Source of the DNA: Flavobacteriaceae bacterium
Lineage (GTDB): Bacteria > Bacteroidota > Bacteroidia > Flavobacteriales > Flavobacteriaceae
Assembly (NCBI GenBank): GCA_024643385.1
Contig: JAHEMZ010000015.1
Location: 1-52,027 of the forward strand
Length of the DNA: 52,027 bases
Direction of reading: 5' to 3'
This document shows positions 1 through 52,027 of the stretch, in pieces (the stretch's first letter is position 1; the number at the start of each line of letters is the position of its first letter). A program made the translations under genes and the position numbers. The notes beneath the pieces were generated by a model, which saw only the letters and a program-made list of their open reading frames with translations, searched no databases and had not been told where the DNA came from.

Positions 1-262
1 GTTTTAAGGTAAGTCCCCCTTCAAAAAGTATGATCCCGATAGCTAGCGATACAAAATTGAATAGGTTTTCTCCAGGGAAAAGTCCATTTTTTCCATCCCA
101 AATGGGTTGTATCATTGCGTTACCGCTGGAAGTAATTAAAGTGGCAATTGGTCCTACCAATAACCCAATAAGGATTAAAGGTAATATAGCCGGTATCTTT
201 AATTTCCAGGCAACCCATTGGGCCAATATTCCAAGGATAATAATTCCGGCGAGTTCTAACAT
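1..262 (-). CDS. cation:proton antiporter, N-terminal part (cut by window edge)
   Basis: Only the first 87 codons are present; the gene continues off the left edge. The protein opens with MLELAGIIILG, then two hydrophobic helices (about residues 3-16 and 24-43), and ends in the window with IILFEGGLTLK. That last motif is typical of CPA1/NhaP-type sodium or potassium:proton antiporters, inner-membrane proteins that exchange cations for protons. The start at 262 is the first ATG of the frame and sits 22 bases downstream of a decayed permease-like frame. A near-consensus -7 box (TATTTTTA, reverse strand 277-284) lies just upstream. Family is fairly sure from the helix pattern and the FEGG motif; the ion cannot be told from this fragment, and a C-terminal TrkA-type domain cannot be checked. 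Confidence 0.75.
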   Translation of the reverse strand, partial: MLELAGIIILGILAQWVAWKLKIPAILPLILIGLLVGPIATLITSSGNAMIQPIWDGKNGLFPGENLFNFVSLAIGIILFEGGLTLK

Positions 263-284
263 AGTTCAATTTTGTCTAAAAATA

Positions 285-518
285 CTAAGAAAAGCGTATA
301 CCCCCACATAAAGATTGGTCATCTTTCCTAGTTAATCGAAAAACAGCGCATGCAGACTTCTCCGTAAATTTATCTTTTCCGGTGCCGAAAAGAACCCTGA
401 TCCAATTATCCTTTTGAGGAGTTTCTAAAATTCCGGTGCCGAGCTTTCCTCCAATGCTGATAGCAATTACAGAGATTAAGGAAAGGCTGCGCTCTAATTT
501 CTTCAATGTGTTATGCAA
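285..518 (-). pseudogene. decayed remnant resembling the N-terminus of an APC amino-acid permease
   Basis: The frame starts MHNTLKKLERSLSL and continues with ISVIAISIGGKLGTGI, which resembles the first membrane segment of amino acid/polyamine permeases (usual form AISIGGMLGSGI). After about 30 residues the likeness stops and the remaining 47 residues are charged, Cys-containing and do not look like a membrane protein. A 12-base direct repeat, TTCCGGTGCCGA, lies at 377-388 and 431-442, 54 bases apart, exactly where the likeness ends, so a duplication or insertion may have disrupted the gene. It could also be a chance open frame in intergenic DNA. Nothing downstream of the break restores permease sequence. 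Confidence 0.3.
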
Positions 519-805
519 TATAAAAGTTGATTTTGTTCAAAGTCGTACATTTCATATCAGTATTCATCCGATACGATTAATACCGATCAATATTAACCCA
601 AAATCATTAGTCCTCGTGTGAGAAGGTAAAAAATCATCATTGGAAAAATGAGTCTAACTTTCTATGGAAAGTCTATCTTTTTAGGGAGGAAAATAGCAAT
701 TTTGTGTTTTGAATCGAATATTTGCATAACATTTTGTTAAATTCTTAAAATTTAGTGCTCCCACTAATCTCTTAAATGTTTCTGTTTTACTAATTTGCGC
801 TTCCT
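519..805. other. AT-rich intergenic stretch, no gene seen
   Basis: No credible coding frame, RNA gene or strong hairpin was found here. The stretch is AT-rich and probably carries the promoter of the MBL hydrolase at 806. TAATTTG at 791-797 is close to the Bacteroidota -7 element but lacks one T, so I do not call it a promoter. Confidence 0.5.
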
Positions 806-1666
806 ATGAAATTATTCCCCATAGAGGCAGGAAATTTTAAATTAGATGGGGGTGCGATGTTTGGTGTCGTACCTAAAACATTATGGTCTAAAACCAATCC
901 TGCCGACCAAAACAACATGATAGATATTGCGGCTCGCTGTCTTTTAATTGAAGAGGGGGGTCGGCTTATTTTAATTGACAATGGAATGGGGTCCAAACAG
1001 AGTGAAAAATTCTTTGGATATTATTATCCATGGGGAGAATTTACACTGGACAACTCTCTGAAACAAGTTGGTTTTCATCGAGATGATATCACCGATGTCT
1101 TTTTAACTCATTTGCATTTTGACCATTGTGGAGGAAGTATTCAATGGAACAAGGACCACAGCGGATACGAGACTGCCTTCAAAAATGCGACCTATTGGAG
1201 CAATAAAGATCACTGGGAATGGGCCACCCAACCCAATCGTCGGGAACAGGCTTCTTTTCTGAAAGAGAATATTCTTCCCATACATGAATCCGGACAATTG
1301 AAATTTACATCATTGCCGGAATCTGATTTCATCAAACAGAGCGAACTTGGTTTTGGGATATTTTTTGCTAACGGACATACAGACAAACAAATGATCCCTC
1401 ATATTATTGTGGACGATAGGACATTTGTATTTATGGCCGACCTATTGCCTACTGCCGGACATTTACCTTTACCTTTTGTCATGGGTTACGACACTCGCCC
1501 TTTATTAACAATGCCCGAAAAAGAAAAGTTGCTCAATCTGGCGGCAGATCATCATTACTATTTAATACTTGAGCATGACGCTCATAACGAAATTATTACC
1601 GTAAAGCATACCGAAAAAGGTGTTCGCCTTGATCAGCGTTTTACATTTAACGAATTATTTAATTAA
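806..1666 (+). CDS. MBL-fold metallo-hydrolase
   Basis: This 286-residue soluble protein has the metallo-beta-lactamase zinc signature THLHFDH at residues 101-107 (H102, H104, D106, H107). The further ligands are probably H191 (in GHTDKQ), D212 (MADLLP) and H257 (LEHDA). It should be a cytoplasmic dinuclear-metal hydrolase. The long N-terminal region and the LEHDA ending resemble the lactonase/quorum-quenching branch of the superfamily, but the substrate cannot be read from sequence. There is no signal peptide. The start is the first ATG after a long gene-free stretch. A lipoprotein protease gene starts 10 bases after its stop, so the two are probably co-transcribed. Confidence 0.85.
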   Translation: MKLFPIEAGNFKLDGGAMFGVVPKTLWSKTNPADQNNMIDIAARCLLIEEGGRLILIDNGMGSKQSEKFFGYYYPWGEFTLDNSLKQVGFHRDDITDVFLTHLHFDHCGGSIQWNKDHSGYETAFKNATYWSNKDHWEWATQPNRREQASFLKENILPIHESGQLKFTSLPESDFIKQSELGFGIFFANGHTDKQMIPHIIVDDRTFVFMADLLPTAGHLPLPFVMGYDTRPLLTMPEKEKLLNLAADHHYYLILEHDAHNEIITVKHTEKGVRLDQRFTFNELFN

Positions 1667-1676
1667 TTTAAACTTT

Positions 1677-3356
1677 ATGAAAATTCTAAAATCCTCCCTG
1701 ATTATTGCTTCCACTGCAGTCCTCTTAAGTAGCTGCGGCAGTAGTGTTGCTCCCATTCTATCAACACCTATTGAAAATATTGATAACCTGCCCCTGAAAG
1801 TAAGTCCGCTTACTGAAGCCCAAACCAAAACTTGGGGGGCTGCCGACCTGCTTCGAGATACCATTCCCGGAATGAGTGTAGACCGTGCGTATGCGGAAAT
1901 TCTTTCCGGTAGAACAGGATCCACTGTAATTGTGGGTGTGATCGACAGTGGTGTTGACATTGAGCATGAAGATCTTAAAAATGTGATTTGGACAAATCCA
2001 AAAGAAATTCCCGGCAACGGAATAGACGACGACAAAAACGGTTATGTGGATGATGTTCACGGATGGAATTTCTTAGGAGATATCGTTCAGGAAAATTTAG
2101 AGTACGTTCGTATGCTAAAAATTTTAGGTCCAAAATTTGAAGGAAAAGATGAATCTTCGATCAGCGCAGCAGATCGGGCTGATTTTGATCTTTACAACAA
2201 AGCCAAAGCAGAATACGAAATGGAGTATAGCCAGGCACAGGCTAATAAAACTCGATATGAAGGGATGTTAGCTCAAATCATTCCTGCCCACAAAGTAATG
2301 GCTAAAAAAATCGGAAAAGAAGATTATACATTAGCTGATCTAGAATCCATTGAAAACCCTTCGGAAGAAGAACAACAACAAATTGTCATGTTATCCCAGA
2401 TGTTCAATTTCGGAGATTCGATTCCCGCTGTAATGAAAAGATTAAATGGTGGTGTTGACTATTTTGGTGGAAGATTGGAGAGTCATTTCAATATGGATAA
2501 AAATTACCGCGCTGAAAAATTAGGAGATGATCCGGATAATAAGTCCATCAAGTTCTACGGAAATAATGATGTCGACGGACCGGATCCTAAAAAAGAAGAT
2601 GCTACCCACGGAACACACGTGTCCGGTATCATCGCTGCTCAAAGAAATAATGGAGTGGGAATAAACGGAGTGGCTGATAATGTTAAAATAATGGCTATTC
2701 GTGCCGTGCCTGATGGAGATGAATACGATAAAGACATCGCAAATGCAATTTATTATGCTGTGGATAATGGAGCTAAAGTGATCAATGCAAGCTTTGGAAA
2801 GTATTACTCTCCACATCCTGAGTGGGTTTGGGAAGCCATAAAATATGCTTCCGATAAAGATGTTCTATTTGTAAAGGCTGCCGGAAATGAAGGTGCTGAC
2901 CTGGATAAAATTCAGGTATATCCTAACGATCAAAAGGTAGAAAACCCAACTGAAATGAGCGATACATTTATTGTTGTCGGAGCACTTAACTACAAATATG
3001 GAAGTGATTTGGTAGCCAATTTCTCCAACTATGGAAAATTAAATGCAGATGTCTTTGCTCCCGGGGTGAAAATTTGGGCAACCACTCCATTGGACACTTA
3101 TGAATACCTACAAGGTACTTCCATGGCCGCTCCTGCGGTTGCGGGAGTTGCTGCAGTAATCCGTTCTTATTACCCAACTCTTTCCGCTAAACAAGTAAAA
3201 CAAATTTTGATGGATAGTGGATTGACATCTTCTGCCACCGTTGTATTAGGTGGTGACAAATCTAATACCGATAAATTCCAAAACATTTCTACATCCGGAA
3301 AGATGGTGAATTTATATAACGCCTTGATCATGGCGGATCAAATGTCTAGAAAATGA
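1677..3356 (+). CDS. S8 (subtilisin-like) serine protease, lipoprotein
   Basis: The start at 1677 is chosen because it gives a clean lipoprotein signal (MKILKSSLIIAS..., lipobox LSSC); longer upstream frames overlap the MBL gene. The mature 559-residue product has the subtilase triad: Asp90 in VIDSGVD, His311 in HGTHVSG and Ser482 in GTSMAAP. About 220 residues separate Asp from His, much more than in subtilisin; the extra segment is charged and probably helical, with an acidic stretch around EEEQQQ. The protein should be anchored in the envelope by its N-terminal lipid and cleave proteins there. Its stop overlaps the start of the M1 aminopeptidase by 4 bases (ATGA), so the two peptidases are translationally coupled. 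Confidence 0.92.
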   Translation: MKILKSSLIIASTAVLLSSCGSSVAPILSTPIENIDNLPLKVSPLTEAQTKTWGAADLLRDTIPGMSVDRAYAEILSGRTGSTVIVGVIDSGVDIEHEDLKNVIWTNPKEIPGNGIDDDKNGYVDDVHGWNFLGDIVQENLEYVRMLKILGPKFEGKDESSISAADRADFDLYNKAKAEYEMEYSQAQANKTRYEGMLAQIIPAHKVMAKKIGKEDYTLADLESIENPSEEEQQQIVMLSQMFNFGDSIPAVMKRLNGGVDYFGGRLESHFNMDKNYRAEKLGDDPDNKSIKFYGNNDVDGPDPKKEDATHGTHVSGIIAAQRNNGVGINGVADNVKIMAIRAVPDGDEYDKDIANAIYYAVDNGAKVINASFGKYYSPHPEWVWEAIKYASDKDVLFVKAAGNEGADLDKIQVYPNDQKVENPTEMSDTFIVVGALNYKYGSDLVANFSNYGKLNADVFAPGVKIWATTPLDTYEYLQGTSMAAPAVAGVAAVIRSYYPTLSAKQVKQILMDSGLTSSATVVLGGDKSNTDKFQNISTSGKMVNLYNALIMADQMSRK

Positions 3357-5146
3357 AAAACTTTTTAAGTATTATTTGGGCTATTCTCTCCTTTACGGTG
3401 GGAATAGCCCAAAATTTTTCAACCTATTGGCAACAAAGAGCTGATTACAAAATGTCTGTGGAAATGGATGTGGAGTCTTGGCGTTTTCAAGGAGACCAAG
3501 AGCTCACCTACAGCAATCATTCTCCCGACACTTTGAAGAAAGTTTTTTATCATTTATATTTTAATGCTTTTCAACCGGGAAGTGAAATGGATGTTAGGTC
3601 CAGAACAATCGACGATCCTGACCCCAGGGTGAGTGACCGGATTGCTGAATTATCTTCAACGGAGATAGGATATCTTAAACCAATAAAATTATTACAGGAT
3701 GGTAAACCGGTGATGTTCCAAGTAGAGGGAACCATCCTTGTGGTCGCCTTAAATACACCCATTTTACCAGGTAACAAGACTGTCTTTTCGATGCAATGGG
3801 AGGGCCAAGTACCGTTGCAAATACTTCGAAGTGGGAGAAACAACGAAGAGGGGGTTGCTTTATCCATGGCTCAGTGGTTTCCTAAATTGGCAGAATACGA
3901 TTTTCAAGGATGGCATGCCGATCCTTATTTAGGTAGAGAATTTTATGGTCCTTGGGGTGATTATGATGTAAAACTTACATTGGATGAGCGCTATGTGGTG
4001 GGTGGGACCGGTTATTTACAAGGGACTCCTTCCGTTAAGAAAAAAAAGAAGACATGGCATTTTATGGCTCCTAATGTGCACGATTTCACCTGGGCCGCTG
4101 ATCCGGATTACATCCATGATACGTATCCTGGTCCCAACGGGGTTGAGCTTAACTTTTATTATAAGAATAATCCTGAATATATAGAGAATTGGAAAAAGCT
4201 TCAGCCTAAGACCGCGCAATTAATGGAGTATTTTAATGAACATATCGGACCCTATCCCTACAAACAATATTCGGTGATTCAAGGAGGTGATCGCGGTATG
4301 GAATACGGTATGTGTACGCTGATATCAGGAAAGAGAACCTTTGGCAGTTTGGTGGGTGTCACCGCTCATGAATTAGCGCACTCTTGGTTTCAGTTCTTAT
4401 TGGCCACCAATGAAAGCCTTCATGCCTGGATGGATGAAGGGTTTACCTCGTACATTTCAGACATAGCAGAAAACGAAGTGATGGAACAAAATATTCCAAA
4501 TCCTTTCATTTCTTCGTATCAAAATTATATCTATCAGGCAAACAGTGGAGAGGAGCAGCCTCAAAGCACGCATTCCGATCGTTACAGTACTGGTCGAGGC
4601 TATGGAGTCTCCGCATATAGTAAAGGCTTGGTTTTTTTATCACAACTGGGCTATATCATTGGAAATGACAATCTCGAGAAGACCCTCAAGCGATATTATC
4701 AAGAATGGGCTTTTAAACATCCTACACCCAATGACTTTATCCGCGTGGCAGAAAAGGTATCAGGTTTTGAATTGGATTGGTATCTGCAAGATTGGACCCA
4801 AACCACAAACACCATCGATTACGCCATAAAAAAGGTCGATCAGGATAATGGCACCTCTGTTGTTACACTGGAACGTTTGGGTTTAATGCCGATGCCTATC
4901 GATCTATATGTTATATATGAAGACGACTCTAAAGAGTCTTTCTATATACCGTTGCAAATGATGCAAGGAGAAAAGGAGAATCCGTATCCGGCGCTAAAAC
5001 GAACAGTTTTAAAGGATTGGGCATGGGCTTATCCCACTTATTCATTCGAGATCCCGGACGGAAAGAAAATTAAAGTGATGATGATTGATGCTACTCAACT
5101 TATGGCCGATATCAACATGGAGAATAATATCTACGGTGAAGATTAA
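3353..5146 (+). CDS. M1-family zinc metallopeptidase (aminopeptidase N-like)
   Basis: The protein has 597 residues with a Sec signal peptide (MKNFLSIIWAILSFTVGIAQ), so it is exported. It carries the gluzincin motif HELAH at 339-343 followed 18 residues later by the third zinc ligand, E362 (WMDEGF). GMEYGM stands where the substrate-binding GAMEN motif is found in classical M1 enzymes, a variant seen in periplasmic Bacteroidota members. It probably trims N-terminal residues from peptides in the envelope. It overlaps the upstream S8 protease by 4 bases, which suggests a two-protease operon. A Rho-independent terminator follows the stop at 5168. Confidence 0.92.
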   Translation: MKNFLSIIWAILSFTVGIAQNFSTYWQQRADYKMSVEMDVESWRFQGDQELTYSNHSPDTLKKVFYHLYFNAFQPGSEMDVRSRTIDDPDPRVSDRIAELSSTEIGYLKPIKLLQDGKPVMFQVEGTILVVALNTPILPGNKTVFSMQWEGQVPLQILRSGRNNEEGVALSMAQWFPKLAEYDFQGWHADPYLGREFYGPWGDYDVKLTLDERYVVGGTGYLQGTPSVKKKKKTWHFMAPNVHDFTWAADPDYIHDTYPGPNGVELNFYYKNNPEYIENWKKLQPKTAQLMEYFNEHIGPYPYKQYSVIQGGDRGMEYGMCTLISGKRTFGSLVGVTAHELAHSWFQFLLATNESLHAWMDEGFTSYISDIAENEVMEQNIPNPFISSYQNYIYQANSGEEQPQSTHSDRYSTGRGYGVSAYSKGLVFLSQLGYIIGNDNLEKTLKRYYQEWAFKHPTPNDFIRVAEKVSGFELDWYLQDWTQTTNTIDYAIKKVDQDNGTSVVTLERLGLMPMPIDLYVIYEDDSKESFYIPLQMMQGEKENPYPALKRTVLKDWAWAYPTYSFEIPDGKKIKVMMIDATQLMADINMENNIYGED

Positions 5147-5167
5147 CTTTTTTAAGAGGAATTATCT

Positions 5168-5204
5168 AAAGGGTCTTTTCATTTATTTGAATGACCCTTT
5201 TTTT
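5168..5204 (+). terminator. intrinsic terminator after the M1 peptidase gene
   Basis: AAAGGGTC (5168-5175) pairs with GACCCTTT (5193-5200) around a 17-base loop, and the T-run continues to 5204. It separates the protease operon from rnpA; the rnpA -7 box starts at its last T. Confidence 0.8.
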
Positions 5205-5211
5205 ATATTTA
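5204..5211 (+). promoter_or_regulatory. probable -7 box of rnpA
   Basis: TATATTTA matches the Bacteroidota -7 consensus TAnnTTTG at all but the last base and ends 4 bases before the rnpA ATG, directly after the upstream terminator. It implies an extremely short or absent 5' leader. Confidence 0.45.
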
Positions 5212-5215
5212 CAAT

Positions 5216-5572
5216 ATGAAATTCAATTTTCCGAAGGAGGAGAAATTAAAAAGTCAGAGGCTTATTGAGCAATTAATTGCCGAAGGAAGGACGTTGAAAA
5301 CATTTCCAATTAAGGTTATCTATTTGAGTGATGCGTCTCTCGAATGTCATCAAATAGCCTGTTCCGTTCCTAAGCGAAATTTTAAATTGGCGGTTAGGAG
5401 AAATCGTATCAAAAGACAAATGAAAGAATCTTATCGCCTTCATAAACATCTGTTAACAAACAATAACGGCAAGAATTTTGCGATACTATTTGTGTACATT
5501 GGTAAAGAAAAACCACTTTACGATCAAATAGATAGTGCAATTCAGTCCTCACTTAAACAGTTAGCCCTATGA
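5216..5572 (+). CDS. rnpA: ribonuclease P protein component
   Basis: This 118-residue basic protein carries the RNR signature of RNase P protein, RRNRIKRQMKE, at residues 61-71, preceded by the conserved CSVPKRNFKLAV strand. It binds the catalytic RNA subunit and helps it remove the 5' leaders of pre-tRNAs. Length is normal for the family. Unlike in many bacteria, rpmH is not upstream; a protease operon with its own terminator is. The stop overlaps the next start by 4 bases (ATGA), linking rnpA to the DUF4349 lipoprotein. Confidence 0.95.
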   Translation: MKFNFPKEEKLKSQRLIEQLIAEGRTLKTFPIKVIYLSDASLECHQIACSVPKRNFKLAVRRNRIKRQMKESYRLHKHLLTNNNGKNFAILFVYIGKEKPLYDQIDSAIQSSLKQLAL

Positions 5573-6402
5573 AACTTTTTAGTCTTTTTCTTTTTGGTCT
5601 TGCCTTAGCGTGTGGTGGTGGTGGGAATAATGATTACGACCGTTCTAATGGGGAATCTTCAATGGCGGCAGATTATGAATATGTGGAAGAAGCTACATCA
5701 GCCTTAAAAGTTATTGAAGAAACTTCTGAAGAAATAGTGGAAACACAAGAGCAGAAAATTATTAAGTCCGCTCAACTTCGGTTTGAAGCGTCAAACCCGG
5801 AGGAAACACATGAAAATATTCTTCGACTTACGCTGGAATACAAAGGATTTATTCAAAGTGATAACGCAGGTAAAAATTACAATCAGTTATACCGTACTAT
5901 GATTGTACGTGTGCCTACAGAAAATTTTCAGCCCTTCATCGATGCTATTTCAGCAGGGGTTCCTTATTTCGACCAAAAAGATATTTCCCGTCAGGATGTT
6001 TCCGAAGAATTTGTAGACCTAGAAGCTCGTTTAAAAGCCAAAAGAGAATTAGAGGCCCGCTATTTAGAATTACTAAAACAAGCTAAAAATGTGAAGGAGA
6101 TGCTCGAAATTGAGCGTGAACTTTCTAACATTCGAGAAGAAATCGAAGCCAAACAAGGACGATTAAACTACCTAGAAAATAAGGTTTCCCTGAGTACCGT
6201 AAATATTGAATTTTATAAACAAACTGCAGAAACCGGTGTCACACTTTCCTATGGAAAAAAAATTGTGAATGCCTTAAAGGGTGGTTGGGATGGTATTTCG
6301 GTGTTTTTCTTAGGATTACTCTATTTATGGCCATTGTTTGTCATTGGACTTATAATTATCTTGGTGCTTCGAAGATATCTTAAAAGAAGTAAGAAAATAT
6401 AA
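5569..6402 (+). CDS. DUF4349-domain lipoprotein
   Basis: The 277-residue product begins with a lipoprotein signal (lipobox LALAC, Cys15), followed by a Gly/Asn/Asp linker. The central DUF4349 region (about 60-215) contains IKSAQLRFEA and a long charged coiled coil with EIERELSNIREEIEAKQGRL. One membrane segment near the C-terminus (about 243-267) is followed by a basic tail. The topology suggests an envelope protein anchored at both ends. The family is widespread but its function is unknown to me. It overlaps rnpA by 4 bases and is followed after 59 bases by the S41 protease. Confidence 0.85.
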   Translation: MKLFSLFLFGLALACGGGGNNDYDRSNGESSMAADYEYVEEATSALKVIEETSEEIVETQEQKIIKSAQLRFEASNPEETHENILRLTLEYKGFIQSDNAGKNYNQLYRTMIVRVPTENFQPFIDAISAGVPYFDQKDISRQDVSEEFVDLEARLKAKRELEARYLELLKQAKNVKEMLEIERELSNIREEIEAKQGRLNYLENKVSLSTVNIEFYKQTAETGVTLSYGKKIVNALKGGWDGISVFFLGLLYLWPLFVIGLIIILVLRRYLKRSKKI

Positions 6403-6461
6403 TCGATTGCGAAGGGAAATCGTCCGTACGGATGTAGAATTTTTGAATTAATAAAGAACTC

Positions 6462-8084
6462 ATGAAAAGGAAAATTATCATCCCGGCACTAGCCTTGGGA
6501 ATTCTTATTACTACTGCCAGTTTCAAAAACGATTTTTTTGAAATCGCCAAACAAATTGAAATATTCACCACGCTATTCAAAGAATTAAACATGAATTATG
6601 TGGATGAAACCACACCGGCGATTTTAATGAATAAGGCCATTACGGGAATGCTGGAAGATTTGGATCCGTATACCGTTTATTGGGGCGAACAAGAGGTAGA
6701 GGATGCGCGAATTAAAAATTCCGGCACGTACACTGGTATTGGCGCCTCTGTTAAGACCATGAAGGATAAAATAACGATTGTTGAACCCTTTAAGGGTTAC
6801 CCGGCTGATAAGGCAGGATTAAAAGCGGGAGATCAGATTATTAAGATTGGAGATATAACCATTGCTGATTTTGAAGACGATGCCGGAGAATTATTGAAAG
6901 GAGTGGTTGGAACTTCCGTTGAATTGACCTATAACAGACAAGGAAAAACGCAAGTAACTACCTTAAAAAGAGAAAAAGTAGAAGTGGACGCTGTTCCCTA
7001 TTATAAGCTAATACAGGGTGATATTGGTTACATAGTTCTGACGAAATTCAATCAAAAAACGACTGTTCAAACCAAAAAAGCCTTAGAAGACTTAAAATCA
7101 CAAGGGGCTAAAAAAATAATTCTTGATTTACGTGGCAACCCTGGGGGTCTTCTGAATGAAGCCATTAGTATTGTAAACTTATTTGTGCCTAAGGGAGAAA
7201 TTATCACGACTACTAAATCAGTAATCGAAAAATACAACAAAACCTATAAGACAACAGTAGAGCCTACTGATACCGAAATTCCTCTTGTCGTATTGGTTAA
7301 CGGGCGAAGTGCCTCGGCCAGCGAGATTGTGTCTGGTGGTTTACAGGACTTGGATCGAGCTGTGATCATTGGGGCCCGAAGTTTCGGAAAGGGTCTTGTC
7401 CAGCGGCCTAAAAAACTAACGTACGGCACACAGCTCAAAGTAACTATCTCTCGCTATTTTACACCAAGCGGACGATGTATTCAGGCATTGGACTATTGGA
7501 ACCGCGATGAAAATGGTGACCCTGTGCGTTTAGATCCGAAGAATTACAATGCTTTTAAAACAAAAGGAGGGAGAACCGTATATGATGGTGGAGGTATATT
7601 GCCGGATATAGAGTTGGAAACGTCTAAATTTAGCCCTATAACAACGGCACTACTAAAAGATGATGCGATCTTTGACTTTGCTACCGATTATTATTACTCA
7701 CACCAACTAGGAGATTGGAACGATTTTAAGGTAAGTGATGGCGATTTTCAAAATTTTATTGACTTTCTTGAAAAAAATAATTTTTCCTATGAAACCGAAA
7801 CTGAAAAGAAATTAGAAGAGGCTTTTAGAAGAGCTGAGGATGATGAACTTAAAGGTGGTATACAGGACAGTTACAATCAACTGTTGAATGCTATTAGTCA
7901 AGCAAAGAAGCAAGATCTCATTGCTAAAAAAGTAGAAATTAAGGCGCTTCTGACCGATGAAATTATTAAGCGTTACTTTTTTGCGGAAGGTCTCTACGAT
8001 TACCATTTAATCTACAGTCCTGAAATACTAGAGGCTATTTCGGTGCTAAAAGATGAGAGTAAATACAATCGCATTCTTAAATAA
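6462..8084 (+). CDS. S41 C-terminal processing protease with PDZ domain
   Basis: This 540-residue exported or membrane-anchored protein has an N-terminal hydrophobic segment (PALALGILITTASF), a helical region with the conserved MLEDLDPYTVYW, and a PDZ domain (about 90-170, GIGASVK ... GYPADKAGLKAGD). The S41 core follows, with the Ser/Lys dyad S285 (in RSASASE) and K310 (SFGKG). It should cleave the C-terminal ends of envelope proteins. Length matches Bacteroidota CtpA-like enzymes. Its stop and the next start overlap by one base (TAATG). Confidence 0.93.
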   Translation: MKRKIIIPALALGILITTASFKNDFFEIAKQIEIFTTLFKELNMNYVDETTPAILMNKAITGMLEDLDPYTVYWGEQEVEDARIKNSGTYTGIGASVKTMKDKITIVEPFKGYPADKAGLKAGDQIIKIGDITIADFEDDAGELLKGVVGTSVELTYNRQGKTQVTTLKREKVEVDAVPYYKLIQGDIGYIVLTKFNQKTTVQTKKALEDLKSQGAKKIILDLRGNPGGLLNEAISIVNLFVPKGEIITTTKSVIEKYNKTYKTTVEPTDTEIPLVVLVNGRSASASEIVSGGLQDLDRAVIIGARSFGKGLVQRPKKLTYGTQLKVTISRYFTPSGRCIQALDYWNRDENGDPVRLDPKNYNAFKTKGGRTVYDGGGILPDIELETSKFSPITTALLKDDAIFDFATDYYYSHQLGDWNDFKVSDGDFQNFIDFLEKNNFSYETETEKKLEEAFRRAEDDELKGGIQDSYNQLLNAISQAKKQDLIAKKVEIKALLTDEIIKRYFFAEGLYDYHLIYSPEILEAISVLKDESKYNRILK

Positions 8085-8920
8085 TGGACGGTTTTCTGGA
8101 TTTCTTTCAATTTATGCCTGTCTGGCAAAAGGTAGGATGGGCCATTTTTTGCATTGCCTTTTTTTGGTTGTTGGAGGGCTATTACAGTCAATTTCAGTTG
8201 CCCTATAAAAAATGGAAGCACGCTCGAGTAAATTTTGCACTTTTAGGGTTTGTAATGATCATAAATGTGGTTTTCGGGCTAGCAACGGCAGGGGTGTTTC
8301 TATGGTTACAAGAAAGTCATTTTGGATTACTGCATCTATTTCAAGCCCCTATTTGGTTAAAGCTATTGCTTTCAGTAATGGTCTTAGACCTTATCGCACA
8401 ATACGGAGTTCATTATTTTCTGCACAAAGTAAGGTGGATGTGGCGTTTGCATTTAGTGCATCATACCGATAAAAATGTCGATGTCACTACAGGTACCCGA
8501 CATCATCCTCTCGATTTTCTTTTAAGGGAATTATTTGCACTAATTGCGATAGTGGTAATGGGAATGCCTGTCGGGTTTTATTTTTTCTATCGAATACTGA
8601 GTATTCTTTTTACGTATTGGACCCATGCCAACATCAACCTTCCTTTAAAACTAGACAAAGGATTAACATACTTCATCGTGACGCCGAACATGCATAAATT
8701 CCATCATCATTATCAGCTTCCCTGGACGGATAGTAATTACGGGAATATTCTCGCCATTTGGGATCGGATATTTGGCACTTATGTCTATGAAGATCCTAAA
8801 AAAATTGTCTACGGCATTGATATCGCCGACCACACGGATGATGAAAAACTGATGGTCCAATTGCGTCTGCCCTTTAACAAGAACGTGAAAAGTAAACATC
8901 AATTCCCTCCCTCCGCCTGA
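8084..8920 (+). CDS. sterol desaturase / fatty-acid hydroxylase family membrane oxygenase
   Basis: The 278-residue protein has about four to five membrane helices and the diiron histidine boxes of the fatty-acid hydroxylase superfamily: HYFLH (110-114), HLVHH (123-127), an HH pair at 140-141 and HKFHHH (204-209). Such enzymes hydroxylate or desaturate lipids in the inner membrane. The substrate is not readable; carotenoid, sphingolipid or other lipid chains are all possible. It overlaps the S41 protease gene by one base, so it is co-transcribed with it. The C-terminal tail past residue 250 is hydrophilic. Confidence 0.88.
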   Translation: MDGFLDFFQFMPVWQKVGWAIFCIAFFWLLEGYYSQFQLPYKKWKHARVNFALLGFVMIINVVFGLATAGVFLWLQESHFGLLHLFQAPIWLKLLLSVMVLDLIAQYGVHYFLHKVRWMWRLHLVHHTDKNVDVTTGTRHHPLDFLLRELFALIAIVVMGMPVGFYFFYRILSILFTYWTHANINLPLKLDKGLTYFIVTPNMHKFHHHYQLPWTDSNYGNILAIWDRIFGTYVYEDPKKIVYGIDIADHTDDEKLMVQLRLPFNKNVKSKHQFPPSA

Positions 8921-8976
8921 ATCCTTAACAAAACTTTAATTGCATTTCTGGTCAATTTTTCGTATTATGGGATAAT

Positions 8977-9348
8977 ATGGTACAAATAGATAAAAAAGAA
9001 AACGTCGAGATGTTGCAGGATACTGTAGATTATCTTGAGAAAAAAGGATTTGAAAACATCATGGCAGATTTAGAGGGTTACGACACTCCGAAATCTTACC
9101 ACAAAAAAGGAAGCGACATCAGCATTACTCCGGATATCATTGCTGAAAGAGCAGGAATAAAGCATTATTTTGAAGTAAGTTTAAAAAGCGAAGAGCCCAA
9201 TCTGTTGAAGTCAAAATGGCGCTTTTTAGATGTTCTTACCCGCATGAAAAATCACCGATTTCGCATCGTGACCCGAAGAGGCCATTATAAATTTACCAGC
9301 GACATGCTTCGTGATCTAAATTTAGATAAGGACCCCATTAAAATTTAA
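8977..9348 (+). CDS. conserved small protein, possible PD-(D/E)XK-like fold
   Basis: This 123-residue soluble protein has no signal peptide. A PDII motif at 52-55 is followed by strand-like HYFEVSLK (63-70) and, later, the basic stretch RIVTRRGHYKF. The PD...ExS/K spacing resembles restriction-endonuclease-like folds, but the canonical ExK is ExS here (E66, S68) with K70 two residues on. I recall similar proteins in other Flavobacteriia with a FEVALK-like strand and an APRGHK-like tail; this is from memory and unchecked. It overlaps the 3' end of amt by 4 bases, tail to tail, with no terminator between. Confidence 0.7.
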   Translation: MVQIDKKENVEMLQDTVDYLEKKGFENIMADLEGYDTPKSYHKKGSDISITPDIIAERAGIKHYFEVSLKSEEPNLLKSKWRFLDVLTRMKNHRFRIVTRRGHYKFTSDMLRDLNLDKDPIKI

Positions 9349-10631
9349 TTTTCAATGTTTTCCCCATGCTGGGATATGTCAAGACCTCTGTACTCCTGAT
9401 CTTCACGTACCCGCATGGATAAAAGCATGTCGGTTATTTTATACAACACATAACTGCCGACAAACGTATAGGCCGCAACAATGATAAGCGCTAATACGTG
9501 ATAAAAGAAAGTGGTAGTTTCTCCATAAATAAGCCCTACATCTTTGGCTAGTATCCCTGTGAGGATCATGCCGACGATTCCCCCTACTCCATGACTTGGA
9601 AATACATCCAACGTATCGTCCATTTCTGATTTTTTATTCAGTCGAATGGCAAAGTTGCTTACAATAGCAGCTACGAAGCCAATAAAGATGCTTTGTCCTA
9701 TGGTTACAAAACCAGCGGCCGGCGTGATGGCGACAAGCCCCACAATAGCGCCAATACAAGCCCCTAGCGAAGACATTTTTCTATTTTGAAAACGGTCTAA
9801 AAAGATCCAAGTAATCATACTGGCTGCGGATGCTAAGTTGGTGTTCGCAAAAGCGATAACGGCATCTTCATTTGCACCAAGGGCCGAACCAGCATTAAAG
9901 CCAAACCAGCCAAACCACAACAAGCCCGTTCCTAAAATTACATAGGGGATGTTGGCGGGTTTTTCTATTCTTTCTTTTCTTTTTCCTAAATAGATTGCCC
10001 CTGCTAATGCTGCTATTCCGGCCGACATATGCACAACTGTTCCTCCGGCAAAGTCCAATACCCCCCAATTTCGCAATAACCCGTCCGGATGCCAAGTCAT
10101 ATGAGCTAGCGGTGAATAGATAAAAAGCGAAAACAACACCATAAATAAAATATAGCTGCGAAAACGAATCCTTTCTGCAAAACTGCCGGTGATCAAAGCC
10201 GGGGTGATAATTGCAAATTTGAGTTGAAAAAGGGCAAACAAGAGAAAGGGGATCGTCGCTGAAAATTCAGGGTTAGGAGAAACCGTAACATTGTTAAAGG
10301 CAAAATAGGTAAATGGGTTTCCTATGATTCCATAAAGGCTGTCGCCAAACGCCAAACTAAAACCAATAATAACCCATAAAACACTTATCACCCCTAGTGC
10401 GACAAAACTCTGCAGCATGGTGGATATAACGCTCTTCTTACTTACCATTCCGCCATAGAAAAAGGCCAAACCCGGCGTCATTAAAAGCACAAAAGCACTT
10501 GCCACTATCATCCAGGCTGTGTCACCCGTATCAATTTCAGGTGCGTTATCAATTAATTGATATTCAGCCCCGGATAAAAGACAAATAAAAACCAATACGG
10601 TTAATACAATAAAATTAATTCTTCGCCCCAC
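9345..10631 (-). CDS. amt: ammonium transporter
   Basis: The 428-residue polytopic protein has an N-terminal signal-like helix followed by about 11 membrane helices. It shows the Amt signatures: TPGLAFFYGGM (52-62), DFAGGTVVH with the first pore histidine H201, GFNAGSALG (244-252) and FPSHGVGG with the second pore histidine H347. It conducts ammonium into the cell across the inner membrane. The start appears to be a GTG at 10631, since no ATG lies upstream in frame. No glnK/P-II gene is next to it, unlike in many bacteria. A 7-bp hairpin lies 54 bases upstream. Confidence 0.95.
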   Translation of the reverse strand: MGRRINFIVLTVLVFICLLSGAEYQLIDNAPEIDTGDTAWMIVASAFVLLMTPGLAFFYGGMVSKKSVISTMLQSFVALGVISVLWVIIGFSLAFGDSLYGIIGNPFTYFAFNNVTVSPNPEFSATIPFLLFALFQLKFAIITPALITGSFAERIRFRSYILFMVLFSLFIYSPLAHMTWHPDGLLRNWGVLDFAGGTVVHMSAGIAALAGAIYLGKRKERIEKPANIPYVILGTGLLWFGWFGFNAGSALGANEDAVIAFANTNLASAASMITWIFLDRFQNRKMSSLGACIGAIVGLVAITPAAGFVTIGQSIFIGFVAAIVSNFAIRLNKKSEMDDTLDVFPSHGVGGIVGMILTGILAKDVGLIYGETTTFFYHVLALIIVAAYTFVGSYVLYKITDMLLSMRVREDQEYRGLDISQHGENIEN

Positions 10632-10684
10632 TCCCCAATATTTTTATAGTTTATTCGCATAAAAATAATAAAAATATGTTCTTG

Positions 10685-10702
10685 CCCCTATAAAAATAGG
10701 GG
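10685..10702 (-). terminator. hairpin between the acetyltransferase gene and amt
   Basis: CCCCTAT (10685-10691) and ATAGGGG (10696-10702) form a perfect 7-bp stem with an AAAA loop. Read on the minus strand it follows the acetyltransferase gene and precedes amt. No T-run follows immediately, so it could be a weak terminator or a leader hairpin of amt. Confidence 0.4.
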
Positions 10703-10743
10703 TTAGTGTAAATAAATAATGCTTTTAAGTGAATTACTCTCTA

Positions 10744-11190
10744 TTATTTGGGATTAAGAACCATTTCAATATGAGGAATACCATCCTCTAGGTATCCTTC
10801 TCCTATTGCGTTAAAACCATGGGTTTCGTAAAATCGCTTTAAATACGTTTGCGCGGATAATTTAATCGTAGTTGTTTGGTAGTTCTCTTGAATTGCGAGT
10901 ATAGAGGCCTTCATTATTTTGTGGCCAAAATCATGTTTTCTGTATTTTGTAGAAACAACCACCCTTCCAATAGCCGCTTCTTCAAAATAATATCCGGGAG
11001 CAAAACAGCGGGTATAGGCTATTATATTATCATTTATACGTCCTATCACATGAAGCGCTTTGCGATCCTTCCCGTCGATATCTTGGTACACACAATTCTG
11101 TTCCACAACAAATACTTCCGATCGCAGCTGCATGATATCATACAATTCATCCAGGGTTAGTTCTTTAAATTTTTTAACTGTTATTTCCAT
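10744..11190 (-). CDS. GNAT-family N-acetyltransferase, ElaA type
   Basis: This 148-residue protein contains the ElaA-like opening LTLDELYDIMQLRSEVFVVEQNC, here at about residues 12-34. It is followed by the acetyl-CoA-binding strand and loop IGRVVVSTKYRKHDFGHKIM (about 73-92) and the C-terminal YETHGF motif. It should transfer an acetyl group from acetyl-CoA to an unknown small molecule or amine. It lies 2 bases downstream of the CDF transporter gene in the same direction, so the two are in one operon with rpiB. Confidence 0.9.
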   Translation of the reverse strand: MEITVKKFKELTLDELYDIMQLRSEVFVVEQNCVYQDIDGKDRKALHVIGRINDNIIAYTRCFAPGYYFEEAAIGRVVVSTKYRKHDFGHKIMKASILAIQENYQTTTIKLSAQTYLKRFYETHGFNAIGEGYLEDGIPHIEMVLNPK

Positions 11191-11192
11191 TT

Positions 11193-12104
11193 TTAATCCT
11201 GAACAATTATGTCTTTGGCATCATCTTTTTGAAACTCAGGCTGAATATTCACGTGATTAATTCCAAATTGATGGTACAGTATTTCTTCTACTCTATTTAA
11301 AATTTCATCGAATTGCGAAAGTGTAATGTCTTCATAAAAGTCAATGTGCGCCTCCAGATGATTCTCCTTTTCATTCAATTGCCAGATGTGAATATGGTGT
11401 ACATTTTTTATTTCCGGAAAAGCAGAGATCACTTCCCGTAATTCTTTTAAGTCAACATCTTCAGGACTAAATAACATTAACACACGGAAGGAACTTTTTA
11501 AAAGATCATATCCCATGACCAACAAGTAAAAAGCGATAAGCAAGGTTAGGGCGCTATCTACCCAAAACCAGTTTAAATATTTCATTAAAATTCCACCAAT
11601 TAAAACCGCCACGGAAGCGGCCATATCAGTAAACAAATGAAGATAGGCTGAGCGAAGATTCATATTTTCTTTAGCCTCTTTCTTTAAAAGCAAAACACTG
11701 AAGCCATTCGCTATAATTCCTAACAATGCCAACCAAATTACTAGTCCGCTTTGAATTTCATGTGGATGTATAAAACGATTGATGGCTTCATAGATTAAAT
11801 AAAGAGCCACTATCATAAGTGTTGAGGCGTTTACAAAGGCCGCAATTATCTCTGCTCTTTTATAACCGAAAGTTTTATCAAAAGACGCTTTTTTGGTTGC
11901 ATATCTATTCGCAACATAACTTACAATTAATGAAATAACATCGCTGAAATTATGTAATGCGTCCGATATCAAGGCAAGACTGCCGGATAATATTCCCCCT
12001 ATAACTTGAGCAACCGTTATAAGAATATTAAGGACGATGGTAATAAGCAAATTCCTTCCCCGTGTACCATGATGATGATGATGATGGGCGTGAGAATGTG
12101 CCAT
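11193..12104 (-). CDS. cation diffusion facilitator (CDF) transporter, probably zinc
   Basis: The 303-residue protein starts with a histidine-rich tail (MAHSHAHHHHHHG), then six membrane helices and a cytoplasmic C-terminal domain with HHIHIWQL. Site A residues are visible as D48, H51 and D55 (SDALHNFSD) and H156/D160 (HLFTD). The HxxxD pairs in helices 2 and 5 are the pattern of Zn(II)-preferring CDF exporters. It probably pumps zinc out of the cytoplasm in exchange for protons. It is sandwiched between rpiB (10 bases away) and the acetyltransferase (2 bases). Confidence 0.93.
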   Translation of the reverse strand: MAHSHAHHHHHHGTRGRNLLITIVLNILITVAQVIGGILSGSLALISDALHNFSDVISLIVSYVANRYATKKASFDKTFGYKRAEIIAAFVNASTLMIVALYLIYEAINRFIHPHEIQSGLVIWLALLGIIANGFSVLLLKKEAKENMNLRSAYLHLFTDMAASVAVLIGGILMKYLNWFWVDSALTLLIAFYLLVMGYDLLKSSFRVLMLFSPEDVDLKELREVISAFPEIKNVHHIHIWQLNEKENHLEAHIDFYEDITLSQFDEILNRVEEILYHQFGINHVNIQPEFQKDDAKDIIVQD

Positions 12105-12114
12105 ACCTTTATTA

Positions 12115-12546
12115 TTAAGAACAGGCTATTTTATTGACCCTATTTTGGTGTCTACCACCTTCAAAAGATGTAGTAAGAAAAGTATCTACCATTGCCACAG
12201 CTTGCGGCTCACTGGTATATCGGGCGGGTATACTTAAAATATTAGCGTCGTTATGTTGACGCGCAAGCTCCGTAATTTCTTTGGTCCAGCACAAAGCTGC
12301 TCTAACTTTTTGATGTTTATTTGCGGTCATTGAAACTCCATTTCCACTACCACAGATCAAAATACCAAAATCAACACCACCATCAGCTACAGCTTCAGCA
12401 ACCGGATGCACAAAATCGGGATAGTCTACACTGTCAAGAGTATCTGTTCCAAAATTAATTACGTCATGACCTAATCTTTGTAAATGGCTTACAATGGCTT
12501 TTTTATAATCTGTACCCGCGTGGTCGTTTCCTATAGCTATTTTCAT
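12115..12546 (-). CDS. rpiB: ribose-5-phosphate isomerase B
   Basis: The 143-residue product has the RpiB/LacAB signatures: GNDHAG (residues 6-11, D8/H9), the catalytic cysteine C65 in ILICGSGNG, H98 in RQHND, and the C-terminal FEGGRHQNRV. It interconverts ribose-5-phosphate and ribulose-5-phosphate in the pentose phosphate pathway. The start at 12546 is preferred over a longer frame from 12609 because it gives the normal MKIAIGNDHAG opening and lies 15 bases after a -7-like box. It is the first gene of a minus-strand operon with the CDF transporter and acetyltransferase. Confidence 0.95.
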   Translation of the reverse strand: MKIAIGNDHAGTDYKKAIVSHLQRLGHDVINFGTDTLDSVDYPDFVHPVAEAVADGGVDFGILICGSGNGVSMTANKHQKVRAALCWTKEITELARQHNDANILSIPARYTSEPQAVAMVDTFLTTSFEGGRHQNRVNKIACS

Positions 12547-12561
12547 AATCAAAATTTTATG

Positions 12562-12569
12562 TAAAGATA
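12562..12569 (-). promoter_or_regulatory. probable -7 box of the rpiB operon
   Basis: On the minus strand this reads TATCTTTA, one base off TAnnTTTG, and lies 15 bases upstream of the chosen rpiB ATG. It overlaps the longer alternative frame, which supports the shorter start. Confidence 0.5.
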
Positions 12570-13071
12570 CAGTTTCTGAGTCTTTACTTACATGAATTAT
12601 TAAATTCAACTGAATACCAATAAATTAACTTTCTTAACCTTTTTCAACTATTAAGTTAAGAACCTTGTTGATAGATGTTGATATAAAAAGAACAAAATAA
12701 ATTGGTTAATTCATTTCTATTTCCAATAGGTAAAAGTAATTGGATTATACTATTTTTTACATGCAATATTACCTGTCACTTATGCGCAGATTTTTTTTAG
12801 TTAGGAACATAAAATATAAAAATACTTGTTAAAAAAAGTGTGTTCAATTCACTTGTTCACAATTGTCAAACTTTTGATTAAATCTATTCATATTCAATTC
12901 TTTATAATTTTAAAAGTTGTTTATAAGTAGCTTGTAAAGAATGATAATTCAATTTCAAAGAAATAAGCTAAAAACTTATCCCCTTTATTAACAAACAATC
13001 ATATATATCAATTTTGATTTTAAAATTCTAAAAATAAATAATGACGAATTAATATGTGTTGAAAAGTATAA
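12570..13071. other. about 500 bp of very AT-rich DNA without a gene
   Basis: This is the longest gene-free stretch in the window, and no open frame in it looks real. It holds an 8-bp inverted repeat, TTCTTAAC (12631-12638) with GTTAAGAA (12655-12662), the direct repeat GTTGATA twice within 20 bases near 12667, and a TGTTCA repeat near 12841. Motifs close to the DnaA box TTATNCACA occur: TTGTTCACA near 12854 and TTATTAACA near 12987 (8 of 9 each), and TTATCCCCT near 12977 (7 of 9). I see no tRNA or other recognisable RNA. Confidence 0.5.
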
Positions 13072-13311
13072 TTAAACAATATGTAAATGTGAGGAGCCAT
13101 TCCATTGCTCTAATAATTTTGTTGCCTGGATAATATCTTCGGGGTGTATTTTTAATTGAATACCCCCTACAGCATTGGAATGAAAGGGTAATACACCTAA
13201 CATGGTTTCGTTGGCGAAAACATATCTAATTTCGTGTTGATCCAGTAGTAGACGAAATATAGCATAATCGCTAGCATAAGTAAAAAAAGCTATCGTTTTA
13301 TAATGTTCCAT
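13072..13311 (-). CDS. DUF2007 family small protein
   Basis: This 79-residue protein has the pattern of the DUF2007 'putative signal transducing' family: an N-terminal strand-helix (TIAFFTYASDYAIFRLLLDQH), a central NAVGGIQLKIHPEDI and a C-terminal helix. These ferredoxin-like small proteins are cytoplasmic and of unclear function. The gene is single, transcribed divergently from rnr. A TACATTTG -7 box (reverse strand 13339-13346) lies 27 bases upstream of the ATG. Confidence 0.8.
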   Translation of the reverse strand: MEHYKTIAFFTYASDYAIFRLLLDQHEIRYVFANETMLGVLPFHSNAVGGIQLKIHPEDIIQATKLLEQWNGSSHLHIV

Positions 13312-13338
13312 GGTGTTACTAAATTACTAATTCTAACC

Positions 13339-13346
13339 CAAATGTA
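13339..13346 (-). promoter_or_regulatory. -7 box of the DUF2007 gene
   Basis: The minus-strand sequence TACATTTG is a perfect match to TAnnTTTG and lies 27 bases before the start codon at 13311. Confidence 0.6.
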
Positions 13347-13396
13347 GAATTGCTTTGAGCTAATAAACGTAACTTTACAGGAATTAATGAATTACT

Positions 13397-15583
13397 ATGC
13401 CGAAAAGGAAAATACCGGGAAAAAGAAAAGAGAACGACAATTTTGCCAAAAATATACTTGCTATCCTCCGAAAGGATCATTCAAAGCCTTTTAATTATAA
13501 ACAAATTGCCGCAAAATTAGGTGTTGATGACCCTAGTAGTCGGAATCAAATTGTAAAAACTCTAAAGAAATTACAAGGTGAGGAGGCTATTCAGGAAATA
13601 GAAAGAGGAAAATATATTCTCACCCCTTCCAAAAATTATGTTACCGGTTATATGGACATCTCATCAAGAGGAAAGGGATATGTCGTGGTAGAAGGAATGG
13701 AAGAAGATATATTGGTGAAAAATAAACACCTCAATAAAGCAATGAATGGTGATATGGTTGAGGTTTATGTCTTTAAAAGAAGAAAAGGGGACAAGATCGA
13801 AGGAGAGGTCACTAAGATACTGGAACGAAAACGAACTGAATTTGTGGGTACCATTCAAGTATCGGACAAATTTGCCTTTGTAGAATGCCAAGGGTACAGT
13901 ATGTACACAGATATTTTCGTTCCAAAAAGCAAGATAAACAATGCTGAAAGTGGTGACAAGGTATTGGTAAGAATGGATGGATGGGAAGCGAACAGTGACT
14001 CACCGATAGGAAGTGTGATTAAGGTATTAGGAAAGGCCGGAGAACACAACACAGAGATTCATTCAATTCTCGCTCAATACGGTTTACCTTATGACTTTCC
14101 CGCAGAAGTAGAAGCTTATGCAAATGGTTTAAATACTTCTATTCAGGAAAATGAAATTAAGAAAAGAAGAGATGTTAGGGATACGCTAACTTTTACGATA
14201 GACCCTAAGGATGCAAAAGATTTTGATGATGCGCTTTCTTTCAAAAAATTGGAAAATGGTAACTACGAGATAGGTATTCATATCGCTGATGTAAGTCATT
14301 ATGTGAAACCGGGAACCGTACTCGATGAAGAGGCTTATGAGCGCGCAACCTCCGTTTATTTAGTAGACAGAGTGGTTCCTATGTTACCTGAAGTATTGAG
14401 TAACAACGCATGTTCGTTACGACCGCAGGAAGAAAAATATACTTTTTCAGCCATTTTTGAAATAAACCATAAGGCGGAAGTATTAAATAAATGGTTTGGA
14501 CGTACTGTCATCTATAGCGATGCCCGTTTTGCTTATGAAGAAGCTCAGCAGATTATCGAAACCGGAGAAGGAAAAATACCTTCAAATATTTCCATAAACG
14601 GATCTGAATATCAAGTAAAACCAGAAATCACAGCGGCCGTTTTAGAAATGGATCGTCTGGCAAAAATTCTAAGAAAAAATAGAATGCATAACGGCGCTAT
14701 TTCTTTCGATAAGGTAGAGGTGAAATTCATATTAGACGAAAAGAGCAATCCGGAAGGCGTCTATTTTAAAGAGAGTAAAGACGCGAATAAACTTATAGAA
14801 GAGTTTATGTTGTTGGCCAACCGAAGTGTTGCCGAATTTATTGGTAAACAATCGCCTAAGAAAACTTTTGTCTATCGGGTTCATGACGAACCGGATGATG
14901 AAAAAATAGCAGCGCTTGAAAACATAATTAAACGATTTGGATATAAGTTAAACACGCTAGACAGAAAAACTACAGCTTCTTCTTTGAATAAATTGTTACA
15001 GGATGTTGTGGGTAAAAAGGAACAAAACCTGGTAGATACTCTGGCTATAAGAAGTATGAGCAAGGCAGTATATACTACAAACAATATAGGTCATTACGGA
15101 TTGGCTTTTGATTACTATACACACTTTACCTCTCCTATCCGGCGCTATCCCGACGTCATGGTACATCGATTACTACAATATTATCTGGATGGTGGAAAGA
15201 ATGCGCCCGAAGAGAAATATGAAGAATATTGCGGACATTCCAGCGATATGGAACAATTAGCTTCAAGTGCAGAACGCGATAGCATCAAATACATGCAAGT
15301 GAAGTATATGATGGACCATAAAGACCAGGAGTTTTTAGGAGTTATTTCCGGCGTCACTGAATGGGGAATTTATGTAGAGATCATTTCTAATAAATGTGAA
15401 GGAATGGTAAGACTTCAGGACCTTAGAGATGATCATTATGTTTTTAACAGAGAGGAATTTGCGGTTATAGGAAGTAGATCCCATCAAACCTATCGATTGG
15501 GAGATGAAGTTTATGTAAAAGTGAAGAACGCCGATCTAGTGAAAAAACATTTGGATTTTACGATGATTGGCTTAAAAAAATAA
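13397..15583 (+). CDS. rnr: ribonuclease R
   Basis: The 728-residue protein has the full RNase R domain order: an N-terminal winged helix (about 10-75), cold-shock domains (about 80-240), the RNB catalytic domain and a C-terminal S1 domain (about 640-725, EFLGVISGVTEWGIYVE). The metal-binding aspartates are D269, D275, D277 and D278 in IDPKDAKDFDDA. The RNB ending is seen as HFTSPIRRYPDVMVHRLL. It degrades structured RNA processively from the 3' end. It lies divergent from DUF2007, and a weak TAACTTTA -7 box at 13370 precedes the ATG. Confidence 0.97.
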   Translation: MPKRKIPGKRKENDNFAKNILAILRKDHSKPFNYKQIAAKLGVDDPSSRNQIVKTLKKLQGEEAIQEIERGKYILTPSKNYVTGYMDISSRGKGYVVVEGMEEDILVKNKHLNKAMNGDMVEVYVFKRRKGDKIEGEVTKILERKRTEFVGTIQVSDKFAFVECQGYSMYTDIFVPKSKINNAESGDKVLVRMDGWEANSDSPIGSVIKVLGKAGEHNTEIHSILAQYGLPYDFPAEVEAYANGLNTSIQENEIKKRRDVRDTLTFTIDPKDAKDFDDALSFKKLENGNYEIGIHIADVSHYVKPGTVLDEEAYERATSVYLVDRVVPMLPEVLSNNACSLRPQEEKYTFSAIFEINHKAEVLNKWFGRTVIYSDARFAYEEAQQIIETGEGKIPSNISINGSEYQVKPEITAAVLEMDRLAKILRKNRMHNGAISFDKVEVKFILDEKSNPEGVYFKESKDANKLIEEFMLLANRSVAEFIGKQSPKKTFVYRVHDEPDDEKIAALENIIKRFGYKLNTLDRKTTASSLNKLLQDVVGKKEQNLVDTLAIRSMSKAVYTTNNIGHYGLAFDYYTHFTSPIRRYPDVMVHRLLQYYLDGGKNAPEEKYEEYCGHSSDMEQLASSAERDSIKYMQVKYMMDHKDQEFLGVISGVTEWGIYVEIISNKCEGMVRLQDLRDDHYVFNREEFAVIGSRSHQTYRLGDEVYVKVKNADLVKKHLDFTMIGLKK

Positions 15584-15646
15584 GCAAGTTTAAATCGAAG
15601 GTGTAACATTTTTTGAATAACGATATCTATAGAAAAAATTAAAATC

Positions 15647-16318
15647 ATGAGATCAATTCTATCTATTGCTTTTTTCTTAATCACCACCCTGCTCTTTTCC
15701 CAGAATATCGCTACTAAAGAAGTTGGCGACTTTAGTGAACTGAAGGTCTTTGATCTTATGGAGGTGAATTTAATACAGTCTGATGAGAATAAAGTGGTCA
15801 TTAAAGGAGATCACTCCCAAGATGTTAAAGTGATCAATGACAATGGAACGTTAAAACTTCGCATGATCTTGGATACTCGTTTTCGTGGCGAAGATACTTA
15901 CATCGAAGTCTATTTTAAAAGCATTGATGTGATAGACGCAAACGAAGGGGCTATTATAGTGGGTAATTCACTTATTACGCAAGACCAGATTGAACTTAGA
16001 TCCCAGGAAGGCGGAAAGATAAAGGTGGGATTGGAAGTAGAGCGTGCAGAAATTAAGGCCGTCACGGGCGGAATTGTGGAAGTTTCAGGACTCGCAAAAA
16101 GCCAAAGTATAAGCATAAATACAGGTGGGATCTTTGAAGGACGCGATTTCAAAACGCAATCAACCAACATAAAAGTAACGGCTGCAGGAGAGGCAAACTT
16201 AAATGCATCTCAACAAGTAGACGTAAGAGTAACTGCAGGAGGAGATGTAAATATTTACGGCAACCCAACGATAGTGAATGAAAAGAGGTTGGCTGGAGGG
16301 AGAATCACCAAAATGTAA
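15647..16318 (+). CDS. exported head-GIN domain (DUF2807) protein
   Basis: This 223-residue protein has a Sec signal (MRSILSIAFFLITTLLFSQ) followed by a repetitive beta-rich region typical of the head-GIN domain. Glycine-containing turns recur (VTGGIVEVSG, NTGGIFEG, AAGEANLNAS, TAGGDVNIYG). These domains form an autotransporter-like beta-helix and are common in Bacteroidota; their ligand or partner is unknown. The protein is expected in the periplasm or at the cell surface. It stands 63 bases after rnr in the same direction and may share its transcript. Confidence 0.85.
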   Translation: MRSILSIAFFLITTLLFSQNIATKEVGDFSELKVFDLMEVNLIQSDENKVVIKGDHSQDVKVINDNGTLKLRMILDTRFRGEDTYIEVYFKSIDVIDANEGAIIVGNSLITQDQIELRSQEGGKIKVGLEVERAEIKAVTGGIVEVSGLAKSQSISINTGGIFEGRDFKTQSTNIKVTAAGEANLNASQQVDVRVTAGGDVNIYGNPTIVNEKRLAGGRITKM

Positions 16319-16390
16319 TATTCTTCTCTGCAAATCATAATTTCTTTACAAACCGTGAAACAACCATAAAGTAATTTGTAATTTTAAGGC

Positions 16391-17086
16391 ATGTTTGACG
16401 GTTTGTTATATGCTGCCCTCTATGGATTTCTATTGGCTTTTGCAGTAGGCCCCGTCTTTTTTACCCTTATAGAAACGAGTATTACAAAAGGATTTAAGGC
16501 CGGTATCTTCTTCGATCTGGGCGCTATGTTCGCCGATATCATTTTTATTTTGATCGCCTATTTTAGTACCAGTAAAATTCTTGATCGCATCAAGGATGAG
16601 CCGGGTGTTTTGATCTTCGGAGGGGCCTTATTGATCGCTTATGGCGTTATTTCTTATATCAGAACAGCTAAGTCTTTCATAAAAATTGTCAGGGAACATT
16701 ATGCGGTTAAAGTAAAAAAGAATTTGGGAGGGCTCTTTTTAAAAGGATTCCTTCTAAACTTTGTGAATTTCGGCGTATTGGCAGGCTGGATAGGAACTAT
16801 TATTATGGCCAACGCCCTTACCTCTTCCAAGAATGGGGTGTTTTTGTTTCTAACGACCGTATTAGCAACCTTCTTTTTAACCGATTTGATCAAAATTTCC
16901 TTAGCTAAAAGACTAAAAAGCAAAATGACGCCACGATTTATCTACAAAACGAAGAAGTGGGTGAGCATTTCCATTATCGTATTTGGGGCAGTTTTATTGA
17001 TTCAAGGGGTGTTTCCCGGCGAAGTTCAAAAGGGTTTAGACAGAATTCCTAAGGCATCAGAACAAATTGAAAGCATTGCTCCATAA
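16391..17086 (+). CDS. LysE-family exporter
   Basis: The 231-residue membrane protein has about six hydrophobic helices. It begins with the LysE/RhtB signature LYAALYGFLLAFAVGPVFFTLIETSITKGFKAG, which spans about residues 6-38, followed by the acidic FFDLGAMFADI. This family exports amino acids or related small molecules; the substrate is unknown. A -7-like TAATTTTA (16379-16386) ends only 4 bases before the ATG. A strong bidirectional hairpin directly after the stop ends the transcript. Confidence 0.88.
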   Translation: MFDGLLYAALYGFLLAFAVGPVFFTLIETSITKGFKAGIFFDLGAMFADIIFILIAYFSTSKILDRIKDEPGVLIFGGALLIAYGVISYIRTAKSFIKIVREHYAVKVKKNLGGLFLKGFLLNFVNFGVLAGWIGTIIMANALTSSKNGVFLFLTTVLATFFLTDLIKISLAKRLKSKMTPRFIYKTKKWVSISIIVFGAVLLIQGVFPGEVQKGLDRIPKASEQIESIAP

Positions 17087-17087
17087 A

Positions 17088-17116
17088 AAAAGCCTTCACT
17101 GCAAGTGAAGGCTTTT
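17088..17116. terminator. bidirectional intrinsic terminator
   Basis: AAAAGCCTTCACT (17088-17100) and AGTGAAGGCTTTT (17104-17116) form a perfect 13-bp stem with a GCA loop and T-runs on either strand. It serves the LysE-type gene on the plus strand and tRNA-Cys on the minus strand. Confidence 0.92.
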
Positions 17117-17117
17117 G

Positions 17118-17188
17118 AGGCGTCTAGCGGATTCGAACCGCTGTACGAGCTTTTGCAGAGCTCTGCCTAGCCGCTCGGCCAAGACGCC
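17118..17188 (-). tRNA. tRNA-Cys (GCA)
   Basis: The minus strand folds into a complete cloverleaf: acceptor GGCGTCT/AGACGCC, a 3-bp D stem GCC/GGC, anticodon stem GAGCT/AGCTC with loop CTGCAAA (anticodon GCA), and T arm AGCGG-TTCGAAT-CCGCT. The discriminator base is U, as expected for cysteine tRNAs. CCA is not encoded. It is a single tRNA gene, ended by the shared hairpin at 17088. Confidence 0.97.
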
Positions 17189-17256
17189 TTTTACGTGGGC
17201 AAATATAAAAAGAATACCTTGAAACAAAAGATTATTCTTTAATGTTTTAGAGAACT

Positions 17257-17616
17257 TTAGGATCGTTTTAATTTCATCGTAACACTCACTTCGGCCACAT
17301 CGCCAACTATAGGGGGGTTTATCTTTGAAACCGTGACCTTAACTTTCTTGACCCGCGGAAGCTCATCAAAGATGGTATCAATAATACGTTTTCCAACATG
17401 TTCTAAAAGTTTGGAACGAATGGCCATTTGTTGCTTGACGATTTTATTTAAATGAACATAATCCACCGTATCCTTTAAATGGTCGGTGCTAGCAGCCGTT
17501 TCTAGATCTGCTTTTACTACCAGATTGACAAGGTAGTCGCTGCCTATTTTTTCTTCTTCGGAAAGACATCCATGATTTGCAAACAACCGAATGTCCTTTA
17601 AGCGTATAGTGCTCAT
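17257..17616 (-). CDS. folB: dihydroneopterin aldolase
   Basis: The 119-residue protein has the FolB fold signatures: IRLKDIRLFANHGCLSEE at the N-terminus, DYLVNLVVKAD, the catalytic-region helix TVDYVHLNKIV and the closing VKVTVSKINPP. It converts dihydroneopterin to hydroxymethyl-dihydropterin in folate synthesis, acting in the cytoplasm as an oligomer. It is divergent from glnS and shares a 66-base intergenic region in which the two promoters overlap. Confidence 0.93.
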   Translation of the reverse strand: MSTIRLKDIRLFANHGCLSEEEKIGSDYLVNLVVKADLETAASTDHLKDTVDYVHLNKIVKQQMAIRSKLLEHVGKRIIDTIFDELPRVKKVKVTVSKINPPIVGDVAEVSVTMKLKRS

Positions 17617-17627
17617 TTAAAATCTTT

Positions 17628-17668
17628 TTGCAAAGATACTTTTTTGTGGGGTTTTGGTATCTTTGCAA
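17628..17668. promoter_or_regulatory. overlapping divergent folB/glnS promoters in a 12-bp inverted repeat
   Basis: TTGCAAAGATAC (17628-17639) and GTATCTTTGCAA (17657-17668) are a perfect inverted repeat with a 17-base spacer. Each arm contains a TATCTTTG -7 box: reverse 17631-17638 for folB and forward 17658-17665 for glnS. Each box lies near where the other promoter's -33 element should be, so RNA polymerase probably cannot occupy both at once. Confidence 0.7.
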
Positions 17669-17682
17669 CCTTAAATAAGCAT

Positions 17683-19359
17683 ATGAGCGAGGAAAGAAGT
17701 CTCAATTTTATTGAGCATATCATAGAAGATGATCTAAAAGGGGGTTATTCCAAAGGAGATTTATGCTTTCGATTCCCTCCTGAACCCAATGGCTACCTGC
17801 ATATAGGCCATGCGTCTGCTATTTGTCTGAACTTTGGTCTGGGTTTAAAGTACAACGCGCCGGTAAACCTTCGGTTTGACGATACAAATCCTGTGAAAGA
17901 GGAACAAGAGTTCGTCGATGCTATCAAACGCGATATTTCCTGGCTTGGATTCGAGTGGGCTAACGAGTGCTATGCTTCAGATTATTTTCAACAGCTCTAT
18001 GATTGGGCCGTTCTTTTTATAAAGAATGGGAAGGCGTACGTGGATTCACAAACTTCAGAACAAATTGCAGCACAAAAAGGAACACCAACTACCGCGGGAA
18101 GTGAAAGCCCATTTCGAAATCGTTCAGTAGAGGAGAATTTATCCCTCTTTGAAAAAATGAAGAACGGGGAGGTTCCTGAAGGCGCGCATGTACTGAGAGC
18201 TAAAATTGATATGGCCTCTCAAAATATGTTGATGAGGGATCCGGTAATGTACCGGGTTTTGCATAAGGATCACCACAGAACTGCCGGTGACTGGAGTATT
18301 TATCCCATGTACGACTGGGCACATGGAGAGAGTGATTATATAGAACAGGTGTCTCATTCTTTCTGTACACTGGAGTTCTTACCTCACAGGGAGCTCTACG
18401 ATTGGTTCCTGGATCAGGTTTATGAAGCAGATAAGTTGCGTCCAAAGCAGCGCGAATTTGCAAGAAGGAACCTGAGCCATACCGTAGTGAGTAAGCGTAA
18501 ATTGATGAAACTGGTTCAAGATAAAGTGGTAACCGGCTGGGACGACCCAAGAATGCCAACTATTTCAGGTTTGCGCAGAAGAGGTTATACGCCCGATTCT
18601 ATTCGAAATTTTGCCGATAGTATTGGTGTCGGAAAAAGAGAAAATTTAATTGATGTATCCCATTTGGAGTTCTGTGTCCGAGAAGACTTGAACAAAAAGG
18701 CCCCGCGAGTTATGGCGGTTTTGGACCCCGTAAAACTTGTTATCACAAATTATCCTGAAGGAACAACAGAATGGCTGGAAGCAGAAAACAATCCTGAAGA
18801 TGACACAGCCGGTTTTCGCGAAGTCCCGTTTTCCGGAGAATTATACATTGAGCGGGAAGATTTCAAGGAAGAAGCTAATTCCAAATTTTTCAGACTTACT
18901 TTAGGAAAGGAAGTTCGATTGAAGAATGCCTATATTATCAAAGGCGAAAGTGTATTGAAGGATGATCAGGGGAATATCCTCGAAATACATTGTTCTTATG
19001 ATCCGGAAAGTAAAAGCGGTAGTGGAACTGAGGCGTCCCTGCGCAAAGTGAAGGGAACCTTGCATTGGGTTAGTATCAATGAAGCGCTTTCGGTTGAAGT
19101 GCGGATGTATGATCGATTGTTTATGGATGAGTCTCCGGATACTCATAAGGATAAAGACTTTATGGAGTTCATCAATCCAAATTCGTTGGAAGTGATTACT
19201 GCTTATGCCGAGCCAAGTCTAGCTGATTCAAAAGAAGGGGAGCAAGTACAATTTCAACGACTGGGCTATTTTGTGGTGGATCCTGATAGCACAGAATCTA
19301 AAAAAGTGTTTAATCGCACCGTGCCTCTTAGAGACTCTTGGGCGAAATTATCAGAATAA
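17683..19359 (+). CDS. glnS: glutamine--tRNA ligase
   Basis: The product is a 558-residue class I synthetase with the GlnRS form of the HIGH motif, FPPEPNGYLHIGHA (HIGH at 40-43), and a KMSKS-like VVSKRK at 268-273. The C-terminal anticodon-binding beta-barrels follow. It charges tRNA-Gln directly. The start at 17683 is preferred over 17644 because the upstream codons overlap the -7 box, and the usual GlnRS opening begins here. It converges on the SPFH gene with a shared terminator that includes both stop codons. Confidence 0.96.
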   Translation: MSEERSLNFIEHIIEDDLKGGYSKGDLCFRFPPEPNGYLHIGHASAICLNFGLGLKYNAPVNLRFDDTNPVKEEQEFVDAIKRDISWLGFEWANECYASDYFQQLYDWAVLFIKNGKAYVDSQTSEQIAAQKGTPTTAGSESPFRNRSVEENLSLFEKMKNGEVPEGAHVLRAKIDMASQNMLMRDPVMYRVLHKDHHRTAGDWSIYPMYDWAHGESDYIEQVSHSFCTLEFLPHRELYDWFLDQVYEADKLRPKQREFARRNLSHTVVSKRKLMKLVQDKVVTGWDDPRMPTISGLRRRGYTPDSIRNFADSIGVGKRENLIDVSHLEFCVREDLNKKAPRVMAVLDPVKLVITNYPEGTTEWLEAENNPEDDTAGFREVPFSGELYIEREDFKEEANSKFFRLTLGKEVRLKNAYIIKGESVLKDDQGNILEIHCSYDPESKSGSGTEASLRKVKGTLHWVSINEALSVEVRMYDRLFMDESPDTHKDKDFMEFINPNSLEVITAYAEPSLADSKEGEQVQFQRLGYFVVDPDSTESKKVFNRTVPLRDSWAKLSE

Positions 19360-19389
19360 TAAAAGGCGCTTTAAGCGCCTTTTATTATT
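19355..19389. terminator. bidirectional terminator spanning both stop codons
   Basis: The arms 19355-19369 and 19375-19389 are perfectly complementary over 15 bp with a 5-base loop (core AAAAGGCGC/GCGCCTTTT). The glnS TAA (19357-19359) and most of the SPFH-gene stop (19388-19390) lie inside the hairpin. Confidence 0.9.
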
Positions 19390-20368
19390 AATAAACAATG
19401 TCTTCGTCTGAAGGCGGCGGAGTTCGTTTTTTCTTTTCCTTACTCAGTCCGGTAGCAAGATTTTGCTTTTTCATTTCTTCCCCTATTTGGTTACTCGCTA
19501 CAAAAGAAGCAATCATGTTGTTTAACATATCACTTCCTGCCTGAGGAGAATTGGGAAGTAAAATAAGGTTGGTATTGGTAGCTTCCCCAATAGATTGCAA
19601 AGTGTCGTAATGTTGCGTCACTACAATCAGAGCAGAAGCTTCTTGTGAGTTGATTCCAACGTTGTTCAATACCTCCACGGACTCTTCGAGCCCTCTGGCA
19701 ATTTCCCTTCTTTGATCTGCGATCCCCTGCCCTTGAAGTCGTTTGCTTTCCGCCTCCGCCCTGGCTTTAGCCACAATTTTTATGCGCTCTGCTTCCGCTT
19801 CATATTCCGCCGCGACTTTTTCTCGCTCCGCTGCGTTGATACGGTTCATGGCCGCTTTTACCTGAACATCCGGATCGATATCCGTGACCAACGTTTTAAT
19901 TATGTCATAACCATAATCCGACATCGCTTCGTTTAATTCGGCTTTCACGGCGATAGCAATATCATCTTTTCGCTCAAAGACATCATCCAGTTTCATTTTT
20001 GGCACTTCAGCCCTCACCACATCAAATACATATGAAGTGATCTGATCGTGAGGACTTTCCAGTTTATAAAAAGCATCATACACCTTAGCTTTAATCACTT
20101 GAAACTGCACGGATATTTTTAATTTTACGAATACATCATCTTTGGTTTTGGTTTCTACCAAGACATCTAACTGTTGGATTTTAAGATTGATACGGCCAAC
20201 AATTCGATCAAATACAGGAATTTTGAACTGCAATCCCGAACTTCTTATACTTTGGAACTTTCCAAATCGTTCTATGATAGCTGCTGTTTGTTGTTTTACA
20301 GTAAAAATAAACATCAGTAAAATAAAAAACGAAAAAATTAAAATTGGTAATACTAATAATCCGCCCAT
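19388..20368 (-). CDS. SPFH/stomatin-like membrane protein
   Basis: This 326-residue protein has one N-terminal membrane helix (about 3-25). The SPFH (prohibitin) domain follows, with QQTAAIIERFGKFQ, FKIPVFDRI and SVQFQV. Then comes a long Ala/Glu/Lys-rich coiled coil (about 170-230, NRINAAEREKVAAEYEAEAE) and a Lys/Pro-rich tail. Such proteins form ring-like membrane scaffolds and often regulate proteases or lipid domains; a partner is not evident here. No NfeD-like gene is adjacent. It converges on glnS and has its own promoter region shared with the divergent barrel gene. Confidence 0.9.
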   Translation of the reverse strand: MGGLLVLPILIFSFFILLMFIFTVKQQTAAIIERFGKFQSIRSSGLQFKIPVFDRIVGRINLKIQQLDVLVETKTKDDVFVKLKISVQFQVIKAKVYDAFYKLESPHDQITSYVFDVVRAEVPKMKLDDVFERKDDIAIAVKAELNEAMSDYGYDIIKTLVTDIDPDVQVKAAMNRINAAEREKVAAEYEAEAERIKIVAKARAEAESKRLQGQGIADQRREIARGLEESVEVLNNVGINSQEASALIVVTQHYDTLQSIGEATNTNLILLPNSPQAGSDMLNNMIASFVASNQIGEEMKKQNLATGLSKEKKKRTPPPSDEDIVY

Positions 20369-20430
20369 AGCTATGTTTTTATGAAATTTACCCTTGAAGA
20401 TACAAAATTAAACCTACTTTTAACCCTTAA

Positions 20431-21129
20431 ATGTATTGCCTAATGAGTCTTAAAACCCTTCTTTTTGTTACGCTTTTTTTTAGCACCACCGTTATCGTCC
20501 ACTCTCAAAGATCACGAAAGGAATATTCTTTTGTTGGAATTAATGCTTCCTTTACTTTATTCGACATCAATACTGATCATTTCAAGACGGAACAGGGAAC
20601 GGGATTTGGGGCAGGTTTTGTCACTCGCGGTGACTGGTATAATAGTTTTGCCATGGAATACGGGGTGAGTTTTTTTCAACACAAAGTGGGAATCTTAGGC
20701 CGTGATTTATCTGACCCTTTGAATAATGTTGGCGAACAATATATCGATTTTACAGTGCCCAATGTTCAAGTGAAGTTGCAACTGATTTACTATCTGATTC
20801 GTCATCGACTTTCGCTGGAAATAGCCCCAATCCTTAGTGTGAATGGCAAACTAAAACCAAAAAGCGAATCTTATAATGATTATATTATAGATGGATATGA
20901 TGCAGTTAAGGTAACGGATATATCCAATGTTTCTACTGTGAATTTTCTCACTGCTGCCGGAATTACAGCCGGAATAGATAATTTTCGCGCCAATGTACAA
21001 TACCAGTATGGAGTGACTAATTTTTTCAACGGACTGAATGATGAAGAGTCTTTGACAGCCGAAAAACCCGAGGGAGGATTCAAAGGCCACACCTCAACCA
21101 TTCTTTTGGGGCTGTATATATTTTTCTAA
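20431..21129 (+). CDS. outer-membrane beta-barrel protein, PorT-like
   Basis: The protein has up to 232 residues and a Sec signal ending near HSQ, followed by alternating amphipathic strands with aromatic ends and a terminal ILLGLYIFF, as in small outer-membrane barrels. I place it loosely with PorT-like barrels. The ATG at 20443 (MSLKTLLFV) is an alternative start: a -7-like TACTTTTA at 20415-20422 leaves almost no leader for 20431. It is convergent with gltX; the two genes overlap by 4 bases at their ends. Confidence 0.75.
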   Translation: MYCLMSLKTLLFVTLFFSTTVIVHSQRSRKEYSFVGINASFTLFDINTDHFKTEQGTGFGAGFVTRGDWYNSFAMEYGVSFFQHKVGILGRDLSDPLNNVGEQYIDFTVPNVQVKLQLIYYLIRHRLSLEIAPILSVNGKLKPKSESYNDYIIDGYDAVKVTDISNVSTVNFLTAAGITAGIDNFRANVQYQYGVTNFFNGLNDEESLTAEKPEGGFKGHTSTILLGLYIFF

Positions 21130-22634
21130 TTCATGGCGGAAATAGCAAAATCTATACGTTGAATGGAATCTTTTTTTCCGATCACAGAAAGAATATCAAA
21201 GACATCAGGCCCTTTCATTTCACCCACTAAAGCCAATCGAAGCGGCATCATTACTTTTCCAAAGCCAATTCCTTGAGCAGTGATCCATCCTTTAATGGAT
21301 TCAGAAAGTGAATCGACGTTAAAATCTTCTATAGACTTTAGGATGGTTACCACCTCTTTAAGGAGAATAGGAGTATCATCCTTAAAGGCCTTTTGCGCGC
21401 TTTTTTCGTCAAAATTCGTTGGAGCCATAAAAAAGAAGCTTGATTGTTCCCAGAGGTCCTCAATAAAAGTGGCTCTTTCCTTCACTAAAGAAATTACTTT
21501 CAGGACATCTATATCCGTAACAATCTTTTTTGAGTGTAATAAATTTTGAAAAGGCACAACCAAATCTCTATCACTTACTTCCTGCAAATAATGATGTTGG
21601 AACCATTTTGTTTTTTCCGGGTCAAATTTAGCGCCGGACTTATGAACACGCTCAAGACTAAATAATTGCGTAAGTTCATCCAGACTAAACAATTCTTGTT
21701 CGGTTCCAGGATTCCACCCTAACAAAGCAAGCATATTGATAACAGCATTTGGAAAATATCCTTCCTCTCTGTAACCCATATAATTTTCTGTAGCGGTCTT
21801 CCATTGCAGGGGATAGACCGGATAACCACCCGCCTCAGCGTCACGCTTGCTAAGCTTTCCTTTTCCGACAGGTTTCATGATCAATGGCAAGTGAGCAAAT
21901 TGCGGAGCTTGCCAACCCAATGCGTCATAAAGCATTTGATGTAAAGCAAGAGAAGGTAGCCATTCTTCTCCGCGAATTACATGGGTCACTCGCATTAAAT
22001 GGTCATCGACAATATTAGCTAAATGATAAGTGGGCATTCCGTCACTTTTGAACAGCACCTTATCGTCTAAAGTGTTGGTATCAATTTGTAAGTTGCCCCG
22101 AATGATATCGTTTAACTCCAATGTCATATTTGCGGGAGACTTAAACCGAATTACGAATTCTTGCCCTTCAGCGATCATTTTTTCGACTGTTTCGGAAGAG
22201 AGTGCAATGGCATTTTTTAATCGTCCTCTATTGCTATGATTATAAATAAAGGTCTCACCAATGGATTCAGCCAATTTTCGAGCTTCTTGTAATTCTTCCG
22301 CAGTGTCAAAAGCATAATAGGCTTTTCCTTCCGCAATAAGTCGATCGGCATAGGCCCGATATAATTCTTTTCGTTCACTTTGGCGATATGGACCGCAATC
22401 GCGCTCTTTTCCGGGACCTTCATCAAATGGGATGTTTAGCCAATCCAACGCTTCAATGATATACTTTTCAGCACCTTCTACATAACGGGTTTGGTCCGTA
22501 TCTTCAATACGAAGTATAAAATCACCTTGATGTTTTTTGGCAAAAAGGTAATTGAATAAGGCTGTACGAACCCCTCCAATATGTAAAGGACCTGTGGGGC
22601 TGGGTGCAAATCGAACACGGACTCGCTGTGACAT
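21126..22634 (-). CDS. gltX: glutamate--tRNA ligase
   Basis: This 502-residue class I synthetase has the GluRS signature RFAPSPTGPLHIGGVRTALFN (HIGG at 18-21) and KLSKR at 260-264, followed by a helical anticodon-binding domain. It charges tRNA-Glu. The start at 22634 is chosen because the longer frame's ATG at 22661 falls inside the TATCTTTG -7 box (reverse 22659-22666). With glnS also present, the organism can charge Gln and Glu tRNAs by separate enzymes. It lies downstream of alkB in the same direction but has its own promoter. Confidence 0.96.
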   Translation of the reverse strand: MSQRVRVRFAPSPTGPLHIGGVRTALFNYLFAKKHQGDFILRIEDTDQTRYVEGAEKYIIEALDWLNIPFDEGPGKERDCGPYRQSERKELYRAYADRLIAEGKAYYAFDTAEELQEARKLAESIGETFIYNHSNRGRLKNAIALSSETVEKMIAEGQEFVIRFKSPANMTLELNDIIRGNLQIDTNTLDDKVLFKSDGMPTYHLANIVDDHLMRVTHVIRGEEWLPSLALHQMLYDALGWQAPQFAHLPLIMKPVGKGKLSKRDAEAGGYPVYPLQWKTATENYMGYREEGYFPNAVINMLALLGWNPGTEQELFSLDELTQLFSLERVHKSGAKFDPEKTKWFQHHYLQEVSDRDLVVPFQNLLHSKKIVTDIDVLKVISLVKERATFIEDLWEQSSFFFMAPTNFDEKSAQKAFKDDTPILLKEVVTILKSIEDFNVDSLSESIKGWITAQGIGFGKVMMPLRLALVGEMKGPDVFDILSVIGKKDSIQRIDFAISAMN

Positions 22635-22658
22635 AAATCGGGGTTTATAAAACTGCGG

Positions 22659-22666
22659 CAAAGATA
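22659..22666 (-). promoter_or_regulatory. -7 box of gltX
   Basis: The minus strand reads TATCTTTG, a perfect TAnnTTTG match, 24 bases upstream of the gltX start and 6 bases past the end of the upstream alkB-like gene. It fixes the gltX start at 22634. Confidence 0.65.
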
Positions 22667-22671
22667 CAATA

Positions 22672-23712
22672 CTACGGCCTCATTTCCGAAGGAATCCTTG
22701 AGTTCATCAAAGAGAACCAAAGAGAAGGAATTAAACTAAGCACCATGGAGGTAGGATAACCGTAGGGCATTTGTGGGCTTATTTCGTGATATTCTAATAG
22801 TTGATACTTTTTGTGCGCCCGATGATGATGATCACTATGGCGAGTTAGTTCGTAGAGCATCATTCGCCCCAATACATGGTTACTGTTCCAGGAATGTACT
22901 TCCCTAACTCTTTCATAACGATGCTCGGATAAGTTGCGCCGACTTAAACCATAATGTTCAATGTAGTTGATGGTTTCTAGTAGCAAAATACCGGTGAACG
23001 CAAGGCATATGGCTATAAATAGGGCAAATGTGCCAAGATAAAATGCGATCATAAAAACATAAGAAGCTTGGAACAGCGTAAACCAAAACATGTCGTTTTT
23101 ACGGCTAAAAAAAGAGCTTCCGTTTCGTCTTAAAAGGTCCATTTGGATGCGCCAGGCACTAAAATATTGTCCTAAGATGGAGGTAAGCCAAAACGAATAA
23201 ACAGATTGATTATATTTTGCACTGGCGGGGTCTATTTTGGTGGCGGCGTGTAAATGATGCCCAAAGTTATGCTCGATATAGAAATGCATGTAAAGTGCTG
23301 GAAGAAGCAAAATTTTACCAAGGAATCGTTCCCATGCTTTTTTTCTGTGACCCAATTCATGTGCAACGTTAATACCATTCGAACCCATGGTGATACCCAC
23401 TGAAAATGTGAGTCCGATAATCTCCGGGGTAGAAAAATCCATTTTGGTAAGGCTCCAGAGATAATACCCCGCGATTCCAAAGACCAAAGGAAGATTTAGG
23501 TAAAGTAGGAGGTCAAAATAAGGATTCGATTTTTTTGAGGAAGCTTCAGCGGAAGTTAGATTTTGCTCATCTTGAGGCAGTAATGTTTCGGCTAATGGGA
23601 CAAGTATAAAGGCAAAAATAGGGGTAAAAAACGACCAGTATCCTTGCAAGGATAATCCAATAATCGCACTGGCCGGAATAGCATAAGCCACCAAATATTT
23701 TAAATCTTTCAT
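22672..23712 (-). CDS. AlkB-like alkane 1-monooxygenase
   Basis: The 346-residue integral membrane protein has all four histidine motifs of AlkB-type diiron hydroxylases: HELGH (118-122), EHNFGHH (147-153), NYIEHYG (249-255) and RHSDHHH (291-297). About six membrane helices lie between them. These enzymes hydroxylate the terminal carbon of medium-chain alkanes or related alkyl chains. No rubredoxin gene is adjacent, so its electron donor is elsewhere. A related fatty-acid or lipid substrate cannot be excluded. Confidence 0.88.
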   Translation of the reverse strand: MKDLKYLVAYAIPASAIIGLSLQGYWSFFTPIFAFILVPLAETLLPQDEQNLTSAEASSKKSNPYFDLLLYLNLPLVFGIAGYYLWSLTKMDFSTPEIIGLTFSVGITMGSNGINVAHELGHRKKAWERFLGKILLLPALYMHFYIEHNFGHHLHAATKIDPASAKYNQSVYSFWLTSILGQYFSAWRIQMDLLRRNGSSFFSRKNDMFWFTLFQASYVFMIAFYLGTFALFIAICLAFTGILLLETINYIEHYGLSRRNLSEHRYERVREVHSWNSNHVLGRMMLYELTRHSDHHHRAHKKYQLLEYHEISPQMPYGYPTSMVLSLIPSLWFSLMNSRIPSEMRP

Positions 23713-23783
23713 AATTTTAGTAATAGGAACAATTTTTGCTTTATTTTAGTCAACAATGCCTAAAAACAGTAATAAAGTTAAGA

Positions 23784-26700
23784 GTGAGCCACTTTAGTCT
23801 TATCCAGCAAAAGCTGGAACAATTTATAAAAAAATACTACACAAACGAGTTGATCAAGGGAGCGATTCTTTTCTTCTCAATTGGCCTACTCTATTTTATC
23901 ATCACGCTCTTAGTAGAATATTTTTTATGGTTAGAGCCCGTAGGTAGAGCTATTTTATTTTGGACCTTTGTTTTGGTGGAAATTGCCTTGTTTGCAAGGT
24001 TCATCGCTTTTCCTTTGGCAAAATTGTTTAGACTTCAAAAGGGAATTAGTTTTGAAGAGGCTTCCAAAATCATCGGCAATCATTTTCCGCAGGTGAACGA
24101 TAAATTGTTGAATGTGATTCAACTCAATCAAAATCAGAGGGAATCCGAGCTCCTAGTCGCCAGTATAGATCAAAAGTCTAAAGAATTACATCCGGTGCCT
24201 TTCAAAGGCGCCATTCGTTTCAGAAAGAATATAAGATATTTGAAATATGCGGCGATACCCGTGGTTATAATAACTTTAATCACACTTTTTTGGGACGCCA
24301 ATTTGTTCACAGACAGCTACAAACGGGTTATTAATTACGATACAGCTTATGAACCACCCGCGCCATTTCAATTTGTGGTTTTAAATGATTCGTTGAACGC
24401 TCTGGAGAACCGAAATTTTACTTTGCGAGTAAAGGCAGATGGCGATGTAATGCCGGAGAACGCAACAGTAAGCTTCAACAATGAAATCTATTACATGGAG
24501 CAGGTTAGTCCGGGCCGATTTGAGTATGTTTTTACTCAACCTTCGGAAAACATAAATTTTCGAATTGCTTCCAACAAAGTTGTTTCAAGGGCTTACGAAT
24601 TGCAGATCGTTAAAACACCCACCTTGTTGGGTTTTGAAATGGAATTGAATTATCCCGGATACACTGGAAAATTGGACGAAATTTTAAAAGGAGCCGGCAG
24701 CGGTTCTATTCCGGAAGGGACTATAGTTACTTGGAAAGTGGATACGAAGAACACTGAGGAAGTACATTTAAAAACGTTGGATTCAATCTATCAGTTTAAT
24801 CCCAAAAATAAGATCTTTAGTTTAGAAAAGGCCCTCTACCAAAAACTAGATTATTCGATTACCACATCTAACCGAAATCTCCAAGATTTTGAAAACTTGT
24901 CGTTCCGTTTGGATGTCATCAAGGATGGTTTTCCCGAGATATCAGTGGTATCAAAGCAAGACTCTTCCGATGTTCAAACCCATTTCTATTTGGGTCAGGT
25001 ATCAGACGATTATGGATTAACTAAATTGAGACTGGTGTATTATCCCATGGGAGCGGAAGCACTGAAAAAGGAAGCTTTATTGCCAATTAATTCGTCTAAT
25101 TTTGATCAGTTTGCTTATGTTTTTCCGGGGAATTTACCATTGGAAGAAGGCATTTCCTATGAATATTATTTCGAAGTGTTTGACAATGATGCCATTCACC
25201 GGTTTAAGTCTACAAAATCGGGGTATTATACTTTTCGAAAATTAACAAAGGAAGAACTTGAGAATCTTCAACTGGAACAGCAACAACAGAATGTTGAAGA
25301 CCTTTCAAAGCGTTTAAGTGAAATAAAAGAGCAGGACAAGCGATTAGAGGAGATCACCAAAACACAGAAGGAAAAGGAAGAACTTAATTGGAATGATAAA
25401 AAGAAACTTGAAAATTTCCTTCAGAGGCAAAAACAACAAGAGGAAATGATGAAGAATTTTTCCAAAGAGATGAAGGAAAATCTTGAGCAATTTCAACCGG
25501 AAAAAAATGCAGAAGATCCTTTTAAGGAACAGTTGGAAAATAGGTTGGAAGAGAACGAAAAGATGCTAGAGGAGAACGAAAAGTTATTGGAAGAACTCGA
25601 ACGCCTTCAAGATAAAATCGACAAAGAAGAACTCTCCGATAAATTGGAAAAACTCGCTAAACAGAACAAAAATCAGGAAAAGAATCTCGAACAACTTGTT
25701 GAGTTGACCAAGCGGTATTATGTGGCAAAGAAGGCAGAAAAGCTGGCGGAGGAGTTATTCAAATTAGGAGAAGAACAGGAAAAGCTTTCAGAACAACCCA
25801 AAGAGGAGAACACCAAAGAAAAACAAGAAGAGCTGAATGATAAATTTCAAGAATTTAAGAAAGAAATGGAGGATCTTCAGAAGGAGAACGACGGACTAAA
25901 AGAACCGATGGATATTCCTAAAGACACAAATGGAGAAAAAGAGGTCGATAAGGAACAACAGGAGGCTACGGATAAATTAGAAAAGGAAAATCAAAAAGGG
26001 GCTGTAGAAAATCAAAAAAAGGCAGGGCAAAAAATGAAAAAGATGAGCCAACAGATGGAGTCTAGCGCTATGTCCGGGCAGATGGAATCCATTGATGAGG
26101 ATGTAGATATGTTACGACAGATTTTGGACAATTTGGTCGTATTTTCATTTAATCAGGAAGATTTGATGATGGCCTTTAAGGAAATAGATTATGGAAGCGC
26201 GGCGTTCGGGAAGAAATTGAATATTCAGAACGACTTAAAATTGAATTTCCAGCATATAGATGATAGCTTATTTGCTTTGTCATTGCGGCAACCACTTATT
26301 GGCAATACCATTAATGAGGCTTTAACTAACGTCACTTTTAATATTGATAAGTCGTTGGAACGATTGGCGGAAAATGACATACGGTCAGGTTTAGGGAGCC
26401 AACAATACACCATTACAGGTGCAAACGAATTGGCCAACTTGTTGGGCGAATTACTGGGGAATATGCAAGCTATGGCATCGAACATGAAAGGCTCCGGTAA
26501 AGGGAAGGGCCAAGGTCAGGGTCAAGGTGAAGGCTTTCAATTACCCGATATAATAAAGCAGCAAAAAAGTTTATCCGGACAAATGGAAAAGGGAATGGGA
26601 GAGGGAAAAGAAAGCGAGGAGGGTGAAAGCGGTGAACAAGGGAAGGGACAAAAAGGCAAGCAAGGTGAACAAAATGGAGAAGGACAGGGTCAAAACGGCG

Positions 26701-27203
26701 AGGGCCAGGGTGGCGACGGACAAGGGGGGCGAGGTAATAAGGGGAATAAGGACGCTAAAGATGGAAAATCGGGCACAGATTATAATGAAATGATGAATGG
26801 AGAGATTTTCGAAATATATAAGCAGCAACAAGACCTTAGGAATCAGTTGCAGGAACGCCTTAGTAAAGAAGGGCTTAAAGGTCAGGGTGGAAAGATCATC
26901 AAAGAAATGGAAGGAATAGAGCAAATGTTGCTCGAAAAGGGATTCAACAACGAAACCCTTAATCGGATGTTGGATTTACAATATGAACTGCTAAAATTAG
27001 ATGAAGCAGATTTTGAACAGGGAAAGGAAAAGCGCCGGGAATCAATTTCTAACCGCCGCGATTATGAAAACACAGAACGATTGGATCCGGAAGATTTTAA
27101 GAAGTATTTCAACCAAGAGGAAATATTGAATAGGGAGGCGTTACCTTTACAGCTAAATTATAAAAAGGAAGTACAACGATATTTCAACAAAATTAATGAT
27201 TGA
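23784..27203 (+). CDS. DUF4175 family membrane protein
   Basis: The protein has 1139 residues from a GTG start giving MSHFSLIQQKLEQFIKKYY; an upstream TTG at 23736 is also open but less likely. Two membrane helices (about 25-47 and 54-75) and a third near 150-170 precede a large beta-rich extracytoplasmic region. A very long charged coiled coil follows (about 490-770, rich in E, K and Q), then a low-complexity Gly/Gln/Lys/Glu tract (about 901-992), and an acidic-basic C-terminal helix. The family is characteristic of Bacteroidota; its function is unknown to me. The stop overlaps ybeY by 8 bases, so they are co-transcribed. Confidence 0.88.
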   Translation: MSHFSLIQQKLEQFIKKYYTNELIKGAILFFSIGLLYFIITLLVEYFLWLEPVGRAILFWTFVLVEIALFARFIAFPLAKLFRLQKGISFEEASKIIGNHFPQVNDKLLNVIQLNQNQRESELLVASIDQKSKELHPVPFKGAIRFRKNIRYLKYAAIPVVIITLITLFWDANLFTDSYKRVINYDTAYEPPAPFQFVVLNDSLNALENRNFTLRVKADGDVMPENATVSFNNEIYYMEQVSPGRFEYVFTQPSENINFRIASNKVVSRAYELQIVKTPTLLGFEMELNYPGYTGKLDEILKGAGSGSIPEGTIVTWKVDTKNTEEVHLKTLDSIYQFNPKNKIFSLEKALYQKLDYSITTSNRNLQDFENLSFRLDVIKDGFPEISVVSKQDSSDVQTHFYLGQVSDDYGLTKLRLVYYPMGAEALKKEALLPINSSNFDQFAYVFPGNLPLEEGISYEYYFEVFDNDAIHRFKSTKSGYYTFRKLTKEELENLQLEQQQQNVEDLSKRLSEIKEQDKRLEEITKTQKEKEELNWNDKKKLENFLQRQKQQEEMMKNFSKEMKENLEQFQPEKNAEDPFKEQLENRLEENEKMLEENEKLLEELERLQDKIDKEELSDKLEKLAKQNKNQEKNLEQLVELTKRYYVAKKAEKLAEELFKLGEEQEKLSEQPKEENTKEKQEELNDKFQEFKKEMEDLQKENDGLKEPMDIPKDTNGEKEVDKEQQEATDKLEKENQKGAVENQKKAGQKMKKMSQQMESSAMSGQMESIDEDVDMLRQILDNLVVFSFNQEDLMMAFKEIDYGSAAFGKKLNIQNDLKLNFQHIDDSLFALSLRQPLIGNTINEALTNVTFNIDKSLERLAENDIRSGLGSQQYTITGANELANLLGELLGNMQAMASNMKGSGKGKGQGQGQGEGFQLPDIIKQQKSLSGQMEKGMGEGKESEEGESGEQGKGQKGKQGEQNGEGQGQNGEGQGGDGQGGRGNKGNKDAKDGKSGTDYNEMMNGEIFEIYKQQQDLRNQLQERLSKEGLKGQGGKIIKEMEGIEQMLLEKGFNNETLNRMLDLQYELLKLDEADFEQGKEKRRESISNRRDYENTERLDPEDFKKYFNQEEILNREALPLQLNYKKEVQRYFNKIND

Positions 27204-27618
27204 TTTTTTTTCTGAAAACGATTTTGAATTGGCCAACGCTGAACAATTGGTAATGTGGCTCAAAGGAGTAATTGCGGAGGAGGGTAGCGAAGAAGGGGAT
27301 ATTAGTTTTGTATTTTGCGATGATCAATATTTACTAGCCTTAAATATTGAATTTTTAAAACACGATACCTTAACAGACATTATTACATTTGACAATTCTC
27401 TTGGGAGGCAACTTCATGGTGAAATATATATATCCACGGAAAGAGTAACGGAAAATGCACAGATCTTTGATGTAAGTTTCTCTGAAGAACTAAGCCGAGT
27501 ATTGGTCCACGGAGTTCTTCACCTCTGTGGCTACAAAGACAAGTCAGATGAGGAAGAACAGGAAATGCGACACAAAGAAAACTACTATTTAAAGAAATAT
27601 GCAACGTTATCTAGCTGA
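27196..27618 (+). CDS. ybeY: endoribonuclease YbeY (rRNA maturation factor)
   Basis: This 140-residue protein has the YbeY signature HGVLHLCGYKD. H105 and H109 are the first two zinc ligands, but the third canonical histidine is replaced by D115 (usual form HGxLHLxGYDH). I believe this variant is common in Flavobacteriia, so the enzyme is probably active. It processes 16S rRNA 3' ends and takes part in ribosome quality control. It overlaps the DUF4175 gene by 8 bases. A short GCTGA/TCAGC inverted repeat surrounds the stop codon. Confidence 0.92.
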   Translation: MIDFFSENDFELANAEQLVMWLKGVIAEEGSEEGDISFVFCDDQYLLALNIEFLKHDTLTDIITFDNSLGRQLHGEIYISTERVTENAQIFDVSFSEELSRVLVHGVLHLCGYKDKSDEEEQEMRHKENYYLKKYATLSS

Positions 27619-27666
27619 TAATCAGCAGTATAAATACATATATTTCTGAATCACAGGACTTTACAG

Positions 27667-27674
27667 TATATTTG
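27667..27674 (+). promoter_or_regulatory. -7 box of mnmG
   Basis: TATATTTG is a perfect TAnnTTTG match. Transcription should start near 27680, placing the parS site at 27694-27709 in the 5' leader of mnmG. Confidence 0.6.
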
Positions 27675-27693
27675 CCGCCATTAATAATTTAAA

Positions 27694-27709
27694 TGTTCCA
27701 CGTGGAACA
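27694..27709. other. parS centromere-like site 1
   Basis: TGTTCCACGTGGAACA is a perfect 16-bp palindrome. It is the GTTCCACGTGGAAC version of the chromosomal ParB-binding site (classical form TGTTTCACGTGAAACA). It lies 8 bases before the mnmG ATG, inside the expected leader. Confidence 0.9.
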
Positions 27710-27717
27710 CCGGAATA

Positions 27718-29589
27718 ATGTTTGCTAAAGAATATGATGTTATAGTAGTTGGAGGGGGGCATGCGGGTTCAGAAGCCGCTGCTGCCGCTGCGAATATGGG
27801 CGCCAGTACTTTGTTGGTGACAATGAACCTGCAAAACATTGCTCAAATGTCTTGTAATCCTGCTATGGGAGGAATAGCCAAGGGACAGATCGTTAGAGAA
27901 ATTGATGCGCTGGGAGGTTATAGCGGAATTGTATCTGATAAAACCGCAATCCAATTTAAGATGTTAAATCAATCGAAGGGTCCTGCCATGTGGAGTCCAC
28001 GTGTTCAAAGTGACCGAATGCGATTTGCAGAAACTTGGCGATGGATGCTGGAGAATACTCCAAATCTTGATTTCTATCAAGAAATGATTTCCGGGGTATT
28101 GGTTGAGGGAGAACGAATTGTTGGGGTTAAAACATCTTTAGGTCTCACCATAAATGCGAAGACAGTTGTTTTAACCAATGGAACTTTTTTAAATGGTTTG
28201 ATTCATATAGGTGAAAAGCAATTTGGAGGTGGAAGAGCGGGTGAAAAGGCGGCAACGGGCATTACAGAAGATCTTTTGGCATATGGTTTTGATGCCGGAA
28301 GAATGAAAACGGGTACGCCACCAAGGGTGGATGGAAGATCGTTAGATTTTTCAAAAATGATCATTCAGCCCGGGGACGATAACCCACAAAAGTTTTCCTT
28401 TTCAGACGAAACACAACCCTTAAAAGAACAACGCGCTTGTCATATGACATACACAAGCGCTGCAGTACATGATCTATTAAGGGAAGGTTTTGATCGCTCT
28501 CCAATGTTTAATGGATCAATAAAGAGTTTAGGTCCGCGCTATTGCCCTTCTATCGAAGATAAGATCAATCGTTTTGCTGATAAGGATCGTCACCAATTAT
28601 TTGTGGAGCCGGAAGGATGGGATACGGTTGAATATTATATCAATGGTTTTTCTACATCATTACCTGAAGATGTTCAATATAAAGCTCTTAAAGAATGCGC
28701 AGGGTTTGAACATGTAAAGTTCTTTAGGCCCGGCTATGCCATAGAATATGATTATTTTCCGCCTACCCAGTTAAAGCATACCTTAGAAACAAAAATTGTT
28801 TCGGGTCTTTACTTTGCCGGTCAGATCAATGGTACCACAGGATATGAAGAAGCCGGCTCTCAAGGGCTTATGGCCGGAATCAATGCGGCTTTAAAAGTTC
28901 AAGAAAAGGAGCCCTTTATTTTAAAAAGGGATGAAGCTTATATTGGTGTATTGATAGACGATTTGATCACAAAAGGAACTAAAGAACCCTATCGAATGTT
29001 TACTTCAAGGGCGGAATATAGAACACTGTTAAGGCAGGATAATGCAGATTTTCGACTGACTCCGGTTTCTTTTGAAATGGGATTGGCATCGGAAAAAAGA
29101 ATGCGAAAGATGGAGGAAAAATATGCGAAGAGTGATGCATTTATTCAATTTTTTAAAGAAACTAGCGTAGTGCCTGAAGTAATCAATCCCATATTGACAT
29201 CTAGAGATTCTGCAACAGTAAAACAAAGTGATAAAATGTTTAAGGTTTTCTCTCGCCCGAACATCTCTATGGAGGATATGCGATTAATTCCTGAAGTTGA
29301 AGCGTATGTTCAGGCCGGCGATTTGGACCATGACGTTTTAGAGCAAACCGAAATACAAATCAAGTATGCAGGCTATATAGAAAAGGAAAAGAACAATGCG
29401 GATAAATTAAACAGGTTGGAGGGGATTAAGATCCCGGAGCAGTTTGATTATAGTCGCCTGAAATCGTTGTCCTTTGAAGCGGTAGAAAAACTCACCATGA
29501 TAAAACCTACTACTGTTTCCCAAGCATCTCGGATCAGCGGTGTTTCTCCCAATGATATTTCGGTTTTGTTAGTCTATATGGGAAGGTAA
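27718..29589 (+). CDS. mnmG: tRNA uridine-5-carboxymethylaminomethyl modification enzyme, FAD subunit
   Basis: The 623-residue protein has the MnmG/GidA signatures: the FAD-binding [10 protein letters not shown] (residues about 12-21), [30 protein letters not shown] and the C-terminal helical domain ending VLLVYMGR. With MnmE it installs the carboxymethylaminomethyl group at U34 of certain tRNAs. Length is normal. The gene is flanked by two parS sites, at 27694 and 29597. mnmG lies near the replication origin in many bacteria; mnmE is not in this window. Confidence 0.97.
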
Positions 29590-29595
29590 TAACAA

Positions 29596-30477
29596 TTGTT
29601 CCACGTGAAACATGAAAGTCCTTTGAAAGCACTAAAACAGGAAATATATCTGTCTGTCAAAGATTATTTAGTCAGTGGAGAGCGATTTTCCCTGCTTAAG
29701 AATGATGCCTTGGGAATATTGGAAACACATCCCCAACCAACTCCTGATACCATCCATAAATACTACAAAAGCGAGGCATATATTTCGCATACCGACTCTA
29801 AAAAGGGACTTCTCGATTTTTTATACCAAACGATTAAGCGCTATTCTTTGGGAAAAAAAGTAGCTCTTATAGAACAAATGCATGGAAGCCAAGGAAGTAT
29901 ACTTGATATAGGAGCAGGAACAGGAGAATTTTTAATGACCGCCGCTAAAAGAGGCTGGGATATAAGGGGTGTGGAAATTAATATTGACGCAAGGAGATTG
30001 GCAAAAGAAAAGAACATTCTTCTGTATGATTCGATGGCGGCAGTAAAAGAAAAACAATTCGACGTGGTAACACTTTGGCACGTCTTGGAACACTTACACG
30101 ATTTACCTGGAAGTATTACTCAAATCACAAAATTTGTAAAACCCGGGGGGACTTTAGTGGTTGCTGTTCCAAATTACAATTCTTATGATGCCGATTATTA
30201 TGGTTCCTTTTGGGCCGCCTATGATGTCCCAAGGCACCTTTGGCATTTCTCACAAGTTGCTATGCAAAAATTATTTGCTCCGGAACTTTCTTTGAAAAAA
30301 ATAAAGCCACTCATTTTCGACGCTTTTTACGTTAGTCTTCTCTCAGAAAAATATGCGACCGGAAAAAAGTTTTCTTTAAAGGCTTTTTGGATAGGCTTGA
30401 GGTCTAATCTCAAAGCGAGACGGACCACGGAGTATTCTTCGTTGATTTATGTCTACCACAGGCCAAAAAAGCCGTAA
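29596..30477 (+). CDS. class I SAM-dependent methyltransferase
   Basis: This 293-residue cytoplasmic protein has a SAM-binding loop ILDIGAGTGEF (about 98-108), a second motif DVVTLWHVLEHLHD and the sequence PGGTLVVAVPNYNSYD. That is the layout of a Methyltransf_23/UbiG-like enzyme; the substrate is unknown. The start is uncertain: TTG at 29596 or GTG at 29605 are in frame, and no ATG is nearby in frame. A parS site (29597-29612) therefore either overlaps or abuts the first codons. It is convergent with holB. Confidence 0.88.
   Translation: MFHVKHESPLKALKQEIYLSVKDYLVSGERFSLLKNDALGILETHPQPTPDTIHKYYKSEAYISHTDSKKGLLDFLYQTIKRYSLGKKVALIEQMHGSQGSILDIGAGTGEFLMTAAKRGWDIRGVEINIDARRLAKEKNILLYDSMAAVKEKQFDVVTLWHVLEHLHDLPGSITQITKFVKPGGTLVVAVPNYNSYDADYYGSFWAAYDVPRHLWHFSQVAMQKLFAPELSLKKIKPLIFDAFYVSLLSEKYATGKKFSLKAFWIGLRSNLKARRTTEYSSLIYVYHRPKKP
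29597..29612. other. parS centromere-like site 2
   Basis: TGTTCCACGTGAAACA combines the TGTTCC left arm of site 1 with the classical GAAACA right arm; it departs from a perfect palindrome by one base pair. It begins 8 bases after the mnmG stop and lies across the 5' end of the methyltransferase gene. Confidence 0.85.
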
Positions 30478-30613
30478 TAGCCGCCCTAAAGACGAAAATT
30501 GGCGTAAGCCTACATTCTTAGGCCGAGAAAAAGAAAATCTCGCTAATGGCTTTATTTTGGGCGATAAGGTATAACATTGATTTATGGCGCTGCGTAAAAT
30601 GAATAAATTATAC
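30478..30613. other. intergenic stretch between convergent genes
   Basis: This 136-base gap separates the methyltransferase from holB and has no coding frame I trust. It contains only short inverted repeats (for example GCCTA/TAGGC at about 30508-30523) and no convincing T-tailed terminator. Confidence 0.4.
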
Positions 30614-31768
30614 TTATGCAAGCTCTTTCTTGTGGATGAGCCGTGTTAATTGAATAGATAGATCTGTAAAAATTATTTTGGCATTGCCATTTCGCTCAAT
30701 GTGATAAGAAGCATCTTCCAAGGCGCCGACAATTTCAAAAATGTTATTTTGATGAACAAAAGGGGCAAATTTATCAATGGTAAATTTAGGATCCCTCGTT
30801 TCTATATATACAAGGGCATCTGCCTTATAATTTTTTAGAAGCGCCTGGCGAAACAATTCAACGCAATAATGCAGAAAGTTCTTTTGTGTCTCTCGACCTT
30901 TTCCGGACATTAAGTCACTCCATTGCAATAACTCCTGTATCGCCTTTTTATTCCCTTTCGCTTTAAAGGCAGTTCTTACCCATTGAATGAACCATTCCTC
31001 AAAGATCACATCTTCGCTGCTGTTCGCAATAATTTGTAATGCTTTATTAAAATCACCATGAGATTGTCTGCTTACTTTAATCGCGTCACTTTGGGATAAC
31101 CCTGATGTTTCGACCAAAGCTTTGGCAATAGCAGATTCCGGCAGCAGAGGGATTTGAAGCTTTTGGCATCGGGAGTGAATCGTATTAATGATCTGCTCTT
31201 CATTCTCCGTCAACAAAAGGAGTACGGTTTTTTCAGGTGGTTCCTCCACCAACTTTAAAATTTTATTGGCACATTCAGTGTTCATTTTATCAGCCATCCA
31301 TATAATGATCACCTTATATCCTCCTTCGTAAGCCTTTAATGATAATTTTTTTGAAATTTCTTCAGCTTCTTTCACACTGATGTTTCCCTGCTTATTCTCT
31401 ATTCCTAAATGCTGAAACCATTGAAAAAGAGAGGCATAAGGGTCATTGATCACAAAATTTCTCCATTCTTCCGAAAAAGAGTCGGATACCGCTGCTTTTT
31501 TTACCGTTTCATTACTATTGACTGGATATACGAAATGTAAATCAGGATGACTTAAATGTGAAACTTGTTTACGACATCGGATATAGGACTCACTGCCTTT
31601 ATCATGGGAAGTGCATAACAATTCTTTAGCGTAGGCGATGGCAAGAGGCAATAATCCGGACCCGCTTTGTCCTACAAATAATTGGGCATGGGCGATTCTT
31701 CCATTCAAAATGGTGGTCGTTAAATGGGTTTTGATGTGCTCGAGTCCGATGATCTCAGAAAAATCCAT
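30614..31768 (-). CDS. holB: DNA polymerase III subunit delta'
   Basis: The 384-residue clamp-loader subunit opens with [15 protein letters not shown]. The P-loop position reads GQSGSGLL, so the ATP-binding Lys is missing, as expected for delta'. [19 protein letters not shown] and HSRCQKL follow. Of the usual four-cysteine zinc module only C52 and C65 remain. It helps load the beta clamp at the replication fork. The ATG at 31768 is preferred to a TTG at 31774, which lies inside the -7 box. It is divergent from pgk. Confidence 0.92.
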
Positions 31769-31771
31769 GAG

Positions 31772-31779
31772 CAAATCTA
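31772..31779 (-). promoter_or_regulatory. -7 box of holB
   Basis: The minus strand reads TAGATTTG, a perfect TAnnTTTG, with only CTC between it and the ATG at 31768. The transcript should be leaderless or nearly so. Confidence 0.55.
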
Positions 31780-31814
31780 CACTTTTTTCTGCAGCCCTAC
31801 ATTTTATAAAAAGC

Positions 31815-31822
31815 TATATTTG
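31815..31822 (+). promoter_or_regulatory. -7 box of pgk
   Basis: TATATTTG matches TAnnTTTG perfectly and lies 18 bases upstream of the pgk ATG, back to back with the holB promoter. Confidence 0.6.
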
Positions 31823-31840
31823 TTTCAGAAAATTGAACAA

Positions 31841-33028
31841 ATGAAAACCATAAAAGACTTTAATTTCAAGAACAAAAAAGCGCTTATCAGAGTTGACTTT
31901 AATGTTCCCTTGAACGAAAAATTGGAAGTAACAGACGCTACTCGTATTGAAGCGGCAAAACCCACTATCATTAAAATATTGGAAGATGGTGGAAGCTGTA
32001 TACTTATGTCGCATTTGGGCAGACCTAAGAACAGGGAAAATGAATTCTCTCTCAAACATATTGTTGAAACGGCTTCGGAGATTCTTGGTGTGAAAGTGAA
32101 ATTTGTGTCGGATTGTATAGGTGATGAAGTAACAAGAGCTGTTTCGGAATTAAAACCCGGTGAAATCCTTTTACTCGAAAATTTAAGGTATCATGGGGAA
32201 GAAGAAAAAGGAGATCTCGCGTTTTCAGAAAAACTCGCCAAACTGGGAGATATATACGTCAATGATGCCTTTGGAACGGCCCACCGAGCACACGCCTCAA
32301 CAACCATCGTTGCGAAGTTTTTTCCGGAGCACAAATGTTTTGGGTATTTGCTGGCGTCGGAGATCGAAAACGTAAATAAAGTACTCCGTGATAGTGAAGC
32401 CCCGGTTACTGCAATAATCGGCGGCGCAAAAGTATCCTCGAAAATTACCATTATAGAAAACATATTAGACAAAGTAGATCACTTGATCATCGGAGGAGGT
32501 ATGGCTTTTACCTTTGTGAAAGCACAAGGGGGAAGCATAGGTAATTCGCTCGTGGAAGATGATAAACAACCACTTGCCTTGGAGATATTGACAAAGGCGA
32601 AGCAAAAGAATGTTCAGGTACATTTACCTATAGACAGCACCATTGCGGATGCATTCTCCAATGAAGCCAACATCGAAATGTGTGATATATATTCCATTCC
32701 CGACGGTTGGATGGGCCTCGATGCAGGACCGAGAACACAGGAATTGTTTTCCGATGTGATCAAAAAATCAAAGACCATTCTTTTTAACGGCCCCGTAGGT
32801 GTCTTCGAAATACCCAATTTCGCGATAGGAACTATTGCAGTCTGTCAAGCTATTGCCGAAGCAACGGCAAACGGTGCCTTTTCTCTTGTGGGAGGAGGGG
32901 ACAGTGTTGCTGCCGTTATGCAATTTCACTACGGTGATAAGGTAAGCTATGTGTCCACCGGAGGGGGGGCGATGTTAGAAATGTTGGAAGGGAAAACCCT
33001 CCCCGGGATTGCAGCCATTATGGAATAA
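31841..33028 (+). CDS. pgk: phosphoglycerate kinase
   Basis: This 395-residue enzyme has the PGK signatures: [11 protein letters not shown] near the N-terminus, [32 protein letters not shown] and the C-terminal nucleotide-binding GGGDSVAAV. It converts 1,3-bisphosphoglycerate and ADP to 3-phosphoglycerate and ATP in glycolysis. The start at 31841 is preferred over 31724, since the longer frame crosses both divergent promoters and overlaps holB. A weak terminator follows at 33042. Confidence 0.97.
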
Positions 33029-33041
33029 CTTGTTAAAAACT

Positions 33042-33061
33042 TGCTGAATTCCAGCATTTTT
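33042..33061 (+). terminator. weak intrinsic terminator after pgk
   Basis: TGCTG (33042-33046) and CAGCA (33052-33056) form a 5-bp stem with an AATTC loop, followed by TTTTT. The stem is short, so termination may be partial and run into the lytic transglycosylase gene. Confidence 0.5.
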
Positions 33062-33090
33062 CTATTTTTATCAAAATTTAAAACCTACTC

Positions 33091-34707
33091 ATGCGTTACA
33101 AACCTATGCTTAAAAAGGTATTGTATGTAATCACCCTGTTTATTTGCGGAACCGTTTTTTCGCAACAGGGGACTCATGATGTAACTTCAAAAGATTCCAT
33201 ACCCAAAAAGCTTCCAACCAAAACTAAGCACGTTGTGGATTCTGTGGCTGTCACTTCCATAACGAACGACATCCCGACAACGGTAGTTTCCATAAGGGAG
33301 AAAGATACCACTGTCTATGATTTACAAGATATTCGATTGGCTCGAAAGATCGACTCGGTATGGCTTAGTGAATTGTATAAGAACGATCTGTTCGAAGAAC
33401 TATATGGATCCATTTCTGAAATTGACTCGACCATACAGGATGAAACGGAAGTAGACTACCCGGAACTCCCCACAGAACTCCTTAAGGAGCGATTGGAAGC
33501 ACTTAATGCAAGAACTCCCTTTAACGTAGAGTACAATACTTCTTTAGAGCAAGTTATTAAGAGTTATCTGAAAAATAGGCGCAAAGCAATCACTAAACTA
33601 ATGGCCTTAAGTGATTACTATTTTCCAATGTTTGAGGAGGAATTGGACAGACAAGGCCTTCCCTTGGAAATGAAATACCTTGCCATTGTGGAATCCGCCC
33701 TAAATCCGACGGCAACCTCTCGTGTGGGGGCCAAGGGATTATGGCAATTTATGTTTCAAACAGGAAAATTATTTGGATTAGAAGTGAGTAGCTACGTAGA
33801 TGAGCGTTGTGACCCCATTATGGCCACAGAAGCCGCTGCCAGGTATTTGAAAAAACTATACGATAGTCTGGGGGACTGGGATTTAGCATTGGCAGCTTAC
33901 AATAGTGGTCCGGGAAATGTTTCAAAGGCGATCCGTCGCTCGGGAGGAAAAACCAATTATTGGAATATCCGTAATTATTTACCCAGAGAAACCGCCGGTT
34001 ATGTTCCTGCGTTTTTGGCGACCATGTACATTTTTGAATACGCAGAAGAACACGGTTTTATAAAGCAGGGCCCCCAATTCCCTTACATAGCGACCGATAC
34101 GATCAAGGTTAAAAAGATGATCACCCTTAAGCAGGTCGCCGAATTGACCAACCTGGATCTCGCAGAAGTAAAATTCTTAAATCCATCCTATAAATTGGAT
34201 ATAATTCCGGTGGTGAAAGATGAAAATTATGTGCTGCGATTACCTGTGGACGCCATTGGTAAGTTTGTAAATAATGAAGAAGCCATTTACAATTTAGCCC
34301 AAGCGGAACTTAATGAACGAGAAAAGCCCTTGCCTGAACTTTCTGAACAGAGTGATAGAATAAGATATCGCGTTAGAGCGGGAGATTATTTAGGCAAAAT
34401 TGCTACGCAACATGGAGTGTCGATTAATGATATTAAACGTTGGAACAGTCTCAGAAGTAATCACATACAAATTGGTCAGCGTCTTACCATTTATCCAAAA
34501 AATTCAGTTCGCTCGAATTCCACAGCGTCTAAAAAAGACATAGCACAAAACGATACTCCTCAAACTTATACGGTGAAACGCGGAGACACATTGTGGAGTA
34601 TTTCTCAAAAATTTCCGAACGTTTCTATGGAGGATTTGAAAAAGTGGAACGATATTAGCGGTACAAATCTTAGACCTGGAATGACGCTGAAAATTTCGAA
34701 GGGCTAA
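33091..34707 (+). CDS. LysM-containing membrane-bound lytic transglycosylase (MltD-like)
   Basis: The 538-residue exported protein has a signal peptide (LYVITLFICGTVFSQ), a low-complexity linker and an SLT domain around 170-310. The catalytic Glu is E201 in YLAIVESALNP, with GAKGLWQFM and AAYNSGPGNV downstream. Two LysM repeats follow, about 424-470 and 491-537. It should cleave peptidoglycan glycan strands, leaving 1,6-anhydro ends, and bind murein through the LysM domains. An alternative start, ATG 33106, would give a shorter signal peptide. Confidence 0.93.
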   Translation: MRYKPMLKKVLYVITLFICGTVFSQQGTHDVTSKDSIPKKLPTKTKHVVDSVAVTSITNDIPTTVVSIREKDTTVYDLQDIRLARKIDSVWLSELYKNDLFEELYGSISEIDSTIQDETEVDYPELPTELLKERLEALNARTPFNVEYNTSLEQVIKSYLKNRRKAITKLMALSDYYFPMFEEELDRQGLPLEMKYLAIVESALNPTATSRVGAKGLWQFMFQTGKLFGLEVSSYVDERCDPIMATEAAARYLKKLYDSLGDWDLALAAYNSGPGNVSKAIRRSGGKTNYWNIRNYLPRETAGYVPAFLATMYIFEYAEEHGFIKQGPQFPYIATDTIKVKKMITLKQVAELTNLDLAEVKFLNPSYKLDIIPVVKDENYVLRLPVDAIGKFVNNEEAIYNLAQAELNEREKPLPELSEQSDRIRYRVRAGDYLGKIATQHGVSINDIKRWNSLRSNHIQIGQRLTIYPKNSVRSNSTASKKDIAQNDTPQTYTVKRGDTLWSISQKFPNVSMEDLKKWNDISGTNLRPGMTLKISKG

Positions 34708-34733
34708 ATTTCCTTAAAATGGATTCTGTTCAT

Positions 34734-34819
34734 TTCATGTGAACATTTCTCTGAGAAAGGAAAAGTGCTGTTTTCCCGAATTTTACCAGCCAAATGAAGG
34801 GTAAATGGTTTCACATGAA
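34734..34819. repeat. 10-bp inverted repeat upstream of the DUF4837 gene
   Basis: TTCATGTGAA (34734-34743) and its exact reverse complement TTCACATGAA (34810-34819) flank the intergenic region. The second copy lies 7 bases before the TAATTTTG -7 box, where an operator could act. There are also weaker GGAAAA/TTTTCC arms at 34759-34776. Confidence 0.4.
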
Positions 34820-34826
34820 TCAAATA

Positions 34827-34834
34827 TAATTTTG
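34827..34834 (+). promoter_or_regulatory. -7 box of the DUF4837 gene
   Basis: TAATTTTG matches TAnnTTTG perfectly and leaves only two bases before the ATG at 34837, so the transcript is probably leaderless. Confidence 0.55.
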
Positions 34835-34836
34835 AG

Positions 34837-35820
34837 ATGAAAATAGCTTTATACTCGCTTTTGTTTTGTAGCATCTTCTTTTTTTCGTGCAATTCATCTA
34901 CGGAAAAAAGGGACACCTCTTATCTAACCGAATCGGTTGGTGCCATCAACGGACTTCAAGTGGTAATTTCTAATGAATTGTGGAATGGCGCTGTTGGTGA
35001 AAAAATAAGGGAATACTTTGCCGCACCTACCGATGGGCTTCCACAACAGGAACCTATATTCTCCATCAACCAAATTCAACCGGAAAATTTTACGGACTTT
35101 GCTCGAACCTATCGAACCTTTCTTCAAGTGACCATAGCAGATAAGGACACGTTGATATTAAAGGAGAATTCATATGCAAAACCTCAAATAGCAGCCTTTA
35201 TAACGGGATCGGGGGAAGCACAAATTAATGCACTGTTGGAACAACATTATCTTCAGATCATTCAAACTTTTAAGACCTACGAAATAAAAGAGCGTCAACG
35301 CAGAACAAATATTTCACTTCTTTCTGTAGATTCGTTACATGAACGTTTTGGACTGAACCTTAAAATTCCTTCTGCCTATAGAGTAGCATCTGCTTGTGAT
35401 GATTTTTATTGGCTCAGAAAAGATTTAAAATCGAACGGAAGTACTAACCTGTTGATTTATGAAGTACCCTTAAATATTATCGGTCAAGATTCAACATTGG
35501 TTAGTGATATTATACGAATGAGAGATACCATTGGTTCTAGTTATCTGCCGGTAGAGGATGACGCCCTTTTTATTACAGAGGAGGCCTATGCGCCTTATCT
35601 TTTTACTACAGATATAGACGGAAAATTTACTTATGAAACGAAAGGAACATGGGAATTAAAAGATGCCTATATGGCGGGTCCTTTTGTTAATTATGCCATT
35701 AGAGATGAAAGGAACCAAAGATACTTGATCATAGAAGGATTCACCTATGCGCCTTCCATGGAGAAAAGAGACCTACAATTTGAATTGGAATCCATTATTC
35801 GATCAGCAAAAATAAATTGA
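34837..35820 (+). CDS. DUF4837 family lipoprotein
   Basis: The 327-residue product has a lipoprotein signal (lipobox FFSC, Cys18). The mature part fits the DUF4837 family as I remember it: SVGAINGLQVVISNELWNG near the start, ERQRRTNISLL in the middle and a Tyr/Thr-rich C-terminal half with GPFVNYAIRDERNQRYLIIEG, spread over about residues 283-305. The family is found in Bacteroidota and has no known function. It is a single gene with its own promoter and a strong terminator after the stop. Confidence 0.82.
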   Translation: MKIALYSLLFCSIFFFSCNSSTEKRDTSYLTESVGAINGLQVVISNELWNGAVGEKIREYFAAPTDGLPQQEPIFSINQIQPENFTDFARTYRTFLQVTIADKDTLILKENSYAKPQIAAFITGSGEAQINALLEQHYLQIIQTFKTYEIKERQRRTNISLLSVDSLHERFGLNLKIPSAYRVASACDDFYWLRKDLKSNGSTNLLIYEVPLNIIGQDSTLVSDIIRMRDTIGSSYLPVEDDALFITEEAYAPYLFTTDIDGKFTYETKGTWELKDAYMAGPFVNYAIRDERNQRYLIIEGFTYAPSMEKRDLQFELESIIRSAKIN

Positions 35821-35832
35821 TGACAAAGCATC

Positions 35833-35872
35833 AATAAAAAACCCGAAACAAGTATGCTTCGGGTTTTTTATT
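35833..35872. terminator. bidirectional intrinsic terminator
   Basis: The arms 35833-35847 and 35858-35872 (core AAAACCCGAA/TTCGGGTTTT) pair perfectly over 15 bp around a 10-base loop, with T-runs on both strands. It ends the DUF4837 transcript and the convergent tatA transcript. Confidence 0.9.
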
Positions 35873-35885
35873 TGGACGGAATCCG

Positions 35886-36071
35886 CTATTTTTTGTCTTC
35901 GATAGAATCGTTTTTATCTTCTTTGGAAGCATCTTTGAATTCTTTAATGCCACTTCCTAATCCACGCATCAATTCGGGTATCTTTTTCCCGCCAAAGAGT
36001 AATAATACAACAATCACAATGAGTACAATTTGCCAAGGGCCAATAGCTAGGGGTAAAAAAAGTGCTTCCAT
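35886..36071 (-). CDS. tatA: twin-arginine translocase subunit TatA
   Basis: This 61-residue protein has a short periplasmic N-terminus, one membrane helix (about 11-26, [15 protein letters not shown]), the conserved FGGKKIPEL hinge and an amphipathic helix. A highly charged D/K/E tail follows. It forms the pore part of the Tat system, which exports folded proteins. tatC is not nearby. It is divergent from the M23 peptidase gene, and both have TACATTTG -7 boxes. Confidence 0.93.
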
Positions 36072-36090
36072 TTTTTAAAAATTTATAACA

Positions 36091-36098
36091 CAAATGTA
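36091..36098 (-). promoter_or_regulatory. -7 box of tatA
   Basis: The minus strand reads TACATTTG, a perfect TAnnTTTG, 19 bases before the tatA start codon. Confidence 0.55.
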
Positions 36099-36150
36099 AC
36101 AAGAAATACTAACATATAGCGTTTTCAATCTAAGTTTCGTATAAACCGCG

Positions 36151-36158
36151 TACATTTG
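36151..36158 (+). promoter_or_regulatory. -7 box of the M23 peptidase operon
   Basis: TACATTTG, identical to the divergent tatA box, lies 19 bases before the ATG at 36178. It probably drives the M23, GH3-like genes that follow without gaps. Confidence 0.6.
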
Positions 36159-36177
36159 TAAGGACTTCAGTTTATCT

Positions 36178-37044
36178 ATGGAGAAAAAGGAAAAAAGAGG
36201 AAAAATATTAAGGAAAAAGCTTCTGCATAAGTATCGTTTAGTGGTACTGAACGAAGAAACTTTTGAGGAACGGTTTTCATTTAAGTTAAACCGCCTGAAT
36301 GTATTTGTATTTAGCACACTGTCTGCCCTGGTTTTAATATCGGTCACAACTTTCCTTATTGCTTTTACACCTTTGCGTGAGTACATCCCGGGGTACTCAT
36401 CCACTGCTCTTAAGAAGAGAGCGACAACACTCGCTTATCAAACAGATTCCCTTCAACAAAAAATAATTGCTAATGAGCAATACCTGGCCTCTATAAAAAT
36501 GGTACTTACCGGGGATGTGAAATCGGAAAATCTGAACAGGGATTCTATTTTTGAGGCCGTTCAAAGAGAGATCGACGAAGGTCAATTTATACCCGCAAAG
36601 GAGGATTCTTTATTACGAGAGAAAGTGCAACAAGAAGATAAATATAATCCTCTTACGGAAAATCCGGTTGTAAATTTCGTATTATTCCCTCCTGCTACCG
36701 GAAGTATATCGGAAGATTATAACCCTGAAGAAAAACATTTTGCCGTCGATATAGTTACCGTAAAAAATAGCCCCGTGAAAGCAACCGCCGACGGCACCGT
36801 CATTTTTGCAGAATGGACGGCAGAAACGGGCTATGTCATAATTATCAAGCATAACTTCAACTTAATTTCGGTTTATAAACACAACTCCTCATTGATCAAA
36901 CAACAGGGAGATTTGGTAAAAGCGGGGGAAGTGATTGCGAACTCAGGAAATACCGGAGAACTGACCACAGGCCCACATTTACACTTTGAACTGTGGAGCG
37001 ACGGCTATCCTATTAACCCAAGAAACTTTATCGATTTTAACTAA
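36178..37044 (+). CDS. M23 (LytM) family peptidase, membrane-anchored
   Basis: The 288-residue protein has a basic N-terminus, one membrane helix (about 40-62), a coiled-coil linker and a C-terminal LytM domain. All zinc and catalytic residues are present: H187 and D191 in HFAVD, and H267/H269 in PHLHFE. It should act in the periplasm on peptidoglycan cross-links or regulate division. A GH3-like gene starts one base after its stop, so they are co-transcribed. Confidence 0.92.
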   Translation: MEKKEKRGKILRKKLLHKYRLVVLNEETFEERFSFKLNRLNVFVFSTLSALVLISVTTFLIAFTPLREYIPGYSSTALKKRATTLAYQTDSLQQKIIANEQYLASIKMVLTGDVKSENLNRDSIFEAVQREIDEGQFIPAKEDSLLREKVQQEDKYNPLTENPVVNFVLFPPATGSISEDYNPEEKHFAVDIVTVKNSPVKATADGTVIFAEWTAETGYVIIIKHNFNLISVYKHNSSLIKQQGDLVKAGEVIANSGNTGELTTGPHLHFELWSDGYPINPRNFIDFN

Positions 37045-37045
37045 G

Positions 37046-38542
37046 ATGACACTAAAAGCCTTCGGAGCCAAAATCTTTGCTAAAACCATCGTTCAACAAA
37101 TCTCCTCCTGGGCTTCCAAACCAATAGAAACACAAGAGAAGGTCTTTCACCAACTTATTGCAAAAGGAAAATACACTCGGTTTGGGAAGGATCACAATTT
37201 CGGTGAAATTAGAACTCATGAAGATTTCATCACTCGTGTTCCGATAAGAGATTATGAGGATTTACGCAATTATGTAGACCTGATGGTGGAGGGAAAACCG
37301 GATATTTTGTGGCCGGGAAAACCTCTTTATTTCGCAAAAACATCCGGAACTACTTCGGGAGCAAAGTATATTCCCATTACTTCCGAATCCATGCCGCATC
37401 ATATTCGCGCGGCCCGCAATGCAATTTTATGTTATATACATGAAACCGGGAACACTCGAATTGTGGATGGAAAAATGATTTTTTTACAAGGGAGTCCGTT
37501 GCTACAAGAAAAAAACGGAATTAAATTAGGTAGACTCTCCGGAATTGTGGCGCATTATGTGCCAAAATATCTACAAAAAAACAGAATGCCTACTTGGGAA
37601 ACCAATTGTATTGAAGATTGGGAAGAAAAAGTAGAAGCGATCGTTTCAGAAACACAACACGAAGATATGTCCATTATTAGTGGAATACCTTCTTGGGTGC
37701 AAATGTATTTCGAAAGACTTCGTGTTAGAACAGGATTGAAGGTTGGGGACCTCTTTCCAAATTTTGAATTGTTTATCTACGGCGGTGTGAATTACGAACC
37801 TTATCGTAAGAAGTTTGAAAATCTAATTGGTAAAAAGGTGGATAGCATTGAATTATTTCCGGCGTCGGAAGGGTTTTTTGCGTTTCAAAATGAACAAAAT
37901 GATCCAGGATTATTACTTCAACTAAACGCCGGTATTTTTTATGAATTTGTCGAGGCAGACTCTTTCTTTTCAGACCACGCTGAACGAATCACACTTAAGG
38001 AAGTCAAGATTGGGGTAAATTATGTAATGATCATCTCTACGAATGCTGGTCTATGGGCCTATAATCTGGGAGATACGGTTCAATTTACTTCAACCAAGCC
38101 TTATAAAATTGTTGTTTCAGGCCGCATCAAGCATTTTATATCTGCCTTCGGAGAGCATGTTATCGGAAAAGAAGTGGAACAAGCAATGCAAAAAGCATCT
38201 GAAAAATTCGGCTTTTCTATTACAGAATTTACGGTTGCTCCACAAACGGAAACCTCAAAAGGCGAGCTGCCCTATCACGAATGGTTAATCGAATTTGAGA
38301 ACACCCCTGAAAACCTTTCTGCCATAGCTGAAGCAATAGATAAATCACTTCAAAAGCAGAATAGTTATTACCTCGATCTAATTGAAGGGAAAGTTCTTCG
38401 CAAGTTAAAAATCACCCCATTAAAAAAGGACACTTTTAACGATTACATGAAACTACAAGGAAAGCTGGGCGGCCAAAACAAGGTTCCCAGACTCTCCAAT
38501 GACAGAAAAATCGCGGACGAACTCATCAAGTTACAACTTTAA
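37046..38542 (+). CDS. GH3-like acyl-adenylating enzyme
   Basis: The 498-residue cytoplasmic protein belongs to the GH3 auxin-responsive family. An ATP/AMP-binding loop FAKTSGTTSGAKYIP lies around residues 97-110, LFPASEGFFAFQ in the middle, and ISAFGEHVIGKEVEQA in the C-terminal domain. Plant GH3 enzymes conjugate carboxylic acids to amino acids via an acyl-AMP intermediate; the role of bacterial members is unclear. The start at 37046 is chosen because the longer frame (36986) lies inside the M23 gene. A phosphorylase-like gene follows 23 bases after the stop but has its own -7 box. Confidence 0.9.
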   Translation: MTLKAFGAKIFAKTIVQQISSWASKPIETQEKVFHQLIAKGKYTRFGKDHNFGEIRTHEDFITRVPIRDYEDLRNYVDLMVEGKPDILWPGKPLYFAKTSGTTSGAKYIPITSESMPHHIRAARNAILCYIHETGNTRIVDGKMIFLQGSPLLQEKNGIKLGRLSGIVAHYVPKYLQKNRMPTWETNCIEDWEEKVEAIVSETQHEDMSIISGIPSWVQMYFERLRVRTGLKVGDLFPNFELFIYGGVNYEPYRKKFENLIGKKVDSIELFPASEGFFAFQNEQNDPGLLLQLNAGIFYEFVEADSFFSDHAERITLKEVKIGVNYVMIISTNAGLWAYNLGDTVQFTSTKPYKIVVSGRIKHFISAFGEHVIGKEVEQAMQKASEKFGFSITEFTVAPQTETSKGELPYHEWLIEFENTPENLSAIAEAIDKSLQKQNSYYLDLIEGKVLRKLKITPLKKDTFNDYMKLQGKLGGQNKVPRLSNDRKIADELIKLQL

Positions 38543-38550
38543 AATAGTAG

Positions 38551-38558
38551 TATCTTTG
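38551..38558 (+). promoter_or_regulatory. -7 box of the phosphorylase-like gene
   Basis: TATCTTTG, a perfect TAnnTTTG, lies 7 bases before the ATG at 38566, so the leader is at most a few bases long. Confidence 0.6.
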
Positions 38559-38565
38559 CACCGAA

Positions 38566-40230
38566 ATGAATACTTCACAAGTACATAAAAGAACAAGAGC
38601 GCAAGAAAGTTCAGGAGCCATTGAACGTATTTATATTACCATGCGTCACCTTTTCAATAGAGGATTCTATAAACCCATGGGGGTGAGTGGTGAATCTTTA
38701 AGAGAGTCGCTATTTATTTTGCGACCTGAGATTTATGGTTCCATCTCGGAGGAGAAAATTGAATTGCAAGGTCTTTTGTACGTAATAGATCGATTACCTT
38801 ACGGAATTGAAGAGTGCCGATTTATTAATCTTACCAGTGATGAAGGCTATAATAAATCACATTTTAAACCCATTATACCTCCTAAGAGACGAAGAAACTG
38901 TTACCGTATTGATACGGAACAGATGAATATTGAAATTACCCGAGGGCGGAGCGAAATTTATGACATTCTTACCCATCTTACCTTTCTTTATATTGAATCC
39001 CACAAGATCATGAAACAAGTCTTGATCAATGATGAAGGGGAATTGATCAGGGATTGGGAAAAACTGGAAGAAGCAGTGCTCTATAAAAAGGAATTATCTC
39101 AAAAGGATAAAGAGATCGCCTTAACGCACACAGCTAATTTTTTGGGAAGAACCTTCGAGGAAGTTAGCGAAATTTACCCTGAATTTTCTTATCATGAAGA
39201 TGAGCATCGTTTTCTAAAGATCATTTACTACTTAGGACGCGGAGCAATCGATGAAGTGCTGGAGAAAAAGCAAAGGCTCATAACCTTTAGCCCCGTTTTG
39301 CGCGAAAGGTTGGGACACCATATCCATGGCGAAAGATGGGCCACCCGAATTAAGAAGGAAATACACGATAGAAATTGGATGCAGCGTCCATTACATATTG
39401 TGAGCGCTAACATGCACAGCATCATGAATTCGTTGTATGCAGAACGTGTTTTGGTGGCGGAAAGTAAAGGAAAGACCCAATTTGAATTATTTGAAGCCTT
39501 GAGCAAATCAGAAAATTCAAAGTTGCGGGAAAAAGTTGAAAAATATGCCCTTGAGCATGGGATGGTCTATCTGCCGGATGAAAGCGGGACCAATATAGAT
39601 GTGCAATTATTTGACACTGAAAAACTATCCATGGGGCATGAATATCCTGAAGGTGAATCTCCATTATTGTTAGTGATGGATTATGCTTTCGGAGAACAGG
39701 CCTATGAAACCATGGATGAGCTTCTGAAGCCTTATTCAGGAAATCGCAAAAAAGAATTCATGAATGTTGCATCGATATCTATCATGGGTAAAGCCGGAAT
39801 TCTTGACGGAGGGAAAGGAGATATAATGATCCCAAAATCTCATATATTTGAGGGAACAGCGGATAATTATCCTTTTAAGAACAAAATAAAGAAAAGTCAT
39901 TTTTCGGAAGACCTAAACGTATATACCGGGGCAATGATCACTGTTTTGGGAACTTCCTTGCAGAACAAGGATATTTTGACCTTTTTCCATGATTCATCCT
40001 GGGATGTAATTGGTTTGGAAATGGAAGGAGCCCATTATCAGAAGGCGATTCAATCCGCCTCAAAAATACGTGGCAGCATCAATGCAAATGTGGAAGTTCG
40101 CTACGCCTACTATGCGTCCGATAACCCACTGGAAACAGGAAGCACCCTTGCATCAGGAGGTTTAGGAACAACAGGGGTGAAACCCACGTATTTGATTACT
40201 CAAAAAATTCTGGAACAGATTCTAAAATAA
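38566..40230 (+). CDS. DUF6909-like protein with nucleoside-phosphorylase-like C-terminal half
   Basis: This 554-residue soluble protein has a mostly helical N-terminal half (about 1-290) that I do not recognise. The C-terminal half resembles the PNP/UDP-phosphorylase/nucleosidase fold: GKAGILDGGKGDIMIP (408-423) matches the usual AG...GDIVIP strand-turn, and EMEG (485-488) matches the substrate-binding MEG motif. From memory I place it in DUF6909, a Flavobacteriia family; unverified. It may bind or cleave a nucleoside-like molecule. It follows the GH3-like gene and precedes rfbB by 3 bases. Confidence 0.7.
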   Translation: MNTSQVHKRTRAQESSGAIERIYITMRHLFNRGFYKPMGVSGESLRESLFILRPEIYGSISEEKIELQGLLYVIDRLPYGIEECRFINLTSDEGYNKSHFKPIIPPKRRRNCYRIDTEQMNIEITRGRSEIYDILTHLTFLYIESHKIMKQVLINDEGELIRDWEKLEEAVLYKKELSQKDKEIALTHTANFLGRTFEEVSEIYPEFSYHEDEHRFLKIIYYLGRGAIDEVLEKKQRLITFSPVLRERLGHHIHGERWATRIKKEIHDRNWMQRPLHIVSANMHSIMNSLYAERVLVAESKGKTQFELFEALSKSENSKLREKVEKYALEHGMVYLPDESGTNIDVQLFDTEKLSMGHEYPEGESPLLLVMDYAFGEQAYETMDELLKPYSGNRKKEFMNVASISIMGKAGILDGGKGDIMIPKSHIFEGTADNYPFKNKIKKSHFSEDLNVYTGAMITVLGTSLQNKDILTFFHDSSWDVIGLEMEGAHYQKAIQSASKIRGSINANVEVRYAYYASDNPLETGSTLASGGLGTTGVKPTYLITQKILEQILK

Positions 40231-40233
40231 AAT

Positions 40234-41253
40234 ATGTTAAAAAAAGGGAAAGTATTGGTGACCGGTGGAGCCGGCTTTATTGGATCGAATTATGTAATAT
40301 ATCTACTGGAGAACTTTAACGATTCGATCGTGGTACTTGATAAATTGACCTATGCCGGGGATATCCGAAATTTGAAAACCGTTGAAAATCACCCAAACTA
40401 TCAATTTATAAAAGGCGACATTTGTGATGCTCCATTCTTAGATCAACTTTTTAAAGAACATCAATTTGATCGTATTGTTCATTTTGCTGCTGAGTCTCAT
40501 GTTGACAATTCCATTAGTGGTCCCGGGGCGTTCATAGAAACGAATATCGTTGGGACATTCCAACTCCTACAGGCGGCGTATACCTTATGGATGAATGGTC
40601 CGAATCAATTGAAGGACAACTTCCGGCACGCCCGTTTTTTACATGTATCCACTGATGAAGTATATGGAACCTTAGGCGCAACCGGTTTGTTTACAGAGGA
40701 AACACCTTACGCGCCAAACAGTCCGTATAGTGCTTCCAAAGCTTCTTCCGATATGATCGTACGAAGTTATTTTCACACCTACGGTCTTCCGGTTGTTACC
40801 ACCAATTGCTCCAATAACTATGGCCCGCATCAGCATAAAGAAAAACTCATCCCGACCATTATTAGAAAGGCGTTGACAGGGGGATCGATTCCTATTTATG
40901 GAGATGGCCAGAATGTTCGTGATTGGCTTTATGTGATTGACCATTGTTCGGGAATAAAATTAGTATTGGATAAGGGGCGACAGGGAGAAACGTATAATAT
41001 TGGCGGGCGAAACGAAAGGAAAAACCTTTATATTGCACAAACGATATGTGAATTATTGGATGATTTAAAACCTAAATCCAACTCATATAAGGATCAGATT
41101 ACCTTTGTTTCTGATCGTCCGGGACACGATTTCAGGTATGCGATAGATGCTTCCAAATTGGAAGAGGAATTAGGATGGAAGGCTAAAGAGACCTTTGAAA
41201 CAGGGATCTTAAAAACCATTAAATGGTATTTAGAAAATAGTGATCGATGGTAA
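40234..41253 (+). CDS. rfbB: dTDP-glucose 4,6-dehydratase
   Basis: This 339-residue extended short-chain dehydrogenase has an NAD-binding GGAGFIGSNY (G11, G14, G17). Catalytic residues are in STDEVYG (D141, E142) and YSASK (Y165, K169). It converts dTDP-glucose to dTDP-4-keto-6-deoxyglucose, the second step of dTDP-L-rhamnose synthesis. It opens the polysaccharide locus, only 3 bases after the preceding gene, so it may also be read from that gene's promoter. Confidence 0.97.
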   Translation: MLKKGKVLVTGGAGFIGSNYVIYLLENFNDSIVVLDKLTYAGDIRNLKTVENHPNYQFIKGDICDAPFLDQLFKEHQFDRIVHFAAESHVDNSISGPGAFIETNIVGTFQLLQAAYTLWMNGPNQLKDNFRHARFLHVSTDEVYGTLGATGLFTEETPYAPNSPYSASKASSDMIVRSYFHTYGLPVVTTNCSNNYGPHQHKEKLIPTIIRKALTGGSIPIYGDGQNVRDWLYVIDHCSGIKLVLDKGRQGETYNIGGRNERKNLYIAQTICELLDDLKPKSNSYKDQITFVSDRPGHDFRYAIDASKLEEELGWKAKETFETGILKTIKWYLENSDRW

Positions 41254-41322
41254 GTTATACCAAAATAGGATTAGCCTAAGGAGCTGATAAGATTCACAAC
41301 AACCAAAAGATAATTTATACAG

Positions 41323-42180
41323 ATGAAAGGAATCATTTTAGCGGGAGGATCCGGAACCAGATTACACCCCTTGACCTTGGCGGTGAGCAAACAACTGATG
41401 CCGGTATACGATAAACCCATGATTTATTATCCACTTTCTACGTTGATGTACGCCGGGATTCGTGAAATTTTAATTATTTCCACCCCTGAAGACCTTCCTT
41501 TATTTGAAAAACTCTTGGGTGATGGAAAGAAATTTGGATGTAAATTTTCTTATGCCGTTCAAGAACATCCCAACGGATTGGCTGAAGCCTTTATCATTGG
41601 TAAAGAATTTATCGGTTTGGATAAAGTGGCCTTAATTTTAGGCGATAATATATTTTATGGATCTGGGTTAAAGGAATTATTGCAACGAAATAATAATCCG
41701 GAAGGTGGAATTATTTACGCCTATCATGTGCACGACCCTGAAAGATACGGAGTAGTTGAATTTGATAAATCCGGTAATGCGTTATCAATAGAGGAAAAGC
41801 CCGTATCTCCAAAATCTAATTATGCTGTGCCCGGCATCTATTTTTATGATAATCAAGTGGTCGAAATAGCTCATAATATTAAACCCAGCCATAGAGGGGA
41901 ACTCGAAATTACGGAAGTAAATAATGTGTACCTCAAAATGGGAAAATTGAGTGTAAGCAAATTAGACAAAGGGACCGCTTGGTTGGATACCGGAACTTTT
42001 GCGTCCCTTATGCAGGCATCTCAATTTGTGGAGGTAATTGAAGAACGGCAAGGATTGAAAATAGGCGCCATTGAAGAAGCAGCCTATGAAATGGGTTACA
42101 TCAACCGAACACAATTAAGAGCCTTGGCTGAACCCCTCTTGAAAAGTGGGTATGGCAAACATTTGATGCAACTAGACTAG
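41323..42180 (+). CDS. rfbA: glucose-1-phosphate thymidylyltransferase
   Basis: The 285-residue nucleotidyltransferase has the pyrophosphorylase signature [11 protein letters not shown] (8-18), then [19 protein letters not shown] and LGDNIFYG. It couples dTTP with glucose-1-phosphate to give dTDP-glucose. It follows rfbB after 69 bases with no terminator and precedes rfbC by 3 bases. Confidence 0.97.
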
Positions 42181-42183
42181 ACA

Positions 42184-42729
42184 ATGGAAATCGTAAAATC
42201 ACCGCTACAAGACTGTTTTTATATAAAGCCGGCCATTTTTAAAGATGAGCGCGGCGTTTTTTCTGAAACGTATAATGAAGAAACCTTTAAAAGGGTGACT
42301 GGATTGGACGTTAATTTTGTACAGGACAATCAATCTCAGTCCTCCTATGGGGTTTTACGCGGACTCCATTTTCAAACAGGAGCTATGGCGCAGGCCAAGT
42401 TGGTGCGTGTAGCGATGGGAAAGGTATTGGATATTGTTGTGGATCTGAGAAACAATTCGAGCACCTTTGGAAAGCATTTTTCCATTGAACTCACCGGAGA
42501 TAACGGGTATCAGCTATTTGTTCCTAAAGGATTTGCGCACGGGTTTATTACCTTATCTGAAAAGTCTATCTTTTGTTATAAATGCGATAACTATTATCAC
42601 AAGGCTTCGGAAGGCGGAATCATCTACAATGACGCAACCCTGAACCTAAATTGGCATCTTCCCCACAATGAATTAATCGTTTCGGAAAAGGACCTTCAGC
42701 TTCCGACCTTTAGAGCGCTTACCTTATGA
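42184..42729 (+). CDS. rfbC: dTDP-4-dehydrorhamnose 3,5-epimerase
   Basis: This 181-residue cupin-fold epimerase has the catalytic His in RGLHFQ (H62), then AKLVRVAMGKVLDIVVDLR and FVPKGFAHGF. It epimerises C3 and C5 of dTDP-4-keto-6-deoxyglucose. It overlaps rfbD by 4 bases (ATGA) and completes the pathway with it. Confidence 0.96.
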   Translation: MEIVKSPLQDCFYIKPAIFKDERGVFSETYNEETFKRVTGLDVNFVQDNQSQSSYGVLRGLHFQTGAMAQAKLVRVAMGKVLDIVVDLRNNSSTFGKHFSIELTGDNGYQLFVPKGFAHGFITLSEKSIFCYKCDNYYHKASEGGIIYNDATLNLNWHLPHNELIVSEKDLQLPTFRALTL

Positions 42730-43580
42730 AAAATATTTTGGTGACCGGAGCCAACGGACAATTAGGGAAATGCCTGTTGGATCTCAGTCGAAATATTTCT
42801 ACGACCCACTTTGTCTTTACCGACAGAGCGCTACTCGATCTCGGAAATCCGGGAAGTATTGAAGCCTTTTTTTTGAGAGAACACTTTGATTATTGCATCA
42901 ATGCAGGAGCTTACACAAATGTGGAAAGGGCTGAAAGTGAACCAGAGCAGGCATATCAGATCAATGCGGAAGGTGTAAGATGTCTGGCAGAACAATGTGT
43001 ACTTCATGAAACGGTTTTAATTCATATCTCCACAGACTATGTTTTTGACGGTTTAAAAACTAGCCCGTATGAGGAAACGGATACCGTAGGTCCTTTGAAC
43101 GTTTATGGCGCCAGCAAACTGAAAGGAGAAGAATATATTCGAACTATTTGTAAAAAGCATTTTATCTTAAGGACTTCTTGGCTTTATTCACAATACGGGC
43201 ATAATTTCCTGCGATCGATATTGAAGTTCGCCGATGAAAAAAAAGACCTGCGAATTACAACGGAGCAAATAGGAACGCCCACCAATGCAAATGATCTGGC
43301 GGGTGCAATCCTTCAAATTATCCTTGCCGACAGCCGAAAGTTTGGTTTATATCATTTCAGTAACGACGGAAAGGCTACCTGGTATGATTTTGCCAAAGAA
43401 ATTTTAAGTCAAACACAACGATTGGAAGAGGTTAAACTTGCGGAAACAGACTATTATCCTACTTTTGCAAAGAGACCGCCATATAGCGTGTTGAGCAAGA
43501 ACAAGTTTTCAAGAAGTTTTGATTATCCAATAGTGCCTTGGGAAAAGGCATTGACAACTGTAATTAAAAAACTTAATTAG
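42726..43580 (+). CDS. rfbD: dTDP-4-dehydrorhamnose reductase
   Basis: The 284-residue reductase has an NADPH-binding GANGQLGK (7-14) and the short-chain dehydrogenase pair Y127/K131 in YGASK. The C-terminal substrate lobe includes RTSWLYS. It makes dTDP-L-rhamnose, the activated sugar for the glycosyltransferases downstream. All four rhamnose genes are present in the order B-A-C-D. A Wzz-like gene starts 7 bases later. Confidence 0.96.
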   Translation: MKNILVTGANGQLGKCLLDLSRNISTTHFVFTDRALLDLGNPGSIEAFFLREHFDYCINAGAYTNVERAESEPEQAYQINAEGVRCLAEQCVLHETVLIHISTDYVFDGLKTSPYEETDTVGPLNVYGASKLKGEEYIRTICKKHFILRTSWLYSQYGHNFLRSILKFADEKKDLRITTEQIGTPTNANDLAGAILQIILADSRKFGLYHFSNDGKATWYDFAKEILSQTQRLEEVKLAETDYYPTFAKRPPYSVLSKNKFSRSFDYPIVPWEKALTTVIKKLN

Positions 43581-43587
43581 TTTTAGA

Positions 43588-44571
43588 ATGGAAAAACACA
43601 AAGAAGAAATCGACATTTTTTACCTCTATAATGTATTGGTAGACCGCTTTAAAAAATTCACAAAGTTTGGATTTAATATCCTCCATTTTGTCAAGAAAAG
43701 TTGGATTATCATACTGGTCTTAATTTTGGCAGGCGTAGGGTACGGATATTACATCTTTTCCGAGGCAGGTATTGGAAAGGAATCAAAAATTTTGGTGCGA
43801 ATTAATTTTGATGCTGTAAACTATGTTTATAGTAAAGTACATTTTCTCAATGCGAAAATCGGAGAGAAAGAGGAAGGAAAGTTCAAGGATGAAAGTGTGC
43901 CGAAGGCTTTAGCAAAATTAACAGATATTTCGATCGAGCCCGTAATTAACCTTAACGACATCATCGAGGATGTTGAGCCTAACGAACCTACGGTAGATGG
44001 ATTGCTTCGCTATTTGGAATTTGAATTCGACGAAGATGGAGAAGTTACCAGTATCGCAGACACCTTTAAAAGTGAATATAATTACCACTATATAGAATTA
44101 CACACCAATAGTTTTGCTCAATCTGATATCATCGATAAACTATTGGCCTTTTTAAATGATAATGAGCAATTACAGGAATTTAAAAACGTCTATATACAAA
44201 ACTTAAAAGATGCTATTCACAAGGACAGAAAAACGATAGAACAGATCGACGAGGTGATTTCCATCTATAATGAGGGGGGGTCGCTTCCTTCACCGCGAAG
44301 TGAAATATTTGTAGTAGATAAAAACTTCAATATTGCGCAACTTTTGACTAACAAAGTTGATTTAGAAAAGGAGATTGAATTGTACAAGAAACAACTAGTC
44401 AATTCAAAGGACCTAGTTATGAACATCAATCAACCCTCACTTTATGTAGGTGAAAGATCTCTTTTAGACAATAAGATGGTATATTATCCGGTGCTTTTTG
44501 TCGCAATTTTCTTTTTATTGGCAGGAATCCGAGGATTGTATTTTTCATTAAAACGATTTGCAGAAAATTAG
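43588..44571 (+). CDS. Wzz-like chain-length determinant protein
   Basis: The 327-residue protein has two membrane helices, about 38-58 and 298-320, bracketing a large periplasmic domain rich in acidic residues and predicted helices (KDAIHKDRKTIEQIDEVISIY). This topology is that of Wzz/polysaccharide co-polymerases, which set the length of O-antigen or capsule chains. No tyrosine-kinase domain is attached, so it is the short type. The N-terminal cytoplasmic part is about 37 residues. Similarity is by topology and context only. Confidence 0.78.
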   Translation: MEKHKEEIDIFYLYNVLVDRFKKFTKFGFNILHFVKKSWIIILVLILAGVGYGYYIFSEAGIGKESKILVRINFDAVNYVYSKVHFLNAKIGEKEEGKFKDESVPKALAKLTDISIEPVINLNDIIEDVEPNEPTVDGLLRYLEFEFDEDGEVTSIADTFKSEYNYHYIELHTNSFAQSDIIDKLLAFLNDNEQLQEFKNVYIQNLKDAIHKDRKTIEQIDEVISIYNEGGSLPSPRSEIFVVDKNFNIAQLLTNKVDLEKEIELYKKQLVNSKDLVMNINQPSLYVGERSLLDNKMVYYPVLFVAIFFLLAGIRGLYFSLKRFAEN

Positions 44572-44619
44572 TCGGTTTGTTCTTACAATAAGAACATTGC
44601 ACGATTGAATTGTTGTGGT

Positions 44620-45930
44620 ATGGGGATTCTAAAAAAGCTTACTACTTTTTACAAACTATCCATTGTTGGTAAGAGTATTAACGTTCTTATTTTAAGAATG
44701 CTTGGTGTGCTCCTTTTTTTTTTAACAACTCTTTTTATTACAAACAGTTTTACCCCAAGCATAGTGGGGATGTACGATTTTAGTCGATCCCTCCTCATTT
44801 TTCTGGGAACTATAGCTGTGTTCGGCATGCAGCAGTCTGTGATCTATTACTCGGGATATTTGGCCTCTCAAAACAATTTGGGCTATATTAAAAACATCTA
44901 TCTAAAAATGGTTGCAATCGTTTTTTTCATTGCTGTTTTAATGAATATAGGGTTGTATATTATTTCTTCGGAATTATTGCAAGGATGGATCTCTATTCCT
45001 ATCGATGCGATCACCGAAAAGACCTTTCCGGCCATTTTTTTCTATGGAGTGACCATGCTGAATATTGACGCTTTTCGTGCTATTGATAAAATATACCTCT
45101 CAGAAGTATTTCGAAATATACTTAGGTATTTGTTCTTTTTCTTGGCGACGATGTTTCTCTTTTATTCAGAAAATTCAGATTGGCTTATTGAAGCTTTCCT
45201 TTTAAATTTTGTATTACTGGCCGTGATATCTACTTTTTTTCTATTCAGAAATTTCCACACACAATTTGAGAAGAAGGAATTTTTAGGGGAACAAATGACG
45301 TTTAAGGCTATAGTAAGGCGATCGGCACCGATGGCCATCAGTGCAGCTTCCTTTTTGTTGATGCAAAGCCTGGACGTTTTTATGCTTACGCGACTTACGG
45401 ATTATGAGACGGTGGCCTATTATAGCGTAGCCATTAAACTTACCTTGTTGGTTTCCATCGTGCTTTCTTCTGTGAATGCGGTGATTGCACCTCAAATAGC
45501 TGAAGATTTTGCCGGACAAAAAATGCAATTGTTGAAAACCAAAATAAAAAGGAGCACCCGATTGATCCTCCTTATTACCTTACCGATCATTATTTTTTTA
45601 GGGTTGTTTGCAATGCTGATTCTTAGTTTTTTCGGCGAAGGATATCAGGTGGCTTATAATTCGTTACTGATACTATTGGGCGGACAGGTGATAAATGCTT
45701 TTTGCGGATCGATTGGGGTTTATCTCAATATGACCGGAAAACAGAAGGTTTTTCAATTTATTCTTTTGTCTGCATTAGCCATCAATGTGTTACTTAATTA
45801 TATTTTAATACCGCTTTACGGAATGAATGGGGCAGCCATAGCGACGTCAACAAGTATGATCATTTGGAACCTTTCGGCGGTGATTTATATATATCGCAAA
45901 GATGGAGTTCAAACCTTTTATGGAATTTGA
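44620..45930 (+). CDS. polysaccharide flippase (Wzx/MATE-like)
   Basis: This 436-residue protein has about 12-14 hydrophobic helices and few charged loops, as in oligosaccharide flippases. It contains a lipid-facing pattern with SMIIWNLSAVIYIYRKDG at the C-terminus. The ATG at 44620 (MGILKKLTTFYK) is chosen over a TTG at 44605. It probably moves lipid-linked repeat units across the inner membrane. The next gene's ATG uses the last base of its TGA stop. Confidence 0.85.
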   Translation: MGILKKLTTFYKLSIVGKSINVLILRMLGVLLFFLTTLFITNSFTPSIVGMYDFSRSLLIFLGTIAVFGMQQSVIYYSGYLASQNNLGYIKNIYLKMVAIVFFIAVLMNIGLYIISSELLQGWISIPIDAITEKTFPAIFFYGVTMLNIDAFRAIDKIYLSEVFRNILRYLFFFLATMFLFYSENSDWLIEAFLLNFVLLAVISTFFLFRNFHTQFEKKEFLGEQMTFKAIVRRSAPMAISAASFLLMQSLDVFMLTRLTDYETVAYYSVAIKLTLLVSIVLSSVNAVIAPQIAEDFAGQKMQLLKTKIKRSTRLILLITLPIIIFLGLFAMLILSFFGEGYQVAYNSLLILLGGQVINAFCGSIGVYLNMTGKQKVFQFILLSALAINVLLNYILIPLYGMNGAAIATSTSMIIWNLSAVIYIYRKDGVQTFYGI

Positions 45931-46835
45931 TGAAGGATTTTAAAGTAGATTTTTTTGTTGTGGGTGCCGCCAGAAGCGGAACCACCTCCCTATACAATTA
46001 TCTGAAGCAACATCCCAATATATATCTGCCCAATATTAAAGAGTTAAATTATTTTTCAAAGGTAGAATCCAACCAACGGCAGGACTATGACACACCAAAG
46101 AAAGAAATCCATTATCATACTAAAATAATTAAGTCGCCTGAAGTCTATCAAAACCTTTTTAAGGACGCGAATGAACAACAATTAAAAGGGGATATAAGTC
46201 CGTCGTATTTATGGGATACGTCCACCGCTGAACGAATCTTCGAACACAACCCCAAGGCTAAAATAATCGTCTCTCTTCGCAATCCCGTCGAACGGGCATT
46301 CAGTCATTATTTGATGAATATTAGTGTGGGATACGACGCGGAACCATCCTTTGAAAAGGCAATTCAAGCCGAGGAAAATAGGATATGGGGCGGTGGAAAT
46401 TTGTATCTGGAATGGAGTCGTTATTATGAAAGCCTGAAATCCTATTACGATCTATTTCCAAAAGAGCAAATAAAAGTGCTCATTTTTGAGGATTGGACCT
46501 CAAATAAACAAGAAACTTTGCAAGGTTTGTTCACATTTTTGAATCTGACCCAAATTAAGACGATCGATCATACGGATCTATTCAATCAGAAAACGGGATA
46601 CAAGAATATCAAGACACTTAACTTTTTTCGAAATAAACTGAAAGGAAATTGGGTAGATGCGTTATTGCCTCAGCGTTTAAAAGATCGATTAAAGGACCTG
46701 TTATTCCAAAAGCATGTTGTAAAAACCAAACTTGACCCTGAATGGAACGGGCGGCTAAAAGCTCAATTTAAGGAAGAAGTTCAACGATTGGAAGAATTGA
46801 CCAACTTACCTCTTTTAAAGAGATGGGGCTATTAA
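45930..46835 (+). CDS. sulfotransferase domain protein (PAPS-dependent)
   Basis: The 301-residue soluble protein has the 5'-phosphosulfate-binding loop VVGAARSGTTSLYNYL (about 10-25) and the 3'-phosphate motif SLRNPVERAFSHY, with R117 and S125. These are the two signatures of PAPS sulfotransferases. It probably adds sulfate to a sugar hydroxyl of the glycan or its precursor. It lies between the flippase and a second, unrelated sulfotransferase gene. The start at 45930 overlaps the flippase stop; the longer upstream frame is inside that gene. Confidence 0.9.
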   Translation: MKDFKVDFFVVGAARSGTTSLYNYLKQHPNIYLPNIKELNYFSKVESNQRQDYDTPKKEIHYHTKIIKSPEVYQNLFKDANEQQLKGDISPSYLWDTSTAERIFEHNPKAKIIVSLRNPVERAFSHYLMNISVGYDAEPSFEKAIQAEENRIWGGGNLYLEWSRYYESLKSYYDLFPKEQIKVLIFEDWTSNKQETLQGLFTFLNLTQIKTIDHTDLFNQKTGYKNIKTLNFFRNKLKGNWVDALLPQRLKDRLKDLLFQKHVVKTKLDPEWNGRLKAQFKEEVQRLEELTNLPLLKRWGY

Positions 46836-46850
46836 CTTAAGTAATGAAAC

Positions 46851-47540
46851 ATGATTAGCCATTTAGATAAAGTTGTTTTTGTACATGTGCCAAAAGTAGC
46901 CGGTCAAAGCATTGAACAGATGTTTTTAAAACGACAAGGATTGGATTGGGAAAGCAGAGATAGTTTGTTGCTCCGAAAAAAACTTCCCCACGAAAAAGGC
47001 CCTGAACGATTGGCTCACCTTACGGCGGAGCAATATGTGGATCTAGGGTATTTAGAAAAAGAAAGATTTGATGATTATTTTAAATTTTCATTTGTGCGTA
47101 ATCCCTATAAAAGAGTCTTTTCTTTTTATAATTTTTTAGGATATTCAAGAATAATCAGCTTACGAACTTTTATTAAAGTTGTATTGCCCAAAAAACTAAA
47201 GGAAAGGGATTTCTTTTTCCTTTCCCAATACGATTATCTTTTTGATCATGAAGGCAAATTACTGGTAGATTTTGTGGGACGGCTTGAGAACATAAAAGAG
47301 GATATTCGAGAGGTAATTAATCGAATGGGCTGGGAACCGACCTCCTTACCGCATGTAAATAAATCAAAAGGAGAATGGCGCCGAGCCCTTCGAATTTTAT
47401 GGAATAACCCTACATTAGTAGCACGATTGAAGTTTAGCAATGATCGAAAATCATTTGAAGAACAATTCGATCAAGAACTGAGAAATCTGGTTTCAGAGCT
47501 GTATGAGAAGGATTTTGAAGCATTTGATTATACAAAATAA
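46851..47540 (+). CDS. sulfotransferase family 2 protein
   Basis: This 229-residue protein opens with FVHVPKVAGQSIEQMF (PAPS 5'-binding, about 10-25) and has FSFVRNPYKRVFSFYNF (3'-binding, R83/N84/P85, S91). It matches the carbohydrate sulfotransferase (Sulfotransfer_2) type rather than the first sulfotransferase. It is short for the family but both motifs are intact. Together with the upstream gene it makes two independent sulfation activities in one polysaccharide locus. Confidence 0.85.
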   Translation: MISHLDKVVFVHVPKVAGQSIEQMFLKRQGLDWESRDSLLLRKKLPHEKGPERLAHLTAEQYVDLGYLEKERFDDYFKFSFVRNPYKRVFSFYNFLGYSRIISLRTFIKVVLPKKLKERDFFFLSQYDYLFDHEGKLLVDFVGRLENIKEDIREVINRMGWEPTSLPHVNKSKGEWRRALRILWNNPTLVARLKFSNDRKSFEEQFDQELRNLVSELYEKDFEAFDYTK

Positions 47541-47552
47541 CTTGACCGTTTT

Positions 47553-48785
47553 ATGGGCCAAAGGCTAACGAAAATATCACTGGCACTAATCGTTCTTTCA
47601 CTGTGGAGTGAAAGTTTGGAGATATCATTTATGGTAGCTGCCATTGTATTGTTGCTGAGTTTCCGGGCAAAGTTGTCAAGAGGGATGTTTTCAATGGTGA
47701 TTTTTATGTTGTTGCTTATCTCCATAGGGATGATGGGAATTTTCAAGCTTCAATCAGGGGCTTACGATTTTATTAAGGATCTGATCTATTTCTTGCGTCC
47801 GCTGACAGTGATGCTAGCAACCTATTTCTGCGTGCGAAAACTGGATCGGAAAGCAGATTTTTTTAACATCATCGTGCTATGTGGCTTTGGATTAGCATTG
47901 ATACACTTACTTCATATTGGATCGCAAATACTATTTATCAAACCAAGCTTGGATAAATTCAGAGGCTTATTCGGCAGGTTGAATCATGTCGAGATGATCG
48001 CCCTGTTTGTAGTGATGTGTGTAAAAGATTTGCCTGTCAAAAAAACAAGATTTAAAGCGGTTTATCAGTTTTTAGTCGTATGCCTTATTGTATCCTTTTT
48101 GCTCTATTTTTCCAGAACCATGATGATGGTATTCGTGCTTATGGTATTGGCCTATTTTGGATACTTGAAGTTAAATGCACGGGGAGCTATGGCTTTTGGG
48201 ATACTATTTATCTTGTCCGGGGCATTTGTCCTCTTTCTGGCAAATTATGACCCTTCCAAAGAGAGGGATCCGGGAATTACAACCCGATTCCTAGAAAAAA
48301 TGAAGAATTCCTACACAGAGGCTTTTGAACCAATCGAATTCGATCCTTATAAGCAGGATCGAAGAGAACTATGGCCGCGATGGAGAGCCTTTGAGGCCAA
48401 CCTTGTGCTGACACAGGTTGATAAGGAAAGGAAATGGATCCTAGGAAAGGGTTTTGGCTCCACGGTGGACGTTGGTTTTGAAATTAAACTGGATGGAGAG
48501 GACATACAGTACTTGCCTACCGTGCATAACGGAATGTCTTACGTCTATATGAAAACCGGACTTTTAGGAATTTTAGTCTACCTGATTATTATTGGAACAT
48601 TATATCGTTACTATTATAAAGAAGAAGAAGAACACCCGGGAACGGTCAATTATAACAGGATGTTGACCGCCATTGCATTTTATATGTTTACGGCGAGTAT
48701 GGTTGTTACCGGTATATTTAAACCCTATGAAATGGTAACCTTCCTTATAGGAGGTGTTTTTGCTTTAAAACAATTTGACAGGTGA
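47553..48785 (+). CDS. O-antigen ligase/polymerase-like membrane protein (first of two)
   Basis: The 410-residue protein has about 10-12 hydrophobic helices and a large loop (about 245-310) with DPYKQDRRELWPRW and LPTVHNGMSYVYMKTGLLG. The HNGxxxxxxxxG pattern near residue 335 is the Wzy_C signature. It could be a Wzy polymerase or a WaaL-type ligase. The stop overlaps the following glycosyltransferase start by 4 bases (GTGA). Confidence 0.75.
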   Translation: MGQRLTKISLALIVLSLWSESLEISFMVAAIVLLLSFRAKLSRGMFSMVIFMLLLISIGMMGIFKLQSGAYDFIKDLIYFLRPLTVMLATYFCVRKLDRKADFFNIIVLCGFGLALIHLLHIGSQILFIKPSLDKFRGLFGRLNHVEMIALFVVMCVKDLPVKKTRFKAVYQFLVVCLIVSFLLYFSRTMMMVFVLMVLAYFGYLKLNARGAMAFGILFILSGAFVLFLANYDPSKERDPGITTRFLEKMKNSYTEAFEPIEFDPYKQDRRELWPRWRAFEANLVLTQVDKERKWILGKGFGSTVDVGFEIKLDGEDIQYLPTVHNGMSYVYMKTGLLGILVYLIIIGTLYRYYYKEEEEHPGTVNYNRMLTAIAFYMFTASMVVTGIFKPYEMVTFLIGGVFALKQFDR

Positions 48786-49885
48786 GGATCGGAATTTTAG
48801 GCACTAGAGGTATACCTAACTACCATGGCGGATTTGAACAATTCGCCGAATTTTTTGCAACCTTTCTGGCCGAGAAGGGACATCAGGTATTTGTTTATTC
48901 TTCGTCCAGTCATCCTTATAAGGAACCAACTTTCAATGGCGCTACGATCATACATTGTAAAGATCCCGAAGACAACATAGGCACCGCCGGACAATTCCTC
49001 TATGATCTCAATTGTATCCTCGACGCCAGAAAGCGAAAATTTGACATATTGCTTCAGTTGGGATATACCAGTAATTCGGTCTGGTATTTTTTACTTCCGT
49101 CAAAATCCATCGTTATTACCAATATGGACGGATTGGAGTGGAAACGTTCCAAGTATAATAAATGGGTTAGGAAGTTTCTCAAAGTGGCAGAGTCCTTGGC
49201 CGTTAAGAGCAGTGATTACCTCATTGCTGATTCCATCGGTATTCAGAATTATTTGAAGGCAACCTACCAGAAGCCTTCGGAATATATTGCTTACGGTGCG
49301 GAATTATTCGACCGGCCTGAACAGGATATTTTGAATAATTATGGTGTGAAGGAAAATAAGTATAATCTCCTCATTGCTCGAATGGAACCGGAGAACAATA
49401 TTGAAACGATCCTAGATGGCGCTGTGGCAGCTGGGGAAAAAATACCCTTTCTGATCATTGGCAAACACGATGTCAATGCATTTGGAGCCTATTTGAAAGA
49501 TAAATACAAGGATCACCCCTATATCAAGTTCATTGGAGGAGTATATAATATGGATCACTTGAACAATCTCCGCTTTTTCTCCCGTTTATATTTTCATGGA
49601 CACAGTGTTGGAGGTACAAATCCCTCACTCCTGGAGGCGATGGCAAGTAACGCATTGATTATTGCTCACCGAAACGAATTCAATGGTCATATTTTGAAAG
49701 AGGACGCCTTTTATTTTGAAACGGCTAAGGAAGTGGCGGAATATATCGACGGTGTCAAGGATAAATCTCAATTCCGGGATTTGTTAGAGAATAATAAACG
49801 CAAAATAGAACAGTTATTCTCATGGGAATTGATCAACCAGCAATATTTAGACTTTTTCAAAAGGGTTCATGAAAAATCTCATTAA
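48782..49885 (+). CDS. glycosyltransferase, GT4-like with DUF1972 N-terminal domain
   Basis: The 367-residue enzyme uses a GTG start inside the preceding stop. The N-terminal MRIGILGTRGIPNYHGGFEQ is the mark of DUF1972/RgpA-type rhamnosyltransferases. The C-terminal GT-B domain has ARMEPENNIETILDG and HGHSVGGTNPSLLEAM. With dTDP-rhamnose made upstream, a rhamnosyltransferase role is reasonable but inferred. It overlaps the next gene by 17 bases. Confidence 0.85.
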   Translation: MRIGILGTRGIPNYHGGFEQFAEFFATFLAEKGHQVFVYSSSSHPYKEPTFNGATIIHCKDPEDNIGTAGQFLYDLNCILDARKRKFDILLQLGYTSNSVWYFLLPSKSIVITNMDGLEWKRSKYNKWVRKFLKVAESLAVKSSDYLIADSIGIQNYLKATYQKPSEYIAYGAELFDRPEQDILNNYGVKENKYNLLIARMEPENNIETILDGAVAAGEKIPFLIIGKHDVNAFGAYLKDKYKDHPYIKFIGGVYNMDHLNNLRFFSRLYFHGHSVGGTNPSLLEAMASNALIIAHRNEFNGHILKEDAFYFETAKEVAEYIDGVKDKSQFRDLLENNKRKIEQLFSWELINQQYLDFFKRVHEKSH

Positions 49886-51095
49886 GATAACGCTATCAGA
49901 AAACACTTATGGGTTTCTCATCGGAGCTCTTTTGGTGAGTATTCCTTTGCGCTATGCCTATAGTTCCGTTCTTCTAATCATCCTGTTGGCAGTTGCATTG
50001 CTTTCCAGTTTTTATCATAAAAAGGAGATGCATAAAGGATACTTGGTCTCTTGGGCACTTTTTTTCTTGATGGTCCTTTCCTTACTATGGACTGAAAATT
50101 TTGGAAAGTCTTTGCGAGGATTGGAACGCCAATTGCCTTTTTTAATAATTCCCCTGGCATTTTGGTTGATGCCGAAATTATCGAAATCTGTTTTACATAG
50201 CTCCCTCTTTATTTTCTCGGCAGGATTATCCGTTCTCGCTTTAGCATCGGTCATAATTGCCACCGTTTCCTATGGGACCTCAGGTAATTTGGATGTATTC
50301 TTTTATCACGATTTACTGCTGTTTCTCGACTTGAACGCGATCTATATTTCGGTCATGGTGTCATTGAGCCTACTCTATATGTTATTTTACCGGAAGCGCA
50401 CCATTTGGAATAACGTTATAGGCGCCACCTTACTTATCTTTCTTGTTTTGCTCTCTTCAAAGAACATCATTATCGTAACGGTTATAGCAGGGTTTGTTGG
50501 GTTTTTGATCTCCCGTAGGCTCACACGTAAAAAATGGGCAATTTTAGCCTTAATAGGAGCCGTATTATTTACCATCTTGTACTATAGTCCGCTTAAAGAA
50601 AGATGGAACACAGAATTTTCAACGGATATATCCGATACTTTGACCTGCGATGGATTTTCGGCGGTATACCCATGGACGGGCACGACCTTTCGCTTATTTC
50701 AAACAAGGATATTCTATGAATCCTTCCAAGAGAACGAAGTTTGGTTCACAGGATTTGGGATCAATGCTGCTCAGGATCGGATTGCGGAAAAACAAAAGGA
50801 ATATTTTCTTTATTATGGGTATAATCAATATAATTATCACAACCAATATGTTCAGGCCTTTGCCGAATTAGGGCTACTTGGTTTTGTCTTGATAATATTG
50901 TTTTTTTTGATGCTCGCAAGAAGTTATTTGCAACATAAGGAATTGATGATCCTCTTTTTTATATTGATCATGGCCTCGGTATTTCTTACGGAGACCTACA
51001 TATGGCGGCAGCGCGGCATGATTCATTTTTTAACGCTATATTGTTTATTGATTCATTTATTTCCCACGGATAAAATCATTTCGAAAGTCACATGA
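49869..51095 (+). CDS. O-antigen ligase/polymerase-like membrane protein (second)
   Basis: This 408-residue polytopic protein has about 11 membrane helices and a large periplasmic loop (about 245-320). The Wzy_C motif NYHNQYVQAFAELGLLG begins at 322 (H324). It differs from the first copy, so one may polymerise and the other may ligate the chain to its acceptor. The stop overlaps the next start by 4 bases (ATGA). Confidence 0.85.
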   Translation: MKNLIKITLSENTYGFLIGALLVSIPLRYAYSSVLLIILLAVALLSSFYHKKEMHKGYLVSWALFFLMVLSLLWTENFGKSLRGLERQLPFLIIPLAFWLMPKLSKSVLHSSLFIFSAGLSVLALASVIIATVSYGTSGNLDVFFYHDLLLFLDLNAIYISVMVSLSLLYMLFYRKRTIWNNVIGATLLIFLVLLSSKNIIIVTVIAGFVGFLISRRLTRKKWAILALIGAVLFTILYYSPLKERWNTEFSTDISDTLTCDGFSAVYPWTGTTFRLFQTRIFYESFQENEVWFTGFGINAAQDRIAEKQKEYFLYYGYNQYNYHNQYVQAFAELGLLGFVLIILFFLMLARSYLQHKELMILFFILIMASVFLTETYIWRQRGMIHFLTLYCLLIHLFPTDKIISKVT

Positions 51096-52027
51096 GAATA
51101 TTGGTAGATGCACATGTATTTGATGAAAAATTTCAGGGCTCCAGGACCTATCTCAAAGGAATTTATATTGAATTGTTTCGGCTAAGACCCACGTGGCATT
51201 TTCTTATGGTTGCGCATGATATTGATTCTTTAAAGGATCAATTTGGAACCCCGCAAAACGTTTCTTTTATTCGGCTGAAAAGCCAAAATAAATTTTGGCG
51301 ACTGCTTTACGAGCTGCCGGCGATTATTCGAAAACACAAAGCGGATTACGCTCACTTTCAATATATCGCTCCTTTATTCAAAACGTGTAAATATATCGTC
51401 ACCACTCACGATATTCTTTTTGAAGAACCGGAGTTCAAAAGATATTTTCCGCTTAAATATAGACTCTTGAACGGACTTCTATTTAAAAGATCTACAAAGA
51501 AGGCCGATGTGGTCATAACGGTTTCCGAGTACTCCAAAAATAAGATCGCGGAGCACTACCGAATGGATCCATTTAAAATCCACGTCACTCCAAACGCAAT
51601 TGAAATTCCGCCGGCCAACTTGGTAAAGAGCAATTATATCAGGGAAAATTACGGCTGCGATCGGTATTTACTTTACGTTAGCCGCATTGAGCCGCGGAAG
51701 AATCATCTAGCCTTGTTAAAGGCCTATATCCACCTCAAACTCTACGAGCGAAATTACCAACTTGTCTTTATTGGAGCAAAAGATCTAGATTATCCCGAAA
51801 TGGATGAATATCTGGCGCATCATCAAGATTTGTTTGCGGACAGGGTTTATAACTACGCAAATATTACTCCGGAAATTCTACAGCATTTTTACGTGAACGC
51901 AGAGTGCTTTATCTATCCTTCTTTAGCTGAAGGTTTTGGAATACCTCCTCTCGAGGCGGCGATATGCGACCAACGCGTAATATGTTCTTCGGCTACTGCA
52001 ATGAAGGAGTTTTCCTTTTTTAAATAC
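51092..52027 (+). CDS. glycosyltransferase family 4 protein, 3' end cut by window
   Basis: The first 312 residues are present. The protein opens MRILVDAHVFDEKFQGSRTY, then HDILFEEPEFKRYFPLKYR, and the GT-B nucleotide-sugar domain with SRIEPRKNHLALLKAY and YPSLAEGFGIPPLEAA (catalytic EX7E region). It should transfer a sugar, donor unknown, to the growing repeat unit in the cytoplasm. The reading frame is open to the last base of the window. It overlaps the upstream gene by 4 bases and continues the same operon. Confidence 0.9.
   Translation, partial: MRILVDAHVFDEKFQGSRTYLKGIYIELFRLRPTWHFLMVAHDIDSLKDQFGTPQNVSFIRLKSQNKFWRLLYELPAIIRKHKADYAHFQYIAPLFKTCKYIVTTHDILFEEPEFKRYFPLKYRLLNGLLFKRSTKKADVVITVSEYSKNKIAEHYRMDPFKIHVTPNAIEIPPANLVKSNYIRENYGCDRYLLYVSRIEPRKNHLALLKAYIHLKLYERNYQLVFIGAKDLDYPEMDEYLAHHQDLFADRVYNYANITPEILQHFYVNAECFIYPSLAEGFGIPPLEAAICDQRVICSSATAMKEFSFFKY

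Follow-up and report, generated by a model that had tools for sequence, protein, structure and literature searches.

The DUF6909 protein encoded at positions 38566..40230 (+) of the window, i.e., the whole stretch of 52,027 nucleotides of Flavobacteriaceae DNA analyzed here, is most likely an AMP nucleosidase analogue whose N-terminal domain matches no recognized fold, as judged from its predicted fold and its distribution among Bacteroidota. We give a probability of roughly two in three to the reading in which it has the nucleoside phosphorylase/nucleosidase (NP-I) fold, acts as an N-ribosyl hydrolase and performs the role of AMP nucleosidase (AMP + H2O -> adenine + ribose 5-phosphate), with AMP as the presumed substrate and hydrolysis as the presumed reaction. 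The strongest evidence for this role is the distribution of the family. No function is known for DUF6909, which is very conserved and present in 54/54 genomes sampled from the window's family and from a second one in its order (f2). Should it be an AMP nucleosidase, a gap in the purine metabolism of these bacteria would be closed, and the family would represent a clean case of repeated enzyme replacement by an analogue that is invisible to sequence search.

Gene models and genomic neighborhood

Both genes singled out in the initial annotation of this region are real and are arranged head to tail. The DUF6909 protein (554 aa) matches PF21850 with 199.6 bits (gathering cut-off 27) in two stretches that span most of its length. 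Its relatives are 52–79% identical, which excludes a chance open reading frame, and in the collections searched the nearest ones belong to Flavobacteriaceae (best identity 79%), which places the origin of the window in this family or close to it. The literature searched mentions DUF6909 nowhere. Two plasmid copies were found in Persicobacter, whereas phages yielded no DUF6909 match and PADLOC no match to anti-phage defense.

The gene upstream (37046..38542, +) encodes a GH3-family acyl-adenylate/amide synthetase of 498 aa. A mechanical list of open reading frames begins it at a TTG further upstream; we prefer the ATG at 37046, one nucleotide after the end of the stop codon of an M23 peptidase gene (36178..37044, +; PF01551). 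DUF4837 (34837-35820; 274 bits) lies in the same conserved block as the peptidoglycan enzymes LT/LysM and M23, and rmlB starts 3 nt past the end of DUF6909.

This neighborhood varies among relatives. Many of them (L131:10018-11094, L126:10475-11509 and many of the loci L032-L111) encode a protein of ~350 aa between DUF6909 and rmlB that has no Pfam match and is absent from this position in the window. Flavobacteriaceae bacterium MAR_2010_72 (L107) shows a second DUF6909-like tblastn match ~5.3 kb downstream on the opposite strand, adjoining a second rmlB, which is either a duplication or an assembly feature. At another locus (L130:9700-12100, genome G198), the gap between GH3 and DUF6909 contains a mosaic array of about 2 kb, made up of ~120-bp repeats based on CTGTCATTCAGAGC..AGCGAAGAATCTC, for which Rfam gave no match; a spurious 61-aa open reading frame at locus L237 seemingly derives from sequence resembling this array.

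Predicted structure of DUF6909

An AlphaFold2 model of DUF6909, built from 57 aligned homologs (pLDDT 82.6, pTM 0.67), consists of an N-terminal domain (residues 1 to ~254; 38566..39327, +) and a C-terminal NP-I domain (residues ~255–554; 39328..40227, +). With VIA-align, the C-terminal domain of this predicted model superimposes on 3uay with Z 18.9 and rmsd 2.8 over 212 residues, and adenosine phosphorylase, MTAN, futalosine hydrolase and uridine phosphorylase are tied as fold matches (Z 17.8–18.9). Foldseek matches to AMP nucleosidases, PNP and MTAN range from E 1e-6 to 7e-8; the top match, Salmonella AMP nucleosidase 2guw, extends over 509 alignment columns at a high rmsd, so that the relative placement of the domains is not matched. 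On the predicted model, the C-terminal domain belongs to the NP-I (PNP/UDP phosphorylase) fold superfamily. The phosphorylase or nucleosidase fold suspected for the C-terminal half from the sequence is hence borne out, with a domain that begins near residues 255–275 and not at residue 290 as had been supposed.

Sequence searches with the same protein were silent on this relationship. PF01048 (PNP_UDP_1) does not match DUF6909 at E ≤ 1, no NCBIfam family does up to E 10 (TIGR01721, NF005500 and other AMP nucleosidase models included), and a search of PDB sequences with the DUF6909 profile returned chance matches only. In the window's own genome, PF01048 has two members only, a PNP of the PunA type and a protein resembling uridine phosphorylase.

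The N-terminal domain (model pLDDT 76.7) had been described as an unrecognized helical domain. It indeed has no recognized fold, but the model is mainly helical with some strands and not purely helical. Searched alone, the domain finds no PDB match at E < 0.001 or Z > 3.3, although a missing match is no proof of a new fold. Its identification as AMNp_N, the N-terminal domain of Amn, was considered and rejected: a local likeness to Amn exists (ITR followed by a helix), but the profile comparison did not exceed permuted controls, and Pfam gave no AMNp_N match.

Active-site residues

Using MAFFT L-INS-i, we aligned the C-terminal domain to the short AMP nucleosidases of Bacteroidota and to E. coli-type Amn. 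Residues were surveyed in 64 homologs from four families that were chosen without regard to the motif and read in frame, leaving out one row in the wrong frame (L269). The AG...GDIMIP and EMEG motifs on which the idea of a phosphorylase-like protein had been founded are present, the former within KAGILDGGKGDIMIP (residues 409-423), the latter as E485, M486, E487 and G488 (40018..40029, +), and their key residues are kept in 64/64 homologs. EMEG aligns with DMES/DMET of AMP nucleosidases (M404 and E405 of Amn), and an SDNP motif that includes D519 (40117..40128, +) aligns with the SDKP of Amn, i.e., D428, and with SDQP/SDNP of the short AMP nucleosidases. In the full series, the aligned pairs are SAN282 with TN205, GK409AG with GKCGG or GHCGG, GD419 with GD, TG455 with TG373, EME487 with DME405, and SD519NP with SD428KP. 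GK-x-G and SD-x-P are common to DUF6909 and the short AMP nucleosidases.

In Klebsiella Amn, the base and sugar are held by N205, W383, M404, E405 and D428, and the phosphate by H188, Y189, R381 and K436 (PMC9584410). N282, M486, E487 and D519 of DUF6909 align with N205, M404, E405 and D428 of this set and are invariant in all 64 homologs. The catalytic acid and the ribose-binding E-M-E that characterize the NP-I superfamily are thus represented by D519 and E485-M486-E487, both aligned and invariant. Amn residues H188, Y189, R381, K436 and W383 have no clear DUF6909 counterpart at the aligned positions, the alignment being unsure in the phosphate loops. DUF6909 instead has a loop of its own, TGxTLxSGxLG (524-534), which is invariant in the 64 homologs. 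Its residues 529-533 are poorly ordered in the model (pLDDT under 50), and the loop recalls the flexible one at 435-443 in Amn. Profile comparison of DUF6909 with AMP nucleosidases gives a marginal similarity only (hhalign E ~0.03, equalled by 2–3% of column-permuted controls); what links the two is their fold, the order of the motifs and the distribution.

Distribution and mutual exclusion

DUF6909 occurs in 61 of 392 Bacteroidota genomes. These comprise every genome of the window's family (46) and of f2 (8), plus parts of two other families (f5 and f8). The short AMN-like enzyme TIGR01721 is found in many other Bacteroidota families, and no protein above its cut-off was detected among the searched DUF6909 genomes, including those of the window's family and f2. 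Long Amn (PF10423) was found in 0/384 Bacteroidota genomes.

The two mixed families were examined with one genome per genus, 92 genomes overall. Family f5 comprises 22 genomes with DUF6909, 23 with the AMN-like enzyme, none with both and one with neither; the corresponding numbers in f8 are 25, 20, 0 and 1. Together, 47 genomes have one of the two proteins and 43 the other, 2 have neither, and 0/92 have both. Fisher tests give p values of 6e-12 (f5) and 4e-12 (f8); since kinship inflates tests of this type, we made an rpoB tree of 77 of the f5 and f8 genomes. This tree requires at least 13 changes, 10 of which are forced by well supported branches. Among 10 independent pairs, 9 or 10 change in opposite directions, none in the same way, and at most one lacks a difference in the AMN-like enzyme (sign test p 0.002). 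The DUF6909 tree is partly congruent with rpoB in f5 and f8 (Spearman 0.64 and 0.79), so the pattern may stem from exchange, or from an ancestor bearing both genes followed by differential loss. In either case, retention of exactly one of the two in nearly every genome is the signature of two enzymes with the same job. The supposed tie of DUF6909 to the GH3 gene was not upheld; what DUF6909 tracks, by strict mutual exclusion, is AMP nucleosidase.

The short AMN-like enzyme has a PDB structure (1ybf), and we found no biochemical assay of it; the exclusion consequently demonstrates equivalence to this enzyme and not AMP as the substrate. Both proteins could share as substrate another nucleotide or a nucleoside, e.g., GMP, a deoxy- or damaged nucleotide, or a signalling nucleotide, in which case the TIGR01721 annotation would be wrong for both. 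TIGR01721 is itself only a hypothetical equivalog, the residues with which Amn binds phosphate are without clear counterparts in DUF6909, and the invariant loop of DUF6909 is its own. We nevertheless regard a different shared substrate as unlikely, since TIGR01721 proteins satisfy NF005500, the equivalog model for AMP nucleosidase, and reach E ~1e-40 to 1e-43 against Amn models, and since DUF6909 has SD-x-P in common with proven Amn, along with the residues for base and sugar. Slightly less likely is a nucleotide nucleosidase in which the N-terminal domain would be a new sensor and the substrate a signalling or aberrant nucleotide other than AMP. If true, DUF6909 and the short AMN-like enzyme would define a function that is widespread in Bacteroidota, misannotated, and supplied by either of two interchangeable proteins.

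The GH3 enzyme and its pairing with DUF6909

The identification of the upstream product as a GH3-like adenylating enzyme was confirmed: its N-terminal, middle and C-terminal domains (Pfam GH3, GH3_M and GH3_C; PF03321, PF23571 and PF23572) all score above cut-off, and the three nucleotide motifs of the family are present (motif 1 TSGTTSGAK, motif 2 LFPASE, motif 3 GLWAYNLGD). There is nothing unusual about this gene, which belongs to a known kind. OlsH of Singulisphaera is a GH3-like lyso-ornithine lipid synthetase that joins fatty acids to ornithine, and its authors consider ornithine doubtful as the substrate in Bacteroidota, where the homologs are thought to use other amino acids (PMC12493201). 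The window protein matches the OlsH equivalog NF052613 at E=1.4e-118 with 396.7 bits, under the cut-off of 620. It is probably an N-acyl amino acid synthetase that would, like OlsH, adenylate a fatty or other acid and couple it to an amino acid, independently of DUF6909. A second GH3 paralog in the window's genome (L256; G000:C81:4224-5696) is 38% identical and reaches a slightly higher OlsH score of 407.5 bits.

The initial annotation proposed that the two genes, if conserved as neighbors, form and then process a conjugate in an undescribed pathway. The adjacency is conserved within one family: 80/80 named close relatives have GH3 upstream of DUF6909 (at most 1.5 kb away in 79), and of the 46 genomes in the window's family, 40 have both genes on the same strand within ~2.5 kb. 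Outside this family, it is found in 0/15 DUF6909 genomes (0/8 in f2, 0/7 in f5 and f8 together). The annotation had named a lack of conserved adjacency as refuting its proposal, and such a lack is thus seen by half. In the close relatives, the pair is always embedded in a longer block, often PGK-LT-DUF4837-M23-GH3-DUF6909-rml, and where the pair is broken within the window's family, M23 still lies beside GH3 in all three of the six genomes that were examined, making M23 the stable neighbor of GH3 in this family.

The promoter of Bacteroidota has the -7 consensus TAnnTTTG. A match to it, TATCTTTG (38551..38558, +), precedes the DUF6909 ATG by 7 nt. Matches within 60 nt of the DUF6909 start occur at 76/94 loci, compared with 4% in shuffled sequences and 0/79 before GH3. 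In nearly all cases this promoter-like box is located 1 to ~27 nt before the start codon, so close that the transcript would have a very short leader or none. With a box of its own at DUF6909 and none at GH3, DUF6909 probably has its own transcript start, and GH3 goes with the M23 gene upstream.

Cooperation of the two proteins, with DUF6909 processing the acyl conjugate made by GH3 or removing the AMP that GH3 releases, is very improbable on this evidence. It would fit the constant neighborhood of the close relatives, the adjacency in most genomes of the window's family and the fact that GH3 chemistry releases AMP, the proposed substrate of DUF6909. However, in addition to the restriction of the adjacency to one family and the separate promoter-like box, the conserved block holds unrelated genes such as PGK, several DUF6909 genomes have no GH3 of the window's type, and GH3 does not adjoin the AMN-like gene where the positions of both were listed. 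We set aside a functional pair as the main reading because only one family has the adjacency, and there it belongs to a longer block. GH3 and DUF6909 are probably neighbors by inheritance and not partners in a new pathway; a metabolic link via released AMP is possible but not needed.

Proposed activity

In the AMP nucleosidase reading, the short AMN-like TIGR01721 would do the job in many Bacteroidota, and DUF6909 in Flavobacteriaceae, the second family of the order and scattered genera elsewhere. The active site would be located in the C-terminal domain, with D519 protonating the leaving base, M486 and E487 holding the ribose, and N282 on the base side. The Gly/Ser/Thr-rich loop 524-537 may close over the 5'-phosphate, and the N-terminal domain could be regulatory or assembly-forming.

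A dead or regulatory NP-I protein, with exclusion reflecting incompatibility instead of equivalence, would suit a family of no known activity whose large N-terminal domain has no known fold. We consider it very improbable, because catalytic-type residues are invariant in every homolog read, and because incompatibility alone does not explain why exactly one of the two proteins is kept in 90/92 genomes. The phosphate motifs GDPxR and R-x-G-[ST]-x-G of DeoD and Udp, with their arginines, are absent from DUF6909; it has SAN and IMGKAG in place of GDPxR and R-x-G-[ST], a trait of nucleosidases. As these arginine loops are missing, the attacking group would be water and not phosphate, and a phosphate-dependent nucleoside phosphorylase is most improbable even with PNP and adenosine phosphorylase among the closest Z-scores.

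Comparison with known systems

The GH3 protein of the window resembles OlsH (PMC12493201) in its three-domain architecture and three nucleotide-binding motifs, and differs in its score (397 bits against a cut-off of 620). DUF6909 shares with the nucleoside phosphorylases and MTAN (DeoD, Udp, MtnN) the fold, the catalytic Asp and the E-M-E ribose motif, but it is without the phosphate loops of the phosphorylases and has SD-x-P in place of SDHI/SDVA. Amn (TIGR01717; E. coli, Klebsiella) likewise combines an extra N-terminal domain with a C-terminal NP-I domain and provides counterparts in N205, M404, E405 and D428; it carries AMNp_N, which was not detected in DUF6909, its R381, W383, K436, H188 and Y189 have no clear match there, and it is absent from the sampled Bacteroidota. 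As DUF6909 falls outside both Amn and TIGR01721 by sequence, we class it as AMP nucleosidase-like in its working and not as a member of either.

The short Bacteroidota AMP nucleosidase (TIGR01721/NF005500; 1ybf) is ~258 aa long, lacks the N-terminal domain of DUF6909 and is not recognizable as its relative by sequence search; at the phosphate and base site, DUF6909 does not share its lysine and arginine/tryptophan positions. Common to both are the NP-I fold, the motifs GK-x-G, GD, EGT-x-x-x-Y, TG, [ED]ME and SD-x-P in identical order, and a complementary distribution that implies the same role. Their exclusion in 92 genera, with at least 10 independent changes, is indirect evidence that DUF6909 fills the place of TIGR01721 in the genome.

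Follow-up and report, generated by a model that had tools for sequence, protein, structure and literature searches.

Two adjacent sulfotransferase genes of distinct families in a conserved, predicted Wzx/Wzy-type polysaccharide locus of Flavobacteriaceae

The window analyzed here is a stretch of 52,027 nucleotides from a Flavobacteriaceae bacterium (assembly GCA_024643385.1) that makes up the whole of contig C126. Its 3′ part carries a polysaccharide locus, the genes of which all lie on the forward strand. Four of them code for a dTDP-rhamnose pathway, namely rmlB (dTDP-glucose 4,6-dehydratase, 40234–41253; TIGR01181, 479.3 bits, cut-off 365.1), rmlA (glucose-1-phosphate thymidylyltransferase, 41323–42180; TIGR01207, 463.5 bits, cut-off 360.65), rmlC (dTDP-4-dehydrorhamnose 3,5-epimerase, 42184–42729; TIGR01221, 220.7 bits, cut-off 155.75), and rmlD (dTDP-4-dehydrorhamnose reductase, 42726–43580; TIGR01214, 283.7 bits, cut-off 224.05). 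All four products exceed their equivalog cut-offs and are encoded 5′ of the flippase; the supply of rhamnose assumed in an earlier note on this DNA is supported. The next gene (43588–44571) encodes a Wzz-like chain-length protein, so labeled from its position and topology (two hydrophobic segments, no Pfam family), and is followed by the gene of a Wzx flippase (44605–45930), which matches both PF01554 (MatE, 46.6 bits) and PF01943 (Polysacc_synt, 33.4 bits) above the cut-off.

Two sulfotransferase genes, designated here as ST1 (45930–46835) and ST2 (46851–47540), come next. Downstream of them lie the genes of a Wzy-like polymerase or ligase (wzy1, 47553–48785; PF04932, Wzy_C, 26.9 bits, below the cut-off of 31.7) with nine strongly hydrophobic segments, a GT4 glycosyltransferase similar to the rhamnosyltransferase Cps2T (gtRha, 48782–49885; PF09314, 84.7 bits; NF046071, 215.4 bits, below its cut-off of 500), a second Wzy-like polymerase or ligase (wzy2, 49869–51095; PF04932, 55.9 bits, cut-off 31.7), and another GT4 glycosyltransferase (gt4, 51092–52027), which is truncated by the end of the contig. 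The sulfotransferase pair is thus situated between a flippase and a polymerase, as the earlier note had it, with the reservation that the Wzy_C score of the 3′ neighbor is below the cut-off.

No ABC exporter was recognized by eye among the window ORFs, which contain Wzx and Wzy-like genes instead. Neither Wza nor Wzc was recognized within the block of the window. An O-antigen would fit such a gene content, together with the ligase-like Wzy_C proteins. An exopolysaccharide or a capsule is also a possible product, and the Wza- and Wzc-like genes found on contigs C104 and C75 of the same genome bear on the choice between these and an O-antigen.

The ST1 reading frame runs from the ATG at position 45930, which overlaps the stop codon of the flippase gene (TGATG), to the stop at 46835 and codes for 301 amino acids. 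The ST2 frame codes for 229 amino acids and is separated from ST1 by 15 bases. The coordinates of both genes and the two different signatures described previously (ARSGTT and SLRNPVERA in ST1, VPKVAGQS and FVRNPYKRV in ST2) were verified. The assignment to distinct families holds as well, since ST1 matches PF13469 (70.1 bits, cut-off 27) and PF00685 (54.9 bits, cut-off 22), whereas ST2 matches PF03567 (78 bits, cut-off 22), each well above the threshold. Hydrophobic segments were found in neither protein. ST1 and ST2 are most likely soluble enzymes with a predicted dependence on PAPS.

The absence of PAPS-binding residues had been named as a possible refutation of the proposed sulfation; these residues are kept in all eight orthologs of each protein. 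In ST1, they are G12, R15, T18, T19, K37, E38, R117, and S125, of which we take G12, T18, T19, R117, and S125 to form the 5′-phosphosulfate loop and the 3′-phosphate site. K37 and E38 make up a KE motif, the glutamate of which is presumably catalytic, and in the alignment A3 they are present in 18 and 17 of the 18 sequences, respectively. Position 15 is arginine in the eight orthologs and lysine in the more distant relatives of A3. The residues of ST2 conserved to the same extent are P14, K15, S20, R83, and S91, plus H56. The first five, presumed to be PAPS-site residues of the PK...S and R...S type, were present in all 36 sequences of the alignment A4.

Predicted structures of both proteins were compared with solved ones. 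The best match of the ST1 model (mean pLDDT 81.8, less reliable at residues 237–243) was 3rnl, a sulfotransferase of Alicyclobacillus (Z 28.4, rmsd 2.6, 239 residues aligned), which is also similar in sequence (E 5.5e-36). This nearest solved relative names no substrate in its title. High scores were also obtained with the sulfotransferase domain of NDST (Z 24.6, rmsd 2.4, 235 aligned) and with 3-O-sulfotransferase-3 (Z 24.1, rmsd 2.7, 226 aligned), and the modeled fold of ST1 is clearly of the heparan-sulfate 3-O-sulfotransferase/NDST type. The cytosolic sulfotransferases reached a Z of at most 14.0. A role of ST1 as a protein-tyrosine sulfotransferase is disfavored, as the enzyme of this kind gave a Z of 14.6 (rmsd 3.7, 199 aligned) versus approximately 24 for the carbohydrate enzymes.

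The ST2 model had a mean pLDDT of 95.1 and weakly resembled the heparan-sulfate 6-O- and 2-O-sulfotransferases (HS6ST: Z 10.3, rmsd 3.8, 177 aligned; HS2ST: Z 9.9, rmsd 3.8, 175 aligned). StaL came close to a tie with these two (Z 9.5, rmsd 3.8, 183 aligned), and the modest Z of about 10 is almost equaled by several small-molecule sulfotransferases. The search of PDB sequences with the ST2 profile built from A4 returned only chance-level matches, ferritins among them. HS2ST and HS6ST were missing from these profile matches, yet they appeared in the fold comparison.

The conservation of the block was examined by scanning a collection of one genome per species with the ST2 alignment, and the best 80 loci were taken. 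Seven of these (L039–L045) have an ST2 identity of approximately 50% or more (up to 71%); they are related to one another and do not count as independent. The order wzx–ST1–ST2–wzy1–gtRha–wzy2 is found in all seven, with an additional gene between ST2 and wzy1 in three (L043–L045). Because the order is kept throughout loci with an ST2 identity of 50–71%, the block is not a product of chance. The rmlBACD genes lie upstream in L040, L041, L043, and L044, while L045 is long enough upstream and has other genes in their place; the sequences of L039 and L042 do not reach far enough to show their status. The Wzz-like gene is conserved in L039–L041, L043, and L044. An ST1-like ORF lies directly beside ST2 in 11 of the best 80 loci, a count made by coordinates from a phmmer search with ST1 alone, which misses distant ST1-like ORFs. 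Tandem pairs of both sulfotransferase families are present in four further loci of the best 80 (L073, L077, L088, and L094).

In one of the seven loci, that of the cultured Aureisphaera galaxeae NBRC 110018 (L041), the genes beyond gt4 could be read. There, a Wzy_C protein gene (wzy3), a gene of the UDP-glucose dehydrogenase type (ugd), an epimerase/dehydratase gene, and a gene of a WcaJ-type priming enzyme (score 405.2, just below the cut-off of 410.75) follow. Contig C6 of the genome of the window starts with the same four genes in the same order, and so the locus of the window probably continues on C6, C126 and C6 being linked only by how the genes are ordered in relatives. A uronic acid in the repeat unit is suggested by the gene of the dehydrogenase.

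Genes of PAPS synthesis (cysDNC), which the earlier note had proposed to look for, were found in the genome. There are no cys genes among the ORFs of the window, and the search for APS kinase placed them on contig C104, in the order cysQ–DUF2061–cysC–cysD–cysN, where the second gene carries a DUF2061 label that we assume. The CysQ, CysC, CysD, and CysN proteins all exceed their NCBIfam cut-offs, and the search for APS kinase matched CysC with an E-value of 4.4e-69. The operon forms one end of another polysaccharide locus, which has a third sulfotransferase gene of its own, so that PAPS genes and a sulfotransferase are combined in that locus itself; its neighbors are genes of a flippase, glycosyltransferases, and an FkbM-type methyltransferase and, further on, the Wza-like and Wzc-like genes. 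A fourth, weaker sulfotransferase match is located on contig C48 among other glycan genes. As the PAPS operon adjoins a different glycan locus, its presence by itself is not enough to connect sulfation with the locus of ST1 and ST2.

To see how PAPS synthesis and sulfotransferases are distributed, we counted their genes in 60 relatives, including the genome of the window itself. PF03567 proteins were found in 17 of them, PF13469 proteins in 26, and either family in 28. Full-length cysC (E < 1e-40; weaker matches were dropped) was present in 27. Sulfotransferase genes were present in 24 of the 27 genomes with cysC versus 4 of the 33 without it (Fisher p 1.5e-9, uncorrected for kinship), and within the family in 17 of 19 versus 1 of 18 (likewise uncorrected). 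The exceptions are three genomes that have cysC and no detected sulfotransferase and four with the reverse. In 14 of these 27 cysC-bearing genomes, no more than 20 kb separates cysC from the nearest sulfotransferase match. Among the searched genomes carrying the block, full-length cysC was found in five of six, the genome of L042 (G063) having a short match only. The five-gene order is kept in all five cysC neighborhoods of the block carriers; in L128, cysD and cysN are separated by ORFs of ~300 and ~510 amino acids. Three of the five neighborhoods also contain a homolog of the third sulfotransferase, the other two having been viewed over a limited stretch.

PAPS may also serve sulfate assimilation. 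This use of the operon is weakened by the lack of any sulfite reductase domain in the genome of the window (94% complete) and by the distribution of cysC, which is not associated with sulfite reductase among the 60 relatives (p 0.79). The genome encodes a CysH-like protein above the Pfam cut-off and below the NCBIfam cut-offs, and therefore another use of PAPS is possible.

In our preferred interpretation, to which we assign a probability of about 0.75, the locus directs the synthesis of a Wzx/Wzy-type surface polysaccharide that contains rhamnose and probably a uronic acid, and its lipid-linked unit is sulfated by both ST1 and ST2. The WcaJ-type priming enzyme encoded on C6 and the GT4 enzymes would build a short, rhamnose-containing repeat unit on a lipid carrier in the cytoplasm. 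ST1 and ST2 would then each add one sulfate from PAPS, after which the sulfated unit would be flipped by Wzx and polymerized by Wzy. PAPS would be supplied by the cysDNC operon of C104, and CysQ would clear the by-product PAP. PAPS is a cytoplasmic compound, and ST1 and ST2 have no membrane segment; sulfation therefore most likely takes place before flipping. The sequence itself shows what the genes are, the families and folds of their products, the PAPS-site residues, the conservation of the gene order, and the presence of a PAPS operon. The activity of the enzymes, their common glycan, the timing, and the composition of the unit are inferred, and two sulfated positions are proposed only because there are two enzymes.

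Other explanations were weighed against this one. It is rather unlikely that just one of the two enzymes acts on the glycan of the locus and the other targets a protein, a glycolipid, or the glycan of C104, or is dispensable. At least one other glycan locus with a sulfotransferase gene exists in the genome, and in passages of PMC8205485 on synechan the mutant lacking xssE, one of the two sulfotransferase genes there, is described as barely affected, its bloom formation and EPS amount being not substantially changed. However, ST1 and ST2 are neighbors inside the block in all seven loci and retain their active-site residues in all eight orthologs, and the fold of ST1 is far nearer to the carbohydrate enzymes than to the protein-tyrosine sulfotransferases.

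A fixed order of action is an unlikely alternative to independent sulfation: one enzyme would need the product of the other, and the loss of one could abolish both sulfates. Order dependence is common in the biosynthesis of heparan sulfate, and the four further tandem pairs of both families would agree with such coupling. It is highly improbable that ST1 and ST2 merely share the sulfotransferase fold and do not sulfate a polysaccharide, being inactive or using another donor. The arginine at position 15 of ST1, where distant relatives have lysine, could be read in this way, but it is fixed in the orthologs, the remaining PAPS-site residues are kept, and the co-occurrence of cysC with sulfotransferase genes among relatives also speaks against it.

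The preferred interpretation of a doubly sulfated, lipid-linked unit can be taken further. A lineage within Flavobacteriaceae might make a conserved heparan-sulfate-like surface glycan with uronate and rhamnose in its backbone, doubly sulfated by enzymes similar to the animal heparan 3-O/N- and 2-O/6-O-sulfotransferases, and PAPS would be made mainly for this sulfation and less for the assimilation of sulfur. We regard this as a tentative and rather doubtful extension. If it is true, Bacteroidota would produce sulfated polysaccharides as well as break them down, the role in which they are commonly portrayed. The conserved block and the PAPS operon that tracks sulfotransferases suggest that Flavobacteriaceae produce sulfated glycans; the naming of a cultured carrier, A. 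galaxeae, makes this production testable, and bacterial enzymes of the ST1 and ST2 types might serve to sulfate polysaccharides.

The view of the earlier note that sulfated bacterial surface glycans are uncommon has to be toned down in light of the published gene clusters for sulfated polysaccharides with rhamnose (passages of PMC8205485 and PMC11641403) and of the 28 relatives with sulfotransferases. Bacterial sulfated polysaccharides are called exclusive to cyanobacteria in a passage of PMC8205485, repeated in one of PMC13390465, and a part of a mat survey (PMC9723792) gives no sulfotransferase for the Bacteroidetes genomes of that survey. For Pontiella (Verrucomicrobiota), a section of PMC7356697 describes exopolymers that are sulfated and a gene cluster that includes a sulfotransferase. 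Among the matches listed for open-licence papers on sulfotransferase and Flavobacteriaceae, Flavobacteriia, or Bacteroidetes, no title or start of an abstract named a flavobacterial gene cluster for a sulfated polysaccharide.

The synechan xss cluster of Synechocystis PCC 6803 is similar to the locus studied here in being of the Wzx/Wzy type, in having two sulfotransferases of distinct subfamilies, and in the rhamnose and sulfate of its product (Rha:Man:Gal:Glc:sulfate 1:1:1:5:2, in passages of PMC8205485). The synechan-like gene set is complete in our case, comprising the flippase, Wzy-like proteins, the chain-length protein (labeled by topology), glycosyltransferases, and two sulfotransferases, with the priming enzyme on C6, a contig connected to the locus through the gene order in relatives. 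Sulfation before flipping by ST1 and ST2 would agree with the general Wzx/Wzy scheme outlined for synechan in the same source. The differences are that the xss sulfotransferases (pSYSM, L126) are not adjacent, whereas ST1 and ST2 are, that the phylum is another one, and that both Xss enzymes belong to PF13469/PF00685, while ST2 is clearly PF03567; XssA also matches PF03567 (22.2 bits, cut-off 22). ST1 shares only 23–24% identity with XssA and XssE.

The wps-1 cluster of Actinoplanes missouriensis, as presented in parts of PMC13390465, is likewise of the Wzx/Wzy type and has two sulfotransferase families, one of them called heparan-sulfate-type, but it serves the sporangium matrix of an actinomycete, and the sulfate is predicted there as well. 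The capsule cluster of Vibrio sp. KMM 8419 combines rml genes, cysC, cysN, cysD, and sulfotransferases, and chemical analysis has proven its product to be a sulfated polymer of rhamnose. The cluster differs in being an ABC-transporter capsule with the PAPS genes in the cluster (passages of PMC11641403), whereas our locus is of the Wzx/Wzy type with the PAPS genes on C104. In Cobetia marina KMM 1449, the genes for dTDP-Rha, PAPS (including cysQ), and sulfotransferase are clustered and the capsule is sulfated; this system is also of the ABC-transporter type and from a different phylum (passages of PMC11766843). Synechan, Actinoplanes wps-1, Vibrio KMM 8419, and Cobetia are thus close precedents, and what is new here is a conserved Bacteroidota block with a PF13469–PF03567 tandem and a link to PAPS synthesis at the genome level.

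The genome's own contig C104 carries a second polysaccharide locus (L003 3800-11903 and L037), which encodes Wza-like and Wzc-like proteins and a third sulfotransferase. The PAPS operon (cysQ-DUF2061-cysC-cysD-cysN) forms the terminal part of this locus. Taken alone, the C104 locus is arguably a better sulfated-glycan candidate than the locus in the window. A fourth, weak sulfotransferase match (PF13469) lies on contig C48 (L127 4856-5617) among glycosyltransferases and a putative membrane acyltransferase, the latter presumably AlgI-like.

A CysH-like protein is encoded on contig C56 of the same genome (L036 7893-8525), next to genes that we take to be homocysteine-methyltransferase-like. As cysD and cysN are absent around this gene and the search of the genome found no sulfite reductase domain, sulfate assimilation looks incomplete from the gene content. 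Among the relatives' cysC neighbourhoods, L128 (2376-3208 and 4457-6767) contains an FkbM-type gene broken into two ORFs and, in the cysD/cysN interval, two ORFs of ~300 and ~510 aa.

Upstream of rmlB, the window carries two genes that, judged by eye, we assume to be GH3-like (36986-38542) and AMP-nucleosidase-like (38566-40230). A counterpart of the former also precedes the wzx-ST1-ST2-wzy block in the relatives' loci L040, L041, L043, and L044. An additional gene separates ST2 from wzy1 in L043 (10680-11855), L044 (10665-11855), and L045 (10680-11864); the repeat unit is probably different in these three relatives. In L043 and L045, the two scanned with Pfam, this gene encodes a GT4 glycosyltransferase.

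The pairing of the two sulfotransferase families recurs in unrelated bacteria: in the Nitrosomonas loci L088 and L094, the gene coordinates place ST2-like and ST1-like genes in tandem, in inverted order.
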